Assembly: GCA_038736355.1 (NCBI GenBank)
Contig: JAVYML010000002.1
Span: 248,001 to 312,000, forward strand
Direction: 5' to 3'
From: Candidatus Hadarchaeales archaeon
GTDB taxonomy: Archaea > Hadarchaeota > Hadarchaeia > Hadarchaeales > WYZ-LMO6
Length of the DNA: 64,000 nt
Shown here: positions 1-64,000 of the stretch, in pieces
Layout of the letters: each line of letters starts with the position of its first letter
How positions within the stretch are numbered: the stretch's first letter is position 1
Program-made: the position numbers and the translations under genes
The notes under the pieces: model-generated
What the model saw: only the letters and a program-made list of their open reading frames with translations
Databases searched by the model: none
Told to the model about the DNA's origin: nothing

Positions 1-104
1 TGACTTCCGAGCTCGCAAGCATTAAAAACAGGTTCTCAGCCGCACAGAAGCTGCTGGCCGGGCTCATCTCTTCGAGCGGAATACTGAAAGAGGTGAAGGG
101 ATGA
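1..104 (+). CDS. C-terminal end of an unidentified protein (partial)
   Basis: An open frame enters from the left edge and stops with TGA at 102-104. It reads about 33 residues, ending LKEVKG. The stop overlaps the ATG of the aldehyde oxidoreductase gene in an ATGA arrangement, so the two are probably translationally coupled and in one operon. Too little is visible to identify the protein. It could be a small accessory protein of the tungsten enzyme, but nothing in the fragment shows this. Confidence 0.6.
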   Translation, partial: TSELASIKNRFSAAQKLLAGLISSSGILKEVKG

Positions 105-1966
105 AGGGAGGATACAAGGGCAAAATATTGAGGGTAAACCTCTCCACCGGTAGAATTGAAAAGGAGAACCTTTCCCCCGAATTGGCCAGGAAGTTTCTGG
201 GTGGAGTAGGATTGGGAAGTTATCTCCTCTTCAAGGAGGTACCAGCCGGAACGGATCCTTTGGGTGAATCGAACAAACTCTTTTTCTGCACCGGTCCACT
301 TACCGGCACCAGGATCCCCACGGGAAGATACGTGGTGGTTTTCAAATCACCCCTCACCTCCATCTTGGGATGGTCCAGCTCAGCCGGACACTGGGGTCCA
401 GAATTGAAGTTCGCAGGATACGATCTCCTCATCGTAGAAGGGGCTTCTTCCTCTCCCGTCTACCTCTGGATCGATGACGACTTCGTCGAACTGAGAAAGG
501 CCCAACATCTTTGGGGGGCCACCACGAGCGAAACACAGCGGAGGATAAGGAAGGAACTGGGAGACGAAGAGGTGAGGATTGCTTGCATAGGGCCTGCAGG
601 TGAAAGGCTCGTAAGGTTTGCCTCCATTATCAACGATGAGGGAAGGGCGGCCGGGAGGTGCGGGGCAGGGGCGGTGATGGGTTCAAAGAAACTCAAAGCG
701 ATAGCGGTGAGGGGACATGGGGGGGTGAAGGTAGCGGATCCGGAAAGGGTTTCCGAGCTGGTCAAAAGGATGTACGAGGTGTGGAAATCCGAACCCTTCG
801 TCCGCTCCCTCCACCTCTACGGCACGAACGCCATGACCTCCTTCACGAGCGGTATTGCTGCCTTCCCCACTAGGAACTTCCAAAGCGGATGGTTTGAGGA
901 ATGGGAGAAACTTTCTGGACCCACCCTCTCCAAGACTTTGTTGGTGAAAAAAGCGGGATGCTTTGGATGCCCAATAGCCTGTGGTAGGGTTTCGGTCGTG
1001 AAATCCGGTCCCTATCAAGGAATGGTGGTTTGGGGTCCTGAGTACGAACACGTGAACACCTTCGGAGCCGGATGCGGGAACTCTGACCTGGAAATCGTTT
1101 CCATCTGCCACCAACTCGTCAACGAATACGGAATGGATGGGATAAGCTGTGGAAGAGCCATCTCCTTCGCCATGGAATGCTACGAAAAGGGGCTCCTAAA
1201 GAAAGAGGAAGCGGATGGCCTGGACCTCACCTGGGGAAACAAGGAAACGATAGTGGAACTGGTGAAGAGGATAGGGGAGAGGAGGGGGATAGGAGATCTG
1301 CTGGCGGAGGGCACAAGGCTGGCCGCCAAAAGGTTGGGAAGGGGAACGGAAAAATACGCTATGCAAACTAAGGGGCTGGAGTATGCCGGCTACGAACCGA
1401 GGGGGATGAAGGGAATGGCCCTCACCTATGCCCTAGGCAACAGGGGAGGATGCCATATCACCACCGGCATGCTCTACCTCGACATAGGAACCATGACTTG
1501 GATGTATCCGCTGGATTCCCCCCTGGATCCTCAAGTGCTCGACTTGGAAAAGGTGAAGGCCGAGATAGCCCTGGAACGCAGATATACGGTGATAGAAGCG
1601 GCCGTGCTTTGCAAGTTCTTCGCCGGAATAGTCTTCACCCCTTCCCTCCTGGCCTCTTCCCTCTCCGCCGTCACGGGTTGGGAAATGGACGAAGGGGAGG
1701 TGGATCGAATTGGAGAAAGGATCTGGACCCTCCAGCGAATGTTCAACGTGAGGGAGGGAATAAGCCGAAAGGATGACACCCTGCCCGAGAGGTTCTTTAC
1801 CGAACCCCTCCCCGACGGTTTTTCCCAAGGACAGGTGCTGGATCGGAAGACCTTCGAGGAGATGCTCGACACCTATTATCGGATGGTGGGATGGGACGAA
1901 AACGGGATACCCCGAGAGGAGAAGATAAGGGAGCTGGGATTGGAAGAATTTTTACCCCTTCGCTGA
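101..1966 (+). CDS. aor: Aldehyde:ferredoxin oxidoreductase (tungsten AOR family)
   Basis: A 621-residue protein of the usual length for the family, which oxidises aldehydes to carboxylic acids with ferredoxin as acceptor, using tungstopterin and one 4Fe-4S cluster in the cytoplasm. The start MKGGYKGKILRVNL and the N-terminal beta domain (GRYVVVFKSPLTSILGWSSS region) are typical. Cluster ligands are CxxCxxxC at about residues 287-294 (GCFGCPIACG) and a distant Cys near 503 (AAVLCKFF), spaced as in characterised AORs. It overlaps the upstream gene by ATGA and meets the CoA-transferase operon tail to tail with a 15-base overlap. With that neighbour it could feed acids to CoA activation. Which AOR subfamily (AOR, FOR, GOR or WOR-type) and which aldehyde are unknown. 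Confidence 0.95.
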   Translation: MKGGYKGKILRVNLSTGRIEKENLSPELARKFLGGVGLGSYLLFKEVPAGTDPLGESNKLFFCTGPLTGTRIPTGRYVVVFKSPLTSILGWSSSAGHWGPELKFAGYDLLIVEGASSSPVYLWIDDDFVELRKAQHLWGATTSETQRRIRKELGDEEVRIACIGPAGERLVRFASIINDEGRAAGRCGAGAVMGSKKLKAIAVRGHGGVKVADPERVSELVKRMYEVWKSEPFVRSLHLYGTNAMTSFTSGIAAFPTRNFQSGWFEEWEKLSGPTLSKTLLVKKAGCFGCPIACGRVSVVKSGPYQGMVVWGPEYEHVNTFGAGCGNSDLEIVSICHQLVNEYGMDGISCGRAISFAMECYEKGLLKKEEADGLDLTWGNKETIVELVKRIGERRGIGDLLAEGTRLAAKRLGRGTEKYAMQTKGLEYAGYEPRGMKGMALTYALGNRGGCHITTGMLYLDIGTMTWMYPLDSPLDPQVLDLEKVKAEIALERRYTVIEAAVLCKFFAGIVFTPSLLASSLSAVTGWEMDEGEVDRIGERIWTLQRMFNVREGISRKDDTLPERFFTEPLPDGFSQGQVLDRKTFEEMLDTYYRMVGWDENGIPREEKIRELGLEEFLPLR

Positions 1967-2923
1967 ACCCCCCATCCACTTCCCTATTTCCTTCTTGAAA
2001 AAGCTCCCCCTTGCCTCCCTTTTCATCGCAATCCTTTTCTTTATGGCCTCCCTCTCTTCGTCCCTTATTTCCACTATCCTCGTGATGAGGGGTTCGTCCG
2101 AAGGCTCGAGCATCCAGTGCTTCTCCGTAATCTTTTCCATGATGTAGTAATCCCTCCTCAGAGCGGTGAGGGGGGAAAATTCTCTGATGAACTTGAGCTC
2201 CTCCGGAGAGGGAAGGGGAGCCACTTTCACCCCGTCCTCGGCCAGCTTGAGATCCCAGGGCACTTCCCTCTTTATCTCCTCCACCGAAACCCACGGATAC
2301 CTCGCATCCAAATACATCTCCTTTGTCTCTGGATGGAACCTGAAGATACCCTTCTTGGTTATGAGGGCTGCCGGGCCGCCGGGCAACCCAGCTTTCTCCC
2401 TAGAATCCCCTCCATCCAGCCAGCCAGGGGTAGTCACGTAATCCAACTTTTCCACGAACCTTCCCCCCGCCATGGTGATGAGGAGTCTCTTGGAGAAGCT
2501 TCCCACCTCATGTCCTCCACCACTTCCAGGCAGCCTCAAGACGGGATTGAAGTAATCCCCCACGACGGTGGTGTTGATGTTGCCATACTTGTCTATTTGC
2601 GAGCATCCAATGATTCCCACATCCACAAATCCCCTGCTAAGAATGGAAAGGAAAACCCCTGCGAAGTCCGTGAGCATCAAGCATCCCTTGGTGGCGGTCA
2701 GGTCCGCTATATGCCAGGGAGGACGGTAGGGCTCGGAACCGTAGATTCCCCCCTCCATTAGGATCTTCAAGCGGGGAGCGAAGAATTTCTTCGCCAAGCA
2801 AGCGGCCACGATGGGATGACCTTGCCCCACAAAAGCTATTTCCCCATCCCTGAGCTCGCGGGCCAGGGAATAAGCGAGCATTTCCAAAGGGGTAATCCTG
2901 ATCTTCAAACCTATACCTCCCAC
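1952..2923 (-). CDS. CoA-transferase family I, beta subunit (GctB-like)
   Basis: A 323-residue subunit of a family I CoA-transferase (glutaconate/3-oxoacid type), which moves CoA between carboxylic acids. The segment ILMEGGIYGSEP places a Glu where the catalytic glutamate of beta subunits lies, followed by a conserved GCSQIDKYGNINTT stretch. This argues for a true transferase rather than an IpdAB-type hydrolase lacking that residue, though I cannot align it here. It overlaps the alpha gene by 13 bases and is the last gene of a four-gene operon (unknown protein, FAD oxidoreductase, alpha, beta). Substrate is unknown. Confidence 0.85.
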   Translation of the reverse strand: MGGIGLKIRITPLEMLAYSLARELRDGEIAFVGQGHPIVAACLAKKFFAPRLKILMEGGIYGSEPYRPPWHIADLTATKGCLMLTDFAGVFLSILSRGFVDVGIIGCSQIDKYGNINTTVVGDYFNPVLRLPGSGGGHEVGSFSKRLLITMAGGRFVEKLDYVTTPGWLDGGDSREKAGLPGGPAALITKKGIFRFHPETKEMYLDARYPWVSVEEIKREVPWDLKLAEDGVKVAPLPSPEELKFIREFSPLTALRRDYYIMEKITEKHWMLEPSDEPLITRIVEIRDEEREAIKKRIAMKREARGSFFKKEIGKWMGGSAKG

Positions 2924-3936
2924 TCCACCATTTCCGAAATGGGCTGTTCAAAGAAGCTCCAGTCTATACCCCACCTCTCCATATCCCCTTCGAAAGTAGA
3001 ACCAAGGTTCACGGTGTCTGAGAGATATTTCTTTGCCCTCAGACTGTTGAGTTTTTCTATTCCGAACCTTTCGATGTAATGCTCTATGTACTCCTTTCGA
3101 TTCTCCACCCCGAAAATCCACTCATCCATGAAGCTCTCCATCATCTTCCTGGTGAGGAGGGCATACCAGATGAGGAGGAAGGGCTCATCCATGTCGTAGT
3201 ATCCAAGGCACTCCATGGGATGGGCCCCCCACTCTTCATGGACTAGGGCATTAACCCTGAACTCCGGAAGAACGGTAAGGAAGGGAGACCTCCTTATGTT
3301 CTCCTCATCCACTATCTCCTCCACGCTGGCGATGATCACCTTGCTCGCCAGGGCCGCATATACCGTGTCACCCAAAGGCCCCCAAAGTTGCACGTTTCCG
3401 TTCTTATCAGCACGCTGGGCATGGATCAAAGCCACATCCGGGTTGAGGGGTGGGACCAGGACCACCTTTTCCTTTGGGTTGAAGGGGTTCTCGACCACCT
3501 TCATCTTGTTTTCCCCCTCGAAACTCCTAATCCTGGAGATGTCACTTTGGAGGAGGGAATTTGCCTTCACGGGGAAAAAGGGTAGACCCCAAGCCCCTGC
3601 CAAAAGCCTAGCAGCAACCGTCCAGTTGGTATAATCTTCCACCTCCACTTTCTTCTCCTTCAGCATCTTGTCGATGGGGGAATAGTAAGAAGTTGGAGAC
3701 ATGCGCAGATGCCAGGAGGTTAAAATCCTCTTCACGCAACCGGCCGCCAAGAGCTGGTCGGAAGCCATGAAACCGGAAGATTTGATGAGGTATAGGTTCC
3801 TTTTCTTCTGCCTTATCACCTCATGGACAAGGGCAAAGGGCTCGGAAGTGGCGAAGTTCGCTAGGGTAAGGCTACATCCATCCCTCACGAACTTCTTGAC
3901 GGCCTCTTTGGCCGTCATGAGCTTATCTGGTTCCAT
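2911..3936 (-). CDS. CoA-transferase family I, alpha subunit (GctA-like)
   Basis: A 341-residue partner of the downstream beta subunit. The N-terminal MTAKEAVKKFVRDGCSLTLANF, FALVHEVIRQ and the later HAQRADKNGNVQLWGP motif are typical of glutaconate CoA-transferase-like alpha subunits. The two proteins should form a heteromeric cytoplasmic enzyme. It lies 15 bases after the FAD oxidoreductase and overlaps the beta gene, so it belongs to the operon read leftwards from about 6115. In context it could activate an acid made by the adjacent aldehyde oxidoreductase, or transfer CoA to an intermediate of the flavoenzyme; that is inference. Confidence 0.85.
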   Translation of the reverse strand: MEPDKLMTAKEAVKKFVRDGCSLTLANFATSEPFALVHEVIRQKKRNLYLIKSSGFMASDQLLAAGCVKRILTSWHLRMSPTSYYSPIDKMLKEKKVEVEDYTNWTVAARLLAGAWGLPFFPVKANSLLQSDISRIRSFEGENKMKVVENPFNPKEKVVLVPPLNPDVALIHAQRADKNGNVQLWGPLGDTVYAALASKVIIASVEEIVDEENIRRSPFLTVLPEFRVNALVHEEWGAHPMECLGYYDMDEPFLLIWYALLTRKMMESFMDEWIFGVENRKEYIEHYIERFGIEKLNSLRAKKYLSDTVNLGSTFEGDMERWGIDWSFFEQPISEMVEWEV

Positions 3937-3951
3937 CCTTCCAACACCAAC

Positions 3952-5427
3952 CTACTCGGGGAAAACCTTTCCTGGATTCATGATGTTGTTGGGGTCCAGA
4001 AGCTTCTTGATCTTCCACCAAAGTTCACCCATACATCCCTTGAGCCTGGGAATGGTACTCTCGAAGACCCCCGGGTAGGGTCTGAACCAGCAATAGATTC
4101 CCAAATCGATGAGTTTCTGATACATTATCTCCGTGAATTTCTTGATCTTCTCCGTGTTCCTCTCATCGGTGGAATCCCAGAAACTGTCGAACTCATAATA
4201 GGTCAGCTGGCCCACGTAGGGATAGGCTGGAATTCCCACGATGGAGAGCTCCTCCGTAATCCCCAGACCCTTCCATATCTTGAGGGCCTCGAAGAAGTAC
4301 TTGTCGAACCTGTCCAGCGGGCCCCACCAGGCCAGGGCATAGTAGTTCCCCAATCTAAACCATCTAAAGATTCTCCTTGCCGCCTTCAATTCGTCCCTGA
4401 GCATTTTGGACATGAGAACCACTTCCCTTCCCTCGTCTATGTTGTCCCAGTGTTTCTTGATTTCTTTCTCTACCACCGATCTTGCATATTTCACGAATTC
4501 TCTAGAACCTTCAATGGAACCCAACACCACCCAGTCACCTAGGGTCCCCTTGAAAGCCTCTATGTCTTCCCTTCTTTCCACGAGGGTAATCGCTGCCGCT
4601 ACCCAGTGGAGGATCACGCCAAAGGTTATGACGGGAGGGTCGTGAAGCATGAGGTCGTGCATGAAAGCCATTGCCCTGCGCAGGGGTCCTTCCTCGGGCT
4701 CACCTTCCCTCTGGCTAAACCCACACATGAACATCTCCTGACGTTCGGGTAAGGGGTAGAGCTTTACCGCCATTTTGGTCACTACTCCCATAATCCCTGG
4801 CTGACCCTGGAAGAGACCCGCCAGATCAGGACCGAAATACCTGAAGTATGGACCGATGTTGGGGAAAGCCATGGCCCCAGTGTAAAGGATCTCACCCGTG
4901 GGCAGAACTATCTCCATCCCCAGCACCTGCTCCCCAGTATGACCGTACCTCGGACCTATGTTGGACACTCCCCTCAACAAACAGTTGGAGAGCATGTTAA
5001 CCGTGGAAGGTGCTCCCGGGATGACTGGTCTCAATCCATACTTCTCCGCTTCATCAGCCAGTTTGGCACAGCTAACACCCGGACCTATGATGGCCGCCCT
5101 GTTCTTCGGATCTATTTCCAAATAGTCCATTCTCTTCAAATCCAGGATGATACCACCATGGTGGGGGATGGTGAGACCCCTAACATTGGTGTTGCTGCTT
5201 ACGGGGATTACGGGTATTCTATACCTGTTGGCGAGGCGAAGGATCTTCTGAACTTCTTCCACGGTCTTCGGTCTGACCACGTAATCGGGCATGTGCATAC
5301 CCGCGATGGGCCAGTGCTGATCCCTGGAATAAGGAATGAGAAGGGCTGGATCGGCAGAAGCATGCTCGGGTCCCACGATGTCTTGGAGGAGGGCCAAAAT
5401 CCTGTCCTTCTGGACTCCCGCTTCCAT
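3952..5427 (-). CDS. FAD-linked oxidoreductase of the GlcD / 4-cresol dehydrogenase superfamily
   Basis: A 491-residue flavoprotein of the PCMH/VAO fold. The FAD-binding half has VRPKTVEEVQKILRLANRY, the IPVSSNTNVRGL pyrophosphate loop and GPGVSCAKLADEAEKYGL. The C terminus ends LLDPNNIMNPGKVFPE, the usual closing motif of glycolate/lactate and cresol dehydrogenases. Such enzymes oxidise hydroxyacids, alcohols or phenols. It starts two bases after the unknown 228-residue gene and precedes the CoA-transferase genes. Across the divergent promoter is an HdrD/GlcF-like Fe-S protein, the normal electron-accepting partner of GlcD-type subunits, so a two-part dehydrogenase is plausible. Substrate cannot be read from sequence. 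Confidence 0.88.
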   Translation of the reverse strand: MEAGVQKDRILALLQDIVGPEHASADPALLIPYSRDQHWPIAGMHMPDYVVRPKTVEEVQKILRLANRYRIPVIPVSSNTNVRGLTIPHHGGIILDLKRMDYLEIDPKNRAAIIGPGVSCAKLADEAEKYGLRPVIPGAPSTVNMLSNCLLRGVSNIGPRYGHTGEQVLGMEIVLPTGEILYTGAMAFPNIGPYFRYFGPDLAGLFQGQPGIMGVVTKMAVKLYPLPERQEMFMCGFSQREGEPEEGPLRRAMAFMHDLMLHDPPVITFGVILHWVAAAITLVERREDIEAFKGTLGDWVVLGSIEGSREFVKYARSVVEKEIKKHWDNIDEGREVVLMSKMLRDELKAARRIFRWFRLGNYYALAWWGPLDRFDKYFFEALKIWKGLGITEELSIVGIPAYPYVGQLTYYEFDSFWDSTDERNTEKIKKFTEIMYQKLIDLGIYCWFRPYPGVFESTIPRLKGCMGELWWKIKKLLDPNNIMNPGKVFPE

Positions 5428-5428
5428 G

Positions 5429-6115
5429 CTACCTCCCCATCCTCTCTTTTAGTGTGGGAATGAGGGGAAGAAGGTCCTCCCCTCCCAAGATCTCCCTCAA
5501 CCAGTCCGTGAAATCTGTCCTTCCCATGAGGAGGAAACCCCTCATGGTGGCAGGCATCGGATAGATGGCTGCCCTTTTCCTTATCTCAAGCAGATCGTAG
5601 TTGAGGGTACATTTCGCATCCAAGTTTTCGTCCGGTATAGCCATTCCCTCCTCGAAATCCTTCAGGTAGCCTACTCCGGTGAAGAGTTTATAACTTTTGT
5701 CTTTCCGGGTGGGATCCACGATCTCACTGGCAAATATTAATCCTGTGGGATTTTTCCAATAAACGCTTTTACCCTTAAACGCGTCCCGCAAAGGAGTACC
5801 CGCAACGGGATGGGTGAGGTTGAGATCCAATCTCCTATAATCCGTGACATAACCCTCATCGAATCTTATCAAATAAGAGAAAACGACTTCGTTGGCTTCA
5901 TTCAATACATGACAGGCCATTTCAGCCTTCATTCCGAAAAGGGTTCTTGCTTCTGCAGCTCCCGTCCTTATGAGACACGGGAGATAGGGTGAAAAGGCAA
6001 CATAGATTACGGTATCACCTGAAAGCTTCCCTTCACGCACCAGAGAAGCTTTTTCTTTGTTGTCTATGGCCCTCCGCTCTATTTCTTGGATCAGCTCCTG
6101 TTCCGTAAGGGGCAT
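5429..6115 (-). CDS. Unidentified 228-residue soluble protein, first gene of the CoA-transferase operon
   Basis: I do not recognise this family. The protein is soluble, of mixed composition, with no signal peptide or membrane segment and no cysteine cluster (few Cys in total). Its N terminus MPLTEQELIQEIERRA is helical and charged, and the middle contains LTHPVAGTPLRDAFKGK and LIFASEIVDPTRKDKSYKLFTG. It is the promoter-proximal gene and ends only one base before the FAD oxidoreductase start, so it is co-expressed with it and may be a dedicated subunit or maturation factor. A palindromic TATA box lies about 25 bases before its ATG. Confidence 0.8.
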   Translation of the reverse strand: MPLTEQELIQEIERRAIDNKEKASLVREGKLSGDTVIYVAFSPYLPCLIRTGAAEARTLFGMKAEMACHVLNEANEVVFSYLIRFDEGYVTDYRRLDLNLTHPVAGTPLRDAFKGKSVYWKNPTGLIFASEIVDPTRKDKSYKLFTGVGYLKDFEEGMAIPDENLDAKCTLNYDLLEIRKRAAIYPMPATMRGFLLMGRTDFTDWLREILGGEDLLPLIPTLKERMGR

Positions 6116-6135
6116 CCTCTTTCTTCACCTCGAAT

Positions 6136-6145
6136 GTTTATAAAC
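6136..6145 (-). promoter_or_regulatory. TATA box of the unknown/FAD oxidoreductase/CoA-transferase operon
   Basis: The perfect palindrome GTTTATAAAC is centred about 25 bases upstream of the ATG at 6115. This fits a transcript that starts at or within a few bases of the start codon. Expression would diverge from the HdrD-like gene, whose own TATA box lies about 90 bases away. Confidence 0.65.
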
Positions 6146-6227
6146 TTATCGGATATTCTTCCTCTTTGTCATAAAAAAGAAGAAAATTTTTCCTTTTTGT
6201 GATTACTTCCAAACACATAAAGCGAAA

Positions 6228-6237
6228 TACTTATAAA
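6228..6237 (+). promoter_or_regulatory. BRE/TATA promoter of the HdrD-like gene
   Basis: GCGAAATACTTATAAAG matches an archaeal BRE plus TATA box. Its centre is about 26 bases before the GTG at 6259 and no Shine-Dalgarno sequence is seen between them, so a leaderless mRNA with a GTG start is predicted. Confidence 0.65.
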
Positions 6238-6258
6238 GAAAACAAGCCGTAGATTTTT

Positions 6259-7485
6259 GTGCCTCCGAAAACTGAGACGATAAAGAAGTGGCACAAGTTA
6301 AGTTACCTCTGTGCTCACTGTAGGGCATGCGCTGTGGGGGATTACCACAAACTGGGAAGAGTGGTGAACAACTGTCCCAGCGGAACCTACTTCGGTCACG
6401 AAGCTTTCTACTCCTATGGAAAGATGGAGCTCGTGAGGGGACTGAACGAGGACATCATCACTGTACCCACTCAAGCTTTCTTGAACGTCGTTTACGGGTG
6501 TACTCTGTGTGGTTCTTGCTCGGTCAATTGTAAAGAGCACTCAGGGCTAGGATACAAAGCCGAAGACACCGTGAAGATCATGGAGGATCTCAGGGCCTAC
6601 TTGGCGGAGATAGGATGGGGTCCCCTCCCGGCTCATGTTAAATACGGGGAAAGCGTGAGGGTCAACCACAATCCTTATCATGAACCCTCCCAAAATCGGG
6701 CAGTCTGGGCCAACGGGAGTAAATATCCCAGAAAGGCCGAGACCATCTACTTTGTAGGATGTACCGCCTCGTACCGTCAGCAAATGATTGCCCGATCCAC
6801 GGTAGAGATTTTCAAGAAACTGGGAATAGAATTCGGTCTCTTGGGAGAGGATGAATGGTGCTGTGGCTCTCCCCTGCTGCGCACAGGACAGAGGAAGTTG
6901 GCTGAAGAGGTGGCTAAGCACAACATGGATGTCCTGAAGGATGCAGGGGCGAAAAGGGTCATCACCTCCTGCGGAGGATGTTACAAGACCTTGAAGCTCG
7001 ATTATCCCAAGATGTTCGGATTACAACCGGATTTTGAAATCCTGACCACGGCAGAATTCTTGGATCTACTCCTGAGAGAAGGGAAGCTTCGTTTCTCCAA
7101 CCCCATCAACCTCCATGTAACTTACCACGATCCCTGCCACTCCGGTAGGCACGTATCCATCTACCTATCGGAGCTAGAAAAGGAGAAAGTTTTTGAACCC
7201 CCGAGAAACGTTCTGAAGTCTTTACCTGGCATAAAATTCACTGAAATGCTCAGAAACCGTGAACTTTCATGGTGTTGCGGGGCGGGGGGAGGCGTTAAGT
7301 CAGCATACCCGGAGTGGGCCATCTGGACTGCTACGGAAAGATTGAAGGAGGCCCAAGAAACAGGTGCCCAAGCCATTGTCTCCACTTGTCCCTTCTGTAG
7401 AAGAAATCTGAGCGATGCGGTAGAGGCTTCCAACATACCTTTACAAGTCTACGACCTCACAGAATTAGTAGCCAAGGCCCTGTAA
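6259..7485 (+). CDS. HdrD/GlcF-like Fe-S oxidoreductase with two CCG domains
   Basis: A 408-residue protein built like the catalytic subunits of heterodisulfide reductase (HdrD) or the Fe-S subunit of glycolate/lactate oxidases. The N terminus carries Cys groups for iron-sulfur clusters: CAHCRACA with a later NCPSG, then CTLCGSCSVNCKEH. Two CCG domains follow: WCCGSP with SCGGCY, then CHSG, WCCGAGGG with STCPFC. These bind non-cubane or 4Fe-4S clusters and handle disulfides or electrons. The first cluster motif has wider spacing than a classical ferredoxin (CxxCxxC then NCP). Start is GTG, probably leaderless. Its divergent neighbour is a GlcD-like flavoprotein, so it may accept that enzyme's electrons. 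Confidence 0.88.
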   Translation: MPPKTETIKKWHKLSYLCAHCRACAVGDYHKLGRVVNNCPSGTYFGHEAFYSYGKMELVRGLNEDIITVPTQAFLNVVYGCTLCGSCSVNCKEHSGLGYKAEDTVKIMEDLRAYLAEIGWGPLPAHVKYGESVRVNHNPYHEPSQNRAVWANGSKYPRKAETIYFVGCTASYRQQMIARSTVEIFKKLGIEFGLLGEDEWCCGSPLLRTGQRKLAEEVAKHNMDVLKDAGAKRVITSCGGCYKTLKLDYPKMFGLQPDFEILTTAEFLDLLLREGKLRFSNPINLHVTYHDPCHSGRHVSIYLSELEKEKVFEPPRNVLKSLPGIKFTEMLRNRELSWCCGAGGGVKSAYPEWAIWTATERLKEAQETGAQAIVSTCPFCRRNLSDAVEASNIPLQVYDLTELVAKAL

Positions 7486-7496
7486 GTAGCTTAAGG

Positions 7497-7733
7497 TTAG
7501 GTAACCACAGGTAGTTCTTTCAGGTAGGGATTCCCACACTTCGGACATTCCGGCTCTTTAACGGCTTCTTCCGGAAGTCCTATCCAAGTACATTTGGGAC
7601 ATTGTAACTTTCCATCCCTTCTCTTGAGGATGCGGAAGAGCTTCAAGTGTCCGGTGCCGCAGTCTGGGCACACATACACCATGACCGTCTCCTCTTCACG
7701 CCCCTTCCAGCCACAGGCTGTACATTCCAGCAA
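7497..7733 (-). CDS. Small protein with two zinc ribbons
   Basis: Seventy-eight residues containing four CxxC pairs: CTACGW, CPDCGT, CPKCTW and CPKCGN. This makes two tandem zinc ribbons separated by a basic linker. There is nothing else in the protein, so it should be a small metal-binding or protein-contact module. It is the last gene after the QueG-like protein, nine bases away, and the same type of CPNC/CPKC zinc element is inserted in the AtwA protein two genes upstream. A shared role with AtwA is possible but not shown. Confidence 0.75.
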   Translation of the reverse strand: MLECTACGWKGREEETVMVYVCPDCGTGHLKLFRILKRRDGKLQCPKCTWIGLPEEAVKEPECPKCGNPYLKELPVVT

Positions 7734-7742
7734 TTTCCCACC

Positions 7743-8585
7743 TCACTTCTTTCCCACGGGACAAGCCAGCATGCATTCGATACAGCATGGGAAGTCCATT
7801 TTCCTCTTCTGCCACTCTTGGTAGACCTTGATGAAGGGATATTTGGCAGTATATTTGGGAACCATGACCATAGAAGTGGGTCTAGCGGTTATCCACTCCT
7901 CTGGTGGGATCTCTATCTTGGAGAGCATCAGCCAACCTTGGGTGGCCCAAAGACACCTATTGAGCTCGAAGTTGTAGGGAGGCACCTTTTCTCGGGTAAG
8001 GGCTTGGGTGGGACAGGCTTCCACACATTTGAAGCAGGTTTTGCAGGTTTCTTCGTAAATCCTACCAGCCAGCCTCGGACCATCGGGTTTCAAAGGAGCA
8101 TTCGTGATCACGCTCCCGAGCTCTACCCTCGGCCCCCATTCGGGTGTGATAAGGAGGTTGTTGACCCCTATATCCCCTAGGCCCGAAATTTGGGCTAAGT
8201 ACCTGTGCGAAAGCAGGCAACTCACCCATCTTCTCTCATCCACAGGCAGGTTGGCTTCCAGGGGTGTGGCCTTGTAACCTTTTTTCTCCAGTTCCCTGGA
8301 AAGGGCTAAGGCAATTTCATTGAGTCTCTTAAGCATGCTCTCCCTCACCGAAGCGTAGGAAGAAAGAATGACGAAGAAGTCTTCCTTGGAGAAGTCAAGG
8401 GAACCTTCCGGATACTTCAGGCAAAAGGAAACCACTGCCTTTGCATCCTTTATGAAAGAGAAGGGGGACGCGAAGAACATGGGTGTTTTGTCCGCTCTTT
8501 CCGCCTCTCCTATTCCTACCTTATCCGCACCAAGCGAAAGCGCCAGACGCTTAATTTCCTCCGTCAGGTTTTCATCGTAAGCCAT
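7743..8585 (-). CDS. QueG-like ferredoxin-domain protein (double 4Fe-4S)
   Basis: A 280-residue protein resembling the iron-sulfur part of epoxyqueuosine reductase and reductive dehalogenases. It ends with two cluster motifs, CKTCFKCVEACP near residue 182 and CCIECMLACP near the C terminus. QueG itself is longer (about 350-380 residues) and works in queuosine synthesis. Archaea normally make archaeosine instead, so a tRNA role is unlikely. It lies one base downstream of atwA and nine bases before the zinc-ribbon gene. By analogy with other ATP-driven low-potential electron systems it might deliver electrons for cofactor activation, which is inference. Confidence 0.75.
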   Translation of the reverse strand: MAYDENLTEEIKRLALSLGADKVGIGEAERADKTPMFFASPFSFIKDAKAVVSFCLKYPEGSLDFSKEDFFVILSSYASVRESMLKRLNEIALALSRELEKKGYKATPLEANLPVDERRWVSCLLSHRYLAQISGLGDIGVNNLLITPEWGPRVELGSVITNAPLKPDGPRLAGRIYEETCKTCFKCVEACPTQALTREKVPPYNFELNRCLWATQGWLMLSKIEIPPEEWITARPTSMVMVPKYTAKYPFIKVYQEWQKRKMDFPCCIECMLACPVGKK

Positions 8586-8586
8586 C

Positions 8587-10203
8587 CTAACCCTCCTCCA
8601 ACGCGGCCCTTTCCGTTCTTACCATCAAGTCGATGATCTCGTCGGGATCTCCAATGGCCTGGACCTTTCCGTGCCTCATGTACATCGCCCGGTCACAGGC
8701 AAGCTTCATAAAGTCGATGTCGTGGCTTATAATCAGATAGGTCTGGCCCAACGCATCCCTGGCACTCCTTATGCTCTTGGCTATCTCCACCCTCGTGATG
8801 GGGTCTGCTGTCCCAGTAGGTTCATCCAGAAGAACCAGCTTTGGCTTCTTCATGAGGGATCTCGCTATGCAAACCCTGTGTCTTTCCCCTTCGCTAAGCT
8901 GATCGGGGAGTTTGTAGAGGAGATAATCTATCTCGGGATCGGTGAAATTCACCGCTCTCAGAACTTCATAGGCCCTTTGGGTTTTCACCTCTTCAGGTAA
9001 GGGTTCCGTCACCACACCGATGAGGTTCTCTAGGATAATCCTCCCCGCATGCAGAGTATACTCCTGATGCAGGATATCCATGTGGACGGTGGCCCTCCCC
9101 CTCTCGTCCGGGCCTGGAATGCCCATGTCTATCCATTCTTCCCCTATACGCACGACTATTTTTCCCTGCGTCACGGGTTTGAGACCTATTATCATGTGAG
9201 CTAGGGTAGTCTTCCCGCTCCCACTCAATCCCACTATACCGAAGACCTCTCCTTCGTAAATCTCCAAGTCTACACCATCCACAGCCTTTACCAACCCCCT
9301 GTCGAAGGTGTAATACCACTTTCTCACCCCTTCGCACTTCACTATGGGTTTAACACCCTTGAACCTCTGGACCTCGAGTTTCTCCACCTTTTCCATGAAG
9401 GCCCTGTAGATGTCCTCGGATTTCCCTTTCATCACGGCCTCTCCATTTTCCAGGAGGATGGCCTCTTCCGTGAGCATCTTCACGGCCTCTGGCCAATGGG
9501 AGGTGAGCAGGAGGGATACCTTGCTCTTCTCTACGGCTTCCTTTATCACGTTCGAAACCACCACACTGGTGATGGGGTCTAGGGTGCCCGTAGGCTCATC
9601 GGCAAGGAAGAGCAGGGGATTCCTTGCCAGGCACATGGCGAAGATAACCCTTTGCTTTTCCCCACCTGAAAGGTCCCTACCCAAGTGGAGAAGCCTGTGC
9701 TGGAGCCTCACGCTCGAGAGGAGCTCTACCGCCCTTAGGTCAACCTCTGCCTCGGGATATCCTATGCTCAGTAAGACCCTTCTGATGTTTTCCACTGCTG
9801 GGAACTCACTATAGAGGGAGAACCCTCTCTGGGGCATGATGGCTATTCTGTCGTGGATGGATTTTCCAATCCTGCTTTGCTTATTAAGCTCTTCCCAGTA
9901 GTTTACTTCTCTGAATTCCATTCTGGTAGAACATTTGGGGCAGGGCTCCCCAGCTTGGGAGGGATATTCTACCCAATGACAATTTGGACAATATGCTACC
10001 CTGAAAATGATTTCACCACTTGTGGGCTCATACTCTGGGACCCCACGGATGGCCTGCATGATCACGGACTTTCCCTGTCCGCTTTTACCCAGAAGTCCGA
10101 AGGTCTTGGCCTCTCCAAGGGTGAAGGAGATGTTCCTAACAATGGGAAGACCGGGAGTGAATTCCTTGGTAAGATCCTTTACTATTAGGAAATCCTCAGG
10201 CAT
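8587..10203 (-). CDS. atwA: Methyl-coenzyme M reductase system component A2 (AtwA), twin ABC ATPase
   Basis: About 538 residues with two ABC nucleotide-binding domains and no membrane part. Domain 1 has Walker A GKSGQGKS, signature LSGGEKQR and ADEPTGTLDP. Domain 2 has GLSGSGKTT, LSEGERHR and LDEPTGTADP. Between Walker A and signature of domain 1 is a CPNC/CPKC zinc element characteristic of AtwA, which drives ATP-dependent reductive activation of F430 in methyl-coenzyme M reductase. I chose the ATG at 10203 (MPEDFLIVKDLT) because a TATA box sits 25 bases upstream, inside a 13-codon extension that would otherwise begin at 10242. No mcr gene is in this window, so one is expected elsewhere. Confidence 0.9.
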   Translation of the reverse strand: MPEDFLIVKDLTKEFTPGLPIVRNISFTLGEAKTFGLLGKSGQGKSVIMQAIRGVPEYEPTSGEIIFRVAYCPNCHWVEYPSQAGEPCPKCSTRMEFREVNYWEELNKQSRIGKSIHDRIAIMPQRGFSLYSEFPAVENIRRVLLSIGYPEAEVDLRAVELLSSVRLQHRLLHLGRDLSGGEKQRVIFAMCLARNPLLFLADEPTGTLDPITSVVVSNVIKEAVEKSKVSLLLTSHWPEAVKMLTEEAILLENGEAVMKGKSEDIYRAFMEKVEKLEVQRFKGVKPIVKCEGVRKWYYTFDRGLVKAVDGVDLEIYEGEVFGIVGLSGSGKTTLAHMIIGLKPVTQGKIVVRIGEEWIDMGIPGPDERGRATVHMDILHQEYTLHAGRIILENLIGVVTEPLPEEVKTQRAYEVLRAVNFTDPEIDYLLYKLPDQLSEGERHRVCIARSLMKKPKLVLLDEPTGTADPITRVEIAKSIRSARDALGQTYLIISHDIDFMKLACDRAMYMRHGKVQAIGDPDEIIDLMVRTERAALEEG

Positions 10204-10223
10204 CTCTTTCTTTTTTAATAAAC

Positions 10224-10233
10224 GGTATAAAAA
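10224..10233 (-). promoter_or_regulatory. TATA box of the atwA operon
   Basis: On the minus strand the sequence reads ATTTTTTATACCG, centred about 25 bases before the ATG at 10203. This placement makes the ATG at 10242 an unlikely start and predicts a leaderless atwA / QueG-like / zinc-ribbon transcript. Confidence 0.55.
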
Positions 10234-10273
10234 ATTTCCCATTGGAGAAAAAGTTTCCCCAAGGTGAAAAACC

Positions 10274-10507
10274 CTAATGGGTGAAGTACCTAGAGTCCAG
10301 TCCGTTCACTTTCTTCCTTACTTCCAGGAGAAGATGGCGAAGATGATTTTCTATTTCTTCCAAATCCATTCCTGCTGGACAAACGATCGCAATGGGATTA
10401 GAGCCCAAAATTTTCACCTCTTCTTGGAAAAGTCTGAGAAGGGTCCTGGGAAGAGCTAGCTTTCCCCCTTCGTCCAACTTTCTTCTGAAGATTCTGAGGT
10501 CTCCCAT
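10274..10507 (-). CDS. Small AbrB/SpoVT-type DNA-binding protein (probable)
   Basis: Seventy-seven residues. The N-terminal stretch RRKLDEGGKLALPRTLLRLF has the pattern of an AbrB swapped-hairpin domain (R-K-hydrophobic-D-x-G-x-hydrophobic-x-LP). The C-terminal half is a charged helix. Proteins of this type are transcription regulators or antitoxins. There is no adjacent toxin. It lies between argS and atwA, all on the minus strand, with about 70 bases to each side that hold no other gene. Confidence 0.6.
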   Translation of the reverse strand: MGDLRIFRRKLDEGGKLALPRTLLRLFQEEVKILGSNPIAIVCPAGMDLEEIENHLRHLLLEVRKKVNGLDSRYFTH

Positions 10508-10577
10508 CGTATTTCGGGGAGGAAGCTTCTTCCTTAAACTTTGGTCCCAGAGAGTGAGATGACCCGAAGTTATGAAA

Positions 10578-12404
10578 CTACATCCTCTCCAACACGGGGA
10601 TTCCCAGCAACCTCATGGTGTTCTCCAAAACGACCTTGGTGGCTCTAACCAATCTCAAACGGGAATGACGAAGCTCCTCTGTGCTCGCTTCCAAAACTGG
10701 GGCGACTTCGTAGAATTTGTTAAAAGAGAGGGAAAGATCCGCTGCGTATCTCGTCAGTAAACTGGGCTGATATTTTTCTCCGGCCTGTCGGACCGTACCC
10801 GGATATTGGGCCAAAAGCTTCAAGAGTTCTTTCTCCTCCCGAAGCTCAAAAACGCAGACGGGCTTGATCTTTCTTTTACCTGCTTTTCTGAGGATGCTAC
10901 AGGCCCTGGCATAGGAGTACTGAACGGCGGGACCGCTGTTCCTATCGAAGTTGAGAGCCTCTTCCCACTTGAAGACTATTTCCTTTTCAGGGGAAGTGTT
11001 GAGGAGGGAAAATCTCACTGCACCCACTGCCACTCCCTCCGGTATTCTCTTTCGAAGGGGCTCGCTCACAGAGCGGTCCTTTACCAGTTCTTTAGCCCTG
11101 GAGATGGCCTCCTCCAGCACTTCATCGACGGTGAAACCTATCCAAGTCCCCTTCCTCCCGGAAAACCTGTTGCCCGGAAGACGCACATGCTCGTATGCCA
11201 AATGATGGGAATTTTCTGCCTCCCTATGAAAGCCCATGGCCTTCAGGGCGGAAGAAACCACCCGTTGGGGAAATTTTTGTTCTGCCCCCACCACGTTTAT
11301 AACCATTTCCGCATGACCGAAACGTCTCATTACCCTTCCACCTTTGCATGTGGTGTAGGTCTTGGTCCCATCCCTCCTCTCAGAATGAAACCTAAACTTC
11401 AACGTTCGTTCCGTAAGACCAAATTTCCAAAGTTGATAGGCAATGTCCCTAGCTGTATAAACCGCCGTCCCATCCGATCTTATCAAAACTTTCTCCTCTT
11501 CGCCAGGTAAACGCAGGACCCAAGTCCCTGCTTTTTCTCCTTCCCCCCTAACCAGATAGGGAGTGCGCTTGAGCCTCTCCAATACTTCCTGGAGAATACC
11601 CGACCTGACCAAATCGCTTTCCCAAACCAACAAATCATAACTCACCCCCAGCCTGTCTGTGGTTAGGAGATTGGCCTTCACGCACCTTTCGGCAATTTTC
11701 CTAGCCCTCTCCGAAAGCTTCCCTCCCCTTTCCAGTTCGCGAAGTACCTCCTCCACCTTCTTCTCGAGTTCTGGATGATCCTCCAGCAGGTGATGCAATT
11801 CCACATACAACCTTCCCAAAATGTGGTCAAATTTTCCCTTCGGTTTCTCCTTTATCTCCGAAAGTGCCACTAGGGTTTCCGCCATCTGTCTTCCCAAGTC
11901 ATCTATATAGTTGTGTACCTCTACGGTGTAACCCCTCTCCCTCAGAATCCTAGCCACCGTATCCCCCAAAACGGCGTTTCTACCATGACCGATATGCAGG
12001 GGTTTGGTAGGATTCACGCTCGTGTGTTCTATTATCACCTTCTTCCCTTTTCCCTCCTCTCCTCTCCCATACCTCTCACCTGCTTTTTCGATTTCAGTCA
12101 GGGTGAGATCGGCGAAGGAAGGGAGGTGAACGAAAAAATTCAGGTAGCCACGCACGGCCTCTATCCTCTCCAACAATCCTCTACATCTCATCCTTCCCAC
12201 GAGTTCCTGTGCTATTTCTTGAGGGGATCTTCCCATCCCTTTGGCCAACTCAAGGCAGAGGGTCGAACTCAGATCTCCCAAACTTGGATCAGGAGGTTGG
12301 GTGAGGGTTTCCTCCACCTTGCGAGGTGGCTCCCAACCCAACGAGTTTACCCCCTCCTGCAAGATACTTGCCACTTCTTCCCTTAGTTTGAGCCATGGAT
12401 CCAT
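10578..12404 (-). CDS. argS: Arginyl-tRNA synthetase
   Basis: A 608-residue class I synthetase that charges tRNA-Arg. It has the N-terminal Add1 domain, the HIGHGRN signature near residue 139, and a C-terminal DALR anticodon-binding domain that begins with the PAVQYSYARACSILRK segment. The lysine of the KMSKS loop is not a clean match, as in many ArgRS enzymes. Start is ATG (MDPWLKLREE). The gene is expressed away from tiaS, with an 80-base intergenic region between them. Confidence 0.96.
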   Translation of the reverse strand: MDPWLKLREEVASILQEGVNSLGWEPPRKVEETLTQPPDPSLGDLSSTLCLELAKGMGRSPQEIAQELVGRMRCRGLLERIEAVRGYLNFFVHLPSFADLTLTEIEKAGERYGRGEEGKGKKVIIEHTSVNPTKPLHIGHGRNAVLGDTVARILRERGYTVEVHNYIDDLGRQMAETLVALSEIKEKPKGKFDHILGRLYVELHHLLEDHPELEKKVEEVLRELERGGKLSERARKIAERCVKANLLTTDRLGVSYDLLVWESDLVRSGILQEVLERLKRTPYLVRGEGEKAGTWVLRLPGEEEKVLIRSDGTAVYTARDIAYQLWKFGLTERTLKFRFHSERRDGTKTYTTCKGGRVMRRFGHAEMVINVVGAEQKFPQRVVSSALKAMGFHREAENSHHLAYEHVRLPGNRFSGRKGTWIGFTVDEVLEEAISRAKELVKDRSVSEPLRKRIPEGVAVGAVRFSLLNTSPEKEIVFKWEEALNFDRNSGPAVQYSYARACSILRKAGKRKIKPVCVFELREEKELLKLLAQYPGTVRQAGEKYQPSLLTRYAADLSLSFNKFYEVAPVLEASTEELRHSRLRLVRATKVVLENTMRLLGIPVLERM

Positions 12405-12484
12405 GCTCTCATTTTTCTTTTCCCTTTTCCCCCATAAGGATTGGTTCTTTCATAATTCCCAAGTATTTGGACCTCCTCTAAAAG

Positions 12485-13771
12485 ATGATGGAGCTGCACG
12501 TGGGGATAGACGATACCGATTCCAAGCGGGGCATGTGTACCACCTATGTGGGAGCTATGGCCATCAAACACCTACAGGAGGAAGGTATGGAGCTTAAGGG
12601 CTTTCCTAAGCTGGTTAGGTTGAATCCCATGTGGCCACACAAGACTAGGGGGAACTGCGCAGTGGCTTTTACCTTGGAACTTCCCCCCTCTAGAGTCCAA
12701 AAGGCAAAGGAGAGAGTTTTGGAAACCGTGCGATCGCTGGCGGACCTGGAGGTAGAAACTACCAATCCGGGAGTGGTTTTCTATTCTTCCCCCAAAATTC
12801 CCGAGGAACTGAAGAGATACAGCAAAAAAGTGGTACAAGAGGTGGTGGAAATGGAAGAAGCAGAGAGGATAGCGAAGAAAATAGGAGCAGAACTTCACAA
12901 GTTTAAGGAGGGAAGGGGAATCATCGGGGCCTTGGCGGCTATTGGACATCCCCTAGAAAAAGACTGGACATACGAACTAATCGCTTACCGCAGTAGGAAG
13001 TATTGGGGGAAACCGAGGAAGGTGGATCCGGCCTCCGTCTTCATGATGGATCGTCTGACTTATCCACATACCTTCGATAACGTTGATTATGAAACGGGCG
13101 AGATAAGGATAACCCCCCATACCCCCTGTCCCGTGCTTTACGGTATCAGGGGAGAAACTCCGGAAGCCGTCCTCAGGGCACATCAACTCGTGAAAACCCT
13201 GGAGCCTGTGGAGTTCACCATCATCTACAAAACCAACCAGGGGACCGACGAACACTTGAAGGAGAGCAAGGCTTCGGAGATAAAACCGTATATCTCGGTG
13301 ATCTTGGAAGGAAGGGTGGTAGGAAATCCCAGGACCATACCAGGTGGACACGTGATCTTCACCCTCGATGACGGGACTGGGAAAGTGGATTGTGCTGCCT
13401 ATGAACCCACACGGAGTTTCAGGGAGATAGTTAGGGGCTTGAGGGAGGGAGATTTGGTCAGGGTCTTCGGTGGGGTGAGAAAGGAACCAGGAGTTCCTCC
13501 CACCATCAATTTGGAGAAACTTTCCATTCTGGAACTGGTTCCCATCTTCAAGAAGAGAAACCCGCGGTGTCCAAACTGCGGGAAGAGCTTGAAGTCCGAA
13601 GGAAAGGGGAAGGGATATTCATGTAAGAAATGCGGAAGACATTTCCCACAAGCCAGGCCAGAAATCGAAGAAGTGGAGAGGGGAGTAAAAAAGGGGACCT
13701 TCGAGGTGCCTCCCAGATGTAGAAGGCATTTGGCCAAACCCTTAGTTAGAGAAATCCATAGAGAATATTGA
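12485..13771 (+). CDS. tiaS: tRNA(Ile2) 2-agmatinylcytidine synthetase TiaS
   Basis: A 428-residue enzyme that converts C34 of tRNA-Ile(CAU) to agmatidine so it reads AUA codons. The N terminus carries the GIDDTDSKRGMCTT signature of the ATP/phosphotransfer domain, followed by an FLD-like domain, an OB-fold with VISVILEGRVVGNP, and a C-terminal zinc ribbon (CPNCGKSL and CKKCGRHF). Two ATGs occur in tandem at 12485 and 12488. The stop overlaps the next start as TGATG, so the DUF429 gene is coupled to it. Confidence 0.93.
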   Translation: MMELHVGIDDTDSKRGMCTTYVGAMAIKHLQEEGMELKGFPKLVRLNPMWPHKTRGNCAVAFTLELPPSRVQKAKERVLETVRSLADLEVETTNPGVVFYSSPKIPEELKRYSKKVVQEVVEMEEAERIAKKIGAELHKFKEGRGIIGALAAIGHPLEKDWTYELIAYRSRKYWGKPRKVDPASVFMMDRLTYPHTFDNVDYETGEIRITPHTPCPVLYGIRGETPEAVLRAHQLVKTLEPVEFTIIYKTNQGTDEHLKESKASEIKPYISVILEGRVVGNPRTIPGGHVIFTLDDGTGKVDCAAYEPTRSFREIVRGLREGDLVRVFGGVRKEPGVPPTINLEKLSILELVPIFKKRNPRCPNCGKSLKSEGKGKGYSCKKCGRHFPQARPEIEEVERGVKKGTFEVPPRCRRHLAKPLVREIHREY

Positions 13772-14382
13772 TGCGGATCATGGGAGTGGATCTGGCTGGG
13801 ATACCCGCTAATCCCAGTGGAATAGCCTTGCTCCAGGGGTCTACCCTACGCACACTTTTGGTACACGAAGATGAAGAAATCGAAAAACTTTGTGAACGGG
13901 AAGGGGTTAAACTCGTCGCCGTGGATGCTCCCCTTTCCTTTCCAAAGCATGGCTCCCTACGCCCTTCAGATCTTGCCCTCATTAGAATGGGGTTTAGGGT
14001 CTTTCCCCCAACCCTTTCCGGAATGCGAAGCCTTACCTCTAGAGGGATTTCCCTGAGCCTGAATCTAAGGAAGAAGAAGATCATGGTGATAGAAGTACAC
14101 CCTAAGACTTCCGGCAAAATCCTTTTTGGCACCTCCAAAAAGGAGGAATGGGCCAGAAGCCTGGTGAAAAGGGGGTGGGAGATAAAGGGAAAAAGGGGAA
14201 TTCACGAACTGGACGCCTGTGTCTCAGCCATAACAGGTCATCTACACCTACTGGGAAGAACGATCGAAGTGGGGGGGAGGGGAGGTATCATTATTCCGGC
14301 AATTTCCTGGAAATCCTTTGGGAAAACCTACACAGACTGGAGACTCCCACCCCCACCTCCTCGGCCACTCTTTTCAGGGTAA
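13771..14382 (+). CDS. DUF429-family protein
   Basis: About 203 residues starting at ATG 13771, which overlaps the tiaS stop by one base; a TTG three bases earlier is less likely. The RNase H-like start MRIMGVDLAGIPANPSGIAL, VAVDAPLSFP and HELDACVSAITGHLHL are typical of the family, whose biochemical role is not known. The last 15-20 residues are proline-rich and low in similarity to a normal end, and this tail overlaps the 3' end of the opposite TFB gene by 92 bases. The C terminus may therefore have been extended by loss of the original stop. Confidence 0.8.
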   Translation: MRIMGVDLAGIPANPSGIALLQGSTLRTLLVHEDEEIEKLCEREGVKLVAVDAPLSFPKHGSLRPSDLALIRMGFRVFPPTLSGMRSLTSRGISLSLNLRKKKIMVIEVHPKTSGKILFGTSKKEEWARSLVKRGWEIKGKRGIHELDACVSAITGHLHLLGRTIEVGGRGGIIIPAISWKSFGKTYTDWRLPPPPPRPLFSG

Positions 14383-15151
14383 GTCCTATCCCCATCTCCC
14401 TGGCAGCATTATACAACAGGGCGGCCGCCACTAGGTTGGCGGGTTTTCCACCCATCTCTCCGAACTCACCACAAAGTTCATGGGCCCTTCTCAAAACTTC
14501 GGCTGGCAAGTGGAGCTGGGAAGCAAACCTGTCCAAGTAAAGTCTGGGTGAGGAAGGAGGGAGTTTTAACCCCAACTTGCGTCCCAGGGTTTTGGTCATC
14601 CTCCTCAAGGCCATTCTAGCCTTCTCCTCTTTCATCTTCTCCCTCTCCACCAACACCCTCACGATTTCCCTTTCCGTCCTAGGAAGACCGCGGAGTCTGC
14701 AAACCATGAAAACCAACGAGGCCAAAATCAGGCAGGATTTTTGCCCCCTCGTCAGACCCTCCTTTCTGCATTTGCGGTAAAGCTGACTCACCTCTTTCCT
14801 GATCTCATTGGGCAAAGAAAGATCCCCACATATCTTTTCCACTTGGATGAGTGCCTCCCTCAAACTCTTCTCGTGCCACCTCACAGCTCTAGAGCGTTCA
14901 TGGAGAAAACGCATCCTTCTGAGCTTCGCCCTCTCGCTTGGCGGAAGATCCCTACTCACCTTAAAAGTGGTACCCAACCCCAAATCATGAAGGGCTTCGT
15001 CAAGTTCCGAAAAGCCTGAACTTTCTTCGGAATAAGGTAAACTCTGGTGAAACAAGCGTTCCATCAAAACCAAACCGCATGAGGTGCATATTCTTTCCCC
15101 TCTTATGCTGTCCTCGATTACTCTGGTACTCCCACAAGAGGGGCATTTCAT
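14291..15151 (-). CDS. tfb: Transcription initiation factor B (divergent TFB)
   Basis: A 286-residue TFB/TFIIB homologue that recruits RNA polymerase to TBP-bound promoters. The zinc ribbon has C3, C6, C22 and C25 (CPSCGSTR and CTSCGLVL). Two cyclin folds follow, the first around LREALIQVEKICGDL and the second around FASQLHLPAEVLRRAHEL, with HTH ending GVGVSSLCRFSQRI. The B-reader/linker region lacks the usual RAFD-type motif and is short, so this may be a secondary TFB paralogue. Its ATG overlaps the stop of the geranylgeranyl reductase gene, placing both in one operon. Confidence 0.88.
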   Translation of the reverse strand: MKCPSCGSTRVIEDSIRGERICTSCGLVLMERLFHQSLPYSEESSGFSELDEALHDLGLGTTFKVSRDLPPSERAKLRRMRFLHERSRAVRWHEKSLREALIQVEKICGDLSLPNEIRKEVSQLYRKCRKEGLTRGQKSCLILASLVFMVCRLRGLPRTEREIVRVLVEREKMKEEKARMALRRMTKTLGRKLGLKLPPSSPRLYLDRFASQLHLPAEVLRRAHELCGEFGEMGGKPANLVAAALLYNAAREMGIGLTLKRVAEEVGVGVSSLCRFSQRISRKLPE

Positions 15152-16353
15152 TCTTCCGTCCCTCCTCTCAACAAAGTCTTGATGCGCTCAGCGGCCTCTT
15201 CTCCCAGAATCCCTTCCACCTCCCTTCTTTCCACCATTCTCAGAAGGGCCTTCCCCACCTCCTTTCCTTCCATCAAACACAGAAGGGAGCGCTGGAGTTC
15301 CACCTCTTCCCTAGCCAGCCTGATCAGCTCCTTGAACTTCCTATCCCAAGCCACAGAAAGGGATTTATGCAGGACCCTTTCCGCTCTTAGTTCCCCTAGA
15401 AATTTTTCCTTCCATCTCTTCTCGTAGGGAAGAAGACCTTCCTTGCTCGTATCCCCCTCCGTTATACTATCCACCGCTACTTCTCCTGCTATCTCCCCGC
15501 ACTCCAAAACCAAGGAAAGCCCACTCGAGAAAACTCTAGTCTGAGAAGCTGTGCTACCTACAGCAAGAATCCCCTCCCCACAGGAAGGAAGGGAAGGGTC
15601 ATCGATAGGCAGCTGACTCCTAAAGGATGCTAAGGGAACAGCCCGCTCTAATCTCTTAGGGTTTTCCACTCCCAAGAATTCGTCGAGAGCGGCATCGGGA
15701 TGTAAACGCAGGCCACTTATACCGAACTGGGCAAATCCATCCTCCAGTGGATAAATCCAAACCTTTCCACCAGGGGCAAAATAGGAAGTAAACCAAATCT
15801 CCACTTCCTTCTTCGGAAGAGCATTTGCCATCATGTACTCGCTCAAAAAAATCATTTCCTCTCTTTTCCATCCCCCCAGACGACGCCTGAAAATACCGGA
15901 AAGTTCCCAACCGCTTCCACTCGCATCTATGACCACTTCTCCTCCCACTCCTTCCCTCCATCCACCACTCTCCACCACTACCCCCTTCACCCTCTCTTTT
16001 TCCGTCAGGAGCTCCTTCACCGGGCTGCCCAACCAAAGCTCAGCTCCAGCCTCAGCCGCTTTAGCGGCCAAAAGTTTTTCTAGAATCTGGCGGTCTATTA
16101 TCTTTCCTTCAGCTTGGAGGATCAGGTCTTCCCCTACAGCGTGTATATGGAGGGAAGCTACTTCGGAAACCTCGGCTCTCTTGAACTCATGTCTAAAGAA
16201 ATCATCGGGTACCCAAACTGGGGACTTGGTGGGTCCTCCAACTTGGGATTGAAGTTCCAAGAGTAAGACCTTGGCCCCCTCTTCCGCTGCCTTTTTGGCT
16301 GCAGAACAACCTGCAGGGCCCGCTCCTATCACTATTATATCGTAATGCTCCAC
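15148..16353 (-). CDS. Geranylgeranyl reductase family flavoprotein
   Basis: About 401 residues. It opens with a Rossmann FAD site (VEHYDIIVIGAGPAGCSAAKKAAEEG) and has the later GD-type segment GEGILAVGSTASQTRVFSSG. The family saturates isoprenoid chains of archaeal membrane lipids. I use the GTG at 16353: it directly follows AGGAGGAAG and lies 26 bases after a TATA box. An ATG 21 codons upstream would begin with residues unlike the family. It is followed by TFB with a 4-base overlap. Confidence 0.88.
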   Translation of the reverse strand: MEHYDIIVIGAGPAGCSAAKKAAEEGAKVLLLELQSQVGGPTKSPVWVPDDFFRHEFKRAEVSEVASLHIHAVGEDLILQAEGKIIDRQILEKLLAAKAAEAGAELWLGSPVKELLTEKERVKGVVVESGGWREGVGGEVVIDASGSGWELSGIFRRRLGGWKREEMIFLSEYMMANALPKKEVEIWFTSYFAPGGKVWIYPLEDGFAQFGISGLRLHPDAALDEFLGVENPKRLERAVPLASFRSQLPIDDPSLPSCGEGILAVGSTASQTRVFSSGLSLVLECGEIAGEVAVDSITEGDTSKEGLLPYEKRWKEKFLGELRAERVLHKSLSVAWDRKFKELIRLAREEVELQRSLLCLMEGKEVGKALLRMVERREVEGILGEEAAERIKTLLRGGTEE

Positions 16354-16374
16354 CTTCCTCCTTTGGCTGAAGCC

Positions 16375-16384
16375 CTTTTTATAG
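16375..16384 (-). promoter_or_regulatory. TATA box of the geranylgeranyl reductase / TFB operon
   Basis: CTATAAAAAG on the minus strand, centred about 26 bases before the GTG start at 16353. It supports the shorter N terminus of the reductase. Confidence 0.55.
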
Positions 16385-16427
16385 TGGAAAACACTTTCAT
16401 GCCAGAAACGAAACAAACACTAGGATA

Positions 16428-16907
16428 ATGAAGTTCTTAACCGATGGGATGTTGGGAAAACTGACCAGATGGTTACGCCTCGCTGGTCAGGATGTCGTCT
16501 ACGTTGGAGAGCTGAAAATATCGAGCAAAAAGCAGGATCTATACCTAATAAGAAAGGCCAAAAGAGAGGATCGTATACTCTTAACCAAGGACTTAGAATT
16601 GTATCGGAGAGCTTGCAAAGCTGGAGTTAAGACCCTCTTTCTGCGGGCAAACACCATTCCTTCCATGTTACGTGAAATTTCCGTAGAATGTGGGAGGAGG
16701 ATAGAAATAAATCAGGAAAACTCCAGATGTCCTATGTGCAACGGAAGACTGAGGAAAAAGAAAGTGGAAGAAGTCGAAGGGATTCTACCCAAACCTGTAG
16801 TGGAAAGAAAAAAGATTTTTTGGGTCTGTTCGGAGTGTGGTAAGATATACTGGAAAGGAAAACATTGGGAAAACATCTCGAAGGTTGCGGAAGAGATTTG
16901 GAGGTGA
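16428..16907 (+). CDS. Mut7-C RNase domain protein with zinc ribbon
   Basis: A 159-residue protein of the Mut7-C (DUF82) family, a PIN-like RNase fold. The start KFLTDGMLGKLTRWLRLAGQ and LLTKDLELYRRA carry acidic residues expected in the active site. The C-terminal half has a zinc ribbon with CPMCNGRL and CSECGKIYW. Cellular targets are unknown. The stop TGA lies within the ribosome binding site of the AMMECR1 gene, so the two are co-translated. Confidence 0.88.
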   Translation: MKFLTDGMLGKLTRWLRLAGQDVVYVGELKISSKKQDLYLIRKAKREDRILLTKDLELYRRACKAGVKTLFLRANTIPSMLREISVECGRRIEINQENSRCPMCNGRLRKKKVEEVEGILPKPVVERKKIFWVCSECGKIYWKGKHWENISKVAEEIWR

Positions 16908-16911
16908 AATC

Positions 16912-17511
16912 TTGAAACTCACGTTAGAAGAGGGCACCTTTCTTGTAAGGTTGGCAAGAAAGGCCATAGAAAAATATCTCCTGGATGGAGAACTTTTAGA
17001 AGAGGAAGTACCCGAAAAACTGAAGAAACCTAGAGGAGTTTTCGTGACCCTCTTGAAACAAGGAGAATTGAGGGGCTGCATAGGTTTTCCCTTTCCCAGC
17101 CTTCCTCTGGCAGAAGCCACAATAAAGGCAGCCATTTCTTCTGCAACTTCCGATCCCAGATTTCCACCCGTGACTATGGAAGAAATGGAAGAAATCACCA
17201 TTGAAGTAAGTGTGTTGAGTCCTCCTGAACTCATTGTGGTGAAGAATCCCAGAGAATATCCTTCCCACGTAAAAATTGGAAGGGATGGATTGATAGTGGA
17301 ATGGAGGGGCTTTTCCGGTCTTCTCTTGCCTCAAGTAGCTGTGGAATGGAACTGGGACCCGGAAGAATTCCTTTCACAAACTTGTATGAAGGCAGGTCTA
17401 GGGGCTGATTTTTGGCTCAGAAAAGACGTTAAGATAAGCAAATTCACTGCCCAGATTTTTTCTGAAATAGAGCCTAGAGGGGAAGTTGAAGAAAGAAAGT
17501 TGGAGAAATGA
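16912..17511 (+). CDS. AMMECR1-domain protein
   Basis: About 199 residues. I start at TTG 16912 because it follows GGAGGTGAAATC and gives LKLTLEEGTFLVRLARKAIE, which matches how this family begins; an upstream ATG at 16837 would overlap Mut7-C by 70 bases. It has the hallmark LRGCIGFPFPSLPLAEATIKAA segment. The family is widespread in archaea and eukaryotes. It is often linked to Memo-like and AmmeMemoRadiSam genes, but its reaction here is unknown. It ends directly against the convergent PHP gene. Confidence 0.9.
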   Translation: MKLTLEEGTFLVRLARKAIEKYLLDGELLEEEVPEKLKKPRGVFVTLLKQGELRGCIGFPFPSLPLAEATIKAAISSATSDPRFPPVTMEEMEEITIEVSVLSPPELIVVKNPREYPSHVKIGRDGLIVEWRGFSGLLLPQVAVEWNWDPEEFLSQTCMKAGLGADFWLRKDVKISKFTAQIFSEIEPRGEVEERKLEK

Positions 17512-18195
17512 TTAAAGAAAATCCAGTATAAGATCTTCTCTCTTCACCCCAAGTTTTCTGAGAACGGACAATTGCCATTCCACCGCTCCTACTTCTCCCA
17601 AGTGATGGGCATCCGTTCCTATGCTCAACTTCACCCCCTTGCGAAGACATTCCTGCAAAAACTCCTTGTCGGGAGTCCGGTACTTGGAATTAAGTTCCAC
17701 TGCCACCTCCGCTCCAGCCAGCTCCTCCACAAACTCTTCCATGTCTTCTCGGGGAATCCAAGGCAGGAGAGACTTATTGTAGTACAGTGGATGGACTAGA
17801 ATCCTGAAGCTACGAGAGCGCAAGGCCTCCCTCACCGCTCTTAGATATTCCATGGCCTGAGTTCTACAATCTTTGGAATTGAGGTAGTGTACTCCTGCAG
17901 TGACCAAATCTAGTTTCTTTAGAATTTCACCATCCAAATCCAAAACCCCGTTTGGACTTATGTTGCTTTCAACGCCGGCTAAGATCCTAAATCCGCTTTC
18001 TTCCCGCATCCTACGCACTTCCTCGGCTAATTGTAGAAACTTTGGAGCTTCTGCTCCTACACTAAGACCCGGACCATGATCGGTGATGGCCACGGCCTCC
18101 AGAGCCCTTCCGGCTGCCGCTTCTAATACCAAATCCGAAGAAGCAGAGCCATCTGAGTAAATAGTGTGAATATGAAAGTCAAATTTTGGTATCAT
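17512..18195 (-). CDS. PHP-domain metal-dependent hydrolase (YcdX-like)
   Basis: A 227-residue PHP phosphoesterase. Metal ligands are visible in DFHIHTIYSDG, ITDHGPG, GVESN, GVHY, LVHPLYYN and GTDAHH. The length fits the small phosphatase branch rather than DNA polymerase PHP domains. The substrate is unknown. A TATA box (AAATATAAACC at about 18219-18227) lies 25 bases before the ATG, suggesting a leaderless transcript. Confidence 0.88.
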   Translation of the reverse strand: MIPKFDFHIHTIYSDGSASSDLVLEAAAGRALEAVAITDHGPGLSVGAEAPKFLQLAEEVRRMREESGFRILAGVESNISPNGVLDLDGEILKKLDLVTAGVHYLNSKDCRTQAMEYLRAVREALRSRSFRILVHPLYYNKSLLPWIPREDMEEFVEELAGAEVAVELNSKYRTPDKEFLQECLRKGVKLSIGTDAHHLGEVGAVEWQLSVLRKLGVKREDLILDFL

Positions 18196-18225
18196 CGATT
18201 TTATAGGGAAAGGGGGGGTTTATAT

Positions 18226-19206
18226 TTACCTACCAAAAAATCTAAATCTCCTGGTCTTTCTCTTCTTCGAGCGCTTGGGCCTGGGCTTCGATTTTGGCTT
18301 GCTCTTCGTCCTTTTTTTGAAACTCCTTCTTCTCTTTCTAGGAATTTTCTCACCCACCAAAGAAGCTGAAATCTTGAAAGCCTCTTTTTCTATGGCAGAA
18401 TAAACTGCCTCGCTCGCCAGCCGAAGTACTTCTCTCGGAATCCCTCTCGATAACCTGTAAATCTTCCTGATGCTCGAAGGAGTAAAAGGGAAAAGGGGGT
18501 CTCCCTTCGGATTATTCTCCCCCCTAGCCCATGCCATTCTGAGGAGGAGAAGTTCCCGCACTTCTTCAAGGGAAAGCGGTTTCATTTCCAGCATGTATCT
18601 CTTCCTGCTCAGGAGAGAAGGCACATATTCCTGAAGATAGTTCAGAATCTGTTCTTTCCTTCCATTCAGGACCCAAGTTACATTCCTCAAATCGGCCAGT
18701 GCGCGGATCATCTCTGCCACTTTAACGTCGAGCTCGGGGAATTCGTCAACAAAGACCACCAACTTGGATTCTGGATAGGTTTGATGCCATCTATAGAATT
18801 TCTCAAATTCCTCGGTGAGATCCCCTCCGGCCTCTATTTCCAGTCTATTCAGAAGAAGACGTAACATTTGTTCTGGAGTTTCTATCGATTGGGCTGGAAT
18901 GAAAACCGTTAGCAAGTGAGGATCTTGGAGGGGAAGAACCTCACAAAGGTATTTACAAAGAGTGGTCTTTCCCATCCCAAAATCAGAAACCACAAAAGTG
19001 ACGAGATCACCCTCTCTTATCAAATCCACCAATTTAACAACTTCTTCCCTTTGATGAGGAACCATTAGCTTTGGGTGGGGAAGAGGATCCGTTTGGGCAA
19101 AAGGGAAAAACTTCCATCCCCACTTTTTAAAGAGGGAGGCTTTTTTCCGTTCAAAAGTATCCATGTGGAAGGATTCGAGACCAACCCTTTCTCTTACAAT
19201 CTGCAT
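18226..19206 (-). CDS. AAA/P-loop ATPase with extremely basic C-terminal tail
   Basis: A 326-residue ATPase. Residues 74-82 hold Walker A (SDFGMGKTT), 149-156 Walker B (LVVFVDEF), and about 180 a possible sensor NGR. Residues 235-285 form a small winged-helix-like lid (SSIRKIYRLSRGIPREVLRLA). The last 37 residues (290-326) are almost all Lys, Arg, Ser and Pro, ending RRFRFFGR, and must bind nucleic acid strongly. The fold is reminiscent of Orc1/Cdc6 and of TniB/IstB-like ATPases, but it matches neither clearly. Its start overlaps the end of the HTH gene by 13 bases, so the two form an operon behind a palindrome array. Confidence 0.75.
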   Translation of the reverse strand: MQIVRERVGLESFHMDTFERKKASLFKKWGWKFFPFAQTDPLPHPKLMVPHQREEVVKLVDLIREGDLVTFVVSDFGMGKTTLCKYLCEVLPLQDPHLLTVFIPAQSIETPEQMLRLLLNRLEIEAGGDLTEEFEKFYRWHQTYPESKLVVFVDEFPELDVKVAEMIRALADLRNVTWVLNGRKEQILNYLQEYVPSLLSRKRYMLEMKPLSLEEVRELLLLRMAWARGENNPKGDPLFPFTPSSIRKIYRLSRGIPREVLRLASEAVYSAIEKEAFKISASLVGEKIPRKRRRSFKKRTKSKPKSKPRPKRSKKRKTRRFRFFGR

Positions 19207-19751
19207 CTGATCCTCACCCGGTAGGTTCCCCTATCCGTTCTTTCCAAAATCCCATGGTGAAGCAATTTTTCCATGTAATCCTCCAATTCCTTTTTGGGAA
19301 GCATTGTTTTTTCCTCTAGCTCTTTCATGTTTAACTCATCGTGCGAAGTTAGAAAGGAAAGAATCCTTGCCAACCTTATCCTCTCCGAGGGATTTTCAAT
19401 CCCCAGCTTCTCGTAGACTTCGAACCTTGACATTTCTACCCCCTGTAGGGGGGATTTTTTCACGGGTTCTGGTTCTTCCTTCCCTTCTCTTAGAGCGGAA
19501 AGAGCCTCTTCGAAATCCCTTTGAAGTTTTTCTACACATTCCCAAAACATGCCGGGATCCTTCTCCCTCAGAACCTGAAGGAGGCGAACCAGGGTCTCAT
19601 CTCTTGGAACGGCTTCCCCCAAGTTGTATTTGTAAACTGTTTTTGAGTTGACGCCTATGTAGTTCGAAACAGGACGAATACCCATTTTCTTGACCATCTC
19701 ACGCACTATTTCTACCCGCATGGTGGAGGGGAAGAACTCGGCTATTTTCAT
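19194..19751 (-). CDS. HTH DNA-binding protein, partner of the AAA ATPase
   Basis: A 185-residue protein. Residues 10-60 look like a Cro/XRE-type helix-turn-helix (REMVKKMGIRPVSNYIGVNSKTVYKY). A charged linker follows (REGKEEPEPVKKSP), and residues 115-185 look like a winged helix (MKELEEKTMLPKKELEDYMEKLL). I do not recognise a named family. The start codon lies 15 bases from a 113-base cluster of GTAGAC/GTAGGA palindromes, the obvious candidate binding site. It overlaps the ATPase gene, so the pair probably acts together at those sites. Confidence 0.75.
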   Translation of the reverse strand: MKIAEFFPSTMRVEIVREMVKKMGIRPVSNYIGVNSKTVYKYNLGEAVPRDETLVRLLQVLREKDPGMFWECVEKLQRDFEEALSALREGKEEPEPVKKSPLQGVEMSRFEVYEKLGIENPSERIRLARILSFLTSHDELNMKELEEKTMLPKKELEDYMEKLLHHGILERTDRGTYRVRIRCRL

Positions 19752-19765
19752 TCCGTTGGCCCCCT

Positions 19766-19878
19766 TCCTACACTGTAGGAAAAAGGTCTACGCCTTGTAG
19801 ACCTGCTTCCTAAGCTTTTGTAGGCTTTCATCCTACTCACGTAGACCTTTTTCCTACAAAAGTAGACTCGGAGCCTAC
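19766..19878. repeat. Palindrome array upstream of the HTH-AAA operon (operator or origin-like)
   Basis: Ten copies of a GTAGG/GTAGAC half-site occur in about 113 bases in both orientations. Perfect pairs are TCCTACA-C-TGTAGGA (19766-19780) and AGGTCTAC-5 bases-GTAGACCT (19784-19804), then GTAGG-7-CCTAC (19820-19836). GTAGACTC-G-GAGCCTAC (19862-19878) has one mismatch. A 19-base unit, TGTAGGAAAAAGGTCTACG at 19774-19792, recurs as an exact reverse complement at 19840-19858. This is a protein-binding array, most simply for the HTH protein. Confidence 0.85.
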
Positions 19879-19957
19879 ATTTAAGTTCTTCTCTCCCTCC
19901 AATCGGGAAGAGATCCAACAAAACCTTCGAACCACTCCTCCCATTCAGAAGGTTCCC

Positions 19958-20008
19958 CATCTTTTCCCATGTTTCCATAAAATGGAAACATTCTTAGGGG
20001 GAAAGATG
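19958..20008. repeat. Long imperfect palindrome between the divergent HTH genes
   Basis: A perfect inverted repeat, ATGTTTCCAT (19969-19978) and ATGGAAACAT (19982-19991) around AAA, sits inside a longer imperfect one: CATCTTTTCCC on the left and GGGGGAAAGATG on the right. The half-site differs from the GTAG array, so a second regulator is likely, perhaps the 136-residue HTH protein whose start is 20 bases away. Confidence 0.75.
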
Positions 20009-20028
20009 CAAAAGTTAATGGGAAAAGA

Positions 20029-20439
20029 ATGTCGACGGAAAAGGGGAAAAATGAAATAAAAGAGATAAAAAATAGCCCTTTGGTAAAAATTCTCCTTAAA
20101 AATTCCTTTTTTGATGAAAAAACCCTTCAAACACTCCTCCTATACTATTTGGGAAAGGCCAGAAACTTCGAGGAAATAGGCCTAAAAGTGGGGATGGGGA
20201 GATCTGGGGCCTGGAAAAGGTGGAAAAGGGGAAAGGACAACCTCGTACGTGCTTTCTATACCCTGGAGCTGGCTCTCTATTTGGGTCTACTCGAAGAGGA
20301 AATCGCCCAACTCATGTTCGACGATTTGGCCGATTACCTCGATCTTCTAAGGGGGAAGAAAACCCTCCAAGAAGTGCAGGAAAACATGCAAAAAAGAATG
20401 GTAATGTCTCTTCAAAAGGGGCTGGGAAAAAGTATTTAA
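20029..20439 (+). CDS. Unidentified small helical, probably HTH, protein
   Basis: A 136-residue, Lys-rich helical protein. NFEEIGLKVGMGRSGAWKRW resembles a helix-turn-helix, and the C-terminal part is amphipathic helix (LDLLRGKKTLQEVQENMQKR). I do not recognise a family. The 5' part of the gene is markedly A+T-rich compared with its neighbours. It is divergent from the HTH-AAA operon across the palindrome region and 41 bases before Alba, so it may be a regulator of one or both. Confidence 0.7.
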   Translation: MSTEKGKNEIKEIKNSPLVKILLKNSFFDEKTLQTLLLYYLGKARNFEEIGLKVGMGRSGAWKRWKRGKDNLVRAFYTLELALYLGLLEEEIAQLMFDDLADYLDLLRGKKTLQEVQENMQKRMVMSLQKGLGKSI

Positions 20440-20480
20440 CAGGTACGAGCAAAAAGACATCAAAAAAGGAGGGCTAGAGC

Positions 20481-20777
20481 ATGGCAGAAAGCACGAAAAA
20501 AGGCGCCGCTGACAATGCCGTGTTTGTGGGGACCAAGCCCGTTATGAACTATGTACTGGCTGCCATCACGCAGTTCAACCAGGGAGGCAAGGAAGTAGTG
20601 TTGAAAGCCAGGGGCAAAGCCATAAGCAGGGCAGTCGATGTAGCGGAGATCCTCAGGAATAGGTTCATTCAGGGATTGGTCCCCAAGAGCATAACCATCG
20701 GCACGGAAGAACTCCAAACGGAAAGCGGCGAAAAAATTAACGTGTCCACCATAGAAATAGTTCTCGGAAAGAGCTGA
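20481..20777 (+). CDS. alba: Alba chromatin/RNA-binding protein
   Basis: A 98-residue Alba protein, an abundant archaeal nucleoid and RNA-binding dimer. The family core is clear: [41 protein letters not shown] and [12 protein letters not shown] strong ribosome binding site (AAAGGAGG) precedes the ATG by about 8 bases, and a TATA-like TATTTAAC lies upstream inside the end of the previous gene. A hairpin with a long T tract directly follows, consistent with a highly expressed monocistronic gene. Confidence 0.97.
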
Positions 20778-20807
20778 AAGCTTTTTCCGAGATTTTTTTT
20801 CTTTTTT
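20763..20807 (+). terminator. Terminator after alba
   Basis: CTCGGAAA (20763-20770) pairs with TTTCCGAG (20784-20791). A run of T residues broken by one C follows to 20807. The stem overlaps the last codons of alba. Confidence 0.8.
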
Positions 20808-20846
20808 ACCTTGCGGTTTTTTACCTGAGAAGAAAAGAATTGGTGC

Positions 20847-22166
20847 ATGGTGACTTCAAAGCTGGGAGACTGGAGGAGGACCCACTTTACTTCCCAGATA
20901 GCCCCAGAACTGGAGGGAAAGGAAGTAACGGTGATGGGATATGTAGGCGCCATAAGAGATCTGGGAGGTCTAAAATTCTTCTTACTCCAAGACCGAGAAG
21001 GTTTTCTCCAAATAACGGCCCCTAGGGGAAAGGTGAGCGAAGACACTTTGGAGAAGATAGGCCAACTCACCCCTCAATCCTGCGTGGCAGTGAGGGGAAA
21101 AGTGGTCAGGGCACCCCAAGCGCCGAAAGGGGTGGAGGTAATCCCACATGAAATAAGGCTCCTCAATCGAGCTCTTTCCCCTTTACCCCTAGAACCCACC
21201 GGAAAGATAAAATCGAATCTTGACACCAGGCTGGATTCCAGACTCCTAGACCTACGCCACCCCAGACAGCTAGCCATCTTCAAGATAAAGCATGAGATCG
21301 TGAGGATCGTGCGTGAGTTCCTTACCGGAAAAGGTTTCCTGGAAGTGCATACACCCAAGATAGTGGCCACGGCCACGGAAAGTGGGGCTGCCCTCTTTCC
21401 GATAACTTATTTCGAGAGAGAGGCCTTCCTCAGCCAAAGCCCCCAACTCTATAAGGAAGTCCTCACCGGCTGTTTCGACAGGGTCTTCGAGATAGGCCCC
21501 ATCTTCAGGGCTGAAGAACACGATACCACTCGCCACCTCAACGAAACAATTTCCATAGACATAGAAGCGGCCTTCGTCACTCAAGAAGATGTGATGGAGA
21601 TCCTGGAAGAAATGATCGTCGAAATTTTCGCTGGGGTGAAAGAAAGGTGCGGGCGGGAACTCCAGACGCTGGAGAAAGAATTGGAAATCCCCACCAAACC
21701 TTTTCCAAGGCTCACCTACGATGAAGCCCTACGGAAGCTAGAAACCGCTGGCTTAAAGATCAAATGGGGTGAGGATTTTTCCACACCCGCTGAGAGAAAG
21801 TTGGGTGAGCTCATGAAAGGACCTTATTTCATAACGGATTGGCCCACCGCCATCAAACCTTTCTACATCATGCCAAAGGAAGGAAGGGAGGAAATCTGCG
21901 AGGCTTTCGACCTCATGTATGGAGAACTCGAACTGGCTTCAGGAGGCACGAGAATCCACCAGGAAGAGCTACTCGTCAAGAGGTTAAAGGAGAAGGGTCT
22001 AAGACCGGAGAGTTTTGAATCCCATTTGAAGAACTTCAGGTACGGAATGCCTCCCCATGCTGGTTTTGGTCTTGGATTGGACAGGCTCACGATGGTCATA
22101 ACGGGGATGAACAACATAAGGGAGGTGGTACTTTTCCCCAGGGACAGAAGAAGGCTGACACCATAA
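20847..22166 (+). CDS. aspS: Aspartyl-tRNA synthetase (archaeal type, possibly non-discriminating Asp/Asn)
   Basis: A 439-residue class IIb synthetase of archaeal length. It has an N-terminal OB-fold (VTVMGYVGAIRDLGG), motif 2 (GPIFRAEEHDTTRHLNE) and motif 3 (GFGLGLDRLTMVITG). Archaeal AspRS may also make Asp-tRNA-Asn if asparaginyl-tRNA synthetase is absent; this window cannot decide that. The stop TAA at 22164-22166 overlaps the reading frame of the NUDIX gene. Confidence 0.96.
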   Translation: MVTSKLGDWRRTHFTSQIAPELEGKEVTVMGYVGAIRDLGGLKFFLLQDREGFLQITAPRGKVSEDTLEKIGQLTPQSCVAVRGKVVRAPQAPKGVEVIPHEIRLLNRALSPLPLEPTGKIKSNLDTRLDSRLLDLRHPRQLAIFKIKHEIVRIVREFLTGKGFLEVHTPKIVATATESGAALFPITYFEREAFLSQSPQLYKEVLTGCFDRVFEIGPIFRAEEHDTTRHLNETISIDIEAAFVTQEDVMEILEEMIVEIFAGVKERCGRELQTLEKELEIPTKPFPRLTYDEALRKLETAGLKIKWGEDFSTPAERKLGELMKGPYFITDWPTAIKPFYIMPKEGREEICEAFDLMYGELELASGGTRIHQEELLVKRLKEKGLRPESFESHLKNFRYGMPPHAGFGLGLDRLTMVITGMNNIREVVLFPRDRRRLTP

Positions 22167-22699
22167 ACCAATACGTCTTCAGGGGAAAGCGCCTTTCCGT
22201 AAAACTGACCTATCTTCCCGTCCCTTCGGGGAAATTCGTGTTCAGGGAAGTGGTGGAACACCCTGGCGCCGTTGCCATCTTACCACTTCTGGAAAGGGAT
22301 AAAATTCTTTTGTTGAAACAATATCGCCCCGCCATAGGCAAGTGGATCTACGAAATACCTGCAGGAACTTTGGAAAAGGGAGAAGATTACCTTGAATGTG
22401 CTAGGAGAGAGCTAGAAGAAGAGACTGGCTACAAGGCAAGAAGGATGGAAAAGCTCTTCGAAATGTATTTGGCTCCAGGATATAGCACGGAAAAGCTCCA
22501 CTCTTTTCTAGCCTCCGATCTAGAACCTTCCTCCCCACATCGCGATTTGGGGGAGGAAATAAAAGTGGTGAAGGTTCCTTTCGAAAAGGCTCTGAAAATG
22601 ATAGAATCCAATCGAATAGAGGATGCCAAAACCATCGCCACCCTCCTTTTCTTCACCTTCACTAGGGACCGTTACAGGAAGCTCAGCACGACTACGTAA
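22163..22699 (+). CDS. NUDIX hydrolase, ADP-ribose pyrophosphatase-like; start codon unusual
   Basis: The NUDIX box GTLEKGEDYLECARRELEEETGY is intact, and the downstream APGYSTEKLHSF fits ADP-ribose pyrophosphatases, which cleave ADP-ribose to AMP and ribose 5-phosphate. The first canonical start is GTG 22238 (153 residues). The frame upstream of it encodes YVFRGKRLSVKLTYLPVPSG, the normal N-terminal strands of this family, and has no ATG, GTG or TTG back into aspS. The best candidate is an ATA at 22163 overlapping the aspS stop as ATAA. The 3' end overlaps the convergent channel gene by 28 bases. Confidence 0.85.
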   Translation: MNQYVFRGKRLSVKLTYLPVPSGKFVFREVVEHPGAVAILPLLERDKILLLKQYRPAIGKWIYEIPAGTLEKGEDYLECARRELEEETGYKARRMEKLFEMYLAPGYSTEKLHSFLASDLEPSSPHRDLGEEIKVVKVPFEKALKMIESNRIEDAKTIATLLFFTFTRDRYRKLSTTT

Positions 22700-23583
22700 A
22701 TGAAGAAGAGTCCCAGCACGAGGAGGGGAAGAAGGTTCTGCATTTTCGTTTCGAATTCTTCCGCTCTTTTCACCTTGCCCGCTTCCACCAGCCTCATCGC
22801 CTGTACCGAAACGATGAGATTATAGAAGAAAAGGGTGTAAACCACCAGCATGATCCTGTCGAAAAGGGTGAGGTATCCCAGGGAAGGCAAGCCGCTGAGA
22901 GCTGTCAGGTGATAGGCCACGGCAGACATCAGGGTGGTAACGCAGATTCCCACTCGCTGTCCGAAGTTCTTAACGGAAATCGAGAAAGTTAGGAGAGAAA
23001 TGAGGGTAATGATGAGGATGGGGAAGAAATATTTGAAAAAGGCTGAAATCTTCGACCTGTACACTGTAACCCCAAAGGAGAACTTGGAATAACTTTCATC
23101 CGGATACACATGCTCATCGACAGAGAGCCTAAAATCCTTCACCTGCCAGCCTGGAATCGTGAGGTTGGGATCCAAGCCGCTTTCCTCCTCATCCGGCTCG
23201 AAAATCAATTCTGAAATTCCGCGGTACTTGTCCTCCAACTCCACCCTTAGAAGATGCTCATCGAAAGGGAAGTTTCGAAAGTTTAAGGAGCTCACATAGA
23301 CCCCCTTCACCCTGTACTCCAGGTAGTTCTCCCCATTCCTCTCCTCCTGTCGAATGAAACTGATGACCGAAGGGGTCCCCTTTAAAAACTCGATATCCGG
23401 CTTTTCTCCTTTGTACTTGAACCATATGTAGAAATCGATGGTAAAGGTCTGAGAGGGCAAGTCTACCTTTTCTATGGCGTTTATCCAAACTCCCACTTTC
23501 ACCTTGGCGGGGGTTTCCGCAGCAACCGGACTCCCCAGGCCCAGAAGGAGGACCAGCGGAAGGGCCAGCAAGAGGTATTTCAT
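22672..23583 (-). CDS. Pentameric ligand-gated ion channel homologue (prokaryotic Cys-loop receptor family)
   Basis: A 303-residue membrane protein. A signal peptide covers residues 1-22 (ends PVAAE). Residues about 23-180 form the beta-sandwich ligand domain, with the family motif FRNFPFDEH at 102-110 and no Cys pair, as in bacterial GLIC/ELIC. Four membrane helices follow: about 182-203 (FKYFFPILIITLISLLTF), 210-230 (pore-lining M2), 237-262 and 283-302. The short M3-M4 linker is charged. Archaeal members of this family are few. Ligand and ion selectivity cannot be read from the sequence. It is monocistronic, with a TATA box 25-30 bases upstream. Confidence 0.88.
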   Translation of the reverse strand: MKYLLLALPLVLLLGLGSPVAAETPAKVKVGVWINAIEKVDLPSQTFTIDFYIWFKYKGEKPDIEFLKGTPSVISFIRQEERNGENYLEYRVKGVYVSSLNFRNFPFDEHLLRVELEDKYRGISELIFEPDEEESGLDPNLTIPGWQVKDFRLSVDEHVYPDESYSKFSFGVTVYRSKISAFFKYFFPILIITLISLLTFSISVKNFGQRVGICVTTLMSAVAYHLTALSGLPSLGYLTLFDRIMLVVYTLFFYNLIVSVQAMRLVEAGKVKRAEEFETKMQNLLPLLVLGLFFIYVVVLSFL

Positions 23584-23605
23584 CCTTCCCTCTAGACCTG
23601 ACCCC

Positions 23606-23615
23606 GATTTATAAG
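23606..23615 (-). promoter_or_regulatory. TATA box of the ligand-gated channel gene
   Basis: CTTATAAATC on the minus strand, about 28 bases before the ATG at 23583. It is separate from the glnA promoter on the other strand. Confidence 0.6.
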
Positions 23616-23632
23616 ATTACCAAAGTCCCTAA

Positions 23633-23642
23633 ACTAAATAAG
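23633..23642 (+). promoter_or_regulatory. TATA box of glnA
   Basis: ACTAAATAAG, centred about 26 bases before ATG 23664. It favours this ATG over the GTG three bases earlier and predicts a leaderless message. Confidence 0.5.
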
Positions 23643-23663
23643 ACTCTTTCCCCAAGGAAGGTG

Positions 23664-24998
23664 ATGACACAGAAGGAGAAAAAAGAAGTGGTTGAGAAGG
23701 CCAAAGAAGCGGGAGTGAAGTTCATACAGATGCAGTTCATGGACATCCTGGGAACGGTCAAAAACATTACTCTCCCGATCGAAAGGTTGGAGAGAGCTCT
23801 CTCGGAAGGGGTCTTTTTCGACGGATCTTCTGTGCTAGGCTATGCAACCGTTGAAGAATCCGATATGCGACTGGTACCGGATCCGAAAACCTTTACCATC
23901 TTACCCTGGACGGAGGGAAATTTAAAAACGGCATGCATGGTATGCGATGTCTACGACCACAAAAACAACAGGTTTGAAGGGGACCCAAGATATGCCCTCC
24001 AGAGGCTCATGGAAAGGGCCAGAAAAGAGGGATTCGTTTTCAACACAGCCCCGGAATACGAGTTCTTCCTTCTTCAAGTGGATGAAAGGGGGAGACCCGT
24101 CCCCCAACCCTCCGATTTTGGTGGGTACTTCGATCTCATGAGGGACAAGGGAGATGAGATAAGGAAGGAAATCGTTCTGCACTTGAACCGAATGGGGTTT
24201 GAGGTAGAGGCTTCCCACCACGAAGTGGCGCCCGGACAGCACGAGATAGACTTGAGATATGCCGATGCTCTGACTTCCGCCGATAGGGTGATGATGATGA
24301 AATATACCACGAAGGTCATTGCCCACAAGCATGGCCTTTTCGCCTCCTTCATGCCCAAACCTCTCTACGGGGTCAATGGCTCGGGCATGCACACCCACAT
24401 GTCCCTCATGAGCCCAGACGGTACGAAGAATTTCTTCTACGATCCCAAGGGCAAATATCAGCTCAGCGAACTGGCCCTTTATTTCATAGGGGGCCTTTTG
24501 AAATACGCCAGGGAGATGTGTGCCATCTTGGCCTCCTCCGTTAACTCATACAAGAGGTTGGTTCCGGGATATGAGGCCCCCGTATACATCTCTTGGGCCA
24601 ACAGGAACAGGAGCGCCTACATCAGGGTTCCTTCCGGAAGGGAACTGAGGACCAGAATAGAACTCAGGTGCCCCGATCCTGCCGGCAACCCCTACCTCCA
24701 GTTCTCCGTCATGCTCGCGGCTGGGTTGAAGGGGATAGAGGAAAAGGTATATCCACCCGAACCGGTCGAGAGGAACATTTTCAAGATGACCCCTGAGGAG
24801 AAGAGGGAGTTCCAAATAGAGCCCCTCCCCTCAAGCCTGGGTGAAGCCCTCGAATGTATGGAAAGGAGTAAGCTGGTGAGGGAAGCCATTGGGGACCATC
24901 TCTTCGAGCACTTCCTGTACATCAAGACCCAAGAATGGGAAACCTATCGTTCCCAGGTTACTGATTGGGAAATCCAGAACCTCCTTCCCATTCTGTGA
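23664..24998 (+). CDS. glnA: Glutamine synthetase, type I
   Basis: A 444-residue GSI enzyme that makes glutamine from glutamate, ammonia and ATP. Visible signatures are FDGSSVLGYATVEESDM (N-terminal), NTAPEYEFFL, the ammonia/glutamate site VNGSGMHTHMSL, and YISWANRNRSAYIRVP with RTRIELRCPDPAGNPYL. The length matches the archaeal/GSI-alpha group without an adenylylation insert. A GTG codon directly precedes the chosen ATG. The hisFH operon meets it tail to tail one base away. Glutamine is also the nitrogen donor for HisH. Confidence 0.97.
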   Translation: MTQKEKKEVVEKAKEAGVKFIQMQFMDILGTVKNITLPIERLERALSEGVFFDGSSVLGYATVEESDMRLVPDPKTFTILPWTEGNLKTACMVCDVYDHKNNRFEGDPRYALQRLMERARKEGFVFNTAPEYEFFLLQVDERGRPVPQPSDFGGYFDLMRDKGDEIRKEIVLHLNRMGFEVEASHHEVAPGQHEIDLRYADALTSADRVMMMKYTTKVIAHKHGLFASFMPKPLYGVNGSGMHTHMSLMSPDGTKNFFYDPKGKYQLSELALYFIGGLLKYAREMCAILASSVNSYKRLVPGYEAPVYISWANRNRSAYIRVPSGRELRTRIELRCPDPAGNPYLQFSVMLAAGLKGIEEKVYPPEPVERNIFKMTPEEKREFQIEPLPSSLGEALECMERSKLVREAIGDHLFEHFLYIKTQEWETYRSQVTDWEIQNLLPIL

Positions 24999-24999
24999 A

Positions 25000-25818
25000 T
25001 TACAAACGGACGGGGATCCCTCTTTTGGCTAGAAACTCCTTGACTTCCCTTATTCCATACTTCCCGTAATGGAAGATACTGGCGGCCAAGGCTGCCGAAG
25101 CCCCTGTCTCCCGAAAAACCTCATACATGTGCTCTGGCGATCCGCATCCACCCGAAGCTATGACAGGAATGCTTACCCTCTCGCTGACCACCCTGGTGAG
25201 GAGGAGGTCGTAGCCAAGCGTGGTTCCATCCCTATCCATGCTCGTGAGGAGAATTTCTCCCGCCCCCCTTTCTTCGGCTTCCATGGCCCATTTCACCGCA
25301 TCCACTCCCGTGAATTCTTTTCCTCCATAGATGGAGCACTCAAACCATACCGGACCTTCGGGGGTTTCCACCACCACTCTCTCTTCTTCCCCCTTCCTCG
25401 CCCTCCTCCTCTTCGCATCTATTGCCACCACGCAGGCCTGGCTTCCGAAGGTTTCAGCCAACTGGGTAATCAAGGAGGGATTTTTGAGGGCTGCCGTGTT
25501 CACCGCTATCTTGTCCGCTCCGGCGTTGAAGACCTTGCGGGCATCTTCCACACTCCTTATCCCACCCCCCACGGTTAGAGGGACAAAGACTTCCTCCGAG
25601 GTCTTCTCGACCACATGAACCATGGTTTCCCTTCTCTCCCTGCTGGCGGTTATGTCCAAGAAAACTATCTCGTCCGCCCCTTCCCTATAATACTTGGCCG
25701 CCAGTTCCCAAGGAATTCCAGCATATTTTATCTGCTCAAACTCCACCCCCTTCACCACCCTACCCATGGGCACGGCTAGGTCGCAATCCAGGCAGGGTAT
25801 TATCCGCTTACAGAGCAT
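25000..25818 (-). CDS. hisF: Imidazole glycerol phosphate synthase, cyclase subunit HisF
   Basis: A 272-residue TIM barrel that uses ammonia from HisH to form imidazole glycerol phosphate and AICAR. Catalytic aspartates appear in IIPCLDCDL and LTSMDRDGT, and phosphate loops in TVGGGIRS and VIASGGCGS. It overlaps hisH by 11 bases. Other histidine genes are not in the window. Confidence 0.97.
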
Positions 25819-26419
25819 CCAAAACCTCCAAAAAATTCTTGAGGATCCTCAACCCGAAGGGACCGCTTTTCTCTGGGTGGAACTGGGTTCCGAAGAGGTT
25901 ATCCTTCCAAACGGCAGCGCAGACTTCCGTTCCGTAATCCGCCGTCGCCACCACTTCTTCTTCCTCAGAAGGCACTGGATGATAGGAATGGACGAAATAG
26001 GCGTACCCGCCTTCCAGTCCCCGAAGGAGGGGGGAATCCCTTGTCTTTTCGACGTAGTTCCATCCCATATGCGGGAGCCTCTCCTTGGTGGGTATTTTCT
26101 CCACCCTTCCCTTGAGGAGGCCCAGTCCCTTCTTCCCCTCCGCCTCCTCCGAACCCTCAAACATCACTTGCATACCCAAGCATATACCCAGGAGGGGAAG
26201 ACCTTCCCCGGCCATCTCCTTTATCACCCCCTCGAAGGGAGCCAGTTTCTCCATACCTTTCCCGAAGGCACCCACTCCTGGTATGATCAGGCCCTTTCCC
26301 CCTTCCAATTGGTCCGGGGAAGTCACCAGGAAAGGTTCCCCTCCCACCTCCTTCACGGCATTAAAAACGCTCCTCAGGTTGCCCATTCCATAGTCCAAAA
26401 TCATTACTTTTTTCCCCAT
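25808..26419 (-). CDS. hisH: Imidazole glycerol phosphate synthase, glutaminase subunit HisH
   Basis: A 203-residue class I glutamine amidotransferase. The nucleophile is in [10 protein letters not shown] and the His-Glu pair in [10 protein letters not shown]. The N terminus [18 protein letters not shown] is the usual HisH start. It forms a heterodimer with the HisF encoded immediately downstream. A TATA-like ATTTTTAAG stretch (about 26434-26443) lies between it and the divergent aminotransferase gene. Confidence 0.97.
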
Positions 26420-26466
26420 CCTCTCCAGCAGAACTATTTTTAAGTGAAGGTCTAAAAGTTAGGCTG

Positions 26467-27822
26467 ATGGTTTTTCGTCCGAAATGGGCGAGACGGCCCA
26501 AGGTGAGGGTTCCCATCCCTGGTCCTAAAGCTAGGGCTATCATCGAAAGGGATGAGAAGGTGATGTCTCCCTCCTATACCCGTTCCGAGCCCGTGGTGGC
26601 GAGCGAGGGATGGGGGTGTTACGTGAAGGATGTGGATGGGAATGTCTTTCTCGACATGAGCTCGGGGATGTTCGTTCTGAACTATGGATACTCCAACCCG
26701 AGGCTCATCAGGGCTGCTAAAGAACAGCTCGGGAAGCTAACCCATTTCGCCGGCACGGACTTCTATTACGAGGCCCAGGTGGAGCTGGCAGAACGCCTCA
26801 CCAAAATCACTCCCGGAAACTTTTCCAAGAGGGTCTACTTGGGGAATTCCGGGGCAGAAGCCGTTGAAGCCGCCTTGAAATGCGTGAGGTGGCACACCCG
26901 TAGACCGAGGATCATCTCCTTCTTGGGGGCCTTCCATGGCAGGACCTACGGGGCCATGAGCCTTTCCTCCTCCAACGTCCTCCATCACAGGTACTTCTTC
27001 CCACTGGTGCCGGGGGTAAGCTTCATGCCCTATCCCTACTGCTACCGATGTCTCTTCAAGCAGAGCTATCCCGGATGTGATTTCCTATGCATAGAGTTCA
27101 TAAGGGAGTACCTCAGGAGGGTGATACCTCCCGAGGAAGTGGCAGGGGTGATCATAGAGCCCATTCAGGGAAATTCAGGATACATCATCCCCCCTCCGGA
27201 GTATTTGCCCATGCTGAAGGAGCTGTGTGATGAATACGGATGGATACTGATAGCCGACGAGATCCAGACGGGCTTGGGCAGGAGCGGAAAGATGTTCGCC
27301 GTGGAGCACTGGAACGTGGTACCCGAAATCATCTGTTTGGCCAAAGCCCTTTCCGGTGGAATAGCTCCCATAGGGGCCACCATAGCCAGCTCCGAAGTGA
27401 TGGACTGGGAACCCGGCGCCCACGCCTCCACCTTCGGTGGGAACCTAGTGGCCTGTGCGGCTGCGATAGAGGGCCTGAAACTGTTGGAGGAAAAGAAGCT
27501 GGTGGAGAGGGCCAGAAAACTGGGGGAGTTTTCCCTCCGTTACCTTCAGGAAATGGAAGAGGAATTCCCCATCATAGGGGAAGTGAGGGGGAAGGGGCTG
27601 ATGTTGGCGGTGGAGTTCGTGAGGGAGAAGAAGAACAAAATGGACGGGACGAAGGAAAGGGAGATGGTCATCCAGGCAACTCTGAAAAGGGGTGCCATTT
27701 TCTTCCGCGGAGGTAGATCCGCCATCAGAATAGCCCCCCCGTTGATCATCTCCAAGGAAGAACTGGAGATGGGTCTCAACATCCTAAGGGAAGCGGTGAA
27801 GGAGGTATCGGAGAAGTGCTGA
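26467..27822 (+). CDS. Class III PLP-dependent aminotransferase (or related amino-acid racemase)
   Basis: A 451-residue fold-type I PLP enzyme. LIADEIQTGLGRSGKMFA and LAKALSGGIAPIGA carry the PLP aspartate and Schiff-base lysine. An insert with YPYCYRCLFKQSYPGCDFLC (four cysteines) is seen in an archaeal/4-aminobutyrate aminotransferase-like branch. That branch also contains amino-acid racemases, so the exact reaction is uncertain. The stop overlaps the lysA start as TGATG, which suggests a role with lysine or diaminopimelate. A TATA-like TTTTTAAGTG lies 25 bases upstream. Confidence 0.88.
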   Translation: MVFRPKWARRPKVRVPIPGPKARAIIERDEKVMSPSYTRSEPVVASEGWGCYVKDVDGNVFLDMSSGMFVLNYGYSNPRLIRAAKEQLGKLTHFAGTDFYYEAQVELAERLTKITPGNFSKRVYLGNSGAEAVEAALKCVRWHTRRPRIISFLGAFHGRTYGAMSLSSSNVLHHRYFFPLVPGVSFMPYPYCYRCLFKQSYPGCDFLCIEFIREYLRRVIPPEEVAGVIIEPIQGNSGYIIPPPEYLPMLKELCDEYGWILIADEIQTGLGRSGKMFAVEHWNVVPEIICLAKALSGGIAPIGATIASSEVMDWEPGAHASTFGGNLVACAAAIEGLKLLEEKKLVERARKLGEFSLRYLQEMEEEFPIIGEVRGKGLMLAVEFVREKKNKMDGTKEREMVIQATLKRGAIFFRGGRSAIRIAPPLIISKEELEMGLNILREAVKEVSEKC

Positions 27823-29123
27823 TGCTCAAACCCCACTTCCGAGTGAATTCCTCCGGACATCTGGTCTGTGGAGGAATAGACACGGTGGAGCTCTGCGAGG
27901 AGTTCGGAACTCCCCTCTATGTCATGGACGAAGAACGTATAAGAGACAACTACCGCAGGTTCCTCAAGGCCTTCTCCAAAAGGAGGAAGGTGCGTCTCTG
28001 TTATGCCCTCAAGGCCAACTCCAATTCAGCCGTGGTTAGGGTCCTGGCCACGGAGGGGGCTGGAGCGGATGTCAGTTCGGAGAACGAATTGAGGATAGCC
28101 CTCCGGGCAGGTATCCCCGGAGAAAAAATGGTTTTCAACGGCAACCTGAAAACCCAGGAGGAGCTGAGGCTGGCCCTGAAACATGGGGTAACCATCAACA
28201 TCGACAATTTCCAGGAGCTGGAAGTGGTGGAGAGACTGGCAGGGAAGATGAAAACGGAGGCGAGAATAAGCTTCAGGATAAATCCCAACATCAGGGCCCC
28301 CACCCATCCCTATATCGCCACGGGACTGAGGGAGAGCAAGTTCGGTTTCGATGTGGAGAGCGGGGAAGCCTTAGAGGCCTACCGAAGGGCCAGGCAAATG
28401 AAAAACCTGAAGATCGTGGGTATCCATGCCCACATAGGCTCCCAGATCCTGGATCCCTCACCCTTCGTGGAGGAGGCGGAAAAGGTGATGGAGGTGGTGG
28501 CCAAACTACACGGGATGGGGATAGAGCTCGATTTTGTCGATCTGGGGGGAGGGGTGGGTATCCCCTATCGCCCGGAGGAAAGGGAGGTGAACCTGGAGGA
28601 GTTGGCGGAAAGGGTAGTGTCCGTGGTGAAAAGGGTGGAAGAGGAGAAGGGGATGGAAGAACACCTGCTGGTTTTCGAACCGGGAAGGTACATAGTGGGG
28701 GACGCCGGCATCCTCCTCGCCAGAGTAGAGTACACGAAGGAAAGGAAGGGGCTCCCCCGCTGGATTTCCCTCGATGCCGGAATGAATGCCCTCATAAGGC
28801 CTGCCCTGTACGGTGCCTACCATCATATAGAACTCGCCAACAAAATGGATCAAAAGAACGATACCCTAACCAATGTAGCGGGCCCCCTCTGCGAATCGGG
28901 AGATTTTTTGGGGAAGGAGAGACTCCTACCCAAGGCGGAAAGGGGGGATCTGGCGGTGATCTTCGACGTGGGGGCCTACGGGCTCTCCATGTCCAACCAA
29001 CACACGGCCAAACCCAGACCTGCCATGGTGATGGTAAAGGGGGGGAAGGCCGCCTTGGTAAGGAAGAGGGAAACCTTCAGGGACCTCGTTAGGCTCGACC
29101 TCCTCCCACCCTGGCTCAAGTGA
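27822..29123 (+). CDS. lysA: Diaminopimelate decarboxylase
   Basis: About 433 residues, starting at ATG 27822 overlapping the previous stop. It has the alanine-racemase-like barrel with PLP lysine in CYALKANSNSAVV, GIHAHIGSQI, and the dimer-partner motif GPLCESGDFLG with the active-site cysteine. It removes CO2 from meso-diaminopimelate to give lysine, implying lysine synthesis by the DAP route. Its 3' end overlaps the convergent endonuclease Q gene by 8 bases. Confidence 0.95.
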   Translation: MLKPHFRVNSSGHLVCGGIDTVELCEEFGTPLYVMDEERIRDNYRRFLKAFSKRRKVRLCYALKANSNSAVVRVLATEGAGADVSSENELRIALRAGIPGEKMVFNGNLKTQEELRLALKHGVTINIDNFQELEVVERLAGKMKTEARISFRINPNIRAPTHPYIATGLRESKFGFDVESGEALEAYRRARQMKNLKIVGIHAHIGSQILDPSPFVEEAEKVMEVVAKLHGMGIELDFVDLGGGVGIPYRPEEREVNLEELAERVVSVVKRVEEEKGMEEHLLVFEPGRYIVGDAGILLARVEYTKERKGLPRWISLDAGMNALIRPALYGAYHHIELANKMDQKNDTLTNVAGPLCESGDFLGKERLLPKAERGDLAVIFDVGAYGLSMSNQHTAKPRPAMVMVKGGKAALVRKRETFRDLVRLDLLPPWLK

Positions 29124-30351
29124 AGTCTCCCAACGTCCGCTGTCCCATCTTCTTGGAAAGATGGGGTGGAAGCTCCAACCTGCCATACCTTCCCCCTCCT
29201 CCGGGAAAGACCTTCAGTTCCTGCTTGCGGAAGGCAAGAATGAGCTCCGAGAGTTCCCTCCCCACCACCTCCCCTATCTCTTCGGGGGGGGCGTCCACAA
29301 GGACTTCTATCTCGGATCCAAATCTCTCCACCAGCTTCCTCCAGCTCTCCCTCACCCTGGGATCCCTGACCTCCGCCCCCATTCCCAAGGCGAGGATTTC
29401 CGCCAGCGGTGCCACGCGGAGGTAGGGGGGCCGATGGGGGGGTGAAAGGGGTTCGGGCAAATCGGCGAGCTCGTTCACCCTGTCCCAAACACCCTTTTTT
29501 ATCCAACCACCACAATCGTTGCATCTCCATCCGAGTTCTTTGGCCCTTTCCAGCCCGAACTGTTTGAAACATCTCGAGCAGGCGGTCCTGTGGTACTTTC
29601 CCAACCTGGGATCGAACCCCACGTTCAAAAGCACACACCTCCCTCCCCTCCTCTCCAACGCCCTCCTTACCTCCTCGAAAGTGGGTTCTTCGATACCAAA
29701 CCTGTTGAACTCCCTTCCCAGTCTCTCGGGCCAGGGACTGTGGGAATCGCTGTTGGAGAGGAAGGTCAAACGTGAGAGCTCGGAGATGCGATCTGCCATG
29801 TAAGTATCCGCACTCAATCCCAGCTCCAGAAAAACGATTTTATCCGCCAAATCGGCATAGCATTCCTTCAGACTGTTGAACTCCTTGTACATGCTCGTCC
29901 AAGGGGTGAAGGCATGGGAAGGACCGACCAAGCATCCCACGGAAAGGGCGGCCTCCGCCACCTCGGGGGGAGAGAGATCGACGTGCGGCCTTCCCTCCCT
30001 TTTCAGATCCTCTGTCTTGGAGGAAAACAGCTCCTCCAGCTCCTCCACGGCCGAGAAGGAGGGGAAGAGGAGGAGATGATGTACCTTCCTGTTGTCCTCC
30101 ACCTCACCCGTGAGGAGGAACCTCGTACCGTAACGGGGATGCTCCAGCGTCCCCTCCCCCACCTCCCTCAACCTTTCCCTGACCTCCTCCCTCCACCGGG
30201 GATGGAGGATGTCCCCCGTCCCCACTATGCTCAAACCCTTTAGGGAAGCCTGTTGTGAAATGAGGTCCACTTCCATCTTGGAGGAAGTGCCTCCGGAATA
30301 TTTGGAATGGAGATGCAGATCGGCGGAGAAACCCTTCCCCCAATCGGGCAT
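29116..30351 (-). CDS. Endonuclease Q (PHP-domain deaminated-base endonuclease)
   Basis: A 411-residue member of the family of Pyrococcus EndoQ, which nicks DNA 5' of deoxyuridine, deoxyinosine and abasic sites. The PHP metal site shows ADLHLHSKYSGG near the N terminus, TGEVEDN and SNSDSHSP. A zinc module follows (CSRCFKQFG and CNDCGGW). The protein ends GQRTLGDFT, a match to a C-terminal PCNA-interacting (PIP) motif. A palindromic TATA box CCTTATAAGG (about 30374-30383) lies 25-28 bases before the ATG. PCNA is encoded at 49.7-50.5 kb. Confidence 0.88.
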   Translation of the reverse strand: MPDWGKGFSADLHLHSKYSGGTSSKMEVDLISQQASLKGLSIVGTGDILHPRWREEVRERLREVGEGTLEHPRYGTRFLLTGEVEDNRKVHHLLLFPSFSAVEELEELFSSKTEDLKREGRPHVDLSPPEVAEAALSVGCLVGPSHAFTPWTSMYKEFNSLKECYADLADKIVFLELGLSADTYMADRISELSRLTFLSNSDSHSPWPERLGREFNRFGIEEPTFEEVRRALERRGGRCVLLNVGFDPRLGKYHRTACSRCFKQFGLERAKELGWRCNDCGGWIKKGVWDRVNELADLPEPLSPPHRPPYLRVAPLAEILALGMGAEVRDPRVRESWRKLVERFGSEIEVLVDAPPEEIGEVVGRELSELILAFRKQELKVFPGGGGRYGRLELPPHLSKKMGQRTLGDFT

Positions 30352-30391
30352 TCAAAAATCTTCTTCACCCCTCCTTATAAGGTCCCAAAGC

Positions 30392-30503
30392 TGGTGGGCC
30401 CGGGGCGATTCGAACGCCCGACCACCCGGTCTCCCAGCCAAGCCTATGAGCCTCGCCCGGTCCAGGACCGTCGGGCGCTCTGACCTGGCTGAGCTACGGG
30501 CCC
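30392..30503 (-). tRNA. Elongator tRNA-Met(CAT) with two introns
   Basis: The acceptor stem GGGCCCG (30503-30497) pairs with CGGGCCC (30402-30396), followed by A73 and an encoded CCA. Two introns must be removed to restore the anticodon stem CCCGG/CCGGG. Intron 1 is 20 bases (30471-30452) between positions 30 and 31. Its boundaries pair CGCC with GGCG as a 4-bp helix between 3-base bulges, around a CGGT/ACCG hairpin. Intron 2 is 14 bases (30444-30431) at the usual 37/38 site, with the helix CTCA/TGGG. The mature loop is CTCATAA. Confidence 0.9.
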
Positions 30504-30523
30504 AATTATTCTTGGTCCCCTCC

Positions 30524-30533
30524 GATTTAATCC
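30524..30533 (-). promoter_or_regulatory. Promoter of tRNA-Met
   Basis: GGATTAAATC on the minus strand, centred 25 bases from the tRNA 5' end at 30503. The same ten bases recur in the opposite orientation at 30553-30562 for the next gene. Confidence 0.75.
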
Positions 30534-30552
30534 TTGAGCAAACGAGCGGTTT

Positions 30553-30562
30553 GGATTAAATC
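30553..30562 (+). promoter_or_regulatory. Promoter of the DHH phosphoesterase gene
   Basis: GGATTAAATC, centred about 26 bases before ATG 30584 and an exact inverted copy of the tRNA-Met promoter element. The distance predicts a leaderless mRNA. Confidence 0.7.
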
Positions 30563-30583
30563 TCCCGAGGAGAAAAGGAAAGA

Positions 30584-31570
30584 ATGGTCATTAAGATCCT
30601 GGCCCACGGAGACACGGATGGGGTCTGCTCCGCCGCCCTAGCCAAGGCAAGGTTCCCCAAGGCAGAGGTTTGGTTCACCAGACCCGTGACCCTCCTCAAG
30701 GATCTGGAGGAGGCCCAGGAGGGGGATACCCTCATCATCCTCGATATCGCCATCAACGAGACCCAGAAAGAAGCCATCTTCAAGAGGATGGGGGAACTCT
30801 CCTCCAAGGGGGAGGTCCTTTATATCGATCACCATCCCCTCCCCCCACGCACCCTCAAAAAGGATGTTTCCTGTACCCAGTTCGTACACCAGATCGGGGC
30901 AAGCACCTCCGAGCTCACCTTCAGGCTCTTCCAGCCCTTCCTCGATCCCTACTTGGATCGGGTGGCCCTCTGGGGTGCTATAGGGGACTACTGTGAAGAA
31001 ACGGAGTTCGTGCTGGAGACCCTGAACAAGTACAACCGCCACACCATCTACATGGAGGCCGGTCTCCTAAGCCAAGCACTCGGGGAGGTGCCGGGTGACT
31101 ATCATTACAAGAGGGATGTGGTAGAATTCCTCGCCAAGAACACCCCTCCCATGGAGATCCCGGAGATCGTGGAAAGGGCCATCAAAGCCACCAAGAGGGA
31201 ATGGGAAACTTGGGAATACGTGAAAAAACATGTGGTGAAGGAAGGAAATCTTGCCATGGTACTCGACCTTCCCTCGGGCTCGCTGAGCAAGGCCGCTTTC
31301 CACTGCATCGGGATTACGGGAGCGGACATAGGTCTTGCCACGAGGAGGGGAGAAAAAGAGGTCGACATGAGCCTGAGGAGAAGGGCTGGGGTGAAGATAG
31401 ACTTGAACGAGCTCCTGCGTGGAATCGTGGAGAGGATAGGGGGATCGGGAGGAGGTCATGAGGGAGCCGCAGGGGCTTCCGTACCAATAGAGCTCTTCGA
31501 CCTCTTCCTCGAAACCCTCAAGAAAGAGATCTCTCCCATCCTGGCCAGGGATACCAGTTTAAGGAGATAA
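30584..31570 (+). CDS. DHH/DHHA1 phosphoesterase (RecJ-like)
   Basis: A 328-residue protein. The DHH domain shows ILAHGDTDGVCSAA, LIILDIAIN and VLYIDHHPLP; the DHHA1 domain ends with RIGGSGGGHEGAAGASV. Archaeal relatives include single-strand nucleases such as GAN and HAN and oligoribonucleases. The small size is closer to HAN-like proteins than to GAN, but this is not decisive. It overlaps the convergent ornithine cyclodeaminase-like gene by 12 bases. Confidence 0.85.
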   Translation: MVIKILAHGDTDGVCSAALAKARFPKAEVWFTRPVTLLKDLEEAQEGDTLIILDIAINETQKEAIFKRMGELSSKGEVLYIDHHPLPPRTLKKDVSCTQFVHQIGASTSELTFRLFQPFLDPYLDRVALWGAIGDYCEETEFVLETLNKYNRHTIYMEAGLLSQALGEVPGDYHYKRDVVEFLAKNTPPMEIPEIVERAIKATKREWETWEYVKKHVVKEGNLAMVLDLPSGSLSKAAFHCIGITGADIGLATRRGEKEVDMSLRRRAGVKIDLNELLRGIVERIGGSGGGHEGAAGASVPIELFDLFLETLKKEISPILARDTSLRR

Positions 31571-32551
31571 ATCGAGCTCTATTTCCTCCCCCTTCCCCAG
31601 TCTCTGGGCCTTTCTGTATACCAACCAAGCAACGGCCACATCCTGGATGGCCAAACCTGTGGAATCGAAAAGGGTAATCTCCTCCGGGGAGGTGCGACCA
31701 AGTTTCTTTCCGACCACGATCTCCCCAAGCTCCCCGTATATGTCCTCCTTCCTAAAGAGACCCTTCGAAAAGGGAACGTTCACCTCTCCTGAGTGGAGGG
31801 CCTGCTCCAAGTCGTCCACCACCACTTTGGCACGCCTGAGGAGCTCGGGCTCCATTTCCTGCTTACCCGGAGCATCTGCACCTATGGCGTTGAGGTGGGT
31901 TCCATCCGATATCCACTCGCTCCTCACCAGGGGAACACGGGAGGGGGTGGTGGTTACCACGATGTCGCTATCCCTCACCGCCTCCTCCACTCCTTTCACC
32001 TCCTCCACCTCTATACCGTGCTCTTTTCTCACCTCCTCCGCATACTTCCTCGCCTCCGATGGGTGGGCGGAGACCACCTTTACCTTCTCCACCTCTAACA
32101 CCTCTTTCAGGGCCCTCAGTTGGGCCCTGGCCTGGACCCCTGCCCCTACCATGCCCACCACCCTGCTGTCTTTCCTAGCCAAGTACCTGGCAGCCACCCC
32201 TCCTGCCGCACCCGTTCTGAGGGCAGTGATCAGAGTCCCGCCCATGATGGCCAAAGGAACCCCCGTGGAGGGATCGATCAACAGGATGGTGGCCATTATC
32301 GTGGGTAATCCTCTTTTTGGGTTTCCCGGATGAACGTTGACCACCTTGACCCCAGCCTCTTCCCCCACCTCGAGGTAAGCGGGCATCACCCGGAAGTCCC
32401 CCTCGTACTTGGGAAAGAAGATGTAGGACTTGGGGGGCATCTGCACCTTTCCCTCCCCCTTCTGTCTGAAGGCCTCTTCCACAGCGGCGATGGTCTCACG
32501 CATGGAAAGAAGTTCTTTTATCTCGCTTTCCCGGAGGAGAAGAACTCTCAT
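31559..32551 (-). CDS. Ornithine cyclodeaminase / alanine dehydrogenase family protein
   Basis: About 330 residues from ATG 32551 (MRVLLLRESEIKELLSM). An ATG 26 codons upstream would add an atypical N terminus and lies before the TATA-like sequence TTTTTTAATG (about 32570-32580). The NAD site is VVGMVGAGVQARAQLRAL, and the segment PRTGAAGG-like LRTGAAGGVAARYLA is typical. Members convert ornithine to proline or act as archaeal alanine dehydrogenase, among other amino-acid reactions. The substrate is unresolved. Confidence 0.87.
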   Translation of the reverse strand: MRVLLLRESEIKELLSMRETIAAVEEAFRQKGEGKVQMPPKSYIFFPKYEGDFRVMPAYLEVGEEAGVKVVNVHPGNPKRGLPTIMATILLIDPSTGVPLAIMGGTLITALRTGAAGGVAARYLARKDSRVVGMVGAGVQARAQLRALKEVLEVEKVKVVSAHPSEARKYAEEVRKEHGIEVEEVKGVEEAVRDSDIVVTTTPSRVPLVRSEWISDGTHLNAIGADAPGKQEMEPELLRRAKVVVDDLEQALHSGEVNVPFSKGLFRKEDIYGELGEIVVGKKLGRTSPEEITLFDSTGLAIQDVAVAWLVYRKAQRLGKGEEIELDLSP

Positions 32552-32862
32552 CAGAATCCTTTGGGTAAAAGCATTAAAAAATGACGACAATAGCGGAGGA
32601 TCGAACGAATCGTCCATGAAGGGAAGCAACCTATGTTTCCTCTGGAACCCTTCGAGTTCTCCAGTCCAAGAACACCTATCTCAATATTCGCCTTATTAAA
32701 CGCTGGGAAGAGCTTATCTCGGGGACTTCACATGGGCCCATTTATCCACTTCATAGCAATTCTTTGGTTGTTAGTGTTAATGTAGACCACGACGAACCTG
32801 CGATCAACTCGAGCCTCCTTTCGTGACCGTGGATTCTAATTTCACCTCAGAACTTAGTCAGG
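32552..32862. other. Intergenic stretch between the cyclodeaminase gene and tRNA-Asn
   Basis: No complete gene was found in these 311 bases. Near 32570-32580 is the promoter of the left-hand gene. On the minus strand, 32728-32835 holds a 35-codon open frame without a start, ending FVVVYINTNNQRIAMKWINGPM-like sequence in two halves, directly 3' of the tRNA. It could be a decayed gene fragment left by an integrated element, but no attachment repeat or integrase was seen. Confidence 0.4.
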
Positions 32863-33015
32863 CGCCGGGGAGAGGACTCGAACCTCTGACCGCTCGGTTG
32901 CGGCACCCGGTGCGTCATCCTTTCGATCTTGAGGTTCGTTCTTCATCCACACCGGGTCTAACAGCCGAGCGCTCTACCTGCTGAGCTCTCGGGCTGCGCG
33001 AAGCAGTACCCCGGC
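32863..33015 (-). tRNA. tRNA-Asn(GTT) with two introns
   Basis: GCCGGGG (33015-33009) pairs with CCCCGGC (32870-32864), with G73 at 32863; CCA is not encoded. A 20-base intron (33007-32988) interrupts the gene between positions 8 and 9. CGGG pairs with CCCG between the 3-base bulges GTA and AGA, capped by a CTGC/GCAG hairpin. Removal gives GCCGGGGTAGCTC. A 60-base intron (32958-32899) lies at 37/38 after anticodon GTT, with a strong inner helix ACCCGGTG/CACCGGGT but only three of four pairs in the central helix. Mature arms CTCGG/CCGAG and AGAGG/CCTCT are intact. Confidence 0.9.
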
Positions 33016-33072
33016 ACTCCCCGGCATTTTTCCTTTAACCAACCTTCCATAAAGGCTTAACCCCAGGGAGGT

Positions 33073-34158
33073 TTAGGCCTCCTCTACCTCCTCCAGCTTG
33101 GCGGGTAGGTACTCCTTCACCACATACTCCAGCCCGTACTTGGCAAAGGCCTGCTGTTCTGCCTTTTTGCCCAGCTCCAGCATCTTTTTAATCTCCTCCT
33201 GCCAAAACTTCGAACCATACCTGGGATCCTTTTGCAACTGCTTCAACCTGGCAATATCTATTTCCCTCAGCTTATCCGTTGGAAGATCGTACTCGACGAT
33301 ATCGGTAGCCGTTACCCCTATGAACTTTGCCTTGGGAACGGCGAGCTCATGGTTGACGTAGGCGAGTTTGGCGCTCCCGGAAATAACCACCATCGCTATG
33401 TGGAAACCGAAGGGATCCCCATCCGTGAAGAGGAGGACGGGTAAACCAAGTTCTTCGTTCGCCCTTTTCAGGAATCTCCTCGTCGCCCTGGCCGCCTGCC
33501 CCTTGAGACCAACGATGAGGGCATCGAACTTCTTCCAGGCCTCCTCCTGTACGAGTCTATGGTACATACCCATCGTCTCCACAGCTATTACCCTCTTCGC
33601 CTTGCATTTCACGAATTCCACTTCGTCTATGGTGGGGGGAATGGTGTAACCACCCCTTCCTGCCTTGAGGGCATTGATGGTCACATCCCCCTCTTTAATC
33701 GTCAAATCCCCAAAGACAGCCGCTCCATCCTCCTCAGGCATGAGGGCCAAATCTTCCCTCTTCAGTCCGAGCATGGCCTCCAAATCTTCCACCAAAAGGT
33801 CGGATTCATCCTGATCCTTGAAGGGACCGGGTTCCCATCCCTCTGCAGTATAATACATTTCCCTGAGGGTGGCGAACTTTCCCGCACTTACCAACTCTTT
33901 GCAGAACTCCGCCACGCAAAGGGTTTGGGCGAACTTCTTGACCTGTGCCATGCTCGAAGCCGAGCGGATTTCATACCTTGGCCCCAGCACATAGTATCCG
34001 TGTTCCTCATCGTACACGATGTTGGAGGTTCCGCGGGAGGGAATCTTCAGCTTGGGGGGTTTTCCTTCTCTCAGCTCCTGTAGCACTTCCTTTCCCAGCT
34101 TCTTCAGCACTTCCAAAACCCTTTGTCTCCTTCCTCCTTCCCTACTCTCCCCCTTCAA
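33073..34158 (-). CDS. top6A: DNA topoisomerase VI subunit A
   Basis: A 361-residue Spo11-like subunit that makes the double-strand break. The catalytic tyrosine lies in the [11 protein letters not shown] stretch near residue 98, and the Toprim acidic site in [14 protein letters not shown]. It overlaps the B-subunit gene by 17 bases and ends the operon leuA/cimA, eIF1A, rio1, KH, top6B, top6A. Confidence 0.97.
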
Positions 34159-35692
34159 GCTCTATCCCCGTAACCTTTTTCAACACGGGCTTTATGTCGG
34201 GAGGTTCCTCCTCCGCCAGGGAAGAAGCCTTCTTGGCTATGATGGGAAGGAATTTCTCGAAGATTCCAGCCCTCTGCTCCCTTTCCCTTTGCTTGGTTTT
34301 GCGGTAAAGATAGGAGCGCACTTCCCTAGCAACGTCCATCACCGCAAACCTTAGCTCCTCGTAGATCTCGGGTTCCTCAGCAATGGATTGCTTTCCTGCG
34401 GAAGTGTATGGAACATAGGCAGAACAGAGGTTCACGAAAATCGTGAGAGGGGAATTCTCCGGGTCCAGACCGTACCTTCCCCAGTCTATGTCCCTCAGGG
34501 CAGAGGTGATCACACACCCTCCCTGGTCGAAGATCAGGGGAGCCCTGTTGGCGAACCTCAGGAGTTCCATCCTTTCCCCCTCCCCCTCTTCCCTTCCCGC
34601 CTTTCCACCGTATGCCATCCCCACCTCAACCACAAAGGGTATACCCCCCCTGTAGAACTTCGGCTCCCTTGTGACCGCTGCCACGAATTCTGGCTCATAC
34701 ATTTGCTTCAGGCTTTTCTCGATATGCTCCTTCCCGATGGGTCTCAATCCGCTCGCCGAGGGTGCCATGAACTTCATCTGTTTGAAGGCCTTGATGATCC
34801 TTTCCGCCTCTTCCCAAGTAAGCTCTTGGGGTTTCTTGTCCATTCTCACTCCCGAAAGGCGTTCTACCTCCTCCACCTTTTGCTTGGTCATCCTGGAGAG
34901 TTCTCCTATAAGTACTCCTCCCACCGTCCTGCTCCTCGAATTCCTGCAGAGGACCAGGAGATCATCTGCCATCAACCCCTTGGGATAGAGGGGCATGGGC
35001 TCGGGAGGAGGAGGGACCTCCTTCACCACCCTCTCGAAAACCGTCTTCGTCCCGTCCGGCTCCTCAAAGATGATCTTGGCATGGGGATTGGCGATGGAGG
35101 TCATCTTCAAGTAATGGAAGGGACTGTACCTCGAGCGCTGGTAGGTTACTTCTTTGAGTTCCAGTTCTATCCTGGTACCCTTCCACTTCCCCTGCATCAC
35201 CCTCCTGCTGTGCACTTCTCCCTCGTTCTTGTCCACGTTTATCGAAACCTCCATCTCCACTATCTTACCGTCACCCGTGGACGTCCTCACCAACGCTGGC
35301 TTTCCGGAAGTAATTTGGGCAAACATCACCGCTCCGGAAATCCCTATTCCCTGTTGTCCCCTCTGCTGGAGGAGTCTATGCAACTTGGTCCCCGCCAGCA
35401 TCTTCCCAAAAACACTCGGTATGTATTTCTCGGGGATTCCCGGTCCGTTATCCTCCACCGCCACCTTCAGGTGTTCCGGGTCTTCATCCACCCTTTTTAT
35501 CTCCACCTTGATTTCCGGAAGGATACCTGCCTCCTCACAAGCGTCCAAGGAGTTGGTGACTCCCTCATGCACCACGGTGGTCAGGGAGCGTACCTTTCCA
35601 GTATATCCGAGCATGGCAGCATTCTTCCTGAAGAACTCACTCACACTGTGCTCCCTGAACTCCTCGAAGAGCTCATCCGCTAGCGTTTTCAT
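34142..35692 (-). CDS. top6B: DNA topoisomerase VI subunit B
   Basis: A 516-residue GHKL ATPase subunit that captures and passes DNA. The N-terminal ATP site shows [23 protein letters not shown] and [16 protein letters not shown], followed by an H2TH and transducer domain. It is normal in length for archaea. It overlaps the upstream KH gene by 4 bases (ATGA type) and the A subunit downstream. Confidence 0.97.
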
Positions 35693-36243
35693 CCCTTACC
35701 AGCCTCCCTTCTCTCCCCTTCCGCACGCATCCTTTCCAAGAACCTATAAACGGTGGAGTGCTCCGCTCCTCCCAATAACATCTCCACGGCCCTTCTGGCA
35801 CGCCTAAGCTCCTCGGGGGTTCCTATGAGTGCCACCGTTTTTCCGTACACGGAGACCAAAGCCCCCGAAAGTTCCTCGATGGTCCTCCTGGCCTTTCCTT
35901 CCTCCCCTATCACCCTCCCTCTAAGCCTCGTCATAGCCTTCTCCGATCCCCCGTAATCCTCTAGTTCGATCACCTCTAGGTAATGGTCCTCCTCGAGGAG
36001 GGAAAAAGCCTTCTCTGGACTGAAACCCCTTCCTATAGCCCTCAAGACTTCCCTTGCCTTCAGCGCCGAAAGGGGATCTTCCCCCCTGAAAATTTGCACC
36101 ACTCCTTCCTCACTGTCGAAGAGGAGCTTCACTCCCGTTCTGCGCTCGATCTCCCTCTTCACGCTCCCCTTCTTCCCTATCGCCACTCCTATCCTATCCT
36201 TGGGGAGTCTGAGGATTTCGGAGGGACCCTCAGCTTCCTCCAC
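35689..36243 (-). CDS. Dim2/Pno1-like KH-domain protein (ribosome assembly)
   Basis: A 184-residue protein with two KH folds, each with a GxxG loop: RIGVAIGKKGSVKREIE near residue 20 and RGRVIGEEGKARRTIEEL near 110. The archaeal family acts in 16S rRNA 3'-end maturation together with Rio kinases, and rio1 is directly upstream with a 14-base overlap. This pairing is conserved in archaea. Confidence 0.9.
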   Translation of the reverse strand: MEEAEGPSEILRLPKDRIGVAIGKKGSVKREIERRTGVKLLFDSEEGVVQIFRGEDPLSALKAREVLRAIGRGFSPEKAFSLLEEDHYLEVIELEDYGGSEKAMTRLRGRVIGEEGKARRTIEELSGALVSVYGKTVALIGTPEELRRARRAVEMLLGGAEHSTVYRFLERMRAEGERREAGKG

Positions 36244-37003
36244 CCTTCACCTCCTCTAGGAGTTCCTCCAAGGGCGGGACGGAAACTCCTTGTCTCCTGA
36301 AATAATTGGAAAGGTTGGAAAGATCCCTTTTCAGGAGCTCATCCGCCATAGGACTTGAAATATCCGTGCCCAAAGAAAAATCTATCAGTACGGGGTCGGG
36401 AGTCAGGAGCACGTTGTACTCGCTCAAATCCGCATGAACGAGTTTGGCTTCCCGGTAAAGGATCCCCACTTCCCTCAAAATCTTTTCGAAGGTCTTGGCG
36501 GGGTTCTTTGGCGGACAATCCTTCATCCTGGGATAGGGGAGACCCCCCTTTCCTATGAATTCCATCACGAGCACGTTTTTCTCATAATCGAGGGCCCTAG
36601 GCGCCGAAACCCCTGCTTCACCAGCTCTCTGAAGGTTCTTGTATTCTCGGGAAGCCCAGGCGTACACCACTTGCCTTCTGTCCTTGTATATTCCCTTGAA
36701 TCTGGGATCCATCACCAGATAGCGGTACATGTTCTTGAAATCTGAAGTGGCAACCCTGTAAATTTTGACCGCCACGTGTTCCCCTTCCGAGTTCAAGGCC
36801 CTGAAAACGTGCGCCTCCTTGCCCGTGCTTACCGCCCCTCCAAAACGATCTATGGTCCCGCGGTTGATCATATGATATAGGGTTAGGAGGGTGGAAGCAT
36901 CGAAAACCCTTTCCACCACCTTGCGCATCTCGGAGTCCTTTTCCAACCTTTCGTACTTCCAGCCCTCGCCTTCGCGCAGGAACTCCTGAAAATCCTCGGA
37001 CAA
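36230..37003 (-). CDS. rio1: Rio1-type atypical serine kinase
   Basis: A 257-residue Rio kinase for small-subunit ribosome maturation. The flexible P-loop is in GGAVSTGKEAHVFRAL, the catalytic loop in LVHADLSEYNVLL, and the metal-binding aspartate in VLIDFSLGTD. It lies one base after eIF1A and overlaps the KH gene. Confidence 0.95.
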   Translation of the reverse strand: MSEDFQEFLREGEGWKYERLEKDSEMRKVVERVFDASTLLTLYHMINRGTIDRFGGAVSTGKEAHVFRALNSEGEHVAVKIYRVATSDFKNMYRYLVMDPRFKGIYKDRRQVVYAWASREYKNLQRAGEAGVSAPRALDYEKNVLVMEFIGKGGLPYPRMKDCPPKNPAKTFEKILREVGILYREAKLVHADLSEYNVLLTPDPVLIDFSLGTDISSPMADELLKRDLSNLSNYFRRQGVSVPPLEELLEEVKGGGS

Positions 37004-37004
37004 C

Positions 37005-37295
37005 TTACTCCCACAATCCCTTCTTCTTAAGCCATTCCACCTCGGTTCCGGTATAGCGGTAAACTAAATCCCCTTTTTTGTCTCCCTCCACTTCCCAGGG
37101 AGCCACTATTACAACATCGTCCACCCTCACCCATTCCCTCTTCTTCATTTTTCCAGGAATCCTACAGATCCTGACATGGCCATCCCTACACCTCACCCTC
37201 AACCTATCGAAACCTACTATCTGCTCCACTATGCCAAGGACTTCCCCATCCTTCGGGAGACGGAGCCTGCCCTCCTCATTTGTTTTTTCTGGCAT
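37005..37295 (-). CDS. eif1A: Translation initiation factor aIF1A
   Basis: A 96-residue S1/OB-fold factor with GEVLGIVEQIVGFDRLRVRC and the conserved RVCRIPGK-type segment RICRIPGKMKKREWVRVDD. It helps position initiator tRNA and mRNA on the 30S subunit. Its ATG overlaps the end of the upstream LeuA-family gene by 20 bases, so it is transcribed from that operon. Confidence 0.96.
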   Translation of the reverse strand: MPEKTNEEGRLRLPKDGEVLGIVEQIVGFDRLRVRCRDGHVRICRIPGKMKKREWVRVDDVVIVAPWEVEGDKKGDLVYRYTGTEVEWLKKKGLWE

Positions 37296-38790
37296 ACTTC
37301 ATCCTCCTATCCCAAAGAAACCTGTTGACCCCAGCCAGCATGGCCTGCACGCTGGCCATGATAATATCACTAGATGTACCCCTCGATGTTATAATTTTTC
37401 TGCCATCCGTCAACTTCACTACCACACTGACGACGGCATCGGTTCCCCCAGAGATGGCATCCACATGGTATTCCTGCAACTTCACATTGGACATCCCTTC
37501 CAATATTTTTCTGATGGCGTTCATGGCTGCATCCACTGGACCCACTCCGATTCCAGAATTCTGAAGTTCCTTTCCGTTCACCAGAAGGCGCACCGAAGCT
37601 GTGGGGGTGATCTTGTTTCCACTAACCACCGTTAGCTCTTGTAGCTTGACCATCTCCTCAAAGGATCTTCCCAAAACTGAATCCACGATTGCCCTCCATT
37701 CCGCATCCGTCACCATCTTACCTTTATCTCCCAAGGCCTTTACTTGGGAGAAGATTTCCTTGATCTGCTCTTCCGAAGCTTTTATCCCAAGCTTCTTCAA
37801 TTCGTTGCGGATGAACGCCATTCCCACATGCTTTCCCAATACGAACCTCCTTTTCTGTCCCACCAGCTCCGGTGAGAGGGGTTCGTAGGTCCCTGGAAAC
37901 CTGAGCACCCCATGGGTGTGGATTCCCGATTCGTGTGAAAAGGCGTTATCACCCACAATGGCCTTGTTCGGCGGGACGGGTACCCCCGTCAATCTCTCCA
38001 CCAGCTCCGAAGTTTGGTACAACTTCCTGAGCTTGATTCCGGTTTTGAATCCATAGAAGTAGTGAAGAGAGGTCACCACCTCCTCCAACGAAGCATTCCC
38101 CGCCCTTTCCCCCAATCCATTCACCGTGACATGAACTTCCTTTGCCCCTCCTCTCACCGCCCCTATGGTGTTGGCGGTGGCTAGGCCGAAATCGTCATGA
38201 CAATGGACTGAGATGGGAAGGGAGAAGGAGCTGGTGAGATCCAAAAAAAGTCCTTGAATTTTTTCCGGAGTCATGATTCCCACCGTATCGCACACGCACA
38301 AACGGTGTACCCCCTCCTCCACACCTATGGAAAAGAATTCCTTGAGGAAAGCTGGGTCGGTTCTACTCCCATCCTCGGCCGAAAGCTCTACCTTCAAACC
38401 GTGGTCCAAGGCATATCGACAGGCCTCCCTTGCCATTTCCTTCAACTGGGAGCGGGATTTTCTCAATTTGTACTTCAGGTGGATATCAGAAGTCGGAAGT
38501 ACCAAATGAACACTATCCACCTCACATTCCAAGGCTGCATCTATGTCTTCCTTAACTCCCCGACTGAAGCTACATATTTCCGCCCTCAGTCCCTGCCTCA
38601 CCACGGCCTTGAGGGCTTTCCTTTCCCCCTCCGAAACGATGGCCGATCCGGCCTCTATGATGTCCACTCCCAGCTCATCTAGGGCTATGGCTATCTCCAA
38701 CTTCTGTTCTGGGGTGAGGGCGAGCCCAGGCATCTGCTCGCCGTCCCTCAGGGTGGTATCCAGAACCGCTATTCTCCTGTCTGGCTTCAT
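37276..38790 (-). CDS. 2-isopropylmalate / citramalate synthase family (paralogue A)
   Basis: A 504-residue synthase that condenses acetyl-CoA with a 2-oxoacid. It has the DTTLRDGEQMPGLALTPEQK metal/substrate loop, SVHCHDDFGLATAN, and the HVTVNGLGERAGNASLEE motif. A C-terminal LeuA regulatory dimer domain follows. A citramalate synthase role (isoleucine pathway) or isopropylmalate synthase (leucine) is possible; one of the two paralogues in this pair may do each. Homocitrate synthase is less likely because lysA indicates a DAP lysine route. It carries 158-base and 61-base tracts identical to its divergent neighbour. Confidence 0.92.
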   Translation of the reverse strand: MKPDRRIAVLDTTLRDGEQMPGLALTPEQKLEIAIALDELGVDIIEAGSAIVSEGERKALKAVVRQGLRAEICSFSRGVKEDIDAALECEVDSVHLVLPTSDIHLKYKLRKSRSQLKEMAREACRYALDHGLKVELSAEDGSRTDPAFLKEFFSIGVEEGVHRLCVCDTVGIMTPEKIQGLFLDLTSSFSLPISVHCHDDFGLATANTIGAVRGGAKEVHVTVNGLGERAGNASLEEVVTSLHYFYGFKTGIKLRKLYQTSELVERLTGVPVPPNKAIVGDNAFSHESGIHTHGVLRFPGTYEPLSPELVGQKRRFVLGKHVGMAFIRNELKKLGIKASEEQIKEIFSQVKALGDKGKMVTDAEWRAIVDSVLGRSFEEMVKLQELTVVSGNKITPTASVRLLVNGKELQNSGIGVGPVDAAMNAIRKILEGMSNVKLQEYHVDAISGGTDAVVSVVVKLTDGRKIITSRGTSSDIIMASVQAMLAGVNRFLWDRRMKYARKNK

Positions 38791-38808
38791 CCTAAAACTT
38801 ACAGTCTT

Positions 38809-38817
38809 ATTATATAT
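38809..38817. promoter_or_regulatory. Shared symmetrical TATA element between the two LeuA-family genes
   Basis: ATTATATAT lies in the 44 bases between the divergent genes. Its centre is about 23-25 bases from both start codons (38790 on minus, 38835 on plus), so one element could direct leaderless transcripts both ways. Confidence 0.6.
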
Positions 38818-38834
38818 GAAGTCGAGGGAAAAGG

Positions 38835-40385
38835 ATGCAGCCTATTCTCGTAAGCGGTCTCAATAAGGAAATCGTTAAGGGGCTAAACCTTCCCAAGCGA
38901 GTGAGGATTTTCGACACCACCCTTCGGGACGGGGAGCAGACCCCGGGGGTATCGCTGACACCCGATCAAAAGATGCGTATAGCCAGGCAACTGAACAGGC
39001 TGGGGGTAGATTGTATAGAGGCGGGCTTTCCGGTCGTTTCGGAGGGAGAATATCAGGCAGTCAAAAAAATTGCCCAAGCAGGTCTGGACTCGGAAATCTG
39101 CGCCCTTGCCAGGTGTTCAAAAGAAGATGTAGACTTGGCGGTGGAATGCGGTGTGGAATCGATTCATCTTTTCATAGCCACCTCCGACATCCATCTGAAG
39201 TACAAGTTGAGAATGACTAGAAAAGAAGTGTTGAAAAGGGCTGTGGAGCACGTGAAGTATGCCAAACGAAAGGGAGTGACGGTGGAGTTCTCCGCCGAGG
39301 ACGCCACAAGAACTGAGCTGAGCTTCCTCAAGGAGGTCTACAAACAAGTAGTCAAAGCGGGGGCGGATAGGATAAACGTGCCCGACACGGTGGGGGTCAT
39401 TACTCCCCGGGCCATGTACCAGCTTATCTCCTCCCTAAAACAGGAGATAAACGTACCCATCTCGGTACACTGTCATGACGATTTTGGCTTGGCCGTTTCC
39501 AACTCCTTGGCCGCTGTGGAAGCTGGTGCCGAACAGGTCCATGTCACGGTGAATGGATTGGGGGAAAGGGCGGGGAATGCTTCGTTGGAGGAGGTGGTGA
39601 TGTCCCTCAGGGCCTTCTACGGAATAAAACCCAGAGTCAAAACCCGTCTGCTGGTGGAGACTTCGGAGCTGGTGGAGAGATTGACGGGGGTACCCGTCCC
39701 GCCGAACAAGGCCATTGTGGGTGATAACGCCTTTTCACACGAATCGGGAATCCACACCCATGGGGTGCTCAGGTTTCCAGGGACCTACGAACCCCTCTCA
39801 CCGGAGCTGGTGGGACACCATCGTAGGTTGGTGTTGGGAAAGCATGCCGGAAGCAAATCCGTGGAAAGGGAACTCAGGGAAATGGGTCTGAAGCCCACCC
39901 AAGCCCAACTGAAAGAGATAACCAGGCAACTCAAGGCCCTTGCGGACAAAGGAAAGCGTATCACGGATGCCGACATAAGAGCCGTTGCTGAACATGTGAT
40001 TGGAAAGCTGCCTGCCGAAAAGAGGGTAGTGGAGATCAAAGAAATCATAGTAAACACTGGAAACACCATCACGCCCACTGCTTCTGTCAGACTGCTGGTT
40101 AAAGGTGAGGAAAGGGTGGGCTCGAGTGTGGGAGTGGGGCCCGTCGATGCTGCCATCAATGCTATCCGCAATTCCCTCTCGGAGGCCCAAGAGCTGAAAC
40201 TAAAGGAATTTCATTTGGATGCCATAACCGGGGGAAGCGATGCCTTGGCAGAGGTTACCATAAAGCTTGAGGATAAGAAGGGAAACCTCTACATCTCCAA
40301 GGGGGTCAAGGAAGATGTGGTACTAGCCAGCGTGGAGGCTATGATCAATGGCATAAACAAATACTTCCTTAAAAAAGGATACTAA
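38835..40385 (+). CDS. leuA: 2-isopropylmalate / citramalate synthase family (paralogue B)
   Basis: A 516-residue homologue of the divergent gene, with about 20 extra N-terminal residues (MQPILVSGLNKEIVKGLNLP). It has DTTLRDGEQTPGVSLTPDQK, VHCHDDFGLAVSN, the SGIHTHGVLRFPGTYEPLSP zinc-ligand region and a C-terminal regulatory domain with TGNTITPTASVRL. It is the better candidate for leucine-pathway isopropylmalate synthase, though the two cannot be separated confidently by eye. It overlaps the convergent SatP gene by 4 bases. Confidence 0.92.
   Translation: MQPILVSGLNKEIVKGLNLPKRVRIFDTTLRDGEQTPGVSLTPDQKMRIARQLNRLGVDCIEAGFPVVSEGEYQAVKKIAQAGLDSEICALARCSKEDVDLAVECGVESIHLFIATSDIHLKYKLRMTRKEVLKRAVEHVKYAKRKGVTVEFSAEDATRTELSFLKEVYKQVVKAGADRINVPDTVGVITPRAMYQLISSLKQEINVPISVHCHDDFGLAVSNSLAAVEAGAEQVHVTVNGLGERAGNASLEEVVMSLRAFYGIKPRVKTRLLVETSELVERLTGVPVPPNKAIVGDNAFSHESGIHTHGVLRFPGTYEPLSPELVGHHRRLVLGKHAGSKSVERELREMGLKPTQAQLKEITRQLKALADKGKRITDADIRAVAEHVIGKLPAEKRVVEIKEIIVNTGNTITPTASVRLLVKGEERVGSSVGVGPVDAAINAIRNSLSEAQELKLKEFHLDAITGGSDALAEVTIKLEDKKGNLYISKGVKEDVVLASVEAMINGINKYFLKKGY
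39540..39600 (+). repeat. 61-base tract identical to 38073-38133 on the other strand (leuA paralogues)
   Basis: The DNA for HVTVNGLGERAGNASLEEVV is identical in both genes, again in inverted orientation and flanked by diverged sequence. It is a second conversion-like tract about 60 bases from the 158-base one. Confidence 0.9.
39660..39817 (+). repeat. 158-base tract identical to 37856-38013 on the other strand (leuA paralogues)
   Basis: The DNA encoding SELVERLTGVPVPPNKAIVG onward to PEL VG is identical base for base in the two divergent synthase genes, including third codon positions. Flanking sequence differs freely. This is an inverted repeat about 1.6 kb apart, and is most easily explained by gene conversion. 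Confidence 0.9.
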
Positions 40386-40960
40386 AGGGGCCTTCCAGAA
40401 CCCGGTAATTCTTTTCCCGTGTGATCGAAAAAGATGGCACAAAAAGCTGCCCACATGGCCAAAATACCACACACCAGCCCAAAGTAGCCTGCCCACCGCA
40501 GGAGGACTTCTGCCCCCCTGATGGCATGGGCGGCAAGCAGGAAAAAGGTGAGCCAGAGGGTGCCAAACACGAAGACGAGGTTCCAGCTGTGCTTGAAAGT
40601 CAGGATCCACATGAAAAAGCTGAACATTCCCCAAACGATCATAAAGGAAGCCAACGCCCTAGAAGAGGCGCTGGTAGCTATCCCGATGGTTCTCAAAAGC
40701 CAGTAAAAGGCTAAAACCTCCCAAAAAGATCCATAGGCAGAAAAGGCGGTGGCCGCAAACATTTCTCCTCTTTTGAAAGCCATCCCTCCAGCTATTAGTT
40801 GAACAATGCCACCAGAAAAAATGGCCATGGGCAAAAGCAAACTTCCTTCCAGCGTAGCATCCACCACGTTGAGGTTCATCAAACTCAACAAAATCGTGGT
40901 CATGCCAAAAACCATCAGTCCCAAAGTGGTCGGATTGGCTGGCTGGTCTTGAGGAGGCAT
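40382..40960 (-). CDS. satP: GPR1/FUN34/YaaH (SatP) family acetate/succinate channel
   Basis: A 192-residue membrane protein with six predicted helices. The family motif near the N terminus reads NPTTLGLMVFGMTT (NPAPLGL in others), and FKRGEMFAATAFSAYGSFW matches the second conserved region. Members carry acetate, succinate or ammonium across the membrane. It is a single gene with a TATA box (CTTTTTATAGG, 40982-40992 on minus) 26 bases before its ATG. Acid transport could tie in with the CoA-transferase and AOR genes at the start of the window. Confidence 0.88.
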   Translation of the reverse strand: MPPQDQPANPTTLGLMVFGMTTILLSLMNLNVVDATLEGSLLLPMAIFSGGIVQLIAGGMAFKRGEMFAATAFSAYGSFWEVLAFYWLLRTIGIATSASSRALASFMIVWGMFSFFMWILTFKHSWNLVFVFGTLWLTFFLLAAHAIRGAEVLLRWAGYFGLVCGILAMWAAFCAIFFDHTGKELPGSGRPL

Positions 40961-41022
40961 CAGAAAGCCTTCTAAACCCTTCCTATAAAAAGCTTCCCAC
41001 CTTCCAAAGAGAAAAAGAAAAA

Positions 41023-41646
41023 TTATTTCTTTTCCTCGGAGGGCTCCTTTTTCTCTTTGATTTCTATTTTTTCACCACTCACGGGTTTCTCCAGTCTCCT
41101 GAGGATTACCTCCAACACACCGTTCTCGAAAGTAGCATCGGCAGATTTTGGATCCACCTTGTAAGGCAGCTCCACTTCCTTGTGGTATTTCCATTCTCCC
41201 CTTTCCGCCGAAATCACCAGTCTATCTTCTTCTACCCTCAAATCTATATCGGACCTGCTCACCCCAGGCAGCTCTGCCACCACTCGGATGTGTTTTGGTC
41301 CCGGAATACATTCCACCAGTGGTTCCCTCTTCATCTCCAAGGCCGGCACTCCTTCTGGCGGAACGACATTACCGAAAACCTTAATGGAAGGCTTCCCATC
41401 CGGTCCCACCGTTATCGAATAGCCCCTTACCACTGGTCCGTATGTCCTTACCGTACTACCATCCGGCAAAGTGTATTCTCTCATCAGCTCCCTAGGTGGT
41501 TCCCTCACCAATCTGGTGAGGAACCTTTCGAGTTCTCTGTCCATCTCGCTAAAACGCCTGAAGAATCTCTCGAATTCCCTGTCTATCTCCCTGAAGAAAT
41601 CGGGCCACTCCCTCCTCCTAAACCAATTTTCCCAGAAATCCCACAT
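41023..41646 (-). CDS. hsp20: Small heat-shock protein Hsp20
   Basis: A 207-residue chaperone. Residues about 115-190 form the alpha-crystallin domain (HIRVVAELPGVSRSDIDLRVEEDRLVISA, with FENGVLEVILRR). The N-terminal arm is aromatic and Arg-rich (MWDFWENWFRRREWPDFFRE) and drives oligomerisation. The tail is charged. A G-rich ribosome binding site (AGGGGG) precedes the ATG, so this message probably has a leader. Confidence 0.93.
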   Translation of the reverse strand: MWDFWENWFRRREWPDFFREIDREFERFFRRFSEMDRELERFLTRLVREPPRELMREYTLPDGSTVRTYGPVVRGYSITVGPDGKPSIKVFGNVVPPEGVPALEMKREPLVECIPGPKHIRVVAELPGVSRSDIDLRVEEDRLVISAERGEWKYHKEVELPYKVDPKSADATFENGVLEVILRRLEKPVSGEKIEIKEKKEPSEEKK

Positions 41647-41726
41647 CTTCCCCCTAATTTTTTCGAGGAACCTGAGGTAAAAAGAGTTTCGGTAAACCTT
41701 TATCGGAAGAGGGAGAAAAAGAAAAT

Positions 41727-41788
41727 GCCGATGATGTCACGGTAAAGGCTGAGCCGAGCGATGATTTGAATGATGGGCGGACTGAGGC
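41727..41788 (+). ncRNA. Box C/D sRNA (2'-O-methylation guide)
   Basis: A short terminal stem GCC (41727-41729)/GGC (41786-41788) encloses box C ATGATGT (41731-41737), an 11-base guide, D' CTGA (41749-41752), C' ATGATTT (41761-41767), a 14-base guide and D CTGA (41782-41785). The 8-base D'-C' spacer and guide lengths fit archaeal sRNAs. A TATA-like ACCTTTATC lies about 25 bases upstream. Predicted modified residues pair five bases upstream of D' and D; I could not match them to an rRNA or tRNA target. Confidence 0.72.
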
Positions 41789-41824
41789 AAAAAAAGGGAT
41801 TCTGGGCTGGTTTCAGCCCAGAAT
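41789..41824 (-). terminator. Terminator of the GltB-like gene
   Basis: On the minus strand an 11-bp perfect stem ATTCTGGGCTG/CAGCCCAGAAT with a 4-base loop begins in the last codons of the gene. It is followed by CCC and seven T residues (41795-41789). The A run of the opposite strand abuts the 3' end of the C/D sRNA. Confidence 0.85.
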
Positions 41825-43420
41825 GGTTTCTATAAGTTCATTCTCCGCCTCGTCCACCGTGGGTATACCCGTAACCCTAGAAGCCCTCTCCGTGAGGGCC
41901 ACTAAGTCTTCCCTCCCTATCAATTCCAGTTTCCACTTACGTACTCCCGCCATCAGTTGTTGCAGGCCCACTCCTATCCTCTCTACCTGATAAGTGTAAA
42001 GGCCCAAAGCCCCCGGTGGTATTTGCTGGAATCTCTCCCCGTACTTCCTCCTCAGCTCTGGGGCGCACACGAAGAACTTGGAGGGATCCGATCCGTACTG
42101 CTCTGAAAACTTGGTGGGCAGCTTACCCTTTTCGGCGAGCTCGGCGAAATAGGAAGCCTTCATCACCGCCGTGAGGGGGGCACGAGCCATGGTTATTGCC
42201 TTCACCAGTGGTCCATCCCCGAAGTTGCTCAGTGCGATGGCCTTGAAGATCTGCGTCTCGTTTATGAATCCCCCTGCCATGCTTATGTCGGGCACATATC
42301 TTCCCTTTTTCTTCAGGAGCTGAGCGCACTTCAGAACTTGGGCTTCCAAGTATACCGTTGGTGTGCTCATTTCGTTCATCATGGGCACTGGACTCATCCC
42401 TGTACCTCCCCCTGCCCCGTCGAAGGTTATGTAATCCACCTCCGCCTCCGACGCTACTTTCATGGTCCATGCCACGTCAACGGGACGATAGGCCCCGGTC
42501 TTCAGGCTGACCTTTTTAGCCCCTTGTTCCCTAAGCCATTCCACATCCTCCACGAATCCCCTCTCGGTGGGCATCCCAACCCTGCTGTGGCGTTCGAAAG
42601 TCTTGAAATAGCCCATCCTAAAGGCTTCCTGCACTTCTGGATCTTCGGGATCCGGCACCACCACATAACCCCTCCTCTTCAGGGTGATGGCCCTCTCCAA
42701 GCTGTCCAGCCTGACCTCTCCTCCTATGGCCTTAGCACCCTGCCCCCACTTCCTCTCTATTACATCCACTTCCAGCTTGGAAATGGCGTAGACATCCACT
42801 CCAAATCTCTGATCCTCCACATTCGTCTGAACGGCTATACCACCATGCTTCCCATCCCAAAATTCCCTGAATTTCTTCACCCTGTACTCTAAGTCTGGAG
42901 AAGAAGTCACCTTTCCTTGGGTAAAGGTGGCTTGCGGATCCATGCCGCACACGTTTTCCCCTATCACGAGAATGACTCCAGCCAAGGCTGAACCCACTGC
43001 CAAACCGTCCCAGTTGTTCTTCGCCACGGCAGTGGAACCGAAGGCCCCATTGACCAGCGGAACCCGCAGGGGTATTCCTCCCAGTTTCGTGGAAATATCC
43101 ACGTTGGGGAAGATGGCCTTGTCCGGATCCGCCTCTATTCCCCTCGCGCCACGAAGACTGGCCAGAATATTGAAATGAGACCAATCGAGGCCATAGTCCT
43201 TCAAAGAGGCTGCTGTGCTCCTGCCAAAGTATTCTGGCATGGGATAGAGGACTTCTCTTCCCCTGAAAGCGGAAAGACCTATCTCGCACAGCACTGGACA
43301 CTCCCTGATACAAATGGGACACATCCCGCTCGTTGGACTCACATCCCTTACCCTAGAGGTAGTACCCGTGGTGGACTGGGCGTTGAGGTAAGAGGAGTTC
43401 TGCGTTACTCTCTCGGTCAT
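41813..43420 (-). CDS. FMN-dependent glutamate synthase-like protein (GltB central domain) with N-terminal Cys cluster
   Basis: A 535-residue protein with the FMN barrel of glutamate synthase: ISLKTGAYRPVDVAWTMKVA-like VSLKTGA, DYITFDGAGGGTGMSPVPM, and SMAGGFINETQIFKAIAL. There is no glutamine amidotransferase domain, as in archaeal GltB-type proteins. Residues 34-45 hold CPICIRECPVLC, a Cys pattern able to bind an iron-sulfur cluster. The 3Fe-4S motif that classical GltS has after the barrel was not seen. It is a single gene with its own promoter and terminator. Glutamate synthesis is the default guess; relatives of uncertain function also exist. Confidence 0.85.
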   Translation of the reverse strand: MTERVTQNSSYLNAQSTTGTTSRVRDVSPTSGMCPICIRECPVLCEIGLSAFRGREVLYPMPEYFGRSTAASLKDYGLDWSHFNILASLRGARGIEADPDKAIFPNVDISTKLGGIPLRVPLVNGAFGSTAVAKNNWDGLAVGSALAGVILVIGENVCGMDPQATFTQGKVTSSPDLEYRVKKFREFWDGKHGGIAVQTNVEDQRFGVDVYAISKLEVDVIERKWGQGAKAIGGEVRLDSLERAITLKRRGYVVVPDPEDPEVQEAFRMGYFKTFERHSRVGMPTERGFVEDVEWLREQGAKKVSLKTGAYRPVDVAWTMKVASEAEVDYITFDGAGGGTGMSPVPMMNEMSTPTVYLEAQVLKCAQLLKKKGRYVPDISMAGGFINETQIFKAIALSNFGDGPLVKAITMARAPLTAVMKASYFAELAEKGKLPTKFSEQYGSDPSKFFVCAPELRRKYGERFQQIPPGALGLYTYQVERIGVGLQQLMAGVRKWKLELIGREDLVALTERASRVTGIPTVDEAENELIETILG

Positions 43421-43518
43421 CCTTTCCCTTTTTCGGGAGCCTTTTTTTAAAGTCTGTTAGTAAATTTTCCCACCAACCCATAAAGCTAAAAGAAACCTTT
43501 TCCGGCTCCAATGGGAGA

Positions 43519-44298
43519 ATGGTACCCCTTCCCGACCCCAAAGGAACCTGCCAGAACATCCTCTCCTTCATCAGGGAGGAAGTCAAAAAGGCTGGGGCGA
43601 AAGGGGTAGTATTGGGACTGAGCGGTGGTCTGGATTCCTCCACTACCGCCTACCTGTGTGTGAAAGCCTTGGGAAACCGGAAGGTTTTGGGGCTCCTCAT
43701 GCCCGATGAAGTCACCGCCAAGGAAGATCTGGAGGACGCCAAGTTGGTGGCAAAAACCCTGTGCATTCCCCACAAGCTTTTCGATCTCACCCCCCTCTGT
43801 CATCAGATTTTCCCTTTTTTCAAGGGAAACCGAAACGCCAAGGGAAATATAAAAGCACGTCTGAGGATGGTTCTCCTCTACTACGCTGCCAACTCCAAAA
43901 ACCTCTTGGTAGTGGGCACGAGCGATAGGAGCGAACTCCTCATGGGATACTTCACCAAATACGGGGATGGTGGGGCCGATCTGCTTCCCTTGGGAGGATT
44001 GTTCAAAACGCAGGTAAGGGAACTGGCCAGGTATTTGGGTGTTCCAGCCCACATAGTGGATAAACCCAGTTCTCCCGGTTTGTGGCCTGGACAAAAGGCG
44101 GAGGAAGAACTGGGAATCAGCTACGAGCTTCTGGATTCCATTCTCCACCTGAAGCTTGACTTGGGAAAGGATTTCTCCCATATCCAGAAAGAAACGGGGG
44201 CAAAAAAAGAACTGATAGAGCACGTTTTGAAGAAAATAGAAAAAACCGAGCACAAAAGGAAGTTTCCCCCTTCTCCTACTCCTCCACCCTTAGTCTGA
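43519..44298 (+). CDS. nadE: NH3-dependent NAD+ synthetase
   Basis: A 259-residue ATP pyrophosphatase making NAD+ from deamido-NAD+, ATP and ammonia. The P-loop is GLSGGLDSSTTAYL; VVGTSDRSELLMGYFTKYGDG and KPSSPGLWPGQKAEEELG are the usual active-site segments. There is no glutaminase domain. A TATA-like CATAAAGCTAAAAG lies 25-35 bases before the ATG. The 3' end overlaps the convergent RHH gene by 23 bases, and the last residues are proline-rich. Confidence 0.95.
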   Translation: MVPLPDPKGTCQNILSFIREEVKKAGAKGVVLGLSGGLDSSTTAYLCVKALGNRKVLGLLMPDEVTAKEDLEDAKLVAKTLCIPHKLFDLTPLCHQIFPFFKGNRNAKGNIKARLRMVLLYYAANSKNLLVVGTSDRSELLMGYFTKYGDGGADLLPLGGLFKTQVRELARYLGVPAHIVDKPSSPGLWPGQKAEEELGISYELLDSILHLKLDLGKDFSHIQKETGAKKELIEHVLKKIEKTEHKRKFPPSPTPPPLV

Positions 44299-44806
44299 GC
44301 TTTGCCTTATCCTCCTTTATCTTTACCTTGTAACCCATTCCCTCGAGCGTATGCATGAGCAACTCCTTTACGAACCTCTTACTTGCCTCCACATTCAGAA
44401 CCAAAGTAAATTCCTTTTCCGAGACTTTTCCCATCCTGAAGAAGTTACAAGCCTCTATCCTTTTCAGGTATTGGGGAAGGGAAAGGGAGGAAAGTTGTTC
44501 GGCGTGGGATTTTGAAACCTCCTGGCACTCCTTATAAAAATTTTCCTTGTTTTCACTTTTCTCCAGATATTTGAAAAAGAGTAACCAGTGGTCCACATCC
44601 AAAATCACGTGCTCTCCTCCCTGGAGAAGGTCCATCCATATCCTAACCTTTTCCGGATCTTTCAAGAGCTCTCCATAGGAGGAGAAGAACTTCAGTGCGA
44701 ACCTTATGAGGGCGCTACAGGTCATCCCGCTTTGCTGTACCAACTTCTTCAGGATTTCATCGGTTTCTTTGTCCAACGCCACGCTCAAACGTATGGGTGG
44801 GGGCAA
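44276..44806 (-). CDS. Ribbon-helix-helix-type protein of unknown role
   Basis: A 176-residue protein. Residues 4-40 (IRLSVALDKETDEILKKLVQQSG and SALIRFALKFF) follow the CopG/Arc ribbon-helix-helix pattern. The rest is alpha-beta with a C-terminal half (EFTLVLNVEASKRFVKELLMHTLEGMGYKVKIKEDKAKL) that could bind a ligand or partner. I know no named family. It is the last gene of the long superoperon, four bases after the PAC2 gene. Confidence 0.7.
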   Translation of the reverse strand: MPPPIRLSVALDKETDEILKKLVQQSGMTCSALIRFALKFFSSYGELLKDPEKVRIWMDLLQGGEHVILDVDHWLLFFKYLEKSENKENFYKECQEVSKSHAEQLSSLSLPQYLKRIEACNFFRMGKVSEKEFTLVLNVEASKRFVKELLMHTLEGMGYKVKIKEDKAKLRLRVEE

Positions 44807-44810
44807 ATTC

Positions 44811-45566
44811 TCACCTTATGTACCAGGGTTCCTCCCTCTCTCCTTCCAGAGCTTCCCTCCTTTCGAATTCCATCTTCAGCTTGTTCACCATCTTTTCCAC
44901 TTCCCTAGCCCTTTCTTCCAAAACGCTCGTGTCTATCCTTATCCCTAGCATCTCCCCCAATACCTCCAACACCGACTGGGTGGAACGTGGGTCTACGAAG
45001 GCCCCGTGGGTCTCACCCAACAGACACGTTCCCTTTATACCCTTTGCCCTCCCCAAACCCAGCAAAAGCCCCGTGGGACCCAGAATGGGACCTATCTCTC
45101 TTTCTCCAGGAATCACATAGCCCTTTCCTTCTTTCAGGAGCTCTTTGTCCGTGGCTATAACCACCACCTTGGGTTTACCTTCCGTCTGTTTTCCAGTGGG
45201 ATATCCCCCCAAAGCGAAAATCCTTTTGACCCCAAGCTTTTCCGCCACTTCCAAGATCTTTTCCACCATTTCGTATTGCCCCTCGGGAGAAGTCACCTGA
45301 CCATCGCCAGAAACGATGATGAGATCCTTACCGTTGACCCTAGCCCAGAAGAAAGAGGTTCTGGGTAACCTTACCGACCCATCCTTCTCTACAAAAACGT
45401 GATGCAGGAAGTGTGGGGAGTAAAGATCGGCGAATCTTTCTGCCTTCATTTCATTCGTCAAATGCTCCGATGCCAATTTCCCAACGTGCCCTGCCCCACC
45501 CAGCCCTTCTATCAGCACTGGATTCTTAAGTTTGGGCACCTTCAGGAACCTGACTTCCGTCTCCAC
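44811..45566 (-). CDS. PAC2-family protein (proteasome assembly chaperone 2-like)
   Basis: About 251 residues from GTG 45566, preceded by GGAGGTGGAAGGAG. A GTG 14 codons earlier would overlap Nop10 more. NPVLIEGLGGAGHVGKLASEHL and GGYPTGKQTEGKPKV are typical of archaeal PAC2 homologues, often annotated as ATP-grasp-like proteins. The proteasome role is by homology to the eukaryotic chaperone. It overlaps the nop10 3' end by 41 bases. Confidence 0.87.
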   Translation of the reverse strand: METEVRFLKVPKLKNPVLIEGLGGAGHVGKLASEHLTNEMKAERFADLYSPHFLHHVFVEKDGSVRLPRTSFFWARVNGKDLIIVSGDGQVTSPEGQYEMVEKILEVAEKLGVKRIFALGGYPTGKQTEGKPKVVVIATDKELLKEGKGYVIPGEREIGPILGPTGLLLGLGRAKGIKGTCLLGETHGAFVDPRSTQSVLEVLGEMLGIRIDTSVLEERAREVEKMVNKLKMEFERREALEGEREEPWYIR

Positions 45567-45723
45567 CTCCTTCCACCTCCTTTTTGAGCTTCCTCCTGTA
45601 TTTACCATAGGGATCCAAAGGTGAAAATCTGGGCGGATGTGGGGAAGAGGTTTCTTTCCCGCAGGAAGGACATTTTTCCTTTAGAGTATAAATACCACAT
45701 ACTTTGCACTTTCTCAATCTCAC
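45526..45723 (-). CDS. nop10: H/ACA RNP protein Nop10
   Basis: A 65-residue zinc-binding subunit of the pseudouridylation RNP with the usual CKVCGIYTLKEKCPSCG and PHPPRFSPLDPYGKYRRKLK motifs. The acidic/Gly-rich last dozen residues are longer than in most homologues and overlap the PAC2 gene. It lies 10 bases after eIF2-alpha. Confidence 0.96.
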   Translation of the reverse strand: MRLRKCKVCGIYTLKEKCPSCGKETSSPHPPRFSPLDPYGKYRRKLKKEVEGGGDGSQVPEGAQT

Positions 45724-45733
45724 CCTCTTCCTC

Positions 45734-46537
45734 TCACTTACCCCCTTTAGCTGCGTGGAACTCCCCCTTTCCTCCTTGGGCCTTGATCGAATTTATAGCC
45801 AACTCCACCACCTTTCTCAAAACCGCCTCCGCCTCCTTGTAAGAAGAGGCTGAAACCTCCACCCTGTACCTCGGAGAACCCACATAATATATCTCCACCT
45901 TTACACCATCCGTTGAGGCCGCTTCTTTGGCCTTTATCATGGCTTCCTTGATCTTCTCCACCCCATCTGGAGCCATGGACTGGAGCTCAAGATATCCCAC
46001 CACCTTGAAGAAGGGAAGCCCCACCAATGAAGAAGAAACCTTTACTAGGGCGTTCACCCATTTCTTGCTCAGCCCCAAATCCTCCAGTACCTTTCCCCCC
46101 TCCTTCGCCACCAGCTCTAAACCCGTATACATATCGCCAAACTTCTCTTGTAGCTTGAATCCCACCTCTTCGTAAGCCTCATCCAGGGATTTCTTGAGCT
46201 TCTTGGCAGCCAACTCAAGCAATTTCTCCGCCCTTTCCTCTCTTTTCCACTGCTCCCTCTTCCAAGCCTTTTCGCTCTCCTTGACCCTCCTTATTGAAAG
46301 GTCCACATGACCCCTTTTTTCATCCACCGCCAAGACCCTACAGACCACGGTCTGACCCTCCCTGATGTGTTCCCTAATGTTCTTGATCCAACCGGAGGCC
46401 ACTTCGGAGAGGTGTACCAAACCCACCTTCCCTCCATATTCTTCAAGCCTCACAAAAGCCCCTTCCGGAAAAACCTCCACGATGGTTCCTATTACCAGCT
46501 CATCGGGAGAAGGGAACTCGTTTTTACGCCTTACCAC
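45734..46537 (-). CDS. eif2a: Translation initiation factor aIF2 alpha subunit
   Basis: A 267-residue subunit of the factor that brings initiator tRNA to the ribosome. An S1 domain is at residues 15-85 ([35 protein letters not shown]), then a helical domain and a C-terminal alpha-beta domain. The start is GTG 46537, overlapping the S27e gene by 14 bases. Confidence 0.96.
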
Positions 46538-46697
46538 CTTCCCCCCTCCTTTCCCCTAGAATCTTTGCCTTTCCACCCGTGGGTATGGCCAAGGTCTTAC
46601 CGCAGACCACACATCTAATGCGCATCGTGGAATGGCTGTATATCGTCTGTTCGTTACCACACCCCCCGCAAACCACCTTGAGGAATTCTCCTGGCAA
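46524..46697 (-). CDS. rps27e: Ribosomal protein S27e
   Basis: A 57-residue protein translated from TTG 46697, three bases after the L44e stop. It reads [34 protein letters not shown] and [11 protein letters not shown], the standard S27e zinc finger with four cysteines (C10, C13, C29, C32). It is too short for a usual ORF cut-off but is required between L44e and eIF2-alpha by conserved archaeal gene order. Confidence 0.93.
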
Positions 46698-46700
46698 ACC

Positions 46701-46988
46701 TTACCCCCCCACTATCTCTATTTTCTTGGCCCTGAAACCTGTACGTGGATGGGCCTTTCCACACTCCTCACACCTTAAGAGAAGGGCCACCTTTTTGGTG
46801 GTCTTCGCAAACTTCTTTTGTTCGGACCTGGGCTGCCCACCGTATCCCCTCATCACCCTAGCGAACTGTCTCTGACCCCAACTGAGGGAACGAGGGGCCC
46901 TTTTCTTTACCTGACTCACGGTGTGCTCCGTATGCTTCCTGCAAAGGGGACAGTAGGTTCTTATCTTTTTGGGTATCTTCATCTTCAC
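46701..46988 (-). CDS. rpl44e: Ribosomal protein L44e
   Basis: A 95-residue zinc ribosomal protein with KIPKKIRTYCPLCRKHTEH and LRCEECGKAHPRTGFRAKK. It overlaps the GINS gene by 4 bases and precedes S27e. Confidence 0.96.
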   Translation of the reverse strand: MKMKIPKKIRTYCPLCRKHTEHTVSQVKKRAPRSLSWGQRQFARVMRGYGGQPRSEQKKFAKTTKKVALLLRCEECGKAHPRTGFRAKKIEIVGG

Positions 46989-47539
46989 CCTTCACCCCTC
47001 AATCCAAAAAAATATTTGGGATGGAGCTTTCTGGCAAAGCGATGGGTTACCAGAAGCTCTGCCGTGGCTTTGGGTAGGGAAACTATCTCCCCTTCCTCGA
47101 AGGGTCCATAATATCTCAGGTCCTCGCCCACTATCCGGGGGATTTTCCCGAGCACTACCAAAAGCTCTTGGCGAGGTTCGATGAGGGGAGTCTCCTCTTC
47201 CACCCTTTCTATGAGTTCCCCCCTGCTCTTTTCCAGCAACCCCACCAACTCGGAGAAAAATTTGGTTTCCCTCTCGTCTTGCGAGGAAGGGACCGAACCC
47301 TCCAAACATTGCTTGACCGCCTTTAGGGTCCTAAGGGTGAAAAGTTCGGTAAGGATTTTCCTGACCTCCCTCAGTTCTTCTTCCAAAAGTTCCCTCCTAA
47401 TCCCCGCACTTCCTTCCAACTCCGTTCTCAGACGAAAGAGATAGCTGGAAACCTCAGAGTAGAATCTGGGGGGAAGGGGGAAAAGAGTCTTGGAGGTCCT
47501 TTCCTCCAACCATACCTTTTCCAGCTTTTCCCAATTCAT
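46985..47539 (-). CDS. gins51: DNA replication factor GINS (Gins51-type)
   Basis: A 184-residue subunit. The N-terminal helical A domain precedes a C-terminal B domain (VVLGKIPRIVGEDLRYYGPF, EGEIVSLPKATAELLV), the order of archaeal Gins51/Gins15. It links MCM to the CMG-like helicase and to a RecJ-like protein. It sits one base after priS. Confidence 0.87.
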   Translation of the reverse strand: MNWEKLEKVWLEERTSKTLFPLPPRFYSEVSSYLFRLRTELEGSAGIRRELLEEELREVRKILTELFTLRTLKAVKQCLEGSVPSSQDERETKFFSELVGLLEKSRGELIERVEEETPLIEPRQELLVVLGKIPRIVGEDLRYYGPFEEGEIVSLPKATAELLVTHRFARKLHPKYFFGLRGEG

Positions 47540-47540
47540 C

Positions 47541-48470
47541 TCATCCCTCCAGAATGAACTTGGGAATGGCCTGATCGAGAGAAAAATTCTCTATGTCCTT
47601 GATGGGAACACACTTCATGCTCACTCCAGAATGGAGGGTGGAAGGAAGCCTCAAAATCCTCTTGACATCGACCGTAACCCTTCCATCCACCCATCCCGCG
47701 TTCAACTTGGCCAAAAACTCCAACAGCTTCTCTTCCTTCCCCACCAGCCTCTTTATTTCTTCCCTCCTACCTTGACGCAAGGCTTCCAGCACTTCCCTTT
47801 TCTTCTCCTGAATCCTTTGGACCACCTTGGGGAAAACTTCCTTGAGTTTTTCCTCGGAAAGTCTCTCAAAGGTTCTCGCGGCGAACTCCCTGAAGACTTT
47901 CGAATATCCCAGCACAAAGGAAAGATCCGTTGGAATCACACTCCCCGTAACATAGGAGACCAGCTGGGCTCTTTCGTTCTGCTCAAGCTTAGAAACCGCT
48001 TCATCCAATACCCGGAGATGAAATCCCCTACCCGAATAGGAGAAGCGGAGATCCCTTAATCCCAAATCGGAAGAAAGCACGTCGGAAAGAAGCATGACCA
48101 CCCTTCTAGCCTCTTCCAAGCAGCACTCACAAACTTCCCCTTGGCCACAACCACATGGCTTGACGGGTAAATCCTTGGCATCCACATCGAAAGCCAACTC
48201 TGACTTGATCCATCCCGCCCTCCTAGAAGGCTGCTCGTAAAGGGCCACGCTCACATAAACTGAGAAGGGAAAGTTGCTCTTGAGATAGGAAGAAAGCTGT
48301 TCGAGGGTGAAAAACTGCCTGTATCTCTGGTTTGGACCACTTCCGTCGGGATCGAAACCGAACTCCCTGAGTGAGAGGGTTTGCTGGATGAAGTCTGGAA
48401 TTTCATGCTTGTTCCACTCCTCCTGATAGAACCTTTTCCTCTCCTCCGGTGTCGCCTTTCTGAACTGCAT
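47541..48470 (-). CDS. priS: DNA primase small (catalytic) subunit PriS
   Basis: A 309-residue archaeo-eukaryotic primase, somewhat shorter than most archaeal PriS. The metal-binding DxD is in SELAFDVDAKDLP; a zinc knuckle follows (CGCGQGEVCECC), and SYSGRGFHLRVLD carries the nucleotide-binding histidine. It overlaps the PriL gene by 68 bases, an unusually long overlap for this pair. Confidence 0.95.
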   Translation of the reverse strand: MQFRKATPEERKRFYQEEWNKHEIPDFIQQTLSLREFGFDPDGSGPNQRYRQFFTLEQLSSYLKSNFPFSVYVSVALYEQPSRRAGWIKSELAFDVDAKDLPVKPCGCGQGEVCECCLEEARRVVMLLSDVLSSDLGLRDLRFSYSGRGFHLRVLDEAVSKLEQNERAQLVSYVTGSVIPTDLSFVLGYSKVFREFAARTFERLSEEKLKEVFPKVVQRIQEKKREVLEALRQGRREEIKRLVGKEEKLLEFLAKLNAGWVDGRVTVDVKRILRLPSTLHSGVSMKCVPIKDIENFSLDQAIPKFILEG

Positions 48471-49704
48471 CCCTTCTACCCTCCAGATGCAATCGCTTAA
48501 AGTAGTAGGTGAGGGGATTCCTTATTTCCTTGCAGAACTCATCGGGTGTGCAGAGGAGGGGAGCTGAAGAGGAAATCTTTCTGCAATTGGGAGGGCTGTA
48601 CCATTTGCTCCTTCCAGAATCTTCCAGCTTCGGATCCATGGTCATGCCGAATCCCAAATGGTAATAAACATTCGCCCTTTCCTGTGGTTGGTCCCTGAAA
48701 AGCGGGGGATGACATCTCTCAGCCGCTTCGAAAATAAGGGGGACTATCTCCTCCCTTATGACGGAGAAGCCCTCGGGTATATCCCTTATCCTGGTAACTG
48801 CCCTTCCAGAGGGGAGGCGTGCGTGGGAAAGAAAAGAGGTGAGCAAGACCGTTATGGCGTAGTTCCTACTTCCAGAACCCACTCCTGCCAAAGCGCGCTT
48901 TACACAGGGAGGAAAGAATTCCGGCCTGAGCTTTCCACGGCGATATCTTATCCCAACCTCTACTTCTGGAGGAAAGAGGGAGGAAATCCTTTCACCCACC
49001 CTTATCAAGAGTTCCGGTGGTCTCCTATTCTCAGAAAAACGTTCATAAAGGGAAGAAATGTACTCTTCACATTTCAATCCTATCAACCCTGCGAAGAGGC
49101 ACCAGAGATTGTAAGGTGTTATCACCGCCCTTCCTTCCACAAGGTACAAATCGGTTAGCTGAAGCCTGTTCGCCTTCAGAAAGGGAGAGAGATCCACCCA
49201 AGGAACGAGGTACTTGGGCTGATGCTGGGGGGGAACCGGGTCGGATGGTATGGGAATACCTGCCTCCCTCAGACTGGAATTCCTCACCCTCAAAAGGTCC
49301 TCTCTAGGTATCCTAGCACTCAACTCATCCAACTCGGAAACCCTTAGGTATCTCCGAATGACTTCCAAGCAGGGACCTTCGTATCCCCTAGTGAAGAGGT
49401 AATACAATCTGTACCTGATCACCTCTTCGGTCTTCTCTCCGGCCAATCTCACTTCTCTGGAATAAGGGTAGGAAACGGAAGCCAGACCTTGGCACATAAG
49501 AAAAAAGGACTGAACCTCCCTCTTCACCTCTTCCAGGTTGAAACCCACCATCATTTCCTTACCGGTTTTCCAACGCAGCCTTTCCACCGCTCTTTCCACC
49601 ACCCCTTCGGGAAGGGAGGAGAAGGGGGGCGAGGACCGAAGAACTTCCTTAGCCTCTGAGGAGAAGAAGTCTAGGACCGCAGGATACTCCGGTATTGGAA
49701 ACAT
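48403..49704 (-). CDS. priL: DNA primase large subunit PriL
   Basis: A 433-residue regulatory subunit. The C-terminal 4Fe-4S domain is recognisable by FFPPCVKRAL, AERCHPPLF and KWYSPPNCRKI with a later LLCTPDEFC, supplying the conserved cysteines. The last 20 or so residues (KGDTGGEEKVLSGGVEQA) are read over the start of priS. It is ten bases downstream of PCNA. Confidence 0.93.
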   Translation of the reverse strand: MFPIPEYPAVLDFFSSEAKEVLRSSPPFSSLPEGVVERAVERLRWKTGKEMMVGFNLEEVKREVQSFFLMCQGLASVSYPYSREVRLAGEKTEEVIRYRLYYLFTRGYEGPCLEVIRRYLRVSELDELSARIPREDLLRVRNSSLREAGIPIPSDPVPPQHQPKYLVPWVDLSPFLKANRLQLTDLYLVEGRAVITPYNLWCLFAGLIGLKCEEYISSLYERFSENRRPPELLIRVGERISSLFPPEVEVGIRYRRGKLRPEFFPPCVKRALAGVGSGSRNYAITVLLTSFLSHARLPSGRAVTRIRDIPEGFSVIREEIVPLIFEAAERCHPPLFRDQPQERANVYYHLGFGMTMDPKLEDSGRSKWYSPPNCRKISSSAPLLCTPDEFCKEIRNPLTYYFKRLHLEGRRDAVQKGDTGGEEKVLSGGVEQA

Positions 49705-49713
49705 TTCTCCAGA

Positions 49714-50469
49714 CTACTCCAGCTCGATTCTGGGGGCCAAAATGAAGCTCAGACTGCCCTTCCCACCCGCTATCCGAAGATCGAGCCTCACGGGCAAATC
49801 TTCTCCCAAGCTAACGGTAATCAAATCCTTGGGGTCGGCTGCCCTCAGCATGTCGGAAAGGTACTTCACGTTGAACATGGAAGAGCAAGGACGTTCGAGC
49901 TTGAACTTAGGCATGGCCGAGCTCCCCTTCTCCAGCTTCAGTTCCGTGGATTTTCCGTCACCCTCTGCATACATGAAAAATCCCTCTTCCGTCACTTGGA
50001 AACGAACGTTCTCTCCCACCGTTTCTGAGTCCCGCAAACCATCCTGAAGCACCTCTGCCATCACTTCCACCACGGCGGAGAACTGGAGTTTTGGTTCTGG
50101 GAGTTCGCTCTCCCTTAAATCCAAAAGGGGAAGGCTGAACTTGCGACTGGAGGTACCCTTGAAGGTAATCAGGAACCTGTTCTTTTCCTCATCATGCTCC
50201 ATTATGAGCGCGTCCTCACTCTTGGCCCTGGAAAGAACTTTGTTTAATTCGACGAGGGAAAGACCCAGCCCCACTGGTTTGGAAACCCTATATTCCTCAA
50301 AAGCGTTCGAAGGCAACTTGAAATCCACCAGAGCCACATGGGAAGGATCCATGGCCCTCATACTCACCCCCTCTGGAGCGAATTTAAAGCGGGCCTCCTC
50401 CAGTAGGTTCACAATCGCCCCCATACAGGTTTTCCAAACTTTAGTATCCGACATCCTAGCCATCAACAT
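49714..50469 (-). CDS. pcn: Sliding clamp PCNA
   Basis: A 251-residue clamp of standard archaeal length. The start MLMARMSDTKVWKTCMGAI, MRAMDPSHVALVDFKLPS, the interdomain region LPLLDLRESELPEPKLQFSA, and the acidic C terminus FILAPRIELE are typical. It recruits PIP-motif proteins such as the endonuclease Q at 29-30 kb. The two next genes downstream are primase subunits. Confidence 0.97.
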   Translation of the reverse strand: MLMARMSDTKVWKTCMGAIVNLLEEARFKFAPEGVSMRAMDPSHVALVDFKLPSNAFEEYRVSKPVGLGLSLVELNKVLSRAKSEDALIMEHDEEKNRFLITFKGTSSRKFSLPLLDLRESELPEPKLQFSAVVEVMAEVLQDGLRDSETVGENVRFQVTEEGFFMYAEGDGKSTELKLEKGSSAMPKFKLERPCSSMFNVKYLSDMLRAADPKDLITVSLGEDLPVRLDLRIAGGKGSLSFILAPRIELE

Positions 50470-50473
50470 GTTC

Positions 50474-50812
50474 TCACCTTATTTCCCCTTCCAGCTTTTT
50501 TACCTCTTCCATGACTTTCCAATAGAGCTCGAAATCCAAACCGTCCACCTTCTGTACAATTTCTGCCTTCATTTCCTTTCCGACAGAAAGCATCGGACGG
50601 CCGAAAACCCTTATCTTGGATCCCACCTCTATTTCCTCAAACAACTCCTCTTTGTCCGAAAAAACCGTTAAAAGACCTGAACCATCATCTAGGACTATCT
50701 CGGAATCTTTCTTCTCCACCACCAAACCCATCACCTTTACCCATTCTTCGTCTTCCCTGAGCTCAGCGATTCTCCGATAGGGTGCGGCTCTTCTGATCTT
50801 AGGTTCCTCCAT
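50474..50812 (-). CDS. OB-fold nucleic-acid-binding protein (RPA-like)
   Basis: A 112-residue single OB-fold (EEWVKVMGLVVEKKDSEIVLDDGSG, SKIRVFGRPML). Its size and place between TFS and PCNA match small archaeal RPA32/Stn1-like proteins, so a role in single-stranded DNA binding near the replication fork is likely but not certain. Confidence 0.78.
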   Translation of the reverse strand: MEEPKIRRAAPYRRIAELREDEEWVKVMGLVVEKKDSEIVLDDGSGLLTVFSDKEELFEEIEVGSKIRVFGRPMLSVGKEMKAEIVQKVDGLDFELYWKVMEEVKKLEGEIR

Positions 50813-50821
50813 TCCCCCACC

Positions 50822-51136
50822 CTAGGCGTATTCCCTCCAAGTGTTTCCACATTTGGTACATCTGTAGAATCTGGTGGAGGGCTCATCGGCACTTCTAGTT
50901 TGCCTCATCCACCAGTAGGCCCTATCGTTGCCACACTTGGGGCATTTGACCTTGATGGTGGGAAGGGTGGATGGTTCCTCTTCTATCACCACCACATCTG
51001 ACTTTTCCTCTACCTTCCTCACAACCTTATACTCCGATCCCTCCGCCTTCTCCTCTGCCCCGCAGAGCTGGCATACCAGCCATCCCTCTTCCCCCTGCTT
51101 GGGAACCAACAACCCACCACACTTACAAAACTTCAA
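50822..51136 (-). CDS. tfs: Transcription factor S (TFIIS/RpoM-like)
   Basis: About 104 residues from TTG 51136 (LKFCKCGGLLVP), the usual TFS start; an upstream codon at 51172 gives a longer, atypical N terminus. Two zinc ribbons: CKCGG with CQLCGAEE, and CPKCGNDRAYWWMRQTRSADEPSTR with CTKCGNTW. The acidic pair in the second ribbon usually reads DE, here ADEP, and stimulates RNA cleavage by stalled polymerase. A G-rich ribosome binding site precedes the TTG. Confidence 0.93.
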   Translation of the reverse strand: MKFCKCGGLLVPKQGEEGWLVCQLCGAEEKAEGSEYKVVRKVEEKSDVVVIEEEPSTLPTIKVKCPKCGNDRAYWWMRQTRSADEPSTRFYRCTKCGNTWREYA

Positions 51137-51184
51137 GCTCTCCCCAAGCCAACCTTTCTGAAAGAGGTTCAAATAAAGCTTTTC

Positions 51185-51679
51185 TCAGTATCGCCTCCAA
51201 ACCGACAAAGACAACCATCCTAGGTTGGGTACCACTCCCACCACTTTTCCCCTTACCATTTCAAAGGAAATGGGGGGATCGGGGGACATGTTGGCATCAC
51301 CTTTAGGAATGAAAATCGTACCATTTTCGAGAATGGCCAAGATCCTATGGACCACGGGTATCGTTTTGGAACTTCGCTGGTAAACCACCACATCACCCAC
51401 TTTCAGCTCAGAGGGAGAATCAACCCCTTTCACCACCACCAAGTCTCCCTTTTCAAATCCTTTCTGAAGGGGGAAACGACGGGTGTTTTCTCCCCTTTGT
51501 TCGTAAACCTCTCTCCAACTTTCGTCGTAATGTTTCATGCTATCGGAGATCACGGGCATGAGAGGGGTTTCAGAATTAAAAACCAGCATCAGAATACCTT
51601 GATAGGCGAAGTAAAGGCTTCCGAGTAGCAGAAAAAAGGAGAGGATGGAAAAAAGGGATCCCTTGGAAAGAGAAGTCAT
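51185..51679 (-). CDS. Signal peptidase I-like membrane protease (S26 family, Sec11 type)
   Basis: A 164-residue protein with an N-terminal membrane helix (SILSFFLLLGSLYFAYQGILM). The catalytic serine lies in MPVISDSMKH and the histidine in IPVVHRILA, with a later PKGDAN. This is the Ser-His arrangement of archaeal/ER signal peptidases. There is an extra loop (YDESWREVYEQRGENTRR) after the serine. It would cleave secretory signal peptides outside the membrane. Confidence 0.85.
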   Translation of the reverse strand: MTSLSKGSLFSILSFFLLLGSLYFAYQGILMLVFNSETPLMPVISDSMKHYDESWREVYEQRGENTRRFPLQKGFEKGDLVVVKGVDSPSELKVGDVVVYQRSSKTIPVVHRILAILENGTIFIPKGDANMSPDPPISFEMVRGKVVGVVPNLGWLSLSVWRRY

Positions 51680-51682
51680 CCT

Positions 51683-52282
51683 TTAGCCTCCTCTCACACT
51701 TTCTCCCCTAGCTATGCCCGTGGCTATAAGATGGGCCACCCTTAGGGGTTCGGGAATGAGTCCGTGTGTAACCGTGCGGCTGAGAATCTCCTCTGCGTCC
51801 TCCCTCTTGATCCCACAAAACTGCATGTAAATCCTCCCCCCTCCTATTCCCACCTGATAGATCCTTCCCGCTCTCTTCATCTTCCTCCACCTTTCCTTCC
51901 ATTCCGGAAGATTTTTGAGGGCCTTCTCCACTTTCTTCAAATCCGGTTTCTTCCTCGTCACCACCACCACGGGAAGTCCGGTACGCTCAAAGATTTCCCT
52001 TATATCCAGAACGTTGAACCCCGCCACCGTTATTCCTTCGCTCATTATTACCCTAAGCTGATCCTTGTGTCTGCTCTTGTTAACCATCTCCACTAGCTTT
52101 TCCGTGGCATCCATCCCGTCCTTTTCCACCATAGTACTCAACACCCCCTCGAGTTGTTCCTTCCCCCTCATCACCACCCCTACCAGCAAAACCTTCCCAT
52201 CGGTCCTGGGCTTGAAAGGCCCATCGTCTACCCCCAAAACTCTTATCTCCGGCTTGATCTTCCAGAATTTCACGCACTTCAA
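51683..52282 (-). CDS. DUF99 family protein
   Basis: A 199-residue archaeal protein with the family start KPEIRVLGVDDGPFKP and VLLVGVVMRG, ITVAGFNVLDI and GLPVVVVTRKKPD. The fold resembles endonuclease V, but the function is not established. It overlaps rpoL by 4 bases and precedes the signal peptidase gene. Confidence 0.88.
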   Translation of the reverse strand: MKCVKFWKIKPEIRVLGVDDGPFKPRTDGKVLLVGVVMRGKEQLEGVLSTMVEKDGMDATEKLVEMVNKSRHKDQLRVIMSEGITVAGFNVLDIREIFERTGLPVVVVTRKKPDLKKVEKALKNLPEWKERWRKMKRAGRIYQVGIGGGRIYMQFCGIKREDAEEILSRTVTHGLIPEPLRVAHLIATGIARGESVRGG

Positions 52283-52572
52283 GAGTGCACCTTGAAGCTG
52301 TCGAGCTCAGTTTTGAACTTTTCTTCCAACTTCTCCAATTTTCCTTCCAAACGTTTCAGGGCCTTCAAAAGTGCTTCTTCCGGTTTTCCCTTCTTTACCC
52401 TCAGATAGAACTCCGGTTGAGAAAGGAGGGGATGCTCAATCCTGTAAGCCGCTGCCTCCACGTTTTCATCCTCATACATTTCCTTCCTCAGCAGGTTACA
52501 TAGAGTATGGTCTTCTCCCACCACTTTGAAGCGCAGGGTCCTTCCTTCCTTTTCTACCTCTTCCACCTTCAT
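52279..52572 (-). CDS. rpoL: RNA polymerase subunit L (Rpb11-like)
   Basis: A 97-residue subunit with the EDHTLCNLLRKEMYEDENVEAAAYRIEHP-like core; here GEDHTLCNLLRKEMY and YRIEHPLLSQPEFYL are visible. It pairs with RpoD in the assembly platform. It overlaps both neighbours by 4 bases. Confidence 0.96.
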   Translation of the reverse strand: MKVEEVEKEGRTLRFKVVGEDHTLCNLLRKEMYEDENVEAAAYRIEHPLLSQPEFYLRVKKGKPEEALLKALKRLEGKLEKLEEKFKTELDSFKVHS

Positions 52573-52790
52573 CCTTCTTCCTCCCTGAGTCCCTTCAACA
52601 TTTTTCCTATTTCTTCCCTAGCCCTTTTTATTTCCTCCTTTGAGCCCCTTATTCCCAAGGTTACGTGGACTCCCCTCACCTCCGCTTCCATCTCATAATT
52701 CAACTCGCTCAGTCTCTGCATGAACTCCACGGCTTCAGAAGGGTCCTTCAGGACCATGGTAAAAACTTTTTTGGTTTTCACTCCCCCCAA
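52569..52790 (-). CDS. Small unidentified protein between rpoL and csl4
   Basis: Seventy-three residues of beta-alpha pattern (KVFTMVLKDPSEAVEFMQRL, VRGVHVTLGIRGSKEEIKRA). The size and position could suggest a KEOPS Pcc1-like or stress-related protein, but I see no decisive motif and assign none. It overlaps csl4 by 13 bases and rpoL by 4, so it is certainly part of the operon. Confidence 0.7.
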   Translation of the reverse strand: MGGVKTKKVFTMVLKDPSEAVEFMQRLSELNYEMEAEVRGVHVTLGIRGSKEEIKRAREEIGKMLKGLREEEG

Positions 52791-53371
52791 GGATCTCCCC
52801 TTCCATAATCGTTAGCCAGCTTCCTGAATTCCACCCTTTTGCACACCGGACACCTCAGTTTTCCCATTTTCAGGTTCTCCACCTTTAAGATGGTATTGCA
52901 GTTGAAGCACTTGGCCAAAATCACTCCCAAATCATCCTCGGCAGTTGAAAGCTGGATTATCTCCCTTCCTACCTCCCCCACTTTGGCCCTCACGATATCT
53001 CCAACCCTAAATTTCTTTTCCAAGTCCCTCACGTATCCCTTACTAACTTTTGAAACATGGAGGATACCAAGCTTAGGCGGGGGCAATTGTCTGTTTTCAT
53101 TCCTCCTGAGGCTCTCTATGATTATTTCCACCCTCTGCGGGCCCACATCCTCCACCTCCCCAAGCACGATGTCTCCACGCTTCAAAACTGGAGGTGAACT
53201 CTTCGGAATCACCGAAATCTTTCTCGTCCTCAAGTCCACGAGCACCAATCCAGCGCAGGAAGCGTACACCTTTCCTCCCTCCTCATAGACTCCCTCCCCC
53301 GGCAGAAATTCCTCCACCGTAGAGAGGAAAGTTCCAGGCACCACGAAGGTTCCCGTTTTAATCTCCTCCAT
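52778..53371 (-). CDS. csl4: Exosome RNA-binding subunit Csl4
   Basis: About 197 residues from ATG 53371 (MEEIKTGTFVVPGTFL); an earlier in-frame start overlaps dph2. The N-terminal domain is followed by an S1 domain (GDIVLGEVEDVGPQRVEI, GYVRDLEKKFRVGDIVRAKV) and a C-terminal zinc ribbon (CFNCNTIL and CPVCKR). It caps the archaeal RNA exosome. The zinc ribbon is followed by a short acidic/Gly tail. Confidence 0.93.
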   Translation of the reverse strand: MEEIKTGTFVVPGTFLSTVEEFLPGEGVYEEGGKVYASCAGLVLVDLRTRKISVIPKSSPPVLKRGDIVLGEVEDVGPQRVEIIIESLRRNENRQLPPPKLGILHVSKVSKGYVRDLEKKFRVGDIVRAKVGEVGREIIQLSTAEDDLGVILAKCFNCNTILKVENLKMGKLRCPVCKRVEFRKLANDYGRGDPWGE

Positions 53372-53396
53372 GGTCACCACCACTTGAGCTTGAAAG

Positions 53397-54395
53397 TTAA
53401 AAATCACTCGCTTCCACAGAATCTAACCTGTATTCTACCTCCTCTCCCAGGAGCAGGAGGAGTTCGGGAGGGGTAAGCATGGGGAGCTCGAATCTGAGAG
53501 CATCGTCCAACGGTATCCTGGGGCATGCCACACAAACAGCTGCCTCTATTCCCAAATCCCGCAAGACTTCCGGCTTTATCTCGTCTGCCACCACCTTCAC
53601 CACCTCTTTCCCAGCCTTTTTCAGTTTTTCACAAAGGGTTTCCGCCAACCTGAACCTAGCCTGACCGGGTTTAGTGCTCACCACCACACCGAAGAAAGAA
53701 CTGGTGGCTGCCTTTGCCATCACTCCCTTTCTCTTCCTTAAGAAATCTACGGCTGAATCCATCCTCTCCCATTTTCCGCTGAGTGGATCCACCGCCAAAA
53801 CGGGCTTTCCGGTGGCGAGATGCACGCCCAAGGGATGAAACCTCCCCGTTCCAAAGTAGAGAAAACTTTCTACCTCCTTTGCCACTGAAAGAGCCGAAGT
53901 GAAATCACAACCCAAGATTTGCCCCTCATATCTTGTCCTTTTTCCGGGACCTCCCACCAACGGATGAAAACCGAGGGAGACCAAGGTTTCCAACACCTTG
54001 GAAAGGAAATCCACATGCTGCACGGTGGTGACTATTCCCACTCTTTTTCCTTCCTCTTCCCTCATTGCCTCAACAATATGTTCCACGGGATCCACCTTCA
54101 TCCTCGCCTCTACGAAGAGAACGGGAAGAGAGGAAGAAAGACCCATATCGGAATGACCATAATGCAATAGGGCTTCTGCCCCCGCTTTCAGGGCTTCCTT
54201 TTCAGCCAGGTCACAAGCCCCGTAGCAGCTTCCTCCCAGGAAAATTCCCTCCACTCCTTCTTCCTTAAGAAGCTCCCCTATCTTCCATGCATACTTTCGC
54301 AACCCCTCGGGGAGTTGTACCGCTACCTTCCTTATCCCTTTAGATCTAAGAAACTTCCTCACCCTTTCCTCTTCCAAGTCGTACTCTTCCTTCAA
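53397..54395 (-). CDS. dph2: Diphthamide synthesis 4Fe-4S enzyme Dph2
   Basis: A 332-residue noncanonical radical SAM enzyme that transfers the 3-amino-3-carboxypropyl group to EF-2 histidine. The three cluster cysteines are in GGSCYGACDLAE, ILGCDFTSA and VACPRIPLDD. A Dph6-like ligase, for a later step of the same modification, lies at 61.5-62.2 kb. The gene overlaps the PhoU-like gene by 4 bases. Confidence 0.93.
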   Translation of the reverse strand: MKEEYDLEEERVRKFLRSKGIRKVAVQLPEGLRKYAWKIGELLKEEGVEGIFLGGSCYGACDLAEKEALKAGAEALLHYGHSDMGLSSSLPVLFVEARMKVDPVEHIVEAMREEEGKRVGIVTTVQHVDFLSKVLETLVSLGFHPLVGGPGKRTRYEGQILGCDFTSALSVAKEVESFLYFGTGRFHPLGVHLATGKPVLAVDPLSGKWERMDSAVDFLRKRKGVMAKAATSSFFGVVVSTKPGQARFRLAETLCEKLKKAGKEVVKVVADEIKPEVLRDLGIEAAVCVACPRIPLDDALRFELPMLTPPELLLLLGEEVEYRLDSVEASDF

Positions 54396-55414
54396 CTCTG
54401 CTCCTCCACCATTTTGAAAGCGTTTAGGTTGAGGACTATTTCGGCTATATCGCTCCCATATTCCCCTATCCTACGCAGGCTTTCGATGATCAATCTAAGG
54501 GCGAGCAGATCCTCTCCTTTCACCCTCCTCAAAACTTCCCTTATTACCCTCTCCTCCGCACTCAAGATCTCCTCCCTTTTCTCCATGACCTTCTCCGCCT
54601 TCAGATAATCCCCTTCAAAAAGGGCGTTCACGGCATCCTCGAAAACGGAGAAGGCAACTTTTTCCATTTCCTTCATGCTCCTCACCACTTCCACGGGTAC
54701 CTCTTCCTTCAGCTGTAACAAATTCTGGGCTACCAAAGCTAGGTGGTCGGATACCCTTTCCACGATCTTGGTGACAATTCTATAGCCCAGACATTCCCTC
54801 CCACTCTCCAGTCCTATTTCCTTGATGAGCCGAGGATCCTCCACCGCCGATTTTAGCTGCCTTATGATATACATCCCAAACCTATCCACTTCATCATCCC
54901 TAACCACCACATCTTTCGCCAATTCCTTGTTCCTACTTTCAAATGCTTCCATCACATCTTCCCTCATGCTCATGGCGATGAGGTACATCCTCTTCAGGGC
55001 ATCCTTCACGGGGAGTTCGGGGTAACTCATGAGCACTTGAAGAACTATTTCTCCTGGCAAATCCGTGATTATTTCCATTCCCACCAGCTTCGTCCTCACG
55101 AAGTTCTTCAGCACTTCCCTTTGAGCGGGGGAAATCCTTCCCTCCTTGGCCTTCAGCCTTATCACGTTACATCCCACTAAGTAGAGAGAAATTACCCTTC
55201 TAGCCAAAGCATTGGGACTCTCGTCAGGAGAAACTTTCACCACCACCTCACTTTTCTCCCTCTTCTTCGGAGAAAGGAAAACCACAAGCGAACCATCCCT
55301 TTTCTCCATCTCCACCTCGTCCCCCTCTTTTATCCCCATCTCCACAACCCATCGCTTGGGGAGGGAAAGGATGTAGGTGGATCCACCTGTGAGTTGAATC
55401 TTGCGCTTCTCCAT
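54392..55414 (-). CDS. AbrB-PhoU regulator, first gene of the superoperon
   Basis: A 340-residue protein. Residues 1-50 are an AbrB/SpoVT DNA-binding domain (RKIQLTGGSTYILSLPKRWV, GIKEGDEVEMEKR). Residues about 110-335 hold two PhoU helical bundles (DDEVDRFGMYIIRQL, ESLRRIGEYGSDIAEI). Such fusions are archaeal phosphate regulators. It is divergent from the PiT transporter over a 75-base promoter region, so it probably senses phosphate and controls the transporter, and perhaps its own long operon. Confidence 0.9.
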   Translation of the reverse strand: MEKRKIQLTGGSTYILSLPKRWVVEMGIKEGDEVEMEKRDGSLVVFLSPKKREKSEVVVKVSPDESPNALARRVISLYLVGCNVIRLKAKEGRISPAQREVLKNFVRTKLVGMEIITDLPGEIVLQVLMSYPELPVKDALKRMYLIAMSMREDVMEAFESRNKELAKDVVVRDDEVDRFGMYIIRQLKSAVEDPRLIKEIGLESGRECLGYRIVTKIVERVSDHLALVAQNLLQLKEEVPVEVVRSMKEMEKVAFSVFEDAVNALFEGDYLKAEKVMEKREEILSAEERVIREVLRRVKGEDLLALRLIIESLRRIGEYGSDIAEIVLNLNAFKMVEEQS

Positions 55415-55436
55415 ATTCCTTCATATTTCTATTTAG

Positions 55437-55448
55437 AGGTATATAAAG
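55437..55448 (-). promoter_or_regulatory. Promoter of the PhoU-to-RHH superoperon
   Basis: CTTTATATACCT on the minus strand, centred about 28 bases before ATG 55414. It is the only clear promoter seen ahead of the superoperon genes. Confidence 0.6.
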
Positions 55449-55460
55449 ATGGGCAATAAA

Positions 55461-55470
55461 TCTATATAAG
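55461..55470 (+). promoter_or_regulatory. Promoter of the PiT phosphate transporter
   Basis: TCTATATAAG, centred 25 bases before ATG 55490, predicting a leaderless mRNA. It lies 20 bases from the oppositely directed PhoU promoter, so one bound regulator could cover both. Confidence 0.65.
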
Positions 55471-55489
55471 AGGAAGAAAAACAGAAGAA

Positions 55490-56686
55490 ATGCCTGAACT
55501 CCTTCTCCTATATGGAGCTAGCTTAGCATTGGCCTTTTACATGGCCTGGGGTCTAGGAGCAAACGATGCCGCCAACCCCTGCAATTGCGTGGTGGGGGCA
55601 GGGGTTTATTCCGTGCGCAAGGCCCTTTACACCTTCGTACTCTTTTCCACCCTGGGAGGAATCCTCTTCGGATCCTTCGTCATGAAGACCTTCGATCGAG
55701 GATTGATCCACAGAGAACAGTTCGAAACTGGCACACTGGTGTTGGGGAGTTTATGTGCTGCACTGGCCGGATGTTTGTGGGTGACCTTCAGCACCTGGAT
55801 GGGGATGCCCGTTTCTACCACTCACTCCGTCCTAGGAGGTGTCCTCGGTTTTGCCCTCGCCACGGGTGCTCCCATTCGATGGAGTGTCGCCAAGAAAGCC
55901 TTTCTGAGCATTCCCCTCTCCCCCCTGGTGGCAATGGTATTGGCGGCAGCCCTTTTCTTCCTCCTCCGAAGGTATTTTGGAAGACCTAGAAGGAAACTCT
56001 CCAACCTCCTCCTGTTTTCCCTTCTCTATCTTCCCCTCTTCCTGACGCTCTTCCTCTCCCTCTTCCTCGGTATCCTCAAATGGGGATGGGAAAGATCCCT
56101 TTACTTCACCCTTCTTTGTTCCTCCCTCTGTCTCTTCCCCCTTCTCCTCTGGGTAAGGGAGGCGGAGGGAGTGGAGTTGTCTTCCAAGCTTTTAATCATC
56201 GTCCACTTCCTCAGCGCCTTCGCCTTTGGAGCCAACGACATGGCCAACGCCACAGGTGTGTTTATCACCCCCACCGAACGCGTGGTGGGTTTGCCCACCA
56301 CCTCCACCATGTTCTTCCTATCCTTGATGGGTGCGGTCGGGATTGCCCTAGGAGCTTTCAGCTGGGGATACAAAGTGATAGATACAGCGGGTTACAAGGT
56401 TTGCAGGCTCAATCCCCTCACCGGACTGGCTGCCGAATATTCCCAGGCCTTCACCGTTCTGGTTTTCACCACCATCCCCGCCCTCCTCTGGAAGTTCGGC
56501 ATTCCCATTTCCACCTCCATCTCCAATATAGGAACCGTGATAGGGGTGGGATTGGCCATGGGAGGGATTGGAGCCATCAACCGCAGGACGACGATCAAGA
56601 TCCTCCTCTTTTGGATCCTCACCATACCATGTGCTGCTTTATTAAGTGCCGGTCTATTTAAGTTGGCCAAAGTGGTGGTGGCATGA
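55490..56686 (+). CDS. pit: PiT-family inorganic phosphate transporter
   Basis: A 398-residue membrane protein with about ten helices. The two inverted family signatures are GLGANDAANPCNCVVGAGV near the N terminus and FAFGANDMANATGVFITP in the second half. It carries phosphate in symport with H+ or Na+. The stop overlaps the start of the DUF47 gene by 4 bases (ATGA). Confidence 0.95.
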   Translation: MPELLLLYGASLALAFYMAWGLGANDAANPCNCVVGAGVYSVRKALYTFVLFSTLGGILFGSFVMKTFDRGLIHREQFETGTLVLGSLCAALAGCLWVTFSTWMGMPVSTTHSVLGGVLGFALATGAPIRWSVAKKAFLSIPLSPLVAMVLAAALFFLLRRYFGRPRRKLSNLLLFSLLYLPLFLTLFLSLFLGILKWGWERSLYFTLLCSSLCLFPLLLWVREAEGVELSSKLLIIVHFLSAFAFGANDMANATGVFITPTERVVGLPTTSTMFFLSLMGAVGIALGAFSWGYKVIDTAGYKVCRLNPLTGLAAEYSQAFTVLVFTTIPALLWKFGIPISTSISNIGTVIGVGLAMGGIGAINRRTTIKILLFWILTIPCAALLSAGLFKLAKVVVA

Positions 56687-57363
56687 GAGGAGGTGGACCT
56701 CTTCTTTGGATAGGAAAGGGACGTGAAACGGAAGTGCTGAAGAGATGCGATGATCACATGAAAAGGGTAGTGGAGACCGTGGTGGAAATGGACAAAGCCT
56801 TTCAGGCGGCTTGCTCTCTGAAAGGAAGGAAGGAGGTGGAGAAAGCCTTCAACAAAGTTTTCGCAAAGGAGAAAGAGGCGGATGAGGTGAAGAAGGAAAT
56901 CCTAGAGGATTTGGCCAAGAAGCTCTTTCAGCCCATCAACAGGGACGAAATAATAAGATTGGTGATGACGGCGGACGATGTGGCTTCCAATGCCAAGGCT
57001 GCTGCCAGAAAGCTCACCTTCCTAGACCCTGCTGAGCTACCGAAGGACTTGAGGAAGCTCTTCTCCCAGTTTTCTTTAAGAGTGGTGGAAATTTCCAAGA
57101 CTATGTATAAGAATTTCCTCGCCCTCACCCAAAATCCCTCCTCCGCCATCAAAGTTTCCCATGAGGTGGAAAGGATGGAGGAAGAAATAGACGACTTCAG
57201 GGGAGAGAAACTCATACCCAAGATGCTGGAATGGCAAAGGGTCAACAAAAACCTGAGTTCTTCCCTCCTTCTGAAGGAAATTGCCGACAACTTGGAGGAG
57301 GTAGCCGACAGATGCGAGGACGTAAGCGATCTCATCAGGTATATTGCCCTAAGCCATCTTTGA
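56683..57363 (+). CDS. DUF47/PhoU-like accessory protein of PiT
   Basis: A 226-residue all-helical protein of the PitA-associated DUF47 family (related to PhoU), with NRDEIIRLVMTADDVASNAKAAAR and KEIADNLEEVADRCEDVSDLIRY. It is translated with the transporter and probably gates or regulates it. Confidence 0.92.
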   Translation: MRGGGPLLWIGKGRETEVLKRCDDHMKRVVETVVEMDKAFQAACSLKGRKEVEKAFNKVFAKEKEADEVKKEILEDLAKKLFQPINRDEIIRLVMTADDVASNAKAAARKLTFLDPAELPKDLRKLFSQFSLRVVEISKTMYKNFLALTQNPSSAIKVSHEVERMEEEIDDFRGEKLIPKMLEWQRVNKNLSSSLLLKEIADNLEEVADRCEDVSDLIRYIALSHL

Positions 57364-57367
57364 GTCC

Positions 57368-58693
57368 TTGAGACCCGAGGATCTCCGCTGGTTGAAGGAA
57401 GTTCTGCCCGCTCCGCTCTTGGAGGGGATAACGGGTGTTCACCTCCGGAGATCGGGCTTCCTCTGCCTCTCCTGCAGGGGGAGGGGTTTTTGTGGCAAAC
57501 CCAAATGTCCCGTCCTCCTGAGGGCAGAGGCCTTGGCAAAGACCGGGAAAAAACTTTCCTCCAGGATTTGGGGTTCCTCCCCTCCCTCCGTTTTCGTGGG
57601 GAGGCTGGGATATCCCAAAGTGTATGTGGGACCCATGCTCCCCCCCTATCTGGGAGACACTTCCCTCCTGGATACCCCTGAGAACTGGACGGACAAAAGC
57701 GTGGAGGAAATCGTGGCTTTCCGCTCTTCTCTGGTCAGGGGAAAGAAGAGGGAAAGGGTGGAGACGGCTAAAGTGGGAAGTAGACTCGTGGAGGTGCTCC
57801 AAGAGATGGCCATGGGGGAACAGCCCGTGGAAGCGGAAATCCTTTTGAGCAAACGACCCTCCAGCTTCCTCACCGTGGGAGAGGAGATACCCCCCATGGG
57901 ACCTTCCGCCCCATTGCGTGAACTGAAAATCTCATGCGTGAAAACCAATCGCATGATGGAGAGGGTCTTCTACGATGGTGACCTGAAGGCCCAAGAAGCG
58001 GTAATAGAGTTGTATCGAAGTGGAATACCCGTGAGTAAGATACAGCGTGCTTTCAGCATGGGTATCTTCGGTCTCAAGGAAAGGAGGAGACTGGTTCCCA
58101 CCCGATGGAGTATCACGGCCGTGGATTCCATCCTCTCGGAGGAGTTGGTGGAGGAACTCAAAGACTTCGATACCCTGGATGAATATCGGGTGTATTTCCT
58201 CCGCCATCACGACAATCTTTTCCTGGCCATCTTCATGCCGGAAAAATGGAGCTTCGACTGGATTGAGGGCTGGTTCCCCGGGACCACCTGGAATCCGGAG
58301 AGTGCCCCTTCCCCAGCCGTGATGGGCGATTGGGAACCATACGGGGGAAGAAAAACCTATCCCGAAATAGGGGGTTGCTACTATGCCTGCAGGCTGGCGG
58401 TTGCGGAGAAGTTGGTGGAGGAGAAAAAGCAGGCCTCCGTCCTCGTTTTGAGGGAAATCCATCCCGGCTTCCTCCTTCCCCTGGGAGTTTGGTTCGTTAG
58501 GGAAAGTGTGAGGAGGATGCTCCATACAAGACCGGAAATCTTCCAGACATTGGGAGAAGCCCTAGCATACGCCAGTACCAAGCTTACCATTCCCATGAGG
58601 GAATGGGTAAAACACAGCGGCCTCCTCAAGAGGTGTCTTTTCCAGAAAAAACTGGACTTCTGGAGGGAAGAGATACGGAAAGACTCGCAGTGA
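57368..58693 (+). CDS. nreA: DNA repair protein NreA
   Basis: A 441-residue archaeal Nre protein starting at TTG 57368, four bases after DUF47. The N-terminal zinc element is CLSCRGRGFCGKPKCP. Conserved segments include LGYPKVYVGPMLPP and GDWEPYGGRKTYPEIGGCYYA. NreA proteins act in repair of DNA damage through PCNA. Near the C terminus, QKKLDFW is a weak PIP-like match. Confidence 0.9.
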   Translation: MRPEDLRWLKEVLPAPLLEGITGVHLRRSGFLCLSCRGRGFCGKPKCPVLLRAEALAKTGKKLSSRIWGSSPPSVFVGRLGYPKVYVGPMLPPYLGDTSLLDTPENWTDKSVEEIVAFRSSLVRGKKRERVETAKVGSRLVEVLQEMAMGEQPVEAEILLSKRPSSFLTVGEEIPPMGPSAPLRELKISCVKTNRMMERVFYDGDLKAQEAVIELYRSGIPVSKIQRAFSMGIFGLKERRRLVPTRWSITAVDSILSEELVEELKDFDTLDEYRVYFLRHHDNLFLAIFMPEKWSFDWIEGWFPGTTWNPESAPSPAVMGDWEPYGGRKTYPEIGGCYYACRLAVAEKLVEEKKQASVLVLREIHPGFLLPLGVWFVRESVRRMLHTRPEIFQTLGEALAYASTKLTIPMREWVKHSGLLKRCLFQKKLDFWREEIRKDSQ

Positions 58694-59484
58694 GCGAAAT
58701 CAGGGTCAAAAATCTACTGAGCAGAACCAACCTTCCCGGCCTTTACTATTCCCTCAATCCCTACAGGGGCTGCCAGCATGCCTGCCTCTATTGTTACTCT
58801 CCAGCCGTCCTCAGGGAGAAAAGACCCTGGGGAAGGTTCGTGGAGGTAAAAGTCAACGCACTCGAAGTGTTGGAGAGGGAGGTGAGGGAAAAACCAAAAA
58901 AAATGGTGGGAATAGGAACGGTGACCGATCCTTACCAGCCTTTGGAGGCGAGGTTCAAACTCACGAGGGAGTGTCTCCGTATTCTCTCCGAACACGGTTT
59001 TCCCGTTTGCGTACAGACAAAATCCGACCTCATCCTCAGGGATGCCGATCTCCTCTCGGTGGGAAACTCAGAGGTGGGAGTAACCATCACCACCATGGAT
59101 GAGGAAATCGCCAGGATTCTGGAACCAAGGGCCAGCCCACCCAAGAGGAGGGCTAGGATACTGGAGGAATTTTCCTCCAGGGGGGTGACCACCTGGCTCT
59201 TCTTGGGTCCCCTCCTGCCCTCCCTCACCGACTCGGAGGAGGGAATAAGGGAAGTGGTGGAAGTGGCCGCTTCCACTCGAAGCCTAGTGATCTACGACAA
59301 ACTCAACTTGAAAAGGGGGGTGATGGAAAGATTGGGAAACGCCCTAAAGGAGCTTTCCCCGGAAAGCCTCAGGATCCTCCTCTCCCCCTCCCTCCGTTCG
59401 AAGAGCTGGAAGGAGGAAAGGGAAAGAGTGGAGAGGATATGCAGGGAAAAAGGGGTGAGATGCGAACCAGCCTTCTCAACCTAG
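58690..59484 (+). CDS. SplB-like radical SAM protein
   Basis: About 264 residues from GTG 58690, which overlaps the nreA stop as GTGA; an upstream ATG at 58603 is unlikely. The SAM cluster is CQHACLYC in NPYRGCQHACLYCYSP, the spore photoproduct lyase-related (COG1533) signature. VGIGTVTDPYQPLE is also typical. These archaeal proteins have unknown substrates. Coupling to NreA hints at DNA repair, which is inference. Confidence 0.87.
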   Translation: MSEIRVKNLLSRTNLPGLYYSLNPYRGCQHACLYCYSPAVLREKRPWGRFVEVKVNALEVLEREVREKPKKMVGIGTVTDPYQPLEARFKLTRECLRILSEHGFPVCVQTKSDLILRDADLLSVGNSEVGVTITTMDEEIARILEPRASPPKRRARILEEFSSRGVTTWLFLGPLLPSLTDSEEGIREVVEVAASTRSLVIYDKLNLKRGVMERLGNALKELSPESLRILLSPSLRSKSWKEERERVERICREKGVRCEPAFST

Positions 59485-60249
59485 CCTGAAACTTCTTTCT
59501 TCCAAGAGTGGAATTCCCTCCCTTCTCGCCTCTTCCTTCACTTTACACGCTATCTTCCCGACCTCTCCGACTTTCCCTATGATCCTCATCCTCGCTTGGA
59601 GTCTTCCAAAGAGGGGATATATCCCCACGACAACCCCCTCCTTCTTCTCCAGCTCTTCCGCCCATCCGCTCAATCTTGTCTCTTCCGAACCAAAAGTAAG
59701 CTCCACCACTTCCCTTTCTTCCCCTTTTCCCAGGAGGGGTTCCACCTCTTCTGCGAAAATCACCTTTAGCTCCACCGGCACACCGGGGAGGAGGAACAAT
59801 TCTGCCTCCCCCACGGGAAGTCTGATGCCGGGAGCCATACCCAGCCTGTTCCTGAGGATCTCTCCCCCTTCAGGTACCTGGCTCATCTTCATGATCCAAT
59901 CCACTCCCTTCAGCTCCACTCCCTTCCGGCGAAGTTTCTCCAGTTTCTCCTCCAGCTCCCTACGGGCTCCCTCGTGCTGAACCAGTCTTTTTCCCAGCTT
60001 CTTCGCCACTGCCTCCCTGGTCCTATCGTCCGGAGTACCGCCTAATCCGCCACATACGAAGACGAAATGGGAACCCTCCAACACCCATTCCAGCCCCCTC
60101 CCTATTTCTTCTTCGTTGTCCCCCACCACCCCTATTCTCTTCACCCTGAACCCGAGGGCGTTCAGCCTCCCCGCCAACCAAGAAGCGTTCTCCTCTTTAA
60201 CCGTCCCGTCTAGAATCTCATTCCCCACCACTAGAAGGGCACATTCCAT
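59476..60249 (-). CDS. CinA/MoaB-fold protein (molybdopterin-binding-like)
   Basis: A 257-residue member of the MoCF-biosynthesis/CinA N-terminal family. ALLVVGNEILDGTVKEENASWL, FVFVCGGLGGTPDDRTREAVA and MAPGIRLPVG are characteristic. Related CinA domains hydrolyse ADP-ribose-like nucleotides; no NMN-deamidase domain is present here. It overlaps the convergent SplB-like gene by 9 bases. Confidence 0.88.
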   Translation of the reverse strand: MECALLVVGNEILDGTVKEENASWLAGRLNALGFRVKRIGVVGDNEEEIGRGLEWVLEGSHFVFVCGGLGGTPDDRTREAVAKKLGKRLVQHEGARRELEEKLEKLRRKGVELKGVDWIMKMSQVPEGGEILRNRLGMAPGIRLPVGEAELFLLPGVPVELKVIFAEEVEPLLGKGEEREVVELTFGSEETRLSGWAEELEKKEGVVVGIYPLFGRLQARMRIIGKVGEVGKIACKVKEEARREGIPLLEERSFRLG

Positions 60250-60448
60250 CCTTTTCTCTCTGAATTGCCAATATTAGAGTTGGAACTCCACCCTCCCAAA
60301 AGGTCTGCCCTTTCAACCTCATACAGGATACTTGAATGACTCGGACCCATGATCCCTTCGAGGTTTACCCAACACAGACCCCACCCACCCATCTAAGAGT
60401 AAAACAACTCCCCGAGGGTTTCAAACCAATGAATTTCCTCTAAAGACG

Positions 60449-60524
60449 TGGAGCCGCCGGTGGGGATCGAACCCACGACCTACCGCTTACGAGGCGGTCG
60501 CTCTACCGGCTGAGCTACGGCGGC
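60449..60524 (-). tRNA. tRNA-Thr(CGT), no intron, CCA encoded
   Basis: GCCGCCG (60524-60518) pairs with CGGCGGC. D arm GCTC/GAGC, anticodon arm ACCGC-CTCGTAA-GCGGT, T arm GTGGG/CCCAC, then T73 and CCA (60451-60449). The total is 76 bases. The 199 bases to its right-hand neighbour cinA-like gene (60250-60448) hold no recognisable gene. Confidence 0.96.
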
Positions 60525-60536
60525 CCTTTTCTTTTC

Positions 60537-61331
60537 TTAAACCTGGAAAGTAAAAGTTTGTTCCTCTTTAGCCCTCTTCAGTCTCTCAAGCTTTCGGAGA
60601 CCCACTCTTCTCCCCACCTTTGGTCTTCCCTCCCCGTAAACCCATCTAAAGTTTAGCCCTTCGAAGCTTTTCAGCACCTCCTCCAGTTCCTCCCTCCGAA
60701 GGGGTCTCACCGGGCTCGGACGAAGGGGGGTGTTCACCTGCACCTCGTCTGGACCTATTTTCTTTAGAATCTCTGCTATTTCCCCACACATCTTCATGTT
60801 CTGTGGAATGACCATCACCTCCACGGAGAACTCCCCTCCGAACTCTTCCTTGAACTCTTTCATTCCTTCCACCATTTTCCTCCACCTCACCTCGGGATGT
60901 GGTCTATTGATGTCCCTGAAGGAGTCCTCTCCCGGAGCATCCAACTTTCCCTTCACCAAGTCCGCTTTGACCAGATCCCTCCTAACCTCCTCCCCACCCA
61001 TGAGGGAAGAATTGGTGAGAACGGCCACCGGCAGATCGGATACCTTCCTTGCCACTCCTATCAGCTCACCCAAGTTCTTGGCCAGGGTTGGTTCCCCCAG
61101 CCCACAGAAGGTCACCACCTCTGCCTCCACTTCTCGAAGGGCCTCTTTTAGCTCCTTCTCCAGCCTTTCCGGGTAAACCCATGTCCTTCTTTCCACGGTC
61201 TTCTCATCCGTTGGACCCGAAGAACAGTACAAGCAGTCGAAAGAACACTTTTTCTCCTCCATGCCCAGCGGATCTATTCCAAGCGATCTTCCCAGTCGCC
61301 AAGAGGAAACGGGTCCATAAACTACTTCCAT
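60537..61331 (-). CDS. Radical SAM protein of the COG0731 type
   Basis: About 264 residues from ATG 61331 (MEVVYGPVSSWRLGRSLGID), the family start. The cluster motif is KKCSFDCLYCSS and VVTFCGLGEPTL follows. Related proteins are annotated as wyosine-synthesis-like, but TYW1 itself is longer, so the reaction is unknown. A TATA-like CGTTTTTTAGTCC lies about 26 bases upstream and may be shared with the RNA gene on the other strand. Confidence 0.85.
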   Translation of the reverse strand: MEVVYGPVSSWRLGRSLGIDPLGMEEKKCSFDCLYCSSGPTDEKTVERRTWVYPERLEKELKEALREVEAEVVTFCGLGEPTLAKNLGELIGVARKVSDLPVAVLTNSSLMGGEEVRRDLVKADLVKGKLDAPGEDSFRDINRPHPEVRWRKMVEGMKEFKEEFGGEFSVEVMVIPQNMKMCGEIAEILKKIGPDEVQVNTPLRPSPVRPLRREELEEVLKSFEGLNFRWVYGEGRPKVGRRVGLRKLERLKRAKEEQTFTFQV

Positions 61332-61383
61332 CCCTCTTCCCCTAACCGTCGGACTAAAAAACGTTCCTTCCCTTACTAATTTT

Positions 61384-61464
61384 GACGGGGCACCATCCCG
61401 GTAGCCATGGCCCCTCGAGCGAAGCGATGAAAAGGGCGTCCACACGCCGGGGAACAGCCCCGTC
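61384..61464 (+). ncRNA. Candidate structured RNA, H/ACA-like with a kink-turn
   Basis: An 8-bp GC stem GACGGGGC (61384-61391)/GCCCCGTC (61457-61464) encloses a rod. CCCGG (61397-61401) pairs with CCGGG (61447-61451), an 8-9 base loop lies on each side, then GCCC/GGGC, a CGA/GATGA kink-turn-like element and a GC-GAA-GC cap. An ACA (61454-61456) follows the CCCGG/CCGGG stem at the H/ACA distance. A TATA-like ACTAAAAAAC lies about 25 bases upstream. The opposite strand would be a 5' leader of the radical SAM gene, which is less well supported. Confidence 0.45.
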
Positions 61465-61480
61465 GCCAGTTAAATGAATC

Positions 61481-62152
61481 TTAGATCGGGAGGAGGTCAC
61501 AGAAATAGAAGTTCCCCCTCTTCACTATCTCACCCTTTTCGAAAAGCACCGGATGTTTGAAAATCGGGCCATCCCATACAAAGCAGTGATATTCTCCCCT
61601 CTCTCCCGCAAGGTCCACTGAAGCGGGGAGTTCTCCCAAAAAGTCTCTGTTCACCTCCCTACCCAAAAAGGAGGGACTCAGCACCCTCCCATCCACACAC
61701 ACTACCACGGCACGGAAGCCGGCACTCAAGAACTCACCCATGAGTCTGTTGCTCCCCTTCCCCCAGAGGGGGAAGTATCCGATCGCCCCTCCCGCGAGCA
61801 GTTTTTCTTCCCTGTACTTCCTGACCTCTTCCAGCCAAACGTCTCCAAAAACCCAGCCCCTTATTCCCCTTTCCAGAAAGCACCTCACCATCCCTCCCAT
61901 CCTTCTCTCGTATTCCTCGTTCGAACATTGTTTGGGAAGGTAGACTACATGGAGGGGAAGACCAAGTGCCTTGGCCTGTTCCTCCACCAGTTCCCTCCTC
62001 ACTCCGTGCATGCTCACCCTTTCATAACCCTCCGTCAAGACGGTGAGGAGGCCCACCGGATTCATCCTTCCCTCCCTCAACACCAGCCAGAGGGCATGGG
62101 CGCTTTCCTTTCCACCACTCCAAGAGACTACAACGGGTTCAGGGGAAAAGAC
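61481..62152 (-). CDS. Dph6-like ATP-dependent ligase; no canonical start
   Basis: The frame encodes a PP-loop ATPase. VVSWSGGKESAHAL at the N terminus is the nucleotide loop, and WLGR-like PSFLGREVNRDF plus LAGERGEYHCFV are diphthine-ammonia ligase (Dph6) motifs for the last step of diphthamide synthesis. The first canonical start (GTG 62083) would delete the PP-loop. Upstream the frame is open only to 62152, just after a stop, and has no ATG, GTG or TTG. It overlaps the end of the radical SAM gene at CTTTTCCCCTGA, a sequence that could allow a -1 shift into this frame. Confidence 0.8.
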   Translation of the reverse strand, partial: VFSPEPVVVSWSGGKESAHALWLVLREGRMNPVGLLTVLTEGYERVSMHGVRRELVEEQAKALGLPLHVVYLPKQCSNEEYERRMGGMVRCFLERGIRGWVFGDVWLEEVRKYREEKLLAGGAIGYFPLWGKGSNRLMGEFLSAGFRAVVVCVDGRVLSPSFLGREVNRDFLGELPASVDLAGERGEYHCFVWDGPIFKHPVLFEKGEIVKRGNFYFCDLLPI

Positions 62153-62849
62153 TCACCACCTCCCCGATAGTTTTTTCCTTTCCCGTGAAATAGGTCACCT
62201 TCCTCAGATACTTTCTGGCCTCCATCGCAGCTTCTTCCACTTCCCACGGATAGGAGCCTCTCCACTTCCCGCTCACGGGAAGGTAAGCATCCAAGTGGTA
62301 GGGGATACCATCATCCAGAAGGGAGATAAACTCGGCGATCTTCCCTATTTCTTCCTTCTCCACAAAACCTGGGAAATGCACGGTCTCGGCGGAGAGGGGA
62401 ATACCCCTCTCGTAAACACAAACCAAGTTCTCCAACACTTTCTTGTTATCCTTTCCCGTCAGGAATCTGTGGAGGAGGGGAGAATAGGCCTTCAGGCCCA
62501 CGCAAACCCCATCCACTCTTTCTAACACCTCCTCCCGCAACTCATAACCGTTGGTTAGCAAATAAACCGAAACTCCTCCATTCTCCAGCCCTTCTAAGAG
62601 GAAGGGAAGCTGTGGATCGAGGGTAGGTTCTCCACCCACCAAGAAGGCCCTGAGGGGATCGGCCCTTTCCAACAGTTCCAAGACCTCCTCCAGGCTCAGA
62701 AAGCGTGGCCTTTCCTTAGGTGGTTCGGAAAGATGCACGTCGTAGAGGTATTTCTTCCTCACACATCCCAAACAGCGGAAGTTACATCCATGGAAATGAA
62801 GGTAGACCTCCCTCAGGGCCGGAGACCAAGCAAGATGGTAGACCCTCAC
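62139..62849 (-). CDS. Radical SAM protein (PFL-activating enzyme-like)
   Basis: About 236 residues from GTG 62849. I chose this start because a TATA palindrome lies 27 bases upstream, and an ATG at 62972 would run over the divergent gene. The cluster motif is HGCNFRCLGC (Cx3Cx2C), with FLVGGEPTLDP and LLTNGYELRE following. The product lacks extra Cys clusters. The target is unknown. Its 3' end runs into the Dph6-like frame, raising the possibility that the two act together. Confidence 0.83.
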   Translation of the reverse strand: MRVYHLAWSPALREVYLHFHGCNFRCLGCVRKKYLYDVHLSEPPKERPRFLSLEEVLELLERADPLRAFLVGGEPTLDPQLPFLLEGLENGGVSVYLLTNGYELREEVLERVDGVCVGLKAYSPLLHRFLTGKDNKKVLENLVCVYERGIPLSAETVHFPGFVEKEEIGKIAEFISLLDDGIPYHLDAYLPVSGKWRGSYPWEVEEAAMEARKYLRKVTYFTGKEKTIGEVVSLFP

Positions 62850-62871
62850 CCTAATACGCCTCTTTTCGAAG

Positions 62872-62881
62872 TATTTAAATA
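62872..62881. promoter_or_regulatory. Palindromic TATA box serving both directions
   Basis: TATTTAAATA is a perfect palindrome centred 25-27 bases from both GTG starts (62849 on minus, 62902 on plus). The symmetry and equal spacing support bidirectional use with leaderless transcripts. Confidence 0.65.
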
Positions 62882-62901
62882 TTGGATATACTATCCAGCT
62901 T

Positions 62902-63507
62902 GTGGGACCTTTTCCTTCATGGAGGTTCAAGTTCTTCGTCCTTTTGGGAACCCTGCTGGTAGGAATAAGCAAGCTCCTCTATCTTTCCGGAATAACTTTT
63001 CCAAACTTAGAACTCATAATCCCCACGGTTGTGGCCGTTGGCTCTTTTTCTCCACCTTTGGGTGGGAGATGGGGATGGGCAACCCGTTATTTTGGGGTGC
63101 TGGCCCTTCTACCGGTTTTCCTCACCGATCTTGCCGTCTGGGGTCTGAGACCCATCTACTTCTTCACATGGACTGGCTTCCTCTTCGCCTGGCTCCTTGG
63201 TCTTCATAACAAACTTTCCCCCTTCGAGAGATTGGTGAAGCTCCTCGGCTCCACCCTGATCACCACGGCAATTGCCATCCTCCTCTTTGACTTCTGGACC
63301 GGAATCGTGGGATGGTCTCTCCTACATGCACCCCTTTGGGTCTCTTTCATGGGACAGGTCCCCTTTACCCTCTACCACCTCTGCTCCCTTGTCTTCGTCC
63401 CCCCACTTGTGACAATGGCCAAAGTCCTCGTCAGAATGAAACTACCCATCCCCGTAACTTTAAGAATCAAAAGGAAAACCCTCCAATATTCCAATGTCTG
63501 CCGTTAA
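62902..63507 (+). CDS. Multi-spanning membrane protein, ECF S-component/DUF6580-like
   Basis: A 201-residue protein starting at GTG 62902. Five or six hydrophobic helices are visible (FFVLLGTLLVGISKLLYL, FGVLALLPVFLTDLAVWG, IYFFTWTGFLFAWLLGL and others). The LIIPTVVAVGSF and FLTDLAVWG-x-PIYFFTW pattern resembles DUF6580 and ECF substrate-binding subunits, which import vitamins or metals. No energising ABC subunit is adjacent. The basic C terminus is probably cytoplasmic. Confidence 0.7.
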   Translation: MGPFPSWRFKFFVLLGTLLVGISKLLYLSGITFPNLELIIPTVVAVGSFSPPLGGRWGWATRYFGVLALLPVFLTDLAVWGLRPIYFFTWTGFLFAWLLGLHNKLSPFERLVKLLGSTLITTAIAILLFDFWTGIVGWSLLHAPLWVSFMGQVPFTLYHLCSLVFVPPLVTMAKVLVRMKLPIPVTLRIKRKTLQYSNVCR

Positions 63508-63524
63508 ACCAAAACTTTTGGTTT
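63506..63524 (+). terminator. Hairpin at the end of the membrane-protein gene
   Basis: AAACCAAAA (63506-63514), a single C, and TTTTGGTTT (63516-63524) form a 9-bp inverted repeat starting in the stop codon, followed by one more T. The loop is too tight to form fully, but the A/T-rich palindrome is a likely transcription stop or a regulatory site. Confidence 0.5.
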
Positions 63525-63549
63525 TGACCTTTCCAGAACCGTTCTGAAG

Positions 63550-63635
63550 CGCCGGGGGAGGGATTTGAACCCTCGAGACCTCAAAGGGTCAACAGCTCTC
63601 GAGGCTGTCGCCTTACCTGGCTAGGCTACCCCGGC
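63550..63635 (-). tRNA. tRNA-Ser(CGA)
   Basis: GCCGGGG (63635-63629) pairs with CCCCGGC. The anticodon arm is ACAGC-CTCGAGA-GCTGT, and the long variable arm (TGACCCTTTGAGGTCTC) confirms a serine tRNA. T arm GAGGG/CCCTC, discriminator G73. CCA is not encoded and there is no intron. Confidence 0.96.
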
Positions 63636-63668
63636 CCATCTAACTTAGTATCGTTGGAAAATAATAGT

Positions 63669-64000
63669 CTAGGGGGATAAGGGCTTGGCTATGAAGTCGC
63701 AGTGTGGATCTCGATTGGAATAACATCTCAGTTCTTCCACCCTGTAGTTCTTTCCCGTGAAATGTTGAGTGGCTCCGGCTATGAAACCTGCCAAGTAATA
63801 ACAAACCTTCCTTCCAACCTTCCCCATTTCCCTGGCTATGTAACTCCCTCCTTTGAACCTCAAAATTCTTCCCTGTTCACTTTTGAGGAGAACTATCTCA
63901 CCCATTCCGCTCTCCGAGAAAAAAATGTCCGTATAAATGGTTTTTTCTTTCAAGCTTTTCTTGCCCAGACCGAAGGTGCGGCAAAGCCATTGAGCCACCC
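63669..64000 (-). CDS. V4R-domain protein (partial, runs off the right edge)
   Basis: At least 110 residues; an ATG occurs at 63998 but the frame remains open to the edge, so the true start is probably outside. The C-terminal half is a V4R (4-vinyl reductase) ligand-binding domain: YYLAGFIAGATQHFTGKNYRVEELRCYSNRDPHCDF. Such domains bind small hydrophobic ligands in regulators and in Bchl J-like proteins. No catalytic domain is seen in the visible part. Confidence 0.85.
   Translation of the reverse strand, partial: VAQWLCRTFGLGKKSLKEKTIYTDIFFSESGMGEIVLLKSEQGRILRFKGGSYIAREMGKVGRKVCYYLAGFIAGATQHFTGKNYRVEELRCYSNRDPHCDFIAKPLSP

Follow-up and report, generated by a model that had tools for sequence, protein, structure and literature searches.

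In some partition systems, repeats in the promoter of the partition operon serve as the centromere. In ParR/parC, the specificities of adaptor and site diversify as a unit (PMC9426499). The MerR-like protein BldC of Streptomyces binds head to tail on 9-bp direct repeats (PMC5859096). We analyzed a 64,000-nt stretch of a Hadarchaeota genome (Hadesarchaea; genome G000), called the window here, whose positions serve as coordinates. It carries a repeat array in front of genes for a helix-turn-helix (HTH) protein, c1, and an AAA+ ATPase, c0, within the promoter of c1 itself. It is likely that c1, c0, and a third gene, c2, constitute a self-regulated chromosomal module of the Hadarchaeota, in which c1 would act on the array in its own promoter, c2 on a palindrome of its own, and c1 and c0 as partners. 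Most likely, the array is a switch by which the operon controls itself and not the standard replication origin of the chromosome. An incomplete survey of the literature on replication and segregation in Hadarchaeota and on related systems found no description of such a module, and this three-gene module of an uncultured order is apparently hitherto undescribed.

A three-gene module of the order

The c0 gene (18226 to 19206, minus strand) encodes 326 amino acids (aa) and overlaps by 13 bp the c1 gene (19194 to 19751, minus strand), whose 185-aa product is a predicted site-specific DNA-binding protein with an N-terminal HTH (GVNSKTVYK) and a conserved C-terminal winged-HTH-like domain. The c2 gene (20029 to 20439, plus strand) encodes a predicted DNA-binding protein of 136 aa, all helical, with a weakly sigma-region-4-like HTH plus long helices. 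Its AlphaFold model (pLDDT 85.6) gave weak, sigma-region-4-like Foldseek matches, and a search against solved structures returned nothing useful. Two other genes of the window are recorded here. Close to the locus, positions 14291 to 15151 (minus strand) encode a TFIIB-like factor with a zinc ribbon and cyclin repeats. The 303-aa product of positions 22672 to 23583 (minus strand) has an apparent signal peptide, transmembrane segments, and a subthreshold match to the ligand-binding domain of neurotransmitter-gated ion channels (E value, 2.6e-4) and is possibly an archaeal pentameric ligand-gated channel.

The named relatives of c0 are Hadesarchaea or Hadarchaeum metagenome-assembled genomes. 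Among 27 genomes of the order, including that of the window, c0 was present in 23, as was c2, and both were absent from the same 4 genomes, which are 56 to 83% complete. A plain sequence search with c1 gave matches confined to the family of the window; the C-terminal domain of c1 is nevertheless homologous between this family and its sister families (hhalign probability, 96.8%; E value, 2e-10). HTH protein, ATPase, and array, whose co-occurrence had been proposed as a check, were found together in every tested homologue. By this comparison, c1, c0, and c2 appear as a near-universal three-gene module of the order (23/27 genomes). It is single copy in nearly all of these genomes; in G014, a second, partial copy of c1-c0 is accompanied by an array of its own. 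Neighborhood comparison gave the gene order c1-c0-c2 in the sister families, often followed by Alba, a small gene (c13), and the aspartyl-tRNA synthetase gene; in the family of the window, c2 is divergent from c1-c0. Recurring neighbors surround the module across the order, and the c0 and c2 trees split the family of the window from the others, in line with taxonomy.

The Alba gene (20481 to 20777, plus strand; Pfam Alba, 2.4e-22) is a conserved neighbor in part of the order. The preliminary description had drawn attention to this adjacency, which does recur in many genomes of the order; we found nothing to support a functional tie, and the adjacency is weak evidence because a tRNA synthetase gene shares the same run of genes.

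Upstream of c2 lies the 21-bp palindrome TGTTTCC-N7-GGAAACA (19970 to 19990), a putative c2 operator. The 10-bp arms noted earlier are present (19969 to 19978 and 19982 to 19991), yet this is not the unrelated element it had been taken for: a TTCC-N7-GGAA palindrome, with arms GTTTCC or ACTTCC, immediately precedes c2 in the examined loci, which cover three families. It is unique in nearly all cases. In the family of the window, it was kept in all four genomes despite diverged surroundings, with one copy per genome; G021 and G025, which are related, each have one further site. Most simply, this palindrome would be c2's own operator.

Outside the order, in the sole genome of the phylum that we examined (G027, locus L047), c0 extends C-terminally into a winged-helix-like region, and c1 and c2 are undetectable, which suggests a one-protein ancestor. 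Remoter c0 relatives in other archaeal phyla (L065, L066, and L068) have their own C-terminal winged helix and lie, in a conserved gene arrangement, next to RadA and an RPA-like gene.

The promoter array and the DNA-reading head of c1

The array (19755 to 19878) consists of six 17-bp units of the form GTAGR-N7-YCTAC, four exact and two with one mismatch, starting at 19755, 19775, 19797, 19820, 19841, and 19862 and thus 20 to 23 bp apart. Among the gaps between half-sites, only 7 bases yields units; the pattern GTAGGN9CCTAC has the wrong spacing and gave no matches. The preliminary description had counted ten half-sites in 113 bases, and we recovered ten exact GTAGR/YCTAC half-sites at 19767 to 19878 (112 bp). 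By local expectation, 150 bp would hold 0.47 half-sites, none of 779 control windows reached ten, and the remainder of the window has at most three half-sites in any stretch of 112 bp. Also borne out was a 19-base unit (19774 to 19792) with an exact reverse complement 47 bases away (19840 to 19858). All four family genomes retain the array despite divergence of the surrounding sequence. In the three family genomes that we searched for its uniqueness (G000, G001, and G002, with the fourth member, G003, left out), all 16 exact matches to the pattern fell at the c1-c0 locus, so the array is effectively single copy, the subject of another proposed check.

A TATA-like element that we assigned by eye to the c1-c0 promoter (19880 to 19887, minus strand) abuts the upstream edge of the array, and all four family members have an AT-rich element at this position. 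Downstream of the TATA-like element, the inverted units could fold into hairpins, as would be expected if the array acted at the RNA level as a leader or attenuator. We regard this as extremely improbable, since the sister families have half-sites in direct orientation, which cannot base-pair among themselves, some of these half-sites lie upstream of the TATA-like element, and there was no Rfam match.

The N-terminal heads of c1 differ between families, those of the sister families being of the MerR type. Sister-family c1 promoters carry GTTAR or DGACA half-sites, mostly in direct orientation and often exactly 10 bp apart; the G022 promoter has seven in a row at 10 bp. In several sister genomes, the arrays, as read by eye, straddle the TATA-like element instead of abutting it. 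Head type and half-site agreed in all 22 loci: NSKTVYK heads pair with GTAGR (4 loci), HPNT heads with GTTAR (12 loci, i.e., 11 plus G006), and TKTI heads with DGACA (6 loci, more weakly in G012 and G007). The c1 site abuts or overlaps its own promoter in 22/22 loci, with promoter elements read by eye and binding inferred from covariation. The motifs were first recognized by eye and then counted against local controls; an unsupervised phased-4-mer test was weak for most loci, with only two loci above all shuffles. GTTAR matches sit at c1 promoters, bar one extra in G021, and the DGACA matches in three genomes (6/6) lie within or just upstream of the c1 promoter. Pattern searches gave essentially one array per genome and no chromosome-wide regulon.

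The c0 tree requires a minimum of five changes of head type, the c2 tree four, and the partial trees of three neighbor genes three each, although branch support was moderate and the well-supported branches by themselves leave only one independent pair. G005 and G010 belong to the same genus yet differ in head type as well as array type. The DNA-reading head and the array thus appear to have been replaced together several times, possibly in fewer events than counted, as both traits lie on one cassette and may have been transferred jointly. Because head type and half-site match in 22/22 loci and change jointly, c1 almost certainly binds the array. The repeated joint swap of head and promoter array is a natural experiment on how the specificity of a regulator is rewired. 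As a separate observation, L053, L055, L062, and other HPNT-type c1 proteins have an HNH-like zinc domain inserted between the MerR-type head and the C-terminal domain (Pfam HNH, 8.7e-7 in L053), whose catalytic histidines are lost in part of the genomes, the VHH histidines being absent in G004 and G005.

By sequence, the MerR-type heads fall among the heads of IS607 transposases, TKTI with one transposase group and HPNT with another (a short alignment with moderate support). This placement, together with the different heads within one genus, is what would be expected if the module were the remnant of a mobile element or a captured IS607-like regulator, kept as a selfish or addictive unit. We consider this explanation unlikely: c1 has no recombinase domain (no resolvase match in Pfam, versus 4.8e-27 in one transposase), the same neighbors are kept across the order, and the trees follow taxonomy in separating the family of the window. 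In G003, about 10 partial or whole matches to IS607-type MerR heads are scattered over several contigs, with one full transposase and one disrupted, which suggests that an IS607-type element has spread in this genome.

The ATPase c0 and its relation to origins and centromeres

Both profile and fold place the c0 protein in the Orc1/Cdc6-TnsC-MuB group, in agreement with the earlier comparison with replication initiators. It matched Pfam AAA_22 (3.7e-10), a profile search found archaeal and fly Cdc6/Orc, TnsC, and MuB, and its AlphaFold model (pLDDT 83.6) was closest to Orc1/Cdc6 in Foldseek, followed by TnsC and MuB. It lacks the C-terminal winged-helix domain of Cdc6 and is not among the PF09079 matches of the genome. 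A disordered tail ending in FRFFGR has Lys or Arg at 23 of its 39 residues. The basic tail noticed earlier is real but not a general feature, being confined to the family of the window; elsewhere, c0 has a short hydrophobic-basic end (e.g., FLKRIFSFLM), and the G012 tail includes a strongly hydrophobic, transmembrane-like stretch. Membrane association through the tail is at most a reasonable guess.

An origin was among the possibilities raised in the preliminary description; with c0 as the initiator, it would fit the fold of c0, closest to Orc1/Cdc6, and the repeats beside its gene. This is very improbable. The genome has two true Orc1/Cdc6 genes elsewhere, at C2:318 kb and C1:143 kb, and c0 is without the initiator's winged helix. 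The genome contains exactly two full origin recognition box (ORB) elements, an inverted pair at C2:326353 and C2:326715. One orc1 gene lies about 8 kb from this pair, and the array (C2:267.8 kb), itself not ORB-like, is 58.5 kb away from it. Within the window, GC skew, proposed as a check, did not turn at the locus. The ORB pair near orc1 is the probable chromosomal origin; it spans about 380 bp end to end (G000 C2:326353-326733; L072 16353-16733) and encloses a 118-aa ORF.

A different role in chromosome maintenance, for which c0 is a candidate factor, would be at a centromere-like or chromosome-anchoring site, with array-bound c1 as the adaptor, c0 as the motor or anchor, and autoregulation as a second use. 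Each genome has essentially a single array, which is invariably found at the c1-c0 operon, and the module is near universal in the order and nearly always single copy. The distance from the locus to the ORB pair is 58.5 kb in a genome of 1.27 Mb, adaptor and site diversify together as in ParR/parC (PMC9426499), and the c0 tails include one with a transmembrane-like stretch and others with a short hydrophobic-basic end. Against this, c0 is an AAA+ protein of the Orc/TnsC group (AAA_22) and not a ParA, ParM, or TubZ; the nearness to the origin may be chance (about 9%), the assemblies of relatives being fragmented; and we saw no link to segregation. Such a role is conceivable, if on balance improbable. 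A more specific form of it, which we hold doubtful, is that the array serves as the one chromosomal site at which an undescribed archaeal machine for chromosome anchoring or segregation is loaded, where array-bound c1 would load a tail-tethered Orc/TnsC-like ATPase and recognition specificity would be swapped as an IS607-derived cassette.

Proposed function and comparison with described systems

Autoregulation is the simplest function because the array sits at the c1-c0 promoter, and the phrase "autoregulated element" in the preliminary description fits an array within the c1 promoter whose half-site tracks the head type. The binding sites of the module are predictions from sequence. Comparison of genomes shows the module, the arrays with their match to the head type and their near-uniqueness, and the two operators, whereas repression, c1-c0 contact, tail function, and cellular role are inferred as follows. 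In its own promoter, c1 would occupy several sites of the helically phased array side by side and block TBP, TFB, or polymerase, so that c1 and the coexpressed c0 would be kept at a set level; c2 would control itself likewise through its 21-bp palindrome. That c1 works with c0 is suggested by the overlap of their genes and by the C-terminal domain of c1; this domain, which stays constant while the DNA-reading head is exchanged, is the likely contact to c0. Array-bound c1 may also recruit or release c0, whose C-terminal tail would hold it to the membrane or to DNA. The six-site array exceeds the needs of simple autorepression, which counts against the self-regulated module as we prefer to read it. 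Because of the single site, the near-universality, and the size of the array, the c1-array complex may have a further role in c0 loading, anchoring, or segregation.

Parts of this module resemble several described systems. With Orc1/Cdc6, c0 shares the AAA+ fold; it differs in lacking the C-terminal winged helix, the sites of the module are not ORBs, and the true Orc1/Cdc6 proteins are encoded elsewhere. TnsC and MuB are like c0 in AAA+ fold, size, and separate DNA-binding partner, but c0 has no transposase nearby and belongs to a conserved chromosomal module. ParMRC also combines a repeat array with a coencoded adaptor (here c1, as predicted), but c0, the would-be motor, is an AAA+ ATPase, and c1, the would-be adaptor, has a different fold. 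HPNT-headed IS607 elements carry GTTAAC at the promoter position, as HPNT-type c1 genes do, but these transposases are mobile and have a resolvase catalytic domain in place of the C-terminal domain of c1. Among solved structures, those of BldC come nearest to the MerR-type heads of c1, and direct-repeat sites of variable number, predicted in the case of c1, lie near promoters in both. BldC has 9-bp repeats and a pleiotropic regulon, whereas c1 contains additional domains, and its predicted sites are 10 bp apart and occur essentially only in its own promoter. This MerR-like, direct-repeat likeness belongs to the sister families; the c1 of the window has a non-MerR head and palindromic sites.
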